Shown here: one piece after another, positions 1 through 27,922 of the stretch | How the letters are laid out: every line of letters begins with the position of its first letter | Position numbering within the stretch: position 1 is the stretch's first letter | DNA from: a virus | Reading direction: 5' to 3' (one strand) | Virus record (IMG/VR): IMGVR_UViG_3300021139_000107 | Coordinates: 1-27,922 of that record | Length of the DNA stretch: 27,922 nt | Notes under the pieces: generated by a model | Told to the model about the DNA's origin: nothing | The model's input: the letters and a program-made list of their open reading frames with translations, nothing else | The model's database searches: none | Translations under genes and position numbers: made by a program

Positions 1-309
1 TCATCGCTTCACCAAAATCAATCCAACTTGAGAACCATTAGAGCTGGAAATTGCGTAAAGACCAGAGGTGTAAGTTAAATCATCGATACTCGCTATAGCT
101 CCAGCAACTAATTTAATTCCATAAGATGAGGAAGTTACGCTTGAGGATCCTAAGTACACGGTAGCTGTAGCATCTACGTTTTGGATAGACACGCTAACAG
201 CGTTGTAGTCGTGACGGGCTTCTCCAGAGAAACTGGTTGTGATGTTGTCTGGGTTCAACAAGGTAGCGCTTGAAGAGCTGAGCGTTACGAGGTTATGAGA
301 TAAGGACAT
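1..309 (-). CDS. Small beta-rich virion-type protein, unknown function
   Basis: This 102-residue protein is rich in Ser, Thr and Val with almost no charged residues, a composition typical of small beta-sandwich decoration or fibre-associated proteins of phages. There is no signal peptide or membrane segment. Its overall plan (N-terminal strand, a V-x-x-x-N-x-D/T-A-T-x-T-V-like central strand, a stretch naming the value that fixes an offset, and a short hydrophobic C-terminal strand) resembles the 101-residue protein at 7009-7314, but the similarity is weak and may reflect composition only. The start codon overlaps the stop of the upstream gene by one base (TAATG), so translation is probably coupled. 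The stop codon is complete at the very edge of the window. Role in the virion is inferred from context. Confidence 0.6.
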   Translation of the reverse strand: MSLSHNLVTLSSSSATLLNPDNITTSFSGEARHDYNAVSVSIQNVDATATVYLGSSSVTSSSYGIKLVAGAIASIDDLTYTSGLYAISSSNGSQVGLILVKR

Positions 310-446
310 TACTTTCCTGCCTTCTTTTTCTTTTTGACTTTCTCTGGGAGTTTTTTACCCTTAGGTGTTTTATTTTCCCATTCTTTGGCCATCTCTGGGT
401 GCTGTGCGTACATGAACTTGCGTTGAGATTGGGATTTAAATGGCAT
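309..446 (-). CDS. 45-residue lysine-rich small phage protein
   Basis: This short reading frame fills the gap between two larger genes: it starts two bases after the stop of the gene at 449-1060 and its stop overlaps the next start by one base. The translation begins MPFKSQSQRKFMYAQHPEMA and ends in a run of lysines (KVKKKKKAGK). Proteins starting with M-P-F-x-S-x-x-Q-R-K/R-F are common and conserved in phage late regions, where they are short, basic and of unknown function; I recognise the family by this N-terminus only. No Shine-Dalgarno is seen, consistent with coupling to the upstream gene. A nucleic-acid-binding or virion-packaged role is possible given the charge, but this is a guess. 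Confidence 0.75.
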   Translation of the reverse strand: MPFKSQSQRKFMYAQHPEMAKEWENKTPKGKKLPEKVKKKKKAGK

Positions 447-448
447 TA

Positions 449-1060
449 TTACTGATGGTTGTAGTTAGGGGACGCTGGATCGGTAGAGCCAGGATAGCTT
501 TCAGATATGTCGTAAGGGGTGCGGACCACAGCCGTAGCCGAATCATAAGACGTTACAGCGTACTGCTGGAACTGAGGGTCGTTAATCATTTCCTCAGGCA
601 TTACTTGAATGCAGTCAACTAGAACTAGGGAGAACCTATTGGCAACAATTCCAGCCTGTTGAACTCCGACTGGACGAAAGACTTCGCCTAGCCAAATGAT
701 TCGGCCTCGGTTTTGTAAGTCAGGGTTGCGAAGAACGCCTGGAACGATTCTGTCTATAGCCTCTGAGTCCAAAGTTAAGTGCAAACTATCGGCGTTGTAG
801 TAACCGCGCTCATCTAAAGGAACTCCGCCTTGGTCGATTACTGCCTTAATGACAGGGATCTCGTAAGGACCCTTCCACATACGACCGCCAGTGTCAGCGC
901 CTACGTCGTAGACAGGGTGAACTCGCGTAGCCACAGGGTCAAACACCCACCAAAGGGCAGTTGTACCTGCTGGGTTTTGTAGGTCGGCAGAAACGCCTTC
1001 TAGAACCGAGTCGGTCTCGAAGTCGGCATCAAATCTACCGCCTGGGTTGTAGTGGCGCAT
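449..1060 (-). CDS. Putative neck / head-tail connector protein
   Basis: The 203-residue product starts MRHYNPGGRFD and has mixed alpha/beta composition with no membrane segment. Segments such as D-E-R-G-Y-Y-N-A-D, the 'RIIWLGEVFRPVGVQQAGIV' strand pair and 'PEEMINDPQFQQY' near the C-terminus fit my recollection of neck or head-closure-like proteins in phages of Gram-positive hosts, but I cannot name a precise family. A good ribosome binding site (AAGGAG, 5 bases before ATG) supports the start. It follows the glycosyltransferase gene with an 8-base gap and lies in the late operon. If it is a neck protein, tail genes probably continue beyond the left edge. Function is inference; the reading frame itself is secure. 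Confidence 0.5.
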   Translation of the reverse strand: MRHYNPGGRFDADFETDSVLEGVSADLQNPAGTTALWWVFDPVATRVHPVYDVGADTGGRMWKGPYEIPVIKAVIDQGGVPLDERGYYNADSLHLTLDSEAIDRIVPGVLRNPDLQNRGRIIWLGEVFRPVGVQQAGIVANRFSLVLVDCIQVMPEEMINDPQFQQYAVTSYDSATAVVRTPYDISESYPGSTDPASPNYNHQ

Positions 1061-1068
1061 AAGGCTCC

Positions 1069-2115
1069 TTAAGCGTTATAGAACTCTAGGTTACTCTTTA
1101 AGCGCTCGTTTGTAGGCTCTATCTCCAAAGCATGCTTGCCGTGAATTATGGCGTTTTTCTTATCGCCTTGATAGAAAGCTGCAACGGCAGCTAAATCGTG
1201 CGGGGTAGCTCCCCAAGCATATGGCTCACATAAATAGTCCAATGGCTTTTCTTTAATAATCAGGGAAGTCGTTGCCCAGTTCCAAGAGTTAAGCCAATCT
1301 TTCTTATCGTGGTAATACTGAGCTAGATCTACCATGGTTTCTCGACGAAGTTTGTCTTCCTCGTAAGACTTTTGCAAAAGTTCTTCGGTTCTAGACGGCT
1401 CACAACGTGCCCAATAACGGTACGCAGCCGCCCTCTCAGCCACCCAAGTAGCTGTGGGCAGGTTAAGGTACCGTTCAAACTCTACAGCGGCTTCAGGGAA
1501 CATTCGATAGAAGTAAAGCTCTCTAGCGTAATAGAAAGCATTACGGTCGTTGTATGGGTCTTCTATCGTAGACTGCTGGAGAAGTGGCAAATACTGAGCC
1601 CGTGATTTGCTTTGGTCAGGGTGATGGTGAAGTTGCAAATCAATTTTTTGATGGACTTCCTGAATACGGTCTGGAAACAGAGCTTCGTGCACAGGGTGGC
1701 GCCAACGGTATCCGTGACGAGTGTGAATATGGTCCCCGTCAAATTGAACTCCCGGCGACCCATCTTCATTCCAACTCCATGTGTAAAGGTAACGTGGTCT
1801 AGTAACTACCTTTGGGTCTAACTTTTCTAGCTCTGCTCGCCATCCTACCCACAGCATTTCATCCATATCCAAAGAAATGCAGTAGTCAACGTCATCCGGA
1901 AGAAGGGCTAGAGCAGCGTTCCTGGCGTCATCAAATCTCCAAGGCTTAACGCTAATTGTGTGACACACAATCCCTAGCGCTTCAGCTTTCTCTACAGTTT
2001 TGTCTGTAGAACCTGTGTCGACTATAACCAAGTAATCTGCATCTTTGGCTGATTCATACCAGCGTTCAACGAACTGTTCTTCATTTAATGCGATGGTGTA
2101 AACGGCTATTTTCAT
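1069..2115 (-). CDS. Family 2 (GT-A) glycosyltransferase with C-terminal TPR-like helices
   Basis: The 348-residue protein has a GT-A nucleotide-sugar binding fold. Residues 1-40 carry the typical start (KIAVYTIALNEEQFVERW) and the VDTGSTDKT loop; the metal-binding DxD-type motif is D83-M-D85-E in 'ISLDMDEML'. An His/Trp-rich stretch at 130-166 probably forms the acceptor side. Residues about 190-340 are helical with TPR-like repeats (ALEIEPTNERLKSNLEFY at the end). No signal peptide, so it acts in the host cytoplasm. Such enzymes in phages glycosylate virion proteins, host surface glycans or modified DNA bases; the fibre cassette directly upstream makes a virion protein the most attractive acceptor, but that is inference. 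It lies just after a terminator hairpin and has no clear Shine-Dalgarno, so expression is probably low and depends on read-through. Confidence 0.85.
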   Translation of the reverse strand: MKIAVYTIALNEEQFVERWYESAKDADYLVIVDTGSTDKTVEKAEALGIVCHTISVKPWRFDDARNAALALLPDDVDYCISLDMDEMLWVGWRAELEKLDPKVVTRPRYLYTWSWNEDGSPGVQFDGDHIHTRHGYRWRHPVHEALFPDRIQEVHQKIDLQLHHHPDQSKSRAQYLPLLQQSTIEDPYNDRNAFYYARELYFYRMFPEAAVEFERYLNLPTATWVAERAAAYRYWARCEPSRTEELLQKSYEEDKLRRETMVDLAQYYHDKKDWLNSWNWATTSLIIKEKPLDYLCEPYAWGATPHDLAAVAAFYQGDKKNAIIHGKHALEIEPTNERLKSNLEFYNA

Positions 2116-2131
2116 GGTCTAAGTGTATCCA

Positions 2132-2171
2132 TAAAAAGAAAAGCCCCACTGGTCCCGAAGGGCAGTGGGGC
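2132..2171 (-). terminator. Rho-independent terminator at the end of the fibre cassette
   Basis: A 9-base perfect stem (2143-2151 pairs with 2163-2171, GCCCCACTG/CAGTGGGGC), whose 11-base loop holds a further CCC/GGG pairing, is followed on the minus strand by TTTTCTTTTT (2142-2132). It stands 13 bases after the stop of the gene at 2185 and only 17-27 bases before the glycosyltransferase start, leaving no room for a separate promoter. Confidence 0.85.
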
Positions 2172-2184
2172 AATATTTCTTAAA

Positions 2185-2616
2185 TTACAGCGTGTATTGG
2201 ATACTTCCATAGATGGTTGTGCCACCGTCTGGGGAGTAGAACATGATTAAGTTCTTGCCGGTGGTTGCCAAAGTAGGTACTGATCCGCCGTCCCAAGTAA
2301 TATTGTTGAAAGCGACAGTGTAAGAACCGCGATTGCTAACTTCGACCCACCAGATGTTTCCGGTATATCCGCTTAGACCAGGGTTGTTGTACGCACCTGT
2401 GGTGCTAACAATGCTTTTGAAAATCTGGTTAGGCGCAGCAAAAGTAACTGTGACGTTATTTGCTGGGCTTAAAATACGGAAGTACTGGTTGCCAGCTGGG
2501 TAGATTGTAATGTTACCTGAGGCGCCTGTTTGGGAACCTTGGCGGATTGAGATTTCCGTGTTGCGGTAAGCATCTGATCCAGCTGCGATTGCGAGTGGAC
2601 GAGCGTTAACTGGCAT
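2185..2616 (-). CDS. Putative fibre tip / adhesin protein, tandem paralogue A
   Basis: This 143-residue, Gly/Ser/Thr/Asn-rich protein has no charged clusters and no membrane segment. It is a clear paralogue of the next gene upstream (2628-3011): both share a Y-x-R-I-L-S-P block, a W-Y/W-V-E-V-x-N strand, a W-x-G-G-S-x-P-T-L block and a C-terminal F-Y/F-S-P-D-G-G-T-T-I/V-Y-G block in the same order. The C-terminal SPDGGTT-Y-G pattern occurs in short phage tail-associated proteins. AGGAG six bases before ATG supports the start. It is the last gene before the 2132-2171 terminator. A receptor-binding or fibre-capping role fits the neighbourhood but no catalytic or binding motif is seen. Confidence 0.6.
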   Translation of the reverse strand: MPVNARPLAIAAGSDAYRNTEISIRQGSQTGASGNITIYPAGNQYFRILSPANNVTVTFAAPNQIFKSIVSTTGAYNNPGLSGYTGNIWWVEVSNRGSYTVAFNNITWDGGSVPTLATTGKNLIMFYSPDGGTTIYGSIQYTL

Positions 2617-2627
2617 GGTAGCTCCTA

Positions 2628-3011
2628 TTACGCAGAAGCAATAAGCATTGTTCCGTACACAGTTGTTCCACCATCTGGTGAGAAGAACTGAAGAAGGGAC
2701 ATCTTATTTGCAGTTGATGTAAGGGTTGGAGATGAACCGCCACTCCAAGAGACGCCTGAGAAGGTAACTGTTTGAGCCAGCTTGTTGTTTACTTCAACAT
2801 ACCAGACGTTTGAATAGCCTGAAGGAATGCCAGTAAAAGTGACTGTAAGAGTTCCGCTAGGTGAAAGAATTCTTGAGTAACCGCCGCTAGTTGGGTTGAT
2901 GCTGAGCGATCCAGACAACGCTGTGAATGACTGAATACGAGAAGTCATTCCAGCGTTGATGAATACGTCAGTAGAAGACGACAGTACTGTAGGTACTGAG
3001 GTAATGGCCAT
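2628..3011 (-). CDS. Putative fibre tip / adhesin protein, tandem paralogue B
   Basis: This 127-residue beta-rich protein is the partner of the gene at 2185-2616, with which it shares four conserved blocks in the same order. It is about 16 residues shorter; the difference lies mainly in the middle, where the paralogue has an extra loop (residues about 66-85 there). The N-terminal 35 residues differ almost completely between the two, suggesting that each binds a different partner while the C-terminal half keeps one fold. The gene follows the 3017-3277 gene by 5 bases, and the Shine-Dalgarno lies in the end of that gene. Function is inferred from the fibre cassette context. Confidence 0.6.
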   Translation of the reverse strand: MAITSVPTVLSSSTDVFINAGMTSRIQSFTALSGSLSINPTSGGYSRILSPSGTLTVTFTGIPSGYSNVWYVEVNNKLAQTVTFSGVSWSGGSSPTLTSTANKMSLLQFFSPDGGTTVYGTMLIASA

Positions 3012-3016
3012 GGGGC

Positions 3017-3277
3017 TTAGTTACCTTCCTGAGATTCTTCCGAATTAGATGCTTCGCCCGTGAACCCGGCACCGTGCCAGTTTGCTGCTGCAGCTGCGCC
3101 TACCTTTGGTGGGATGAAAGTATCACCGGAAACCGCCCAGCCTTTTGAAGGCTGGGGGTTAAGTCCGGAGATGTTCTTTACATCGTAGACATTAGCTACT
3201 GGGCCAAGGTCTGCCTCGGTGTCAGCTACAACAACGTTAACTACGCTGTTGCCTGAGATGAGTGCATAAGTTGCCAT
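3017..3277 (-). CDS. Small fibre-cassette protein, unknown function
   Basis: The 86-residue product starts MATYALISGNSVVNVVVADT and contains G-W-A-V-S-G-D-T-F-I-P-P at about 46-57. Proteins of this plan ('x-Y-A-x-I-x-x-x-x-V-V-N-V-x-V-A-D ... G-W-x-x-x-G-x-x-F-x-P-P') are frequent next to phage tail-fibre genes, often as tiny accessory or chaperone-like proteins; this is recollection rather than a search result. The C-terminus is acidic (EASNSEESQEGN). AGGAG nine bases before ATG supports the start, and the gene lies directly after the 1231-residue fibre gene, so it may serve that fibre. Confidence 0.6.
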   Translation of the reverse strand: MATYALISGNSVVNVVVADTEADLGPVANVYDVKNISGLNPQPSKGWAVSGDTFIPPKVGAAAAANWHGAGFTGEASNSEESQEGN

Positions 3278-3300
3278 TGATGTAGTCTCCTAGTTCCTTA

Positions 3301-6300
3301 TTAGAATGTTGCCTTGTCGAACCAGCGAACGATAGCAAGACCATCGGCGCCGTTTCCACCGTTTGAGATGTTTGGATAGTACTGGAGACCGTTGAAGTCA
3401 ACGTCAATCTGGTCGCCGCCATCGAAGTACAAGAACTCCCATGTTACATCAAAGTACGCTGCGTTAGCAGGTGCTAGAAGTGTCTGCCATGCGCCTACTG
3501 TGGCACCGACTGGTCCAAGGTAAGTTGTTGTTGTGAGGGCTGAGAAGATGATGTTGGCATATGGACGATCCTCACGGATAATCTTTCCATCAGTTGTCTT
3601 CCAGCGAACTGTAGGACGAACCTGCTTTGCTTGACCAGGGAACTGTGTTGAAGTAACACCGGCTGGAGCGGTACGAAGAATCGCAGCTACGCCTGGGAAG
3701 TAAAGCTGAGTACGTGGAAGGACTGGAATTTCAGACCATGAAGTTACGATCTTTGCATCGCCAACGTCTTGGATAGTAACGCGGTTAACGTTAGTACCGT
3801 AGATGAGAGAACCAGCTACAACCTGAATTGAAGAGTTGTACAGAGGTGACCACTGGTAGATAGCCGAGTTAGCTGTTTCGTAAGTAACCACTGCTGTGTG
3901 TGAATGGTTGACCGGTGTAAGAGGGGAGTTGTTCTGGTTAGAACCTCCACCACCACCGCCGGAACCAGTGTTCTGTACAGCATCGATACCACGTGCGTAG
4001 TAGTCAGGGCCAAGGTTAGCTTGGTTGACGAGGTAGACAGAGCCACCACGACCGCCACCAGCGTTACCGCGACCTGAAGTGATAGCTGTAGCAGAGGATG
4101 AGTTCATCCAACCAGCTCCACCGCCACCACCGGCGATTGCAATACCGTTAGTTGAACCTGAGTTCAAGCTAGAGATTGTTTGACCAAGACCACCATCACC
4201 AGCGTATGTTGGGATGTTAGCTGCAGAGGTACCTGTGTTGGTAACCGCGTTTCCGCCGTAATTTCCACGAAGTGGGAAGGTTGGAAGAGCGTAGGCACCA
4301 GTGATAGCTGAAGTACCTGAGAAGTTGAAGGTTGTGCTGTTAGTTGGGTTAGGCATGTAAGTAAGAGCGTTACCGCCAGCCTGGAATGAACCTGCACCGC
4401 CACCAGCTGCTGTTGGGGTGCTGTACCCACCGTTAGCTGCGTGTCCACCGTTGTTAGCGCCTTCTAGACCATACTGCCAGACTGGGATCTGGGAGTTGTA
4501 GGTACCACCACCACCGCCACCTTCAGCTTGTACATAAGTACCTGCGATGGAGATAAGGACTGAGTTACCGGCTTGACCAGCAAATACATACGAACCATCG
4601 TTGTTGCGGTGGACTGTTGTATAAGTTGTTGTTTCAAGCTGTGGGTAGATTACGTGGAATTCAACTACACCAGCTGAAGCCTGCTGAGCTGCGTTAAGGG
4701 CAGTTACGCCAAACTTAGCATAAGCGGTGTTCACTGGAGCTGTAGCGGTAACGCCTACACGAATTGGGTGTGTAGTAGGTACTGGAAGAGTAGCTGACCA
4801 CTGAGTACCAGAAGCAACACCAATTGATGGCAACGCGTAACCTGTGCCGTTGGTGCGTCCAAGTGAGTTGTAGTCTGCATCGTAGAACTCGATGAATCCC
4901 GCTACTGGACGATACTGCTGGGTTGTGCCTGACTCAAGTACGAACGCAGATCCTGCGTAAGTTGTTCCGGCAATTGCCTTTACAAACTTGTGTGAAGCTT
5001 CCATGTTACCTGTTGTAGCAGATGTTGTGTTCTGAATTACAAGCGAGGTATCAGTAGCATATAGAGGAGGCAACCATGACGTGGTTGAGTTACCGAGTTC
5101 AAGCTGCATATTGTCAATCCAGAAGATTGTATTTGGCTGCTCGAATACGAGTGTTGGGTAGATGAACTGTGGGGTAGAACCGTAACCGTACACGCTGTTT
5201 TGGGTGGTAGCGCCAAAGCCAGGTGTTGTGAAGGTTGCGGTAATGCGCTGCCAACGGTTAGCAAAGATTTGCGTGTTGGTTGGAACACCAAAAGTGAGTG
5301 TTGTGTTAGACAGCGGAGCGCTTGTAGCGTTGCTGATAACGATTGTGTTAGAGCCGCCTACAGAAGAGATTACTGTTGATCCTGGAATACCCGCGCCAGC
5401 GACGGTCATACCCGCAAATACTTGACCCCAAGAAGTTGAGTCCAAAGTAATTGTGGTAACACCGCTTGCAGCATTAGCTACACCTGTGGTAGCTCCGCCG
5501 TAACCAGCCATCAATGTTGGGGTGATCTGACGAACAAAGAATCCGTTGGATGTACCAGCGTCGATTGAGTTAGTTGTACCTGTGGTTGTACCGCCAAGAT
5601 AGTTGACGTTTGACTGTGCCATGTAAGAAGCGCCAGTTGAACGAAGCTGCAAGAGGATTGGTGTACCAGTTGAAACCACAGTGTTAGGGTTTACGTACAC
5701 AGAAAGTGTGTAAGTCTGACCTGGTACATATGGAATACCGGAAAAACCAGCAACTGATGTTGAACCAGTTGTGTTTGAGGTGTTGTTAAGGCTAGAAGTG
5801 TTTACCCATGTTGGGTTAGCAGCTGCTACAGAAGAGCCCGTTACAACCTGAAGAGCATACTGGCCAAGTGAAGAGCCTGAGTATGAGAATCCGACAGATT
5901 GTGCAGTGAAGTTACCTGTAGGGACGTTAGAGATAGTCAAGCTTGTTGTGCTATCAATGCTGTTGATTACAGTACCGGTCTGGATGTTAGCACCAGTAAC
6001 ATACATGCCAACAGCAAGGTTTGCTGTAGTTGCTACTGTAAGTGACTGAGATGTTGTAACGCCAGATGCGGTTACAGTAAATGGAACACCCATTTCAGTA
6101 AGCTTGGTTGGAAGACCTGAGTTAGTGATCTGAATTGTTGCTGGGTTAGTTCCGTAAACACGGACGTAACCGTTAGTAACAATCGTTGGGTCTTCAAACT
6201 GAGCTACCTGAGGCTGAAGAAGGTTGTTAGACAGGTTGTAGAACCATGGGGAGGTTGGACCACCGGTTGTCTGTGGGTTTGTACCCGTCTTAGCATCAAA

Positions 6301-6996
6301 GGTAGGTGTTGAGATATTGTTGTAAATGATATTTGAGTTCTTAGTTGTATTATCGTTAATATCAAACGCGGCAATACCGTTTACAGCAGCTGTAAGAGCA
6401 GCGGTAAGGTTAATTGTGTTACCTGATACTGAAGCAACCTGAACGTTAGCTGGCAAACCGGCCATAGTTGTATAAGCGTTTACATACATACCAGCAACAA
6501 TGCCGTTTACGTTAGGGAACGCTGTAACCAAAGACTGGCCGTTAACACCGGTGATTGCGCGATAGAAAACCACGTTATCCCATGAAACGTTGCCGTAGTC
6601 GAAATACGCGTTGTACAAGAGGTTACCAATTGTGATGGTACCAAATGATGTAGTTCCGCCGTTTCCGCCTGGAAGAGTAGAAAGAACGTCAGTTGCAGAG
6701 GTAAGTGATCCTTGACCACCCTGTCCGCCTGCGCCAATTGTAATTGTGTATGAGGTACCTGGTGTGACTGTGAGGTTCTTTACGACAACAGCACCTGCGC
6801 CGCCACCGCCACCAGCAACAGCAGCTGAACCGCCACCGCCACCGCCACCTGCGCCAACAAGGATAACCTGAGCGCTAGTTACGCCTACAGGCGCGCTCCA
6901 GGTACCGTTGGCTGTAAAAATAGTTTCATTGACGTAAACGCGACCCGAGTTATCGTTAGGGAAGACGAGTAAGTCTTTAGATGCGGAAATTGACAT
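3301..6996 (-). CDS. Large glycine-rich tail fibre with carbohydrate-binding-like domains
   Basis: The 1231-residue protein begins with a phage glycine-rich domain: 'TIFTANGTWSAPVGVTSAQV' at about 26-45, then V-G-A-G followed by poly-Gly (48-67) and I-G-A-G-G-x-G-G-x-G. Residues about 375-645 look like a CBM4/9-type jelly roll (PGQTYTLSVYV at 425-435; 'RWQRITATFTTPG' at 581-593; 'FWIDNMQLELG' at 625-635 is the typical closing strand). A second jelly roll follows at about 648-800. Three copies of a G-M-x-V-x-G-type beta module lie at about 150-212, 306-372 and 505-571. A second poly-Gly region spans about 815-1050 (probable polyglycine II bundle, as in T4 gp38-type adhesins). The C-terminus is non-repetitive beta. 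Role: host glycan recognition at the virion surface, inferred from the domains. AAAGGA precedes the ATG by 8 bases. Confidence 0.8.
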   Translation of the reverse strand: MSISASKDLLVFPNDNSGRVYVNETIFTANGTWSAPVGVTSAQVILVGAGGGGGGGSAAVAGGGGGAGAVVVKNLTVTPGTSYTITIGAGGQGGQGSLTSATDVLSTLPGGNGGTTSFGTITIGNLLYNAYFDYGNVSWDNVVFYRAITGVNGQSLVTAFPNVNGIVAGMYVNAYTTMAGLPANVQVASVSGNTINLTAALTAAVNGIAAFDINDNTTKNSNIIYNNISTPTFDAKTGTNPQTTGGPTSPWFYNLSNNLLQPQVAQFEDPTIVTNGYVRVYGTNPATIQITNSGLPTKLTEMGVPFTVTASGVTTSQSLTVATTANLAVGMYVTGANIQTGTVINSIDSTTSLTISNVPTGNFTAQSVGFSYSGSSLGQYALQVVTGSSVAAANPTWVNTSSLNNTSNTTGSTSVAGFSGIPYVPGQTYTLSVYVNPNTVVSTGTPILLQLRSTGASYMAQSNVNYLGGTTTGTTNSIDAGTSNGFFVRQITPTLMAGYGGATTGVANAASGVTTITLDSTSWGQVFAGMTVAGAGIPGSTVISSVGGSNTIVISNATSAPLSNTTLTFGVPTNTQIFANRWQRITATFTTPGFGATTQNSVYGYGSTPQFIYPTLVFEQPNTIFWIDNMQLELGNSTTSWLPPLYATDTSLVIQNTTSATTGNMEASHKFVKAIAGTTYAGSAFVLESGTTQQYRPVAGFIEFYDADYNSLGRTNGTGYALPSIGVASGTQWSATLPVPTTHPIRVGVTATAPVNTAYAKFGVTALNAAQQASAGVVEFHVIYPQLETTTYTTVHRNNDGSYVFAGQAGNSVLISIAGTYVQAEGGGGGGTYNSQIPVWQYGLEGANNGGHAANGGYSTPTAAGGGAGSFQAGGNALTYMPNPTNSTTFNFSGTSAITGAYALPTFPLRGNYGGNAVTNTGTSAANIPTYAGDGGLGQTISSLNSGSTNGIAIAGGGGGAGWMNSSSATAITSGRGNAGGGRGGSVYLVNQANLGPDYYARGIDAVQNTGSGGGGGGSNQNNSPLTPVNHSHTAVVTYETANSAIYQWSPLYNSSIQVVAGSLIYGTNVNRVTIQDVGDAKIVTSWSEIPVLPRTQLYFPGVAAILRTAPAGVTSTQFPGQAKQVRPTVRWKTTDGKIIREDRPYANIIFSALTTTTYLGPVGATVGAWQTLLAPANAAYFDVTWEFLYFDGGDQIDVDFNGLQYYPNISNGGNGADGLAIVRWFDKATF

Positions 6997-7008
6997 TATT
7001 TAGGTCCT

Positions 7009-7314
7009 TTACGCTACGGTGACTCCAGAAACAAAGTAGTCAACAGCAGACGCTACGTCCGCTACTACTGTAATTGTTTCTGTAGCAACTAGTACTGTAC
7101 GGGTATCGAAATTTACGGTTCCGTTTGCAGGGACCTGAAGGCCTGTGCAGAAAGAGTAACCGCCAGCAGTCATCGTAACTGTACGAGTGTTTGCTGTTTT
7201 GTTTGAGAACACCACGTTAGTGATGATCGCCTGTGTAGATGCTGGAACGGTATAAGGCGAAGAATCTGTGAGACCCGCGGTACCGATCTTTAGACGAGCG
7301 ACGTTTGTAGCCAT
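7009..7314 (-). CDS. Small beta-sandwich virion protein, unknown
   Basis: This 101-residue protein is almost entirely beta-prone, with few charged residues: Y-T-V-P-A-S-T-Q-A-I-I-T-N-V-V-F-S-N at about 21-38, G-L-Q-V-P-A-N-G-T-V-N-F at about 58-69 and a short C-terminal strand. Similar small one-domain proteins, often annotated only as structural, are common in phage genomes beside fibre genes. Its start overlaps the stop of the upstream gene (TAATG), and it is followed 12 bases later by the 1231-residue fibre, so it belongs to the same translational group. It may be a fibre adaptor or capsid-surface decoration; nothing in the sequence decides. Confidence 0.6.
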   Translation of the reverse strand: MATNVARLKIGTAGLTDSSPYTVPASTQAIITNVVFSNKTANTRTVTMTAGGYSFCTGLQVPANGTVNFDTRTVLVATETITVVADVASAVDYFVSGVTVA

Positions 7315-7655
7315 TATGCAAGGACCCCCATGTATCCAAATGTGTAAAGGTTCGCAGCTGTTGCTGCAACTGCGGCTACCTGTGTGGTACCTGCAGAGTT
7401 AACTGCAGCAACCTGAGTGGTTCCCGCAGTATTAACCAAGCCGACCTGTGTGGTACCGGCTGTGCTAATGCTTGTTAATTGAGTGTTGGTAGCAGCGACA
7501 ATGTCGTTTACGCCCAACATGGTACCGAGCGTGTTCAACGCATTTGCGTAGTACGCGTAATCGGTTGAAGTGAATGGACCAGCACCAGACAAGGTGGTGC
7601 TAATGTCATTCTTAAGCGCGGTTATTTGAGGACCGAGCGATGAATAATCTGGCAT
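7314..7655 (-). CDS. Fibre-stalk-like protein with 11-residue repeats
   Basis: The 113-residue protein has a helical N-terminal part (1-60) and then three consecutive 11-residue units of the form T/S-A-G-T-T-Q-V-x-x-V-N/A at 65-97, ending in a short hydrophobic tail. Eleven-residue repeats of the A-G-x-x-Q-V-A-A-V-N type recur in phage tail-fibre stalks and are expected to form a trimeric hendecad coiled coil or a thin triple-stranded shaft. The protein could be a linker that joins a larger fibre to the virion. The ribosome site is GAAGG about 14 bases before the ATG, rather far. The preceding 66 bases (7656-7721) hold no gene that I can see. Confidence 0.6.
   Translation of the reverse strand: MPDYSSLGPQITALKNDISTTLSGAGPFTSTDYAYYANALNTLGTMLGVNDIVAATNTQLTSISTAGTTQVGLVNTAGTTQVAAVNSAGTTQVAAVAATAANLYTFGYMGVLA
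7365..7463 (-). repeat. Three tandem 33-bp coding repeats
   Basis: Three in-frame 33-base units encode T/S-A-G-T-T-Q-V-x-x-V-N/A. The units have diverged in third codon positions but keep a common core, so they are an old internal amplification under protein-level selection. Confidence 0.8.
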
Positions 7656-7721
7656 TGTCTTTTTACCTACCTTCTGTATGCAAGTGTAACTTGGCGAACT
7701 TTTCTTTTCTTCTCAAACTCG

Positions 7722-10700
7722 TTAGGCTTGAGCTTCTGTCCAGGAAATACGAGCTGCGATGCTTCCTGTGGTCGTACCGATGTTTGTAGCTTGGATAACC
7801 AGTACGTCTGGTCCCACAGGAAAACCTGGGGTAGATACGTTGCCGTTACCGGACATATTGGAGTTTCCAAGGTCTTTAATACCCGTAATGTCATATACGG
7901 ATGAGTTGTAGTTAGAGGCACCGCCACCGTTTTCTGAGAAGAATGAGAACACGGAATCTCCACCGACTATATAACCTGTAGGTGAGCCTGAAGGTACGAT
8001 TCCGCCTCCGCTACCAGCATTGTCAAAGTAGAGGACCTGAGCTAGTGAGTTGACACCAATTGGGTCCTTTTGCCAGTCAGTTGGAAGGCCGGAGTAGCCC
8101 GCTGTTGGTGTGAACGTGTACACGCCCGCAGCATTTTGAGTTAAACCGGAGCTGATCTGGATTGTGCTTCCAAATACGTTAGTAACGATTGTTCCGGCAG
8201 AGATACCTGTGCCGCTAACTGACATTCCTATTACGATGCCGGTAGTTCCCAAAGTATCGGTAGCTGAGTTAATTGTTAAAGAGGTAGAGCCGTTAGTTCC
8301 GGAGATAGCGTTGGTAGTAGTGCTACGAGCAAGCTGGGTTGTTGTCCAGTTCGTGTAGCTGAGATACGCTGGGTTCAAAACACAGTCAATACGGAAAGAG
8401 CCGTTTGTCTGAACACCAATAGAACGAAGCTGAAGTGACATACGGTTTAGCAATTCACGTTGACCAAAGTTCTTGCCAATTGCGTTATCAGCAGAAGGCG
8501 CTACGCGGATAGCTACTAGAGGACGAGCTGTACCAGCAGGCACACCCACATACTTAGTCATACCACCAGTGTAGATACCGAGCAAGTCTTGCTGATACCC
8601 GCCGTCAAGAACCACTGAGGAACCCCAGTGCTGCACGATTGGCGAACACTGCATCAAAATCTGCTGAATACCTACTTGAGCCAAACCACCAACTCCTGTA
8701 AGAGTTGAGTCTGGGGTAAATGTTACAGGGGTGCTTCCGCCCTTAATTGTTTGGTATCCAGTTGGGAACCATAGGGTGATCGGTTGACGACGGGTTATAT
8801 TAATTGGGTACGCCTTATTAACTGAGTCGTAAGCTCCAATAGAACTGTAAGTCAGCAATTCGCAGTTGATGTCATCTTTCATCCAAATAACGCCCTGTGC
8901 AGGCCAGTCGTGAGTGTTTTCAACTAGCATGACAGAATCGTTTGGACCAACAGCTGTGCCGCGTCCACCAGCTCCACCAATAAGACGGGTGTTCTGAGTA
9001 GGCTCGGTAGTAACTTCATAACGTGCAGGAAGGTTACCTGAGCGTTGGTAAGCCACTTGGTTGTTGTTGTTCATCGGCATACGGTGACACCAAATAAGCT
9101 TTCCGTTTGGACCACGCATACCAAATCGAACAGTTCCTGCGCCGTACCAGGTATAGTCGATAAAGAGCATCTGCATCTTTGTAATGTCTACGTCATAACC
9201 TGATGGACCAGTTCCGTCCAGCTGATCCCAGTTCCAGTTATCTTGACCGTAACGCTCAATCTGAGTAATTGCTGCGCGCACACTAGACAACGTTTGACCG
9301 CGATAAGCTGGGGATACGTGGACCGTAGAATCATCTGAAATTGAGATGACCTTGTATACAGCACCCTTAATAACGATGTTGTTGTTAACAATCAGCTGAC
9401 GACGGAACTGCGTATTAGTTCCAATAATAATGTTAGAGCCGTAGGTAACAGATACACGTCCCTGCAATAGCTTTTCAGAGTGACGACGACAGACATAGAT
9501 TTCTTGACCGTCGTACTCAAACCAAAAACCATTTTGATCGTCAAATATTCCTGCACGAGTAGCTGCGCCGTACCACGTATACGCGTGGACGTAAATATTT
9601 GTACCAGTTGAAACCAAATCAACTGCTTGTACAGGTGACATTAAAGTGGTTTGCACTTGGAAAGTATTTGAATCGATAATGTTGGTTACAGTAAAGTACC
9701 CATTGTAGGGGTTGTAAGTCTGAGATGTAGTTGCGTTTTCAATCAAAACTACTGCACCAGCCTGTAGACCGTGGTCTTCAACTGTTGCAATTTGAATTGT
9801 TGCAAGTGCTCCCTGAACTCCAGTAGAAAGGACAATTGAATCAACAGTAAATACTGGTGTTAGTTTTGCACCAGTAGAGAACTGCATTCCTTTACCCGCT
9901 TGGTAACGGAAATATCGGCGAGTTTGACGGATCATCTGCATGCCCGCTACTGGGTTATATGTTGTTAGAGCAACACCTGCGTCATATGGACGGTGAATGA
10001 CATAACCATCGTTCTTTGCAATAATGCGGGAAGTAGACGGGGTAGACAAAGCTCCGATGTAATAACCAATGTTGAACTTAATCTGGCGTACGGAAGGAAC
10101 TTCGGTGATGTAATAGTCACCATCCCAGCTGTTAGTTCCTGCTACAGAAATAGGAGTTCCTGGGAACAATCCGTGTAGATTTTGGAAAGTAACTGTAATG
10201 TTTGAAGAAGGCGCTGCGCCGTCTGTAGATGCAGTAAAGGTATTAAGCGTGTTAGTTGCGCCAGGTACTGTTCCAAGTCCTGGGTAAGAACCTCCAGGAA
10301 TGTGAGCGTGGTCAAATACGTCTCCAAGGTATACGGCAGACAAGTTAGCAAGGTTCATGTCTCCAATTGGAACAAGTCCCTTTGCTTTGTAAGTAAGCGT
10401 ATAAATTGTTGGAACAGAGGTAATTCCAAAGGTACCTTCAACACGCTGATTAAGAGTTTCTTGAACAGAAATAACTCCACCAACAAATCCTCCGTGAGGT
10501 TGGACTGTTGTTACGGTAATGTTTGAACGAGGAGAGGCTCCGTCAGAAATGACGGAGGTGACTTGAAGGGCGTTACCTCCACCCGGCTTTGCAAAGAATG
10601 ATGGGTAGTTTTGTGTAAGCGAAATAGCTTCCCACTTAGAAGGCTGGATTGAATACTCAAAGTCGGTATCCATCAAAGATTGCGGGGTGGTTACCTTAAG

Positions 10701-11072
10701 CTTGTTTTGTCCATCAAGGAACGGATCTTCAAAGCTAATAAGCTGAGTAAAGTCGTCCACCATGATAGATATGATGTCTGTGGCCTGTGTATTTGTAGAA
10801 AGAATAGTTGGAAGAGTAATTACTGTTCCGGGAATATTGGCTCCATTTACAACACCAGCCTGCGCAGCCGTAACGTAGTTAATTCCGGTTAACTGTGTGT
10901 AATTTGTCCAATTAGTAGTTGCATCAGAAAAGTTGTAAAGAGTTTTACCTGAGGTCATGTTTTGAATTAACATGAGTCTTTCAGGGCGAATCCAACGGTC
11001 GGTTATTGTAATAGTACCGCCTACTGGGTCTACAATAATATTCTGTGTTTCAAGAATAATGTTACGTGCCAC
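7722..11072 (-). CDS. Very large virion structural protein (orphan), multi-module
   Basis: The 1116-residue product starts at a GTG with AAGGAG five bases upstream (an ATG start would lose the conserved-looking N-terminus). There is no signal peptide. The N-terminal 190 residues include 'DTDFEYSIQPSKWE', a motif I associate with large structural proteins of aquatic T4-like and uncultured phages (recollection). Three related beta modules with the plan 'H-G-x-x-x-G-x-x-I/V-x-V/I ... N/D-G-x-F/Y-x-V/I-T-x-V' follow (genomic about 10375-10570, 10050-10250 and 9630-9850), then a mixed region with several Trp/Tyr pairs (WYGAGTVRFGMRGPNGKLIW) and a late insert of the G-M-x-V-x-G-x-G-I type (8101-8312). 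Probable role: baseplate, tail-spike or whisker component. No enzymatic motif is seen. Position between two fibre genes supports a virion-surface role. Confidence 0.7.
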   Translation of the reverse strand: MARNIILETQNIIVDPVGGTITITDRWIRPERLMLIQNMTSGKTLYNFSDATTNWTNYTQLTGINYVTAAQAGVVNGANIPGTVITLPTILSTNTQATDIISIMVDDFTQLISFEDPFLDGQNKLKVTTPQSLMDTDFEYSIQPSKWEAISLTQNYPSFFAKPGGGNALQVTSVISDGASPRSNITVTTVQPHGGFVGGVISVQETLNQRVEGTFGITSVPTIYTLTYKAKGLVPIGDMNLANLSAVYLGDVFDHAHIPGGSYPGLGTVPGATNTLNTFTASTDGAAPSSNITVTFQNLHGLFPGTPISVAGTNSWDGDYYITEVPSVRQIKFNIGYYIGALSTPSTSRIIAKNDGYVIHRPYDAGVALTTYNPVAGMQMIRQTRRYFRYQAGKGMQFSTGAKLTPVFTVDSIVLSTGVQGALATIQIATVEDHGLQAGAVVLIENATTSQTYNPYNGYFTVTNIIDSNTFQVQTTLMSPVQAVDLVSTGTNIYVHAYTWYGAATRAGIFDDQNGFWFEYDGQEIYVCRRHSEKLLQGRVSVTYGSNIIIGTNTQFRRQLIVNNNIVIKGAVYKVISISDDSTVHVSPAYRGQTLSSVRAAITQIERYGQDNWNWDQLDGTGPSGYDVDITKMQMLFIDYTWYGAGTVRFGMRGPNGKLIWCHRMPMNNNNQVAYQRSGNLPARYEVTTEPTQNTRLIGGAGGRGTAVGPNDSVMLVENTHDWPAQGVIWMKDDINCELLTYSSIGAYDSVNKAYPINITRRQPITLWFPTGYQTIKGGSTPVTFTPDSTLTGVGGLAQVGIQQILMQCSPIVQHWGSSVVLDGGYQQDLLGIYTGGMTKYVGVPAGTARPLVAIRVAPSADNAIGKNFGQRELLNRMSLQLRSIGVQTNGSFRIDCVLNPAYLSYTNWTTTQLARSTTTNAISGTNGSTSLTINSATDTLGTTGIVIGMSVSGTGISAGTIVTNVFGSTIQISSGLTQNAAGVYTFTPTAGYSGLPTDWQKDPIGVNSLAQVLYFDNAGSGGGIVPSGSPTGYIVGGDSVFSFFSENGGGASNYNSSVYDITGIKDLGNSNMSGNGNVSTPGFPVGPDVLVIQATNIGTTTGSIAARISWTEAQA

Positions 11073-11084
11073 TTGGACTCCTTC

Positions 11085-11519
11085 TTAGAGAAACCACATC
11101 GGAGGAAGAACCGATGAAGTAGTTTTAGTTGTAGTAGTGCTTGTTGTTGCCGTTACTGTCTGCTTTGGCATAAGGATACCAAGTCCTAAGAACGAATCAG
11201 CAACCAGAGCATTAGCTAGTGCGGAGCCCGAAGGTCCAGTAGGTCCTACTGATCCTTGTGGGCCAGTAGGTCCTGTAGCACCATTGGATCCGCTAGTGCC
11301 GTTAGCTCCAGCAGGTCCTGTAGGGCCTGTTGCGCCAGTAGCTCCAGCTACACCGTTAGTTCCAGAAGAGTAAGGCAGGCTGTTCCAAGCCGTTACTCCA
11401 TCACCAATTTTAAATTTGCCGGTGTCGTATTCTGAAGCGAATTCGCCTTGAGCAAGTACTGGATTAGCTGCTGTCCAACCAGCCGCTGTTCCGCGTCGTA
11501 ACTGAATGACTACAGCCAT
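11085..11519 (-). CDS. Mtd-like N-terminal domain plus short collagen-like stalk
   Basis: Residues 1-50 match the short trimerising domain seen at the N-terminus of major-tropism-determinant and phage hyaluronidase-like fibres: 'IQLRRGTAAGWTAANPVLAQ' followed by G-E-F, D-T-G-K-F-K-I-G-D-G-V-T-A-W-N-S-L-P-Y. Residues about 52-98 are G-X-Y collagen repeats ([10 protein letters not shown] type). The last 45 residues are T/S-rich and end in a hydrophobic PPMWFL. The whole is only 144 residues, much shorter than a full fibre, so it may be a small separate trimeric appendage or a partner of the 750-residue collagen fibre directly upstream. The start abuts the stop of that gene (TAAATG), and GGAGG inside its end serves as ribosome site. 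Confidence 0.8.
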   Translation of the reverse strand: MAVVIQLRRGTAAGWTAANPVLAQGEFASEYDTGKFKIGDGVTAWNSLPYSSGTNGVAGATGATGPTGPAGANGTSGSNGATGPTGPQGSVGPTGPSGSALANALVADSFLGLGILMPKQTVTATTSTTTTKTTSSVLPPMWFL

Positions 11520-13772
11520 TTAACTTATTCCTCCAGCATTTATATAGAGCGGACCGCCGTAAACAGAATCGGGTGCACCACCGTCTACATTTAGTATTGT
11601 ATAGCCTGAAGGGCCTGTTGGACCGACTAAGCCAGTAACACCTTGTGGGCCTTGTGGACCGGTAGCACCTGTAGGACCTGTTGATCCAATTCCTTGCGGA
11701 CCTGTGGCACCGGTAGGTCCGGTGACACCTTGAATTCCATTTGCACCGGCTGGACCTGTTGGACCCAGTGGGCCTTGAGGACCTGTGGCACCAGTTAAAC
11801 CAGCAATACCTGCAGCGCCGGTAGCACCAGTTGGACCAGTTACACCAGCAGAACCTGTAGGACCTTGAATTGGTCCAACGTTTAACCATGAAGCTGTATT
11901 AGCTACCCAGACGTAAAGTTGTCCTTGAACAACATAACTATCTCCAGGGGAACCTGTTGGGTGAGCTGTTTGCAAATCACCAACAGAGTTGAATGTTCCA
12001 AGAATTGTTACTGATGTACCAGCAGGACCAGTTGCACCAATAGAACCAGTAGGGCCTGTAGGACCAGGATTACCGATAGCACCTTGAGGACCAGTTGAAC
12101 CAGTTGCGCCAGTTTGTCCGGCAGGACCTGTCGCACCAACTTGACCAGCAGGACCCATAGGACCTGTAGGGCCAGCAACACCTGTAGGACCAAGCGCACC
12201 TGTAGGACCAGTTGCTCCGGTTAATCCAGTTGGACCTAATGGTCCTTGTGGACCGGTTGCGCCAACAGCACCAGTTGCACCGGTCGCACCTGTCAAACCA
12301 GTTGGACCAGTTACGCCAATGTCACCTTGTGGACCTGTTGGACCGACTGGGCCGATGTTACCGGTTGCACCTGTTAAACCTGTGGCACCAGTTGGGCCAG
12401 GAACTGTTGAAGCAGCTCCAGTAGGACCTGTAGGACCAAGAATGTTTCCAACGTTTTGCCAAGCAACAAGCGAAGGATTCCAAACTTCAAGAGTACCGTC
12501 AGCAAGAAGGTACGCATCTCCAGCAGAACCAGAAGGATGCGCTGCAATCAAAGCGGCTTGCGTTGCGTACTGTCCCTTAATAGTTACAGCAGAACCTGTT
12601 GTTCCTTGTGGACCAGTAGGACCGGTGGAACCAAGCGCACCTTGTGTGCCAGTTGGACCGGTGTTACCTTGTGGACCAGTTGCACCAGTAGGTCCAGTTG
12701 ATCCAGTTAAACCTGTTGGGCCAACCGAACCTTGTGGCCCTGTTGCACCTTGCAGACCAGTTGCGCCGGTTGGACCGGTCGCACCAGTTAAACCTGTTGG
12801 TCCAATAGGACCTTGTGAACCTGTCGCACCAAGCGCACCCGCGGTTCCTTGAGGACCTGTTGGTCCGGTTGAACCTGCTGGGCCAGTTGCTCCAGTAGAA
12901 CCTGTTGGGCCTTGTGGTCCAGTAGAACCGACTGGACCTACTGATCCAGTTGCGCCTACAGCACCTGCAGGACCGGTCGCACCCGTTGCACCTGTCTGTC
13001 CTTGTGGACCGACTGATCCTTGTGGACCTGTTGGGCCTGCCAAACCTGTTGGACCTGTAACAGTTGATGCGGGGCCTGTAGCGCCTGTAGGTCCAATTGG
13101 ACCAACAGCGCCTACGTTACCTTGTGGACCTGTTGGTCCAGTGGCTCCAGCAGTTCCTGACGGTCCTTGAATGTTTCCAACATTTACCCAAGAGTTTGTG
13201 TTGGTTGACCATACGTAAAGATTGCCAGCTACTAAGTAAGCTTGTCCTGAAGAGCCGCTTGGGTGTGCAGCTAAAAGTGAATTGTAATCTGTGTAAGAAC
13301 CAAGGATAGTTACGCCAGTTCCTTGAGGGCCAGTGGCTCCAATAGGACCAGTTACGCCTTGCGGACCTTGTGCTCCCGTTGGTCCAGATGATCCCGCAGG
13401 ACCAGTTGGTCCTTGAACATTTCCAACGCTAATCCAAGAGTTAGTGTTTGAGGACCAAACATAAAGATTACCTTGAACAATGTATGCGTTTCCTACAACA
13501 CCTGTTGGATGAGCAGCTACAAGAGATGCGTAGTCTGAGTAAGAGCCTAAGATTGTGACGCCGGTGCCCGCTGCGCCTGTTGGACCTGTAGGTCCTGTAG
13601 AACCGGAAGGGCCTGTTGGACCTGTGGCTCCAGCGGCTCCTGCTGAGCCTAAACTAATTTCCTCAACGACTAAGTCGCTGGCATTAGTGGCAGAAAAACT
13701 AAATGGGGCGCCTAGCCCAGAGCCTTGACAAACGAGGCAGTTGCAACCTTCAGGATGTTGTAAAAATGGCAT
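11520..13772 (-). CDS. Collagen-like fibre with four inserted beta modules
   Basis: The 750-residue protein has a Cys/His-rich N-terminus (H-P-E-G-C10-N-C12-L-V-C15), a short linker to about 42, then collagen-type G-X-Y repeats (mostly GPTGPQG, GATGPAG) at about 46-70, 121-152, 203-394, 446-585 and 637-723. Between them lie four related 50-residue globular modules (71-120, 153-202, 395-445, 586-636) of the form V-T-I-L-G ... A-H-P-T/S-G ... G-x-A/S-Y-x-V ... G-x-L-Y-V-W ... W-x-x-V-G. The C-terminus (724-750) has the V-D-G-G-x-P-D-S-V-Y-G-G pattern common at the end of phage fibre proteins. The collagen parts should form a trimeric rod with the modules as knobs, on the virion surface. Threonine is the commonest Y-position residue, a possible glycosylation site. 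No Shine-Dalgarno is seen; the start lies 4 bases after the previous stop. Confidence 0.9.
11865..13562 (-). repeat. Four dispersed ~150-bp module repeats within the collagen gene
   Basis: Four homologous in-frame segments lie at 13413-13562, 13167-13316, 12438-12590 and 11865-12017. The first two are closest to each other at protein level; the third is the most diverged (E for Y in the L-x-V-W strand). They are separated by collagen-type repeats that are themselves highly repetitive at the DNA level (GGN-CCN-ACN runs). Confidence 0.85.
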
Positions 13773-13776
13773 GTGT

Positions 13777-14838
13777 CTAGTCCAATGTTACTTGCTGTTG
13801 AACAAACACTTGGCCGCGAGCCACAGTCTGTTCAAAGCTATCGTTAGTGGTTGAAGTGAGCTGTAGATCCCAGAAGCCTCGAGTAGGTAAGTACTCGGTC
13901 TGCTGCTTAGTTAAATACAGCTGAACTTTTGCTGGCTGTGACGCTTTAATAACTTTGATTCCTATCTCAGCATAAAGCGATGGTGAGTTTGGAAATGTTC
14001 TAATTTCTGCCTTAGGGGTTAGTCCCGTAATATCAAAATTTAAATCTAAGACCGCACTCCAGCTATCGCCTTGAGTCAATATTAAGTCATAGATGCCAAT
14101 TTTACTTGGTATAGGGGCATAGCCCATTTGGTCATTTGAAAGAAAGATTCTGTCAGGCATTCTAGAATCATCGACTTCCTGAGGCATATATAGCGGTACA
14201 TACTTGTTGGTAGTGCGACTAATCCTGCGGAGGGTGCCCATTTCGATACGCCAGAGGCCTACGTTAAGCTGTGAACAAATCTGTCGGTACTGTTCCCAAC
14301 GCTGTTGGACAATCTGGCTTAGTTGACTAAAGCGCTCGCTCCGCGGAATAGTTACGCCGTCTGGGGCTGAAATGTCAATGTCAAAAGAAGCATCTGTGGC
14401 TAGAGCCCAAAGAGCCTCGATAGTTGCCAAAATAGCTACTGGATATTCTTCCACTTTTGGCAAACGGGTAGCCGTCATCTTGCTGCCAAAGTTATCTGTA
14501 CGTTCGTGAAGGTGCTGCTCTACTGCGGTGCATACGTAACGATATATCTCATCATCGCTAAAGTACCTATATGAGAATCCGTAAACTTGAATTGTAGAAC
14601 CTGAGGCTGGGGCTGTGCCAAAGCGAATAACTCCGTAGCGGGCGTCCAGCTCAAAATCAAAGCCTTGAGCTTTTTCTGTTCCGTCTACGGTAAGAACTAA
14701 GGTCATTTGGTCAATAGGCTTTATACCTAAAGAAAATTCTGTGGTTACTCCGTCTGTGTAAAACGTCTTCTGAAACTGCTTAGGGTGGTCGGCAAGTTCA
14801 TCTCTGACCTGTCTTACAAGGCTTAGAAGATTTGCCAC
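13777..14838 (-). CDS. Putative head-tail adaptor with C-terminal beta domain
   Basis: The 353-residue protein starts with GTG (GGGAG about 7 bases upstream). Residues 1-20 are helical; 25-95 form a beta-hairpin rich domain ([28 protein letters not shown]); '[18 protein letters not shown]' at about 91-108 starts a helical bundle that continues to about 200, a plan seen in connector/adaptor proteins that sit under the portal. The last 100 residues (from '[11 protein letters not shown]') form a separate beta domain of a type often fused to phage neck and baseplate proteins. The gene follows the capsid genes and precedes the fibre cassette, in the usual place of an adaptor. The assignment is from position and fold impression, not from a recognised family signature. 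Confidence 0.5.
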
Positions 14839-14910
14839 TGTAACTCCCTTGATGAACGCGGATCTGCTATTTCTAATGTTCCCATTTAGGGCTTAAAACT
14901 TCTCTATAAA

Positions 14911-14936
14911 CGAAAACAGCCAGCACTAAGGCTGGC
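14911..14936 (-). terminator. Intraoperon terminator after the small head protein
   Basis: A 6-base stem (14919-14924 GCCAGC with 14931-14936 GCTGGC, loop of 6) is followed on the minus strand by TGTTTTCG. It lies after the stop at 14956 and about 75 bases before the adaptor gene start. Confidence 0.65.
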
Positions 14937-14955
14937 CGAGTTCGCTATTAAAGGC

Positions 14956-15324
14956 TTAAATAACTCCTGCGAGATATCCCTTTTCTTCCAAGTGGCGGGC
15001 CACATTACGAGTGACCTGGTACTTAGGGCCTGCCTTGAAGGAGTAGACATTGCCTGCTCCAAGAGTCATAGAATCAATATCATCAATAACTCGAATAGTG
15101 ACTAGGTCGTCATCTGCGCTACCGACCACTGTAACCTCATCAACCACTACGGTTGGGCGGTTTGGCTTAGTTGCGTCGATTACTTCTGTTTCTAGTCGAA
15201 CTTCTGCCTCTGCTGTAGCGAGACTCATTTCTGCTGCGCGAGCCTGTTGTGCTTCGGCGTTATCCTTCGCCATTTGTTCGCGCATACGGCCAGTTACGTT
15301 GCCTGGCTTTGATTGACTTGCCAT
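14956..15324 (-). CDS. Small head-associated protein, unknown
   Basis: The 122-residue protein has an N-terminal charged helix (residues 10-45, many Ala, Glu, Gln, Arg), an acidic linker and a C-terminal beta/alpha part with 'YQVTRNVARHLEEKGYLAGV' as its closing helix. Small proteins with this kind of ending ('x-V-x-R-H-V-A-x-H-L-x-x-x-G-Y') are frequent directly after the major capsid gene in phages and are usually uncharacterised. It is flanked by terminators on both sides, so it forms a short transcription segment of its own after the capsid gene. GGAG precedes the ATG by 6-7 bases. Decoration, head fibre or minor capsid role is possible. Confidence 0.6.
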   Translation of the reverse strand: MASQSKPGNVTGRMREQMAKDNAEAQQARAAEMSLATAEAEVRLETEVIDATKPNRPTVVVDEVTVVGSADDDLVTIRVIDDIDSMTLGAGNVYSFKAGPKYQVTRNVARHLEEKGYLAGVI

Positions 15325-15345
15325 TTTTTCTCCAATGTGTGAACT

Positions 15346-15377
15346 CTTTAAAAGACGGGGGGCTGGGCAGCCCCCCG
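15346..15377 (-). terminator. Strong terminator after the major capsid gene
   Basis: A perfect 9-base GC-rich stem (15356-15364 with 15369-15377, loop GGGC) is followed on the minus strand by TCTTTTAAAG. It lies 20 bases after the capsid stop codon. Such a partial stop is known to hold capsid mRNA above that of downstream genes in many phages. Confidence 0.9.
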
Positions 15378-15396
15378 CTTACTGCTTATTAAGTTA

Positions 15397-16470
15397 TTAG
15401 TTGGTTTCTGCAATAACAACAGACTGATCGGTGATCAAGCCGAGTCCGAAGATTGAGTACCAAGCAAGCGCATGCTCACGACCGAAGTCAAGGATACCGC
15501 CATCGCGGAGCTCAACTGGGAGTGAAATAGCGTGACCAAATGCGTTATCTCCGATGAAGATAGCGCCGTAGCGGTCTGCTGAACCATTACCGGTCTTGGT
15601 TGTAGGAGTGATGTAGCCTCCACCAGGAGTTACTGTTGGGTTAGCAACGAGTGTATCTGTGGTGTAAGAAGTACCAGCACCGCCTGGAACCTTTAGGACC
15701 TGGGTTGTCTCAATGAAGACTGTGTCGTACAAGCGACCGATTTCACCGAGCATGAAGTTACCTGGAGCAGCGTACTTTGTGACTTCGATGAATTCAGCGT
15801 TGTCGCGAAGCTTACGGCTCTGGTGAGGGTGAACGAAACCAACATAGGTCTCACCCAACCGAGGAATGTTCTTTGTAGAAAGTGTCTCTACGATGTCCTT
15901 AACAGTGTGAGGTGTCAAGAAGTGGTTACCGACCATGTCAGAACGCTGTGCAGCGGTTGAGCCATATCCGTACCAGTTGTTGACAGCCGAAGAAACTGAA
16001 GAACGGTCTTCACCGTAAACAGTTGAGGTAGCTGCGTAGAGGGTGTCGCGTGAAAGCTGATCTAGGTAGATAGCCATGTTACGACCGAGAAGACGTGAAG
16101 CAGAAGCCATCACATCGTCGAATGAAGCGTTAAGCAAGAGCTCTGAAACAGCAAGAGCATAACCATGCTCAGTTACTGTGATTGAGAACTGCTGTGCTGT
16201 AAGCGCGTTTGTCTGCATACGAACACCTTCAACAAGCGCCGAAGCGAAGCCGAGGTTGTTGTAACGCATGAAGTTGATCTGAAGACCTGGTGCAACGCCG
16301 AGTTCAGTTTTCTTGACTGCAAACTGCTCAAATCGAAGGATTGGTAGAGCCTGGAATAGGATCTCCTTAGACCAGATGGTCTGAATCGACTGTGTCAGCT
16401 GGGTGTTTGTACCAGAGTAAGCGGTAGGGGCGGCAGCGAGATTGCCGGTACCCGTAATACCTGATGCCAT
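15397..16470 (-). CDS. Major capsid protein, N4-gp56 family
   Basis: The 357-residue product has the hallmarks of the N4-gp56-like HK97-fold capsid family: 'IQTIWSKEILFQALPILRFE' at about 29-48 (N-terminal arm and first helix), 'FMRYNNLGFASALVEGVRMQ' (E-loop region), 'VTEHGYALAVSELLLNASFD' (spine helix start) and 'GRNMAIYLDQLSRDTLYAAT' (long helix). The middle includes 'TKNIPRLGETYVGFVHPHQS' (A-domain). It forms the icosahedral shell. The start is supported by TAGGAG 9 bases upstream. It follows the scaffold gene by 39 bases and is closed by a strong terminator, the expected arrangement for the most highly expressed late gene. No fused protease or decoration domain is seen. Confidence 0.93.
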   Translation of the reverse strand: MASGITGTGNLAAAPTAYSGTNTQLTQSIQTIWSKEILFQALPILRFEQFAVKKTELGVAPGLQINFMRYNNLGFASALVEGVRMQTNALTAQQFSITVTEHGYALAVSELLLNASFDDVMASASRLLGRNMAIYLDQLSRDTLYAATSTVYGEDRSSVSSAVNNWYGYGSTAAQRSDMVGNHFLTPHTVKDIVETLSTKNIPRLGETYVGFVHPHQSRKLRDNAEFIEVTKYAAPGNFMLGEIGRLYDTVFIETTQVLKVPGGAGTSYTTDTLVANPTVTPGGGYITPTTKTGNGSADRYGAIFIGDNAFGHAISLPVELRDGGILDFGREHALAWYSIFGLGLITDQSVVIAETN

Positions 16471-16509
16471 TTACATGACTCCTAAATGTAGTTAGTTGGT
16501 GGTTAGGGG

Positions 16510-17286
16510 TTATCCGAACAAGCCCTTGGTCTTACCTCGAGCGGTTTCGCTCAAGATACGATCTCTATATTTTGCGTAATCATTCATCGACATTGACGCA
16601 ATATCTTGCGCCGTTAACGGACGTTGCTCCATATTTGTTTCCAGTGGTCCGGCAGGTGGCAAGGTTGCCCTTGTTCCTGTCATTTCTTTTCTAGCGTTCT
16701 GCATAGCACTCTGTGCAGACTCTAAGATTCGAGCAGAACGCTCTTTCAAGCTTTCAATGCTCTGGTCTACTTCTTCACGGGTGTTGCCCGCAATTAGGTC
16801 AACCAATTCAGGAATGATAGCTTCGCGTTCCTGATCAACGCGTTGTGTACGGTAGTTAGTGAGATCAGCATACTGACGCTCACGCTCCAGTAGAGCGAAG
16901 GCCGTTTCGCGTTCTTGACGCTCACGTTCCAATTGTTCACGCAACTCGTCCGCAGTTAGCTTTGCAAATTCTTTTGCATCGAGACTTTCCTCGAGCTTAG
17001 CCTTTTGCTTAGCTTCTTTTTCAGCAGCTTCTTGCGCTGCCTTCTCTGCCTTGCGAGCTGCCTTCTCTTCCTTCTCTTTTGTAAGAGCGGAAACTTGTTC
17101 TTTAAGTTGTTCAATGACAGGATAAAGTTTGTCTTTCTCCTGAGAACGAACTTTTGCTAAGTCCTCATCTGTGTAGAACTTTTGCTTATTGTTAGCAACA
17201 GAAACGTCAACGTCCTGATTGCCTACAACTGGAGTAGTTCCTGTTTCGGCTGCAAAGGCCTCAACAGCTACGTCTGTAACTTCCAT
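16510..17286 (-). CDS. Capsid scaffold protein
   Basis: The 258-residue protein is highly charged and helical. Residues about 37-165 are a long coiled coil rich in Glu, Lys, Ala and Gln (KEEKAARKAEKAAQEAAEKE at about 72-91), followed by a looser helical part and a C-terminal basic end (LSETARGKTKGLFG) typical of the capsid-binding hook of scaffolds. It sits directly before the major capsid gene and after the portal, the classical place of a scaffold. The first 35 residues are Val/Thr/Ala-rich and disordered-looking. No separate prohead protease gene and no Ser-His protease motif is visible in it, so maturation proteolysis is either absent or done elsewhere. AAGGAAG before the ATG supports the start. 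Confidence 0.85.
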   Translation of the reverse strand: MEVTDVAVEAFAAETGTTPVVGNQDVDVSVANNKQKFYTDEDLAKVRSQEKDKLYPVIEQLKEQVSALTKEKEEKAARKAEKAAQEAAEKEAKQKAKLEESLDAKEFAKLTADELREQLERERQERETAFALLERERQYADLTNYRTQRVDQEREAIIPELVDLIAGNTREEVDQSIESLKERSARILESAQSAMQNARKEMTGTRATLPPAGPLETNMEQRPLTAQDIASMSMNDYAKYRDRILSETARGKTKGLFG

Positions 17287-17398
17287 GACACTTCCTTATT
17301 CTCGGGGTCGTTTTACGATGTGGGAGCACGAATGACCAGCACTTTTCTTACTATTCAATTCTGCTAGTTTAAGCAGACAAATACAGGCTAAAGTGTGA

Positions 17399-19111
17399 TT
17401 AAAGTTGATAATCCTCTTCAACACGTCGCTGAGGAAGTTTGGTTCCGTAAGCCTCTGTTACTAGGCGGTTGCGAACTTCTTGCTCTCCCATTTGAAGCAT
17501 TGCGTCTGCTTGATCCAGTACAGGAGTCTCGGCGGAAGGTTGACCTTGGATTGGCATACCCTCTGGACCCTGCATTGGAGTACCAGGTGCCCCGTCGGGA
17601 CCGGGGATAACGCCCGTAAGCTTTTGAATTTCATTTTGAATCTCGGTACGGAGGAGTGTGAGGGCGCCTTTGGCGCGCTCGTCGTCCATAAGCTCTTGAC
17701 GAATCTCTTGAAGTTTCTCGGCTGGGAACTCTTCGCCAAGGGAACGCAAAGCGCCTTCCTTGGATTCTAGCTCGATAGACATCATGGTCTGAACTTCGTT
17801 TAGGGCAATCAGCTTGTCTAGTGGCAATGGCTGAGGGAAATGAACAATAGAGCGATAGGTCAAAGAGTCTGAAGGGTCTAGCTGCTGAAGCTGCCCTGGC
17901 TTTACTGGGGTGTTGAAGTTAGGGTTCCAGGTAAACATCTCTGGCTCTTTTACCGCGATGTTGAGAAGAATAAGTTCGTTTACGCGCTCTAGTCCGTGAG
18001 CGTATTGAATAATCTTTTGGTGGTAGCGGGCCATCAAAGGCTGGAACTGGATGCTAAGAGCTACGCCAGAGGTGTTAGAGATAGGTTGGGCTTGACCAAG
18101 AGCTGTCTCTGGCACACCCACCATTTCGTGCATAGCTTTCTTGAGCATAGCCAAGAAGTCCATTGCGCCCTTTAGTCCTTCAGAGCCGCCAGATAGATTC
18201 TCTACCTTTGCGTCTTTTGGTAGACCACCCCAGATTTTGTTAGCGCCCTTCTCAAGCTGAGAAGCTTTGGCACCGATGATAACTGTAACCGGCGCTGCGT
18301 GGTAATTAACAATGTCAGCAACGTCAGTAGAAACTTCGTTGTAGGTCCTATTAATGTTGATGATCTGGTCACAGTCCGACAAACCCCATGGAGAACCGCT
18401 GATACGAATATTAGGAACATGCACAACAGGGATAGTGCCGAGAGGATTTGGACGAGAATCGATGAGCTCATCGTTGATGTATTCTTCAATAACATCTTCT
18501 GTCAAAATCTCTGTGTAGGTAAATACTTGACGAGTGCCTTCCAAAGATGTACCCCAGAAACGATACTTGAGCTTAAAACGAATGAGGCGCTCGCGATCGT
18601 GAGGGTGGAACTCTGGAAAACAAAAAGAGCTATTAAGAGGCAATATACGGACGCGACCAGGATGATTACGTCCAGAAGGATCGACATACGCTTCTTCGTA
18701 AGCAACTTTGATAAAGCAGTCACCTGACACAGCTCCTTGCTGTCCTATTTCCCATAGGACGGTGGCCTTATTGTTGTCAACTTCCCAAACTCTTTCAAGA
18801 ATGTCGGGAACTATTGCTTCAGTTTCTTTAGGGCTACGAAATTGGACGCCCTTGCCAAAAGTAAAATTAACTATGAAGTCAGTAAATGCTCTGTAGTAAT
18901 TAAGAGCTATTTGAGTTTCGCCTGTTTGACGGCGGTAAGAGTAATGATGACCTAGGTACATTGCCCAGTTCATTGAATAGCGGTTTAGGCGTGGGCCGTG
19001 AACTTCAAATTCTTCATCAGCAAGTTCTACAAGTCCCAGAGGGGAAATGGAGATAGTTAAGTCAGAGGATGCAGCCCTATACGAAGGAGGGCTAAAATCA
19101 ATCGAACTCAC
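17399..19111 (-). CDS. Portal protein, SPP1 gp6-like
   Basis: The 570-residue protein fits the phage portal family: N-terminal wing with 'LNYYRAFTDFIVNFTFGKGV' (residues about 70-90), a beta-rich region with 'GDCFIKVAYE' and 'ILPLNSSFCFPEFHP', a clip/stem region 'NPLGTIPVVHVPN', 'PWGLSDCDQIININRTYNEV' and, after 'NIWGG'-like turns, a long crown helix with 'MVGVPETALGQAQPISNTSG', the signature I use for the call. The C-terminus (from about 480) is Pro/Gly/Gln-rich and probably disordered. It forms the dodecameric DNA gateway at one vertex. The start is GTG with TAGGAG five bases upstream. A 112-base gap separates it from the scaffold gene; I see no convincing promoter or stem there. Confidence 0.92.
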   Translation of the reverse strand: MSSIDFSPPSYRAASSDLTISISPLGLVELADEEFEVHGPRLNRYSMNWAMYLGHHYSYRRQTGETQIALNYYRAFTDFIVNFTFGKGVQFRSPKETEAIVPDILERVWEVDNNKATVLWEIGQQGAVSGDCFIKVAYEEAYVDPSGRNHPGRVRILPLNSSFCFPEFHPHDRERLIRFKLKYRFWGTSLEGTRQVFTYTEILTEDVIEEYINDELIDSRPNPLGTIPVVHVPNIRISGSPWGLSDCDQIININRTYNEVSTDVADIVNYHAAPVTVIIGAKASQLEKGANKIWGGLPKDAKVENLSGGSEGLKGAMDFLAMLKKAMHEMVGVPETALGQAQPISNTSGVALSIQFQPLMARYHQKIIQYAHGLERVNELILLNIAVKEPEMFTWNPNFNTPVKPGQLQQLDPSDSLTYRSIVHFPQPLPLDKLIALNEVQTMMSIELESKEGALRSLGEEFPAEKLQEIRQELMDDERAKGALTLLRTEIQNEIQKLTGVIPGPDGAPGTPMQGPEGMPIQGQPSAETPVLDQADAMLQMGEQEVRNRLVTEAYGTKLPQRRVEEDYQL

Positions 19112-19153
19112 TAAAACTCCTAACTAACACAGTTGGCAAAGTCTAACAAACTA

Positions 19154-19459
19154 TTAACGTCTAGCTTCACCTTTGATGAGGCCTTTACCTACCGGCTTTG
19201 AAATCTGTTGTAGCTGCTTTTTCTTGGTTTTTTCCTTAGCCTCTTCAACATAGTCGCGCATTCTTGGGTCCACTTGTTTTTCGGAACCAACGAATCGACC
19301 GCCCATCTGTAGATAGCGTGAGTGCATCCAGTGGGCTTTTGCTGGGGATTCTTTTTGAAAACGCGTGTCGGCTTGAGTTCTAATCATGTTGTACAGGCGT
19401 GGGTTAGCTGGAACTTGCTTAGGTGCCTGTTGAACGGATTTACCGGTGATGAGTGCCAT
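19154..19459 (-). CDS. Basic small protein between terminase and portal, unknown
   Basis: The 101-residue protein is very rich in Lys, Arg and Gln with a Lys-rich C-terminal half (EEAKEKTKKKQLQQISKPVG). No membrane segment or known motif. Short basic proteins between terminase and portal genes in phages are usually uncharacterised; possible roles are in DNA packaging or internal head filling. AAAGGTT lies a few bases before the ATG. A long GC-rich inverted repeat (19490-19532) stands between this gene and the previous one. Confidence 0.6.
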   Translation of the reverse strand: MALITGKSVQQAPKQVPANPRLYNMIRTQADTRFQKESPAKAHWMHSRYLQMGGRFVGSEKQVDPRMRDYVEEAKEKTKKKQLQQISKPVGKGLIKGEARR

Positions 19460-19489
19460 GATTTAACCTTTACAGAAGAGAGAAGGAGT

Positions 19490-19532
19490 CTGTTCCCCCG
19501 CCACGTATTCGCCGTAGAAACGGGGGAAACAG
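19490..19532 (-). other. Inverted repeat between two small genes
   Basis: CTGTTCCCCCG (19490-19500) pairs with CGGGGGAAACAG (19521-19532) with one bulged A and a 20-base loop. On the minus strand it is not followed by a T-run, so it is not a standard terminator. It could be an mRNA stability or processing site upstream of the 19459 start. Confidence 0.6.
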
Positions 19533-19540
19533 AACGCTAA

Positions 19541-19939
19541 TTAGTCGCGAACTTGCGCGGCGTTAGGCTTCTTCTGTGGTCCGCCAGAACGGAAAACTTC
19601 TTCGAACTTTACAGAACCGTGGTCTGCAAATGCGCCACCAGAGAACTCTGAGAGATGATCTGGAGCTTCTACCCAAGAAGCAGAACCAACGTGTGAACGC
19701 TCACGCATTGTCTCTTCTGGAGTCTTTTCGAAAACATTCTGATTGCGGTTTGGACGACCAGCAGCAGGTGTTAGTGCCTGCATAGCGCCCTTGTTGAATT
19801 CATTTGGAACATCGCTGTCTGATGCGATTCCCTCTTCGAAACGAAGTGGGCCGCGCTGACCTGGAAGGGCAGCAGACATCTTGCGATCGTACTCAGCGCC
19901 CTGACGCTCAGGGAACTTTGGTGATGGGGCAATTGCCAT
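19541..19939 (-). CDS. Small disordered protein after terminase, unknown
   Basis: The 132-residue protein is rich in Pro, Gly, Glu, Arg and Asn without any hydrophobic core pattern, so it is probably largely disordered. It begins MAIAPSPKFPERQGAEYDRK. The segment 'ETMRERSHVGSASWVEAPDH' lies at about 77-96. I do not recognise a family. AGGAG 7-8 bases before the ATG supports the start. It lies between the large terminase and the portal gene with its stop just ahead of the inverted repeat, so it could be an internal virion or packaging accessory protein; no motif supports a specific role. Confidence 0.55.
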   Translation of the reverse strand: MAIAPSPKFPERQGAEYDRKMSAALPGQRGPLRFEEGIASDSDVPNEFNKGAMQALTPAAGRPNRNQNVFEKTPEETMRERSHVGSASWVEAPDHLSEFSGGAFADHGSVKFEEVFRSGGPQKKPNAAQVRD

Positions 19940-20017
19940 TTTTAACTCCTAAATTAGGTTGAGGACCTCGATTAAAGTGTCCTATTCTTTTGGATTAATT
20001 TCAGCCTTAATTCGTAT

Positions 20018-21592
20018 TTACCTGCTATAAAACGGCGATGAGCTCATTTCTACTTGAGGCAAGGTGAAATCCATAGTGAGGGACACGGCAATGGCTAGGC
20101 TGTCGGCATAGTCATCGTGGGCGTGGGCTTCCTCTGGAGCATGAGCCAAGAAGTTAGGTCCTTGGAACTTTACCTCTAGGTCAGTCATTTGCTGACTAAA
20201 GCGGCGCCAAGTCTTTAAACGCTTAGCCTTAGCGTGAGCCGGCCATCCAATCATTCGGCGGTCGATAAGCGCCCTAAGGTGCTTCCAACGCTTAGATTGT
20301 TCTTGCTGGCTACTGCCTACAGATAAAACTTCAGCCCTAGGTAAGAGCAACCTTAGGCGCTGGGCTACTGCGTCGCCTACTCCGTTCGCGTCAACGCCTA
20401 CAGCAAGGACATCGTAGTTCTCTAAGAAATTCTGAATTTGGAAGTATTGATCTTCCCAGTCGTCTCCTTGGATTTCAAGCCAGTTAAATACTCGGTGGTC
20501 GTAGTAACCAAACTCATCTGGTCGGTCCCAATCAACCCACACTACGGTAACTACAGTGGAGTCCATTTTACGAGCTGGGTCAATTCCTACTACTACAGGG
20601 GTTCTGTGCCAAGCCTTAACTGTTTCCATAGACTTGTCGCCAAGCTCGTCCATAACTTTCGAGGTTACGAACATACCGCGTTCCAATAGCCACTCGCAGT
20701 TATACGACATACGGAACTCATCCGAGTCCTCGCCAATGCGGAGCTTTTCTTTCTTAATGAACTTTGCGTAGTTAGGGTTTACTTTAGATACATCTCTGTA
20801 ATCCCATTGGAAATGGTTTTGACGCCTGCGGGCTTCTGTCTGGGTGCGCTTGTTAAACTGAATTGATCTGTAGAAGTTGTTCTTTTGCACAGTGGGGGTG
20901 CCGGTCTTAACCATGGTCCCTGAGTAATAGGCCAACATAGGGGAGATTGATTTGGCTACTACAAAGTCGTCAGCGTCTTGGCACTCATCAATAATGATGA
21001 GTTGGAAAGACTCAGATTCAATTTTTGCTTTAGGGTTAGCGGTCATCATGGTGATGCTTGACCCAGAGTTCTTTAATTTAATTTTGCGCTTAACGCCTGA
21101 GACACGGCTCATCTCATCGTCGATTTCAGGGTCACCTAAAATCTCTTGAGCTCGTTCGCTAGTTAGTCGGTTTACCGTACGACCAAACAGTGTTTCTACC
21201 TGACCTTCAACTGGAGCAAACATGCCGATCATAATTCCGTTTTTGTAAGCGCCTAGGAGGTCTGGGTACATCTTAGCTAAGCGGGGTAAGAGCACCATAA
21301 GCGTAGCTACGGTATTAGCGATAGTTTCAGATTTACCTGACTGACGGGCGGCAAGCGCCGTGACTTCGGCTGCGTCGTTTAAGATAACCGATTCAATGAT
21401 TCTTCGCGCCAAAGGCTTTTGATAAGGGTGGAGCTCGTGACCCACGAACTCTGTCATGAATCCCATAATCTTTTCGATTATCTGGTTAACAAATTCTTTC
21501 GAGAGCTCGTCAATATCGTCGTCATCTTCTTCGATGACGGCGTCGGTTTCCTCTTCTAGGAAGTCCTCTTCGTCGATAAATTCTTCGCTCAT
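20018..21592 (-). CDS. terL: Terminase large subunit (ATPase-nuclease)
   Basis: The 524-residue protein is the DNA packaging motor. The ATPase domain has Walker A A82-R-Q-S-G-K87-S88, Walker B L198-I-I-I-D202-E203 and a T-G-T-P coupling motif at 230-233. The RNase H-like nuclease domain has the expected acidic residues: D338 in VGIDPA, D401 in VGVDANG and D493/D494 with D497 in HDDYADSLA. Residues 1-30 are strikingly acidic (E/D runs, DDDDIDE), an extension not usually needed for the fold. No small terminase gene is recognised in the window; one of the small genes just upstream could be it. No Shine-Dalgarno is seen before the ATG, and a terminator hairpin stands only 18 bases upstream of the start. 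Confidence 0.95.
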   Translation of the reverse strand: MSEEFIDEEDFLEEETDAVIEEDDDDIDELSKEFVNQIIEKIMGFMTEFVGHELHPYQKPLARRIIESVILNDAAEVTALAARQSGKSETIANTVATLMVLLPRLAKMYPDLLGAYKNGIMIGMFAPVEGQVETLFGRTVNRLTSERAQEILGDPEIDDEMSRVSGVKRKIKLKNSGSSITMMTANPKAKIESESFQLIIIDECQDADDFVVAKSISPMLAYYSGTMVKTGTPTVQKNNFYRSIQFNKRTQTEARRRQNHFQWDYRDVSKVNPNYAKFIKKEKLRIGEDSDEFRMSYNCEWLLERGMFVTSKVMDELGDKSMETVKAWHRTPVVVGIDPARKMDSTVVTVVWVDWDRPDEFGYYDHRVFNWLEIQGDDWEDQYFQIQNFLENYDVLAVGVDANGVGDAVAQRLRLLLPRAEVLSVGSSQQEQSKRWKHLRALIDRRMIGWPAHAKAKRLKTWRRFSQQMTDLEVKFQGPNFLAHAPEEAHAHDDYADSLAIAVSLTMDFTLPQVEMSSSPFYSR

Positions 21593-21609
21593 TTTAATAA
21601 GTCTATGTT

Positions 21610-21648
21610 AAAAAGCAAAAGCCGCGGGAGCTAAACGCACCGCGGCTT
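21610..21648 (-). terminator. Terminator just upstream of the terminase gene
   Basis: A 9-base stem (21619-21627 AAGCCGCGG with 21640-21648 CCGCGGCTT, loop of 12) is followed on the minus strand by TTTTGCTTTTT. It ends the run of small genes 24173-21716 and leaves only about 18 bases before the terminase start. Confidence 0.85.
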
Positions 21649-21715
21649 CGGCAATCGAATTAGGGAGAGGAGGAGGAAACTCGATCAGGAGAATCCTATC
21701 ATAAAGTCGACAAAT

Positions 21716-21967
21716 CTATTTAAACGGTGCAGTCCTTTTGTGAAGAGCATCAAGAACTGCATGTAAAGCCTCTGCCCCTAAAAGAGCCTCATCTAGATAA
21801 ACCTGTTCCCTTGATTTCTGATAGTTAGAGAGGCAACGACCTACATCGTAGATGGCGCCGTCTGCCCAGCGTTCTAGTTCCAATGTAGGGATACGAGCTA
21901 CTCGTTTGGCTACCTTTTCAGAGAAGGGCTTTTCCCAAACCTTCTTAGTCTTCAAAAAATTCTTCAT
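21716..21967 (-). CDS. Small helical protein, unknown
   Basis: The 83-residue protein is basic at the N-terminus (MKNFLKTKKVWEKPFSEKVA) and helical throughout, with a Leu/Ala-rich C-terminal helix (DEALLGAEALHAVLDALHKR). It overlaps the upstream gene by 23 bases, with GAGGAGG placed inside that gene six bases before the ATG. No family is recognised. Being the last gene before a terminator and the terminase gene, and being small and helical, it is one candidate for a non-canonical small terminase subunit, but no helix-turn-helix can be shown. Confidence 0.55.
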   Translation of the reverse strand: MKNFLKTKKVWEKPFSEKVAKRVARIPTLELERWADGAIYDVGRCLSNYQKSREQVYLDEALLGAEALHAVLDALHKRTAPFK

Positions 21968-22241
21968 ATAATCCCTCCTCTGATCGCCAAGCGTCTCGAC
22001 CTCGCATGGCTTCCCTTAGAAGTCCATCAATAGCGTCATCGTCATAAGGGTCTACATCAGCCCTTTTACCCCAAACGCCTAAGTAATAAGCAGCTGTGGT
22101 AAACGGGATTCTGGTTACTAGACAAGTCCCAGTTCTAAAAGGAAATTCGGTCTCTTGAGTACGTCCGACCTCAAATATTGGAAGGAACTTTTTATGCCAA
22201 TACCGAAGTTTTCCGCCGTATAGTGCGCCTTTTGAAATCAT
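21945..22241 (-). CDS. Unknown 98-residue protein
   Basis: The product starts MISKGALYGGKLRYWHKKFL and ends in an acidic stretch (RSEEGLYEEFFED). The middle has 'ETEFPFRTGTCLVTRIPFTT', mixed beta. No membrane segment or motif is recognised. Start and upstream stop share ATGA (4-base overlap), and its own end overlaps the next gene by 23 bases, so the three genes 22753-21716 form a tight translational unit. Confidence 0.55.
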   Translation of the reverse strand: MISKGALYGGKLRYWHKKFLPIFEVGRTQETEFPFRTGTCLVTRIPFTTAAYYLGVWGKRADVDPYDDDAIDGLLREAMRGRDAWRSEEGLYEEFFED

Positions 22242-22753
22242 CCGTTAAACATTACCCTTGTCTCTGGAGGCATCTCGTTGGGGTTAAACGGCCCCATATC
22301 TCCCCAGGTGTCCAAAATAATTCCCTGACTGTTTTTGATTTTTCCGTTGAGAAATCTGCCAGTAGATGGGCTGGCCTTTAACTCGTTCCAGATTTGGGAG
22401 CTAATACCGTTGTACTCCCACCAAGTTCCGTCCCTGAACTTTACTACAAGTTTTTGAGCTTGACGACTATAGGCGATCTTTTTAGCTCTAGGGCGTGGAG
22501 GATTGATCGTAGGGGCGGTTTGAGTTTGGAATGCTGGAGTAGTGTCTCTTAATGTTAAGTCGGCGTTTTGATTGGGCTGCTGACGAGCAGGGAGCCCCGG
22601 TTCCCTAGCATCAGCAATTTCCCAGTCATTCGGAATACCAAGAGCTTCACCTAAAGCAAAACCTATATTAGCTGTCTTTTGACCGCTTTGGTTTTCACTA
22701 GCTTGGCGTCTTTGATAGTAAGTGTCTTGGCGACGATAGTTTCTTTTTCCCAT
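22238..22753 (-). CDS. KTSC-domain protein
   Basis: The 171-residue protein has a basic, Gln/Arg-rich and probably disordered first half (MGKRNYRRQDTYYQRRQASE), then a KTSC-type domain at about 92-140: 'IAYSRQAQKLVVKFRDGTWW' followed by E-Y-N-G-I, the W-N-E-L-K-A-S-P-S-T-G-R-F-L-N strand/helix and K-I-K. The domain is known as a lone small domain fused to lysyl-tRNA synthetases (hence its name) and is common in phages, where its function is unknown; RNA or nucleoprotein binding is speculated. Start overlaps the upstream stop by one base (TAATG). The C-terminal 30 residues (DTWGDMGPFNPNEMPPETRV) lie outside the domain. Confidence 0.8.
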   Translation of the reverse strand: MGKRNYRRQDTYYQRRQASENQSGQKTANIGFALGEALGIPNDWEIADAREPGLPARQQPNQNADLTLRDTTPAFQTQTAPTINPPRPRAKKIAYSRQAQKLVVKFRDGTWWEYNGISSQIWNELKASPSTGRFLNGKIKNSQGIILDTWGDMGPFNPNEMPPETRVMFNG

Positions 22754-23037
22754 TATTGCTCACAGACATGGTCACCAGTTTTATGCTCGTACACGCGAGC
22801 ATGGCAAGATGAGCAAATTAGTTGTCTAGGTTCTTGAAATTTATTTTGCGCAGTTGCTCCAGGGCTATAGTCGGAGCCAGATTCTGCTGCAGGGGTAGAG
22901 CTAAAGATTATTTCAGGATCGTTATACAGCTCTGCTGGGAATGGGCCTTTTCTGTTCATGGCCATCTTAGGAACTGGATGCGGTTGAAAAGGCTCTATTC
23001 GTTCGATGCGTGTTGCATACACGCCATCGTCAAACAC
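22753..23037 (-). CDS. Small protein with C-terminal zinc-ribbon-like motif
   Basis: The 94-residue protein starts with GTG overlapping the previous stop (TAGTG). Residues 1-70 are Pro-rich with no recognised fold. The C-terminus holds C75-S-S-C78 and, after H85, a D-H90-V-C92 cluster, giving a Cys2-His/Cys2 set fit for one zinc ion. It directly follows another Cys4 mini-protein (23037-23288), so the pair may work together. DNA, RNA or protein binding is possible. Confidence 0.65.
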   Translation of the reverse strand: MFDDGVYATRIERIEPFQPHPVPKMAMNRKGPFPAELYNDPEIIFSSTPAAESGSDYSPGATAQNKFQEPRQLICSSCHARVYEHKTGDHVCEQ

Positions 23038-23288
23038 TATTCTTCCTGGTGTTCAGGTTCTGCTTCAGCCTCGTTTGTTTGTGTTGGCTCTGGATTTACT
23101 TCCGGAGCCGGTTCTGCTTTTGGGGCTTCAGCCATCACCTTGACTTCTTTAGAACGAAGGGCTAACTGTCCTGCATCTGCCAATGTACGCAAATGATTAG
23201 GCAAGCATGTATTGCAGTAATCAACTGGGTCCATGGCTGGATGTGAATCGGTAAAGACTGCTTCGTTTGAACAGTTAGCACACTTCAT
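23037..23288 (-). CDS. Small N-terminal zinc-ribbon protein with acidic tail
   Basis: The 83-residue product has C3-A-N-C6 and C25-N-T-C28, a compact Cys4 ribbon of the type M-K-C-x-x-C ... Y-C-x-x-C-L-P-x-H-L, which I know from many actinobacterial phages as a short uncharacterised protein. After residue 50 the chain is a Pro/Glu/Ala-rich acidic tail (EAEAEPEHQEE), probably disordered. AAAGGA lies just before the start. It may be an adaptor that recruits a partner by the zinc domain. Confidence 0.7.
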   Translation of the reverse strand: MKCANCSNEAVFTDSHPAMDPVDYCNTCLPNHLRTLADAGQLALRSKEVKVMAEAPKAEPAPEVNPEPTQTNEAEAEPEHQEE

Positions 23289-23299
23289 TCGTTAATCCT

Positions 23300-23590
23300 T
23301 TACTTGTTGTTTTCTGCGATTGTCTTCTCAGCATCGGCTGCTGCGGTTGCAACACCCTGAGCTACTACAGCTTCTGGAAGACCAGTTTTCTTAGAAATGA
23401 TGTTAGCGATTGAACTTGGGTTCAACTTCGCAAGAGCTGGTCCGACTAGACCAGCGGCAAGAGCCCAGAGGACAGACTTGTAGTTGTGATGTCCTGGAGT
23501 CTTGAGGGTGGTTGCTACGATACCTACTGCGGTACCTGCTGTTGCGTAGACATAATGTTCTACGTAAGCAAGAATTTTCTTATCGTTCAT
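23300..23590 (-). CDS. Small membrane protein, holin-region candidate
   Basis: The 96-residue protein has two likely membrane segments (about 12-29, YVYATAGTAVGIVATTL, and 38-55, KSVLWALAAGLVGPALAK) joined by a short loop with two His, and a helical C-terminal tail (EAVVAQGVATAAADAEKTIA). Two-segment small proteins beside other membrane proteins and a peptidoglycan enzyme gene are typical class II holins or antiholins. No sequence family is recognised. AAGGAG precedes the ATG by 4-5 bases. Confidence 0.55.
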   Translation of the reverse strand: MNDKKILAYVEHYVYATAGTAVGIVATTLKTPGHHNYKSVLWALAAGLVGPALAKLNPSSIANIISKKTGLPEAVVAQGVATAAADAEKTIAENNK

Positions 23591-23616
23591 TTTGCTCCTT
23601 ATTTCGGATCTAGGGG

Positions 23617-23907
23617 CTATTCAGCCCGTGCCTCAATGATAGCAAGAATTTTCTCTGCCACAATCAGTGTTTCCATATCCACGTCAAAGTCTTCTTTGGC
23701 TTTTTGGCGGTCCAGCTCACCCTGACGGTTTGTAGAGTTCAGGATTAGCCCAGATAGCAGGATGGACTCAAGGGATACCACTAGCGTCAGAAACAGGTAT
23801 GGGTAGGGTTCTATAAAAAACCAGACTGTCCATACCGCTAAGTGGAAGAGGATAAAGAAGGGTTTGCCGAAATTCTCAGCCGCCCAGTCAGATATGCGTT
23901 GGAACAC
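23617..23907 (-). CDS. DUF1003-like two-span membrane protein
   Basis: The 96-residue protein starts with GTG overlapping the previous stop (TAGTG). It has two membrane segments, about 17-32 and 35-56, separated by the short turn E-P-Y-P, followed by 'ILNSTNRQGELDRQKAKEDF' and an amphipathic helix. The plan F-x-x-x-F-x-x-x-W-x-x-x-N/W ... D/E-P-Y-P-x-x-x-L-x-L-x-x-S-L ... I-L-x-S-x-N-R-Q-x-x-x-D-R is that of DUF1003 membrane proteins of bacteria. Acquisition from a host DUF1003 gene and reuse as holin or superinfection factor is plausible, but unproven. Confidence 0.75.
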   Translation of the reverse strand: MFQRISDWAAENFGKPFFILFHLAVWTVWFFIEPYPYLFLTLVVSLESILLSGLILNSTNRQGELDRQKAKEDFDVDMETLIVAEKILAIIEARAE

Positions 23908-24173
23908 TAGTCGTGCTCTCTGACGTGCTGCTCGAACTGACCTTCGAGCTTAGCCACTTGAATCCCAATCTCGATCTGATTCTCCCTAAGCTCTTTGAGC
24001 AAAGGTAAGACTTCTAGGCTCACCTTGTCATGAAGGCTACTGCCGTGATTGGGGCGCAGTTCAGATAAGTAGTGCTTGACTATCCAACGGATAGTCACAC
24101 CGCCTGCTGCAACTACAGCAAGAACTCCTGAGATGATATTGGCCCAGTCAGCTGCCGATAGATTAGATTTCAT
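23907..24173 (-). CDS. One-span membrane protein, putative holin
   Basis: The 88-residue protein has a single N-terminal membrane segment (about 11-33: ANIISGVLAVVAAGGVTIRW) and an amphipathic C-terminal helix ending K-L-E-G-Q-F-E-Q-H-V-R-E-H-D. The pattern 'W-x-x-I-I-S-G-V-L-A-x-x-A-A-x-x' followed by a coiled region is frequent in actinobacteriophage lysis cassettes. It is the first gene of the leftward operon that starts at the 24247-24252 promoter, and lies back to back with the transglycosylase gene on the other strand. AAAGGA precedes the ATG by 5-6 bases. Confidence 0.6.
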   Translation of the reverse strand: MKSNLSAADWANIISGVLAVVAAGGVTIRWIVKHYLSELRPNHGSSLHDKVSLEVLPLLKELRENQIEIGIQVAKLEGQFEQHVREHD

Positions 24174-24246
24174 TTTTATCCTTTATACACTATTCGGCCG
24201 GCTAGTTTTACAGATCACGTCTCAGAATCTAAGATGATAGTGCTTT

Positions 24247-24252
24247 ATTATA
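24247..24252 (-). promoter_or_regulatory. Probable -10 element of the leftward late promoter
   Basis: On the minus strand this is a perfect TATAAT, preceded by TGCT. The predicted start is about 7 bases on, giving a leader of roughly 65-70 bases before the ATG at 24173. No good -35 is found 17 bases upstream, so a phage-specific activator or sigma factor may be involved. Confidence 0.55.
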
Positions 24253-24311
24253 AGCATGGAATTGTCGACATTTACGCATAAACGTGATTTTTATTTATAT
24301 TGCCGTTCAAC

Positions 24312-24342
24312 TTGACTTTGGTATGTAACTCTGTGGTAACTT
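24312..24342 (+). promoter_or_regulatory. Possible promoter for the transglycosylase gene
   Basis: TTGACT (24312-24317) stands 19 bases before TAACTT (24337-24342). The -35 is close to consensus, the -10 fits the TAnnnT rule of actinobacterial promoters, but the spacing is long. It is the only candidate ahead of the single plus-strand gene. Confidence 0.4.
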
Positions 24343-24354
24343 AAAGGAGTGATA

Positions 24355-24376
24355 GCCACCCTACAAGGTGGCTTTT
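24355..24376 (+). terminator. Terminator-like hairpin in the leader of the transglycosylase gene
   Basis: GCCACC (24355-24360) pairs with GGTGGC (24367-24372), loop CTACAA, followed by TTTTGCGTT. It lies 22 bases before the ATG and just after a possible transcription start, so it may act as an attenuator or a 5' stabilising stem. Confidence 0.5.
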
Positions 24377-24397
24377 GCGTTCTTGAGAGGAGCAGAA

Positions 24398-24937
24398 ATG
24401 CTTAATATCAGAATCAATTTCACGATAGACGTGAAGAAGTGGGTCACCGTCTTGGCAGTCGTTTGGATTGCCCTTTCCCACTTGATCTTGCCACCGACGG
24501 CAAGAGCCTTAATTGTGCCTCCAAAGCCGGAGAAAGCAGTGACGGTCAACCTGACCTATCTCACTGTAACCACAACTAAGACGCAGGCTAAGCTGGCTTT
24601 GACGAGCCCTTATGTCAAGTACTTCGACCCTCAGACCATTGCATTCCTAACGGTCTATGCTCAGGGTTTATCTCTAAAGGAATGGAAAGCGCTTAATAAC
24701 CTTTGGCAGGCAGAAAGCCACTTCAACCCAAAGGCGCTCAACATGAGCAGTCACGCCTTCGGTATTGCCCAGTTCTTACCCTCAACTTGGGGCAATTACA
24801 AAGTGACAAAGACCCCATCAGCGGTCCTTCAAATTAAATATGGTCTTCAATACATTAAAGCTCGATACGGAACCCCAACGGATCCCGCAGGCATCGTCAA
24901 TGCCTGGGCCTTTCACCAAAGGCACGGTTGGTACTAA
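24398..24937 (+). CDS. Secreted or membrane-anchored lytic transglycosylase (SLT-like)
   Basis: I place the start at the ATG at 24398, with GAGAGGAG five bases upstream, rather than at the in-frame ATG at 24368, which lies within the leader hairpin and lacks a ribosome site. The 179-residue product has a basic N-terminus, a hydrophobic stretch (about 14-34) ending T-A-R-A, a plausible signal peptidase site or an anchor, and a C-terminal lysozyme-like domain: L-W-Q-A-E106-S-H-F-N-P-K-A (catalytic Glu), F-G-I-A-Q-F-L-P-S-T-W, and the ending 'YIKARYGTP...AW...RHGWY' typical of actinobacterial transglycosylases. It cleaves peptidoglycan glycan strands. Being the only plus-strand gene, beside three small membrane proteins, it is the probable endolysin or lysis helper. 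The signal would allow holin-independent export (SAR or Sec type). Confidence 0.88.
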   Translation: MLNIRINFTIDVKKWVTVLAVVWIALSHLILPPTARALIVPPKPEKAVTVNLTYLTVTTTKTQAKLALTSPYVKYFDPQTIAFLTVYAQGLSLKEWKALNNLWQAESHFNPKALNMSSHAFGIAQFLPSTWGNYKVTKTPSAVLQIKYGLQYIKARYGTPTDPAGIVNAWAFHQRHGWY

Positions 24938-24940
24938 AAG

Positions 24941-24974
24941 CAAGAAAGCCCCCGAGAAATCGGGGGCTTTCTTG
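24941..24974. terminator. Bidirectional terminator between convergent genes
   Basis: A perfect 15-base stem (24941-24955 with 24960-24974) has a GAAA tetraloop and CTTTCTTG/CAAGAAAG arms that give T-rich ends in both directions. It closes the plus-strand transglycosylase gene (stop 4 bases before) and the minus-strand gene ending at 24986. Confidence 0.92.
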
Positions 24975-24985
24975 TTGGGGTTTGG

Positions 24986-26122
24986 TTATGCCCAAGGAGT
25001 AAGTGTGACTGCTGTACCAGCTGCAATTGAAGCTGCACCAGCTGCAACGCTCTGAGTCTTGATAGTTCCAGTTGTTCCCTTAACAGAACCTGAAAGGCCT
25101 GTGTCAGTAACTGAAGATGTACCGTTAGAAACAAAGCTGACTGTGTTTGTAGCTGATCCTGTAACAATCCATGAACCGTCAAACTCAGCATCGCTGCTTG
25201 TAAGACCGGAGATCGTGATTGATGTTCCAACTGGGAAGGCTGCGCCAGCACCGGTTGCGGTGATTGTGGCAGTAGCGTTACCAAGTGTACGAGAAACAGC
25301 TGTAACTGTGATTGGAGAGTTTGTAGCTGCTGAAGCTGTTGTAGGAACAAGCTCAACGTCGTTCATAGCGTCTGTAGCAGAAGCTGTTGCAAAGCCAAGA
25401 ACGCTTGGAACTAGGACATAGTCTACGCTAGCAACGTAAGCGCCATCATTTGCGGTAGTCTCATCGGTGTAACGAGCTGTACCTGAAATGTTGATGTAGC
25501 TTCCTGTACCTGAGCCAGCTACTGTGAATGTGTACTGGTTAGCTGAAGCAACTGTAAGGTTGGTTCCATCAAGACCGGTACCTGTGATGTTAACTGTATC
25601 GCCAGCCTTTAGAAGGTTGTTTGGCGCAGTGTAGGTCTGTACGCTTCCGTTACCAGATGCCTGTGTAATGCGGTATACGGCCTGGTGCATAGCTGTGTAA
25701 AGTGGGTAACCTGCATATGCGGATTCAGCGCGAACATGGTTATCCATGTGAACGTTTGATGTGATTCCGTTGTTAAGGTTTACTGTTACATCTGCGTAAG
25801 AAAGGTTTGCTGAAGCAACCTGAGTTGTTGCTGCCCAACCTGTGTCGGCACCAGCTTCACCAGGAACTGTGCGCATAAGTCCAGCTGAGGTAGTTACTAC
25901 AGCTGCAGCATTGCCTCCACCGAAGTTAGAAACAGACGCGCGACGAACGTCGTTTGGCTGAAGCGGGAAGTTGCCCCAAGCAAAGTCGACAACAACGTTG
26001 CCTGCAGAGTCGGTAGCGTGACCATCGTTATTTGTACCGCCAGCTTGTGCGGCGATAGCTACGGCGTAAGCGCCTGTAGCCTTTGAATCACCCTGTGGCG
26101 CAGGGGAAGAATAGCTTGACAT
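24986..26122 (-). CDS. Beta-rich virion surface protein with two inserted modules
   Basis: The 378-residue protein is rich in Ala, Gly, Ser, Thr and Val and poor in charge. Residues 30-150 form a non-repetitive domain ('DFAWGNFPLQPNDVRRASVS', 'HVRAESAYAGYPLYTAMHQA'). Two Ig-like beta modules follow at about 155-215 (G-D-T-V-N-I-T-G-T-G ... Y-T-F-T-V-A-G) and 268-350 (P-V-G-T-S-I-T-I-S-G ... F-D-G-S-W-I-V-T), separated by a stretch that includes 'GAYVASVDYVLVPSVLGFAT'. Related modules occur in the 1116-residue protein at 7722-11072. It lies apart from the main structural genes, between the oxygenase gene and the lysis gene, with its own strong terminator; GAGAGG precedes the ATG by 8 bases. 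It could be an abundant decoration or tail-tube-like protein. No family is recognised. Confidence 0.6.
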   Translation of the reverse strand: MSSYSSPAPQGDSKATGAYAVAIAAQAGGTNNDGHATDSAGNVVVDFAWGNFPLQPNDVRRASVSNFGGGNAAAVVTTSAGLMRTVPGEAGADTGWAATTQVASANLSYADVTVNLNNGITSNVHMDNHVRAESAYAGYPLYTAMHQAVYRITQASGNGSVQTYTAPNNLLKAGDTVNITGTGLDGTNLTVASANQYTFTVAGSGTGSYINISGTARYTDETTANDGAYVASVDYVLVPSVLGFATASATDAMNDVELVPTTASAATNSPITVTAVSRTLGNATATITATGAGAAFPVGTSITISGLTSSDAEFDGSWIVTGSATNTVSFVSNGTSSVTDTGLSGSVKGTTGTIKTQSVAAGAASIAAGTAVTLTPWA

Positions 26123-26204
26123 GTATTTGCCTCTCTAGAGTGGTTAAAGCGCTTGATCGGGGCGCTAGTAACAATTGTCTAGGAAGCGGGCGTGTATGTC
26201 AGGC

Positions 26205-26747
26205 TTATCTAGCCCACTGCATGACGCAATACTGATATCCGGAAGTTACAGGCTGGTTTATATGCTTGTACATGTACCCGGATGGGAAAATTAGCAGGTC
26301 TCCTTTGGCGGGCTTATAGCTGACCCCAAAATTAGGGAAGAACATATCTCCGCCCTCGTACCCATCATTTAAGAAATAAATGACAGAGACTCGACGGTGC
26401 CATTGAGGACTATCATCTATAAGGTTAGATGGCTCAATTTGTTCGCCAAACTTCCAGATACCGTAGGCATCCCAGTTTGTGGTCTCTACGTCGTAAAAGT
26501 TCAGATACTCCTCCATAGGGCCTTTAAAGGCTTCAAAGAGGGTTGTACCTAGCCCATGGAGCAAAAGGTCTTTAGAGGGGGCAAAGTCGTCTAAAACGAC
26601 CGTAGGGTCGGGAAATGGGATGACCAATACCCCGTTCTCCAGCTCAACAACGTTAGTCTCAACGGAGTAGTTAATGTCCGGGATTAACCGGTCCATATCT
26701 TCTAGTTGAAAGTTATAGAGGGCTATTCCTGGGCCAAGGTTGTTCAT
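26205..26747 (-). CDS. 2-oxoglutarate/Fe(II) oxygenase-like (prolyl-hydroxylase type), altered active site
   Basis: I choose the ATG at 26747, which shares ATGA with the previous stop, giving 180 residues; an in-frame ATG at 26777 lies deep inside the upstream gene. The C-terminal half has the phage P4H-like pattern: 'NLIDDSPQWHRRVSVIYFLN' at 108-127, N-D-G-Y-E-G-G-D at 127-134, 'YKPAKGDLLIFPSG' at 144-157, H162, and P-V-T-S-G-Y-Q-Y-C-V-M-Q-W at 166-178. Relatives usually have H-I-D-D where this protein has L109-I-D111-D, and S-G-x-R-Y where it has S-G-Y-Q172-Y. So the first iron-binding His and the 2-oxoglutarate-binding Arg appear replaced, while D111 and H162 remain. Either it is inactive, or the ligands differ. 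If active, hydroxylation of Pro or other residues (for instance in the collagen-like fibre) would be the natural guess. The alignment is by eye. Confidence 0.8.
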   Translation of the reverse strand: MNNLGPGIALYNFQLEDMDRLIPDINYSVETNVVELENGVLVIPFPDPTVVLDDFAPSKDLLLHGLGTTLFEAFKGPMEEYLNFYDVETTNWDAYGIWKFGEQIEPSNLIDDSPQWHRRVSVIYFLNDGYEGGDMFFPNFGVSYKPAKGDLLIFPSGYMYKHINQPVTSGYQYCVMQWAR

Positions 26748-26962
26748 TCGACTGCGTCCCACTTTCCTACTGGACAAGAAGCTGGAGCCAGCTTAGTTTT
26801 AAGCGCCATAAGGCAACCGCACTTAGTGCACTGCTTGGTGAACTTAATTAGATGCTCACAGCCCTTGCAAATTTCAAAACGACGATCGCGTTCTTCATCA
26901 GAAGCTCTAGGGACAGAGTCGTCCCACAGGTCCCAAGGGCGAACAGGTTTTTGGTCTGACAT
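26744..26962 (-). CDS. Small Cys-rich phage protein (DUF6171-like)
   Basis: The 72-residue protein has a charged N-terminal part and a Cys-rich core: F-E-I-C32-K-G-C35-E-H-L ... Q-C45-T-K-C48-G-C50-L-M ... S-C63-P-V-G-K-W. This order (C-x-x-C, then C-x-x-C-x-C, then C-P-x-G-K-W) is a common small phage and environmental-virus family that I recall as DUF6171-like; the six Cys suggest zinc or a small cluster. It stands directly before the oxygenase gene with a 4-base overlap, so both are probably made together. Function unknown. Confidence 0.75.
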   Translation of the reverse strand: MSDQKPVRPWDLWDDSVPRASDEERDRRFEICKGCEHLIKFTKQCTKCGCLMALKTKLAPASCPVGKWDAVE

Positions 26963-26977
26963 GGTAATTATTCTATC

Positions 26978-27922
26978 CTACATCGCAAACAAGCAGTATT
27001 TGCAAGCATTCAATTTGTTTGTCACTCCTTGAGCCACCGCAGGAGAAACGCCTGTAGAGGTAGAGGTAGAGCTTGTGGTCGTAGTTGCTGCCGCTGTGGA
27101 AGTGGTTTTTGTAGACGTTGAAGCAGCGGTAGTAGACGACCCACCTGACGCAGCTAGGACTCCGGCTAAGGTCGAGGTATTTACTGACGTGGTGGTGGTC
27201 TGTGTAGCGGTAGGTGTAGTAGTAACTACGGTACTTGTAGTGCCTGTGCTTGCCGTGGTTTTAGAAGATGAGCTGGTTGAGACGCTAGTTGTTCCAGAGC
27301 TGGCCGATGATGTTGCCGAAGCTGTCGAAGGCCCAGTAATCGTCTGAGATGCTGGCACCGAGGTCTGTCCGTTGAAGTATTGAACAGTGTAGGTAGCTCC
27401 TGGGGTAAGGGTATACCCAGCCGGCAGAGTCCCAGTAGCAGTCCCCGATCCTCCTGTAGAGGTGGTTCCCGCATTAGTAGACAAGCTAGTTAAATAAACA
27501 CCGCTACTAGGAAGTCCTGGTCCGTAAACAACTATGTTAGTTGGCGTGTAAGTAGCGGATGAAGACGAGACGCCATTGGTTGGAGTCAACGCCACTGATA
27601 CATAAGTGCCAGTAGTTCCGGTGGCGGCCCCAGCGCCCGTAGTCTGAACTGTTTGATTGGGCGTAGTCTGAACTGTTTGATTGGGGGCGGAAACAGTCAC
27701 GGGCTGTGCTATTGCCGCACTATTAGTCGTATTTGGTACGCAAGTAAATGTAGGGGTTGAGGAACCTGAAGGATAACTTCCGCAACTTGAGTATGTTCCA
27801 AGACCACCATTACAAGAAGATGCAGAGGGAGATGCTTGTGTACAAACGTTATTTACATAAGTTCCCGCGCACCCGGTTCCAGGCATTGTGCAAGGTCCGG
27901 TAAGTGTTGTGGTTGTGGTTTG
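26978..27922 (-). CDS. Thr/Ser-rich repetitive protein, 3' part only (runs off the right edge)
   Basis: The frame stays open to the window end: the 12 codons before the ATG at 27886 read Q-T-T-T-T-T-L-T-G-P-C-T, of the same composition, so the true start is outside. The visible 314 residues have several Cys near the left end of the chain (G-C-A-G-T-Y-V-N-N-V-C, S-S-C-N-G, S-S-C-G, F-T-C), a Thr/Pro/Gln repeat (N-Q-T-V-Q-T-T-P twice), a beta domain ('GPGLPSSGVYLTSLSTNAG', 'GATYTVQYFNG') and a long mucin-like Ser/Thr run, and it ends L-N-A-C-K-Y-C-L-F-A-M. It looks like an extracellular or virion-surface stalk rich in possible O-glycosylation sites. No family is recognised; charge is near zero until the C-terminus. 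Confidence 0.6.
   Translation of the reverse strand, partial: QTTTTTLTGPCTMPGTGCAGTYVNNVCTQASPSASSCNGGLGTYSSCGSYPSGSSTPTFTCVPNTTNSAAIAQPVTVSAPNQTVQTTPNQTVQTTGAGAATGTTGTYVSVALTPTNGVSSSSATYTPTNIVVYGPGLPSSGVYLTSLSTNAGTTSTGGSGTATGTLPAGYTLTPGATYTVQYFNGQTSVPASQTITGPSTASATSSASSGTTSVSTSSSSKTTASTGTTSTVVTTTPTATQTTTTSVNTSTLAGVLAASGGSSTTAASTSTKTTSTAAATTTTSSTSTSTGVSPAVAQGVTNKLNACKYCLFAM
27638..27685 (-). repeat. 24-bp direct repeat, two copies
   Basis: Two perfect tandem 24-base units (27638-27661 and 27662-27685, CGTAGTCTGAACTGTTTGATT plus GGG when read on the plus strand) encode P-N-Q-T-V-Q-T-T twice. Identity at all 24 positions shows a recent duplication. Confidence 0.9.

Follow-up and report, generated by a model that had tools for sequence, protein, structure and literature searches.

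The closest described systems are the viral P4H-type 2OG-Fe(II) oxygenases, exemplified by the PBCV-1 enzyme vCPH (5c5u/5c5t), and the use that viruses make of prolyl hydroxylases has been called cryptic (PMC9301287). The stretch of DNA analysed here, hereafter the window, is a 27,922-bp virus record whose large terminase is ~54% identical to those of its nearest annotated phages, Streptomyces phage BRock and relatives; BRock carries an annotated tail sheath. An ORF at 26205-26747 on the minus strand (P0001) encodes 180 aa plus a stop, and its product is orthologous to phage prolyl-4-hydroxylase-type 2OG oxygenases. It shares the fold and the sequence family (PF13640, phrog_61) with vCPH and other viral P4H-type proteins, but differs from phage and viral P4Hs in being ~20 residues shorter and in lacking the HxD His, the 2OG-binding Arg/Lys and two 2OG-contacting Tyr. 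The gene and its immediate surroundings are as follows.

24986..26122, minus strand: P0002, a 378-aa Thr/Ala-rich protein directly behind the P4H-like gene, closest to the alleles of L028, L095 and L020 (61-63%)
26205..26747, minus strand: 180-aa putative pseudoenzyme of P4H fold, ortholog of L017:3039-3641 and L037:2450-3055
26744..26962, minus strand: 72-aa zinc-ribbon-like protein (DUF6171/phrog_13558), with an ATGA overlap with the P4H start
26978..27886, minus strand: C-terminal part of a Ser/Thr-rich protein whose frame is still open where the window ends, at the position of a Thr-Pro-repeat protein in relatives

Family membership is supported by the Pfam profile 2OG-FeII_Oxy_3 (PF13640), which matches with an E value of 5e-8 and 34.2 bits against a curated cut-off of 27, although only over residues 112-180, with the HxD position outside the match. 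PHROGs assigns the protein to the 2OG oxygenase family phrog_61, and its matches among annotated phages, all below 60% identity, are mostly from cyanophages. An AF2 model built on an alignment of 39 relatives has a pLDDT of 89.5 and a pTM of 0.86, values that, with relatives as input, speak for compatibility of the sequence with the fold rather than for actual folding. The best Foldseek match of this model is the viral collagen P4H of PBCV-1 (5c5u, E 3e-8), and VIA-align superposes it on the mimivirus L230 lysyl hydroxylase (Z 16.6, rmsd 2.2, 152 aligned) and on PHD2 (Z about 16, rmsd 2.7, 163 aligned). As modelled, the 180-aa protein is a P4H-type double-stranded beta-helix whose fold is predicted to be intact.

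A terminase search of viral contigs identified syntenic orthologs in L017 and L037/L034. The window protein is 39-41% identical to the L017 and L037 orthologs and aligns with both without a gap from Trp92 to the C-terminus, which places L109 on the iron-binding His, D111 on the Asp, H162 on the distal His and Q172 on the Arg. On the plus strand, the letters are AAG at 26421-26423 and CTG at 26232-26234, corresponding to the codons CTT (Leu109) and CAG (Gln172). A preliminary description of this locus had proposed a P4H-like fold with these two key residues replaced, and the orthologs, the profile and the predicted structure all back that proposal; the codons, translation and start it gave agree with the sequence, and both the gapless ortholog alignment and the homolog profile bear out its reading that Asp111 and His162 are kept. 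The positions concerned are listed below.

26448..26450, minus strand: codon of Phe100, Tyr in 23 of 23 aligned relatives
26421..26423, minus strand: Leu109 (CTT), at the position of the HxD iron-binding His
26415..26417, minus strand: Asp111, the kept Asp of HxD, from the ortholog alignment and homolog profile
26373..26375, minus strand: codon of Phe125, Tyr in 23 of 23 aligned relatives
26262..26264, minus strand: His162, the kept distal His, from the ortholog alignment and homolog profile
26232..26234, minus strand: Gln172 (CAG), at the position of the 2OG-binding Arg/Lys

We take the Phe100 and Phe125 sites to be the equivalents of PHD2 Tyr303 and Tyr329, both of which contact 2OG. The facial triad HxD...H is incomplete in the window protein, since its first His is Leu109, and the Arg/Lys that binds the 2OG C5 carboxylate is replaced by Gln172; this position is occupied by Lys in the P4H of B. 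anthracis aligned to the family profile. Together with Tyr100 to Phe and Tyr125 to Phe, four of the six first-shell residues are lost. Compared with the relatives, Ile also stands for Gln104 and Trp for Leu98, and ~20 residues, among them an Arg that is invariant in the relatives, are missing through an in-frame deletion; Asp111, Asp112, His162, Trp178 and the EGG turn remain. If positions are instead counted from Gly101 relative to cyanophage proteins, the HxD position falls on Ser107, a register excluded by the gapless ortholog alignment.

Across a profile alignment of 110 distinct homologs, His109 is found in 107, and Asp/Glu111, His162 and Arg/Lys172 are each found in 109. One of the three His109 exceptions (L013) is an alignment shift, its HSE motif being present, and besides the window protein the HxD His is truly absent only in L153. 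The window protein is the sole one of the 110 without Arg/Lys172 and the sole one missing both residues. The preliminary description had suggested looking for a clade marked by L109 and Q172, but in the collections searched the combination belongs to one phage only: protein patterns in viral contigs, two degenerate DNA patterns and genome contigs yielded no further carriers. Separately, some records are rich in such genes, with sixteen P4H-like places in that of L110 (112,158 bp) and about eight or more in each of L126, L127 and L141, and one P4H-like protein, at L140:2-793, has Asn for the HxD Asp (HIN) and is a candidate for a non-canonical site.

One may argue that so rare a combination is a sequencing or assembly artefact at the Leu109 and Gln172 codons, each of which is, as the preliminary description pointed out, a single base away from the canonical one. 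The same phage, however, is found on a second contig (IMGVR 3300000439_001523; L001/L016); over 6452 bp it has six mismatches to the window, every one of them located where the contig ends, and the gene itself has none. This identical copy argues against assembly error, though both contigs may share a sampling site. Moreover, the two codons are part of a wider pattern of change (F100, F125, I104, W98 and the deletion), and the protein as a whole shares only ~40% identity with its orthologs. An artefact has therefore largely been refuted already, and we give it a very small probability.

The metal ligand and the 2OG-binding residues are lost together, which makes catalysis very unlikely. With His109 to Leu one iron ligand would be gone, with Arg172 to Gln the basic residue that anchors 2OG, and with Y100F and Y125F the hydroxyls of two 2OG-contacting tyrosines, while polar side chains around the pocket would have given way to hydrophobic ones; the Fe(II)/2OG site is not expected to assemble and no hydroxylation is expected. 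Non-canonical sites do exist in the 2OG family, for example in halogenases without the Asp, and the retention of Asp111, Asp112, His162, Trp178 and the EGG turn could suggest a protein that is still an enzyme, with a metal site in which a water or partner residue joins Asp111 and His162, or with some other chemistry. The loss of the metal His, however, coincides with that of Arg172 and the two 2OG-contacting Tyr, which has probably abolished co-substrate binding as well. Nor is His117 a substitute ligand, as the preliminary description had allowed: in the intact relatives L100 and L104, the equivalent of His117 occurs alongside His109. We consider continued enzyme activity improbable, and on residue identities the window protein is very probably catalytically dead, which strengthens the earlier suggestion of a pseudoenzyme.

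The surroundings of the gene differ from those of its orthologs in the nearest phages. In L017 and L037, the order is a Thr-Pro-repeat protein, a first P4H (P4H-A), a 243-aa protein, a 72/73-aa DUF6171 zinc-ribbon protein and a second P4H (P4H-B), followed by a 200-aa protein, an NAD sugar epimerase, an O-FucT-like protein, a structural-looking protein, small genes and the terminase (cassette extent L017:155-7000 and L037:337-6979). The window gene is the syntenic ortholog of P4H-B. The 200-aa protein is 2OG-oxygenase-like by eye and by its resemblance to phage neighbours, with nothing in Pfam and phrog_2954 in PHROGs, and the O-FucT-like protein has a Pfam E value of 1e-5, under the curated cut-off. 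Upstream proteins contain 9-12 [Ser/Thr]-Pro per 100 aa where an O-FucT-like gene is present (L017, L037, L066) and few in the others compared. The L017/L037 cassette is a candidate for one that hydroxylates and glycosylates a virion protein. In the 27.9-kb window, the 243-aa protein, the 200-aa 2OG-oxygenase-like protein, the epimerase and the O-FucT-like protein have no match, and the only match to P4H-A is the P4H-B-type gene itself; of the P4H/sugar cassette, only the zinc-ribbon gene and P4H-B are kept.

The zinc-ribbon gene recurs immediately upstream of P4H genes in phages, many of L101-L118 among them, and its product is possibly a functional partner of P4H. In the window, its stop overlaps the P4H-like ATG by ATGA. 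Its product is intact and not accelerated, being 62-69% identical to its counterparts in L017 and L037, which are 64% identical to each other; for the P4H, the corresponding values are 39-41% and 57%. On the other side, P0002 starts 82 bp behind the P4H stop and is of the L028/L095 type, and its counterparts in L028 and L095 are preceded by unrelated genes of a different module. The gene arrangement thus points to a probable recombination edge just behind the P4H-like gene.

Proteins with collagen-like sequence are also encoded in the window, and a glycosyltransferase lies elsewhere in it.

11520-13772: 750-aa collagen-like protein; of its 156 Gly-X-Y triplets, 83 have Thr at Y and 69 have Pro at X
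11085-11519: protein that combines an Mtd N-terminal domain with collagen repeats, after the collagen-like protein
1069-2115: family 2 glycosyltransferase, near tail-protein genes

The collagen-like protein is unlikely to be the main target of a classical P4H, with Pro at Y in only 2 of the 156 triplets. No collagen match was found in the records of the P4H-bearing relatives L053, L070 and L083, which are fragments.

Whether the fold is still in use or is merely a remnant is a closer call. According to one explanation, the gene is a young relic: recombination removed the cassette, the active site of a now useless enzyme is drifting, and the frame is open for lack of time. The absence of the cassette partners from the neighbourhood fits this explanation, as does the mosaic junction behind the gene. 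In a tree of weak topology, the window branch is 1.63 compared with about 0.83 for orthologs, and in relative-rate tests the window protein has about twice as many unique changes in most comparisons, with P below 0.05 in 13 of 16 that are not mutually independent; such a fast branch also suits a relic. When random substitutions were simulated, the frame was still open with P 0.23 after 40 of them and with P 0.04 after 100. The preliminary description had argued from the intact frame that the gene is not simply decaying; the frame is indeed intact, but the simulation makes this a weak argument and excludes an open frame as proof of function. The dN/dS of the window gene against its orthologs is not usable because synonymous sites are saturated, and the only other copy of the gene, on the second contig, is identical.

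Comparison with L110 and L119, which have similarly long branches and intact active sites, is more informative about where the changes fall. With position 172 scored as the sixth active-site column and Lys allowed there because relatives carry Arg or Lys, active-site residues are changed in 4 of 6 cases in the window protein and in 0 of 12 in L110/L119 (P 0.005; the positions were chosen by known roles, but the value is optimistic, since two of them had already been flagged). Conserved scaffold columns, in contrast, are changed in 6 of 26 cases in the window protein and in 8 of 55 in L110/L119 (P 0.36), and variable columns likewise do not differ (P 0.83). Within the window sequence alone, the difference between active-site and scaffold change has P 0.06, and an earlier, different column set gave P 0.14. 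This distribution weakly favours a pattern in which catalysis was released and the fold retained. Against a relic stand the lack of any detectable excess of change in scaffold and variable columns over intact relatives of similar divergence, and the nature of both Tyr changes, which go to the fold-sparing Phe. In addition, phages tend to delete useless genes quickly. The intact, unaccelerated 72-aa neighbour with its overlapping ATGA speaks for a maintained role. The in-frame deletion and the few scaffold changes, including A5G, W36L and V176M, nevertheless fit loosened constraint too. On balance, we think a maintained role modestly more probable than a young relic: the combination of lost catalysis and a maintained non-catalytic role seems to us marginally better than an even bet, while the relic has a substantial, though lesser, probability.

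The window gene is a P4H-B ortholog that has retained the predicted fold and remains coupled to the 72-aa zinc-ribbon gene. If a role is maintained, the remaining groove may now serve, without catalysis, to bind or scaffold a former partner, which could be either the zinc-ribbon protein or a substrate protein of the virion. The preliminary description had already raised such reuse, for binding or in the virion. It is indirectly supported by the release confined to the active site and by a second, conserved group of P4H-family proteins without iron ligands, with the young relic still standing beside it as an alternative. The members of that group are as follows.

L153, 1295-1861: P4H-family protein without iron ligands
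L142, 12180-12731, minus strand: P4H-family protein without iron ligands
L148, 1277-2704: P4H-family protein without iron ligands

In these three proteins, the HxD His is replaced by Pro and the distal His by Tyr, while the Arg is kept, in a register that reads as gapless against an intact L148 paralog. The P4H part of L148 is fused behind a ~290-aa domain that resembles luciferase-like monooxygenases by eye, a resemblance not confirmed by Pfam. Their dN/dS of about 0.15-0.27 at dS 0.8-0.9 indicates purifying selection, and hence dead P4H-family proteins can be maintained in phages. The clade thus resembles the window protein in being of phage P4H family without iron ligands, but it has lost different residues and is an independent lineage. 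A broader idea, which we regard as rather unlikely, is that prolyl-hydroxylase paralogs have repeatedly been converted by phages into binding proteins that are conserved but do not catalyse; if true, the window gene and this clade would be two independent cases, for example of subunits that recognise and hold Pro-rich or collagen-like virion proteins while leaving them unmodified.

A natural ortholog with a predicted intact fold and a disabled active site would provide a built-in control for a role of the fold free of chemistry, and its active-site-intact relatives belong to a cassette with sugar genes. It would also mean that family-level annotation as a 2OG oxygenase, for which the Pfam cut-off is passed here, over-calls enzyme activity in viromes. 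Searches of the literature on 2OG pseudoenzymes and phage P4Hs yielded little. Among known systems, the active-site-intact phage P4H orthologs share synteny with the window gene. PHD2/EGLN1 and the mimivirus L230 lysyl hydroxylase domain match the fold of residues 1-180 at Z about 16, but in them the facial triad is complete and the enzyme active, and they are only 14-15% identical to the window protein. JARID2-type JmjC proteins have a 2OG-oxygenase fold without activity and recruit partners (PMC4687429). They are like the window protein in combining this fold with absent activity, but they are eukaryotic, of JmjC type and associated with chromatin, and thus offer an analogy rather than a close relationship.
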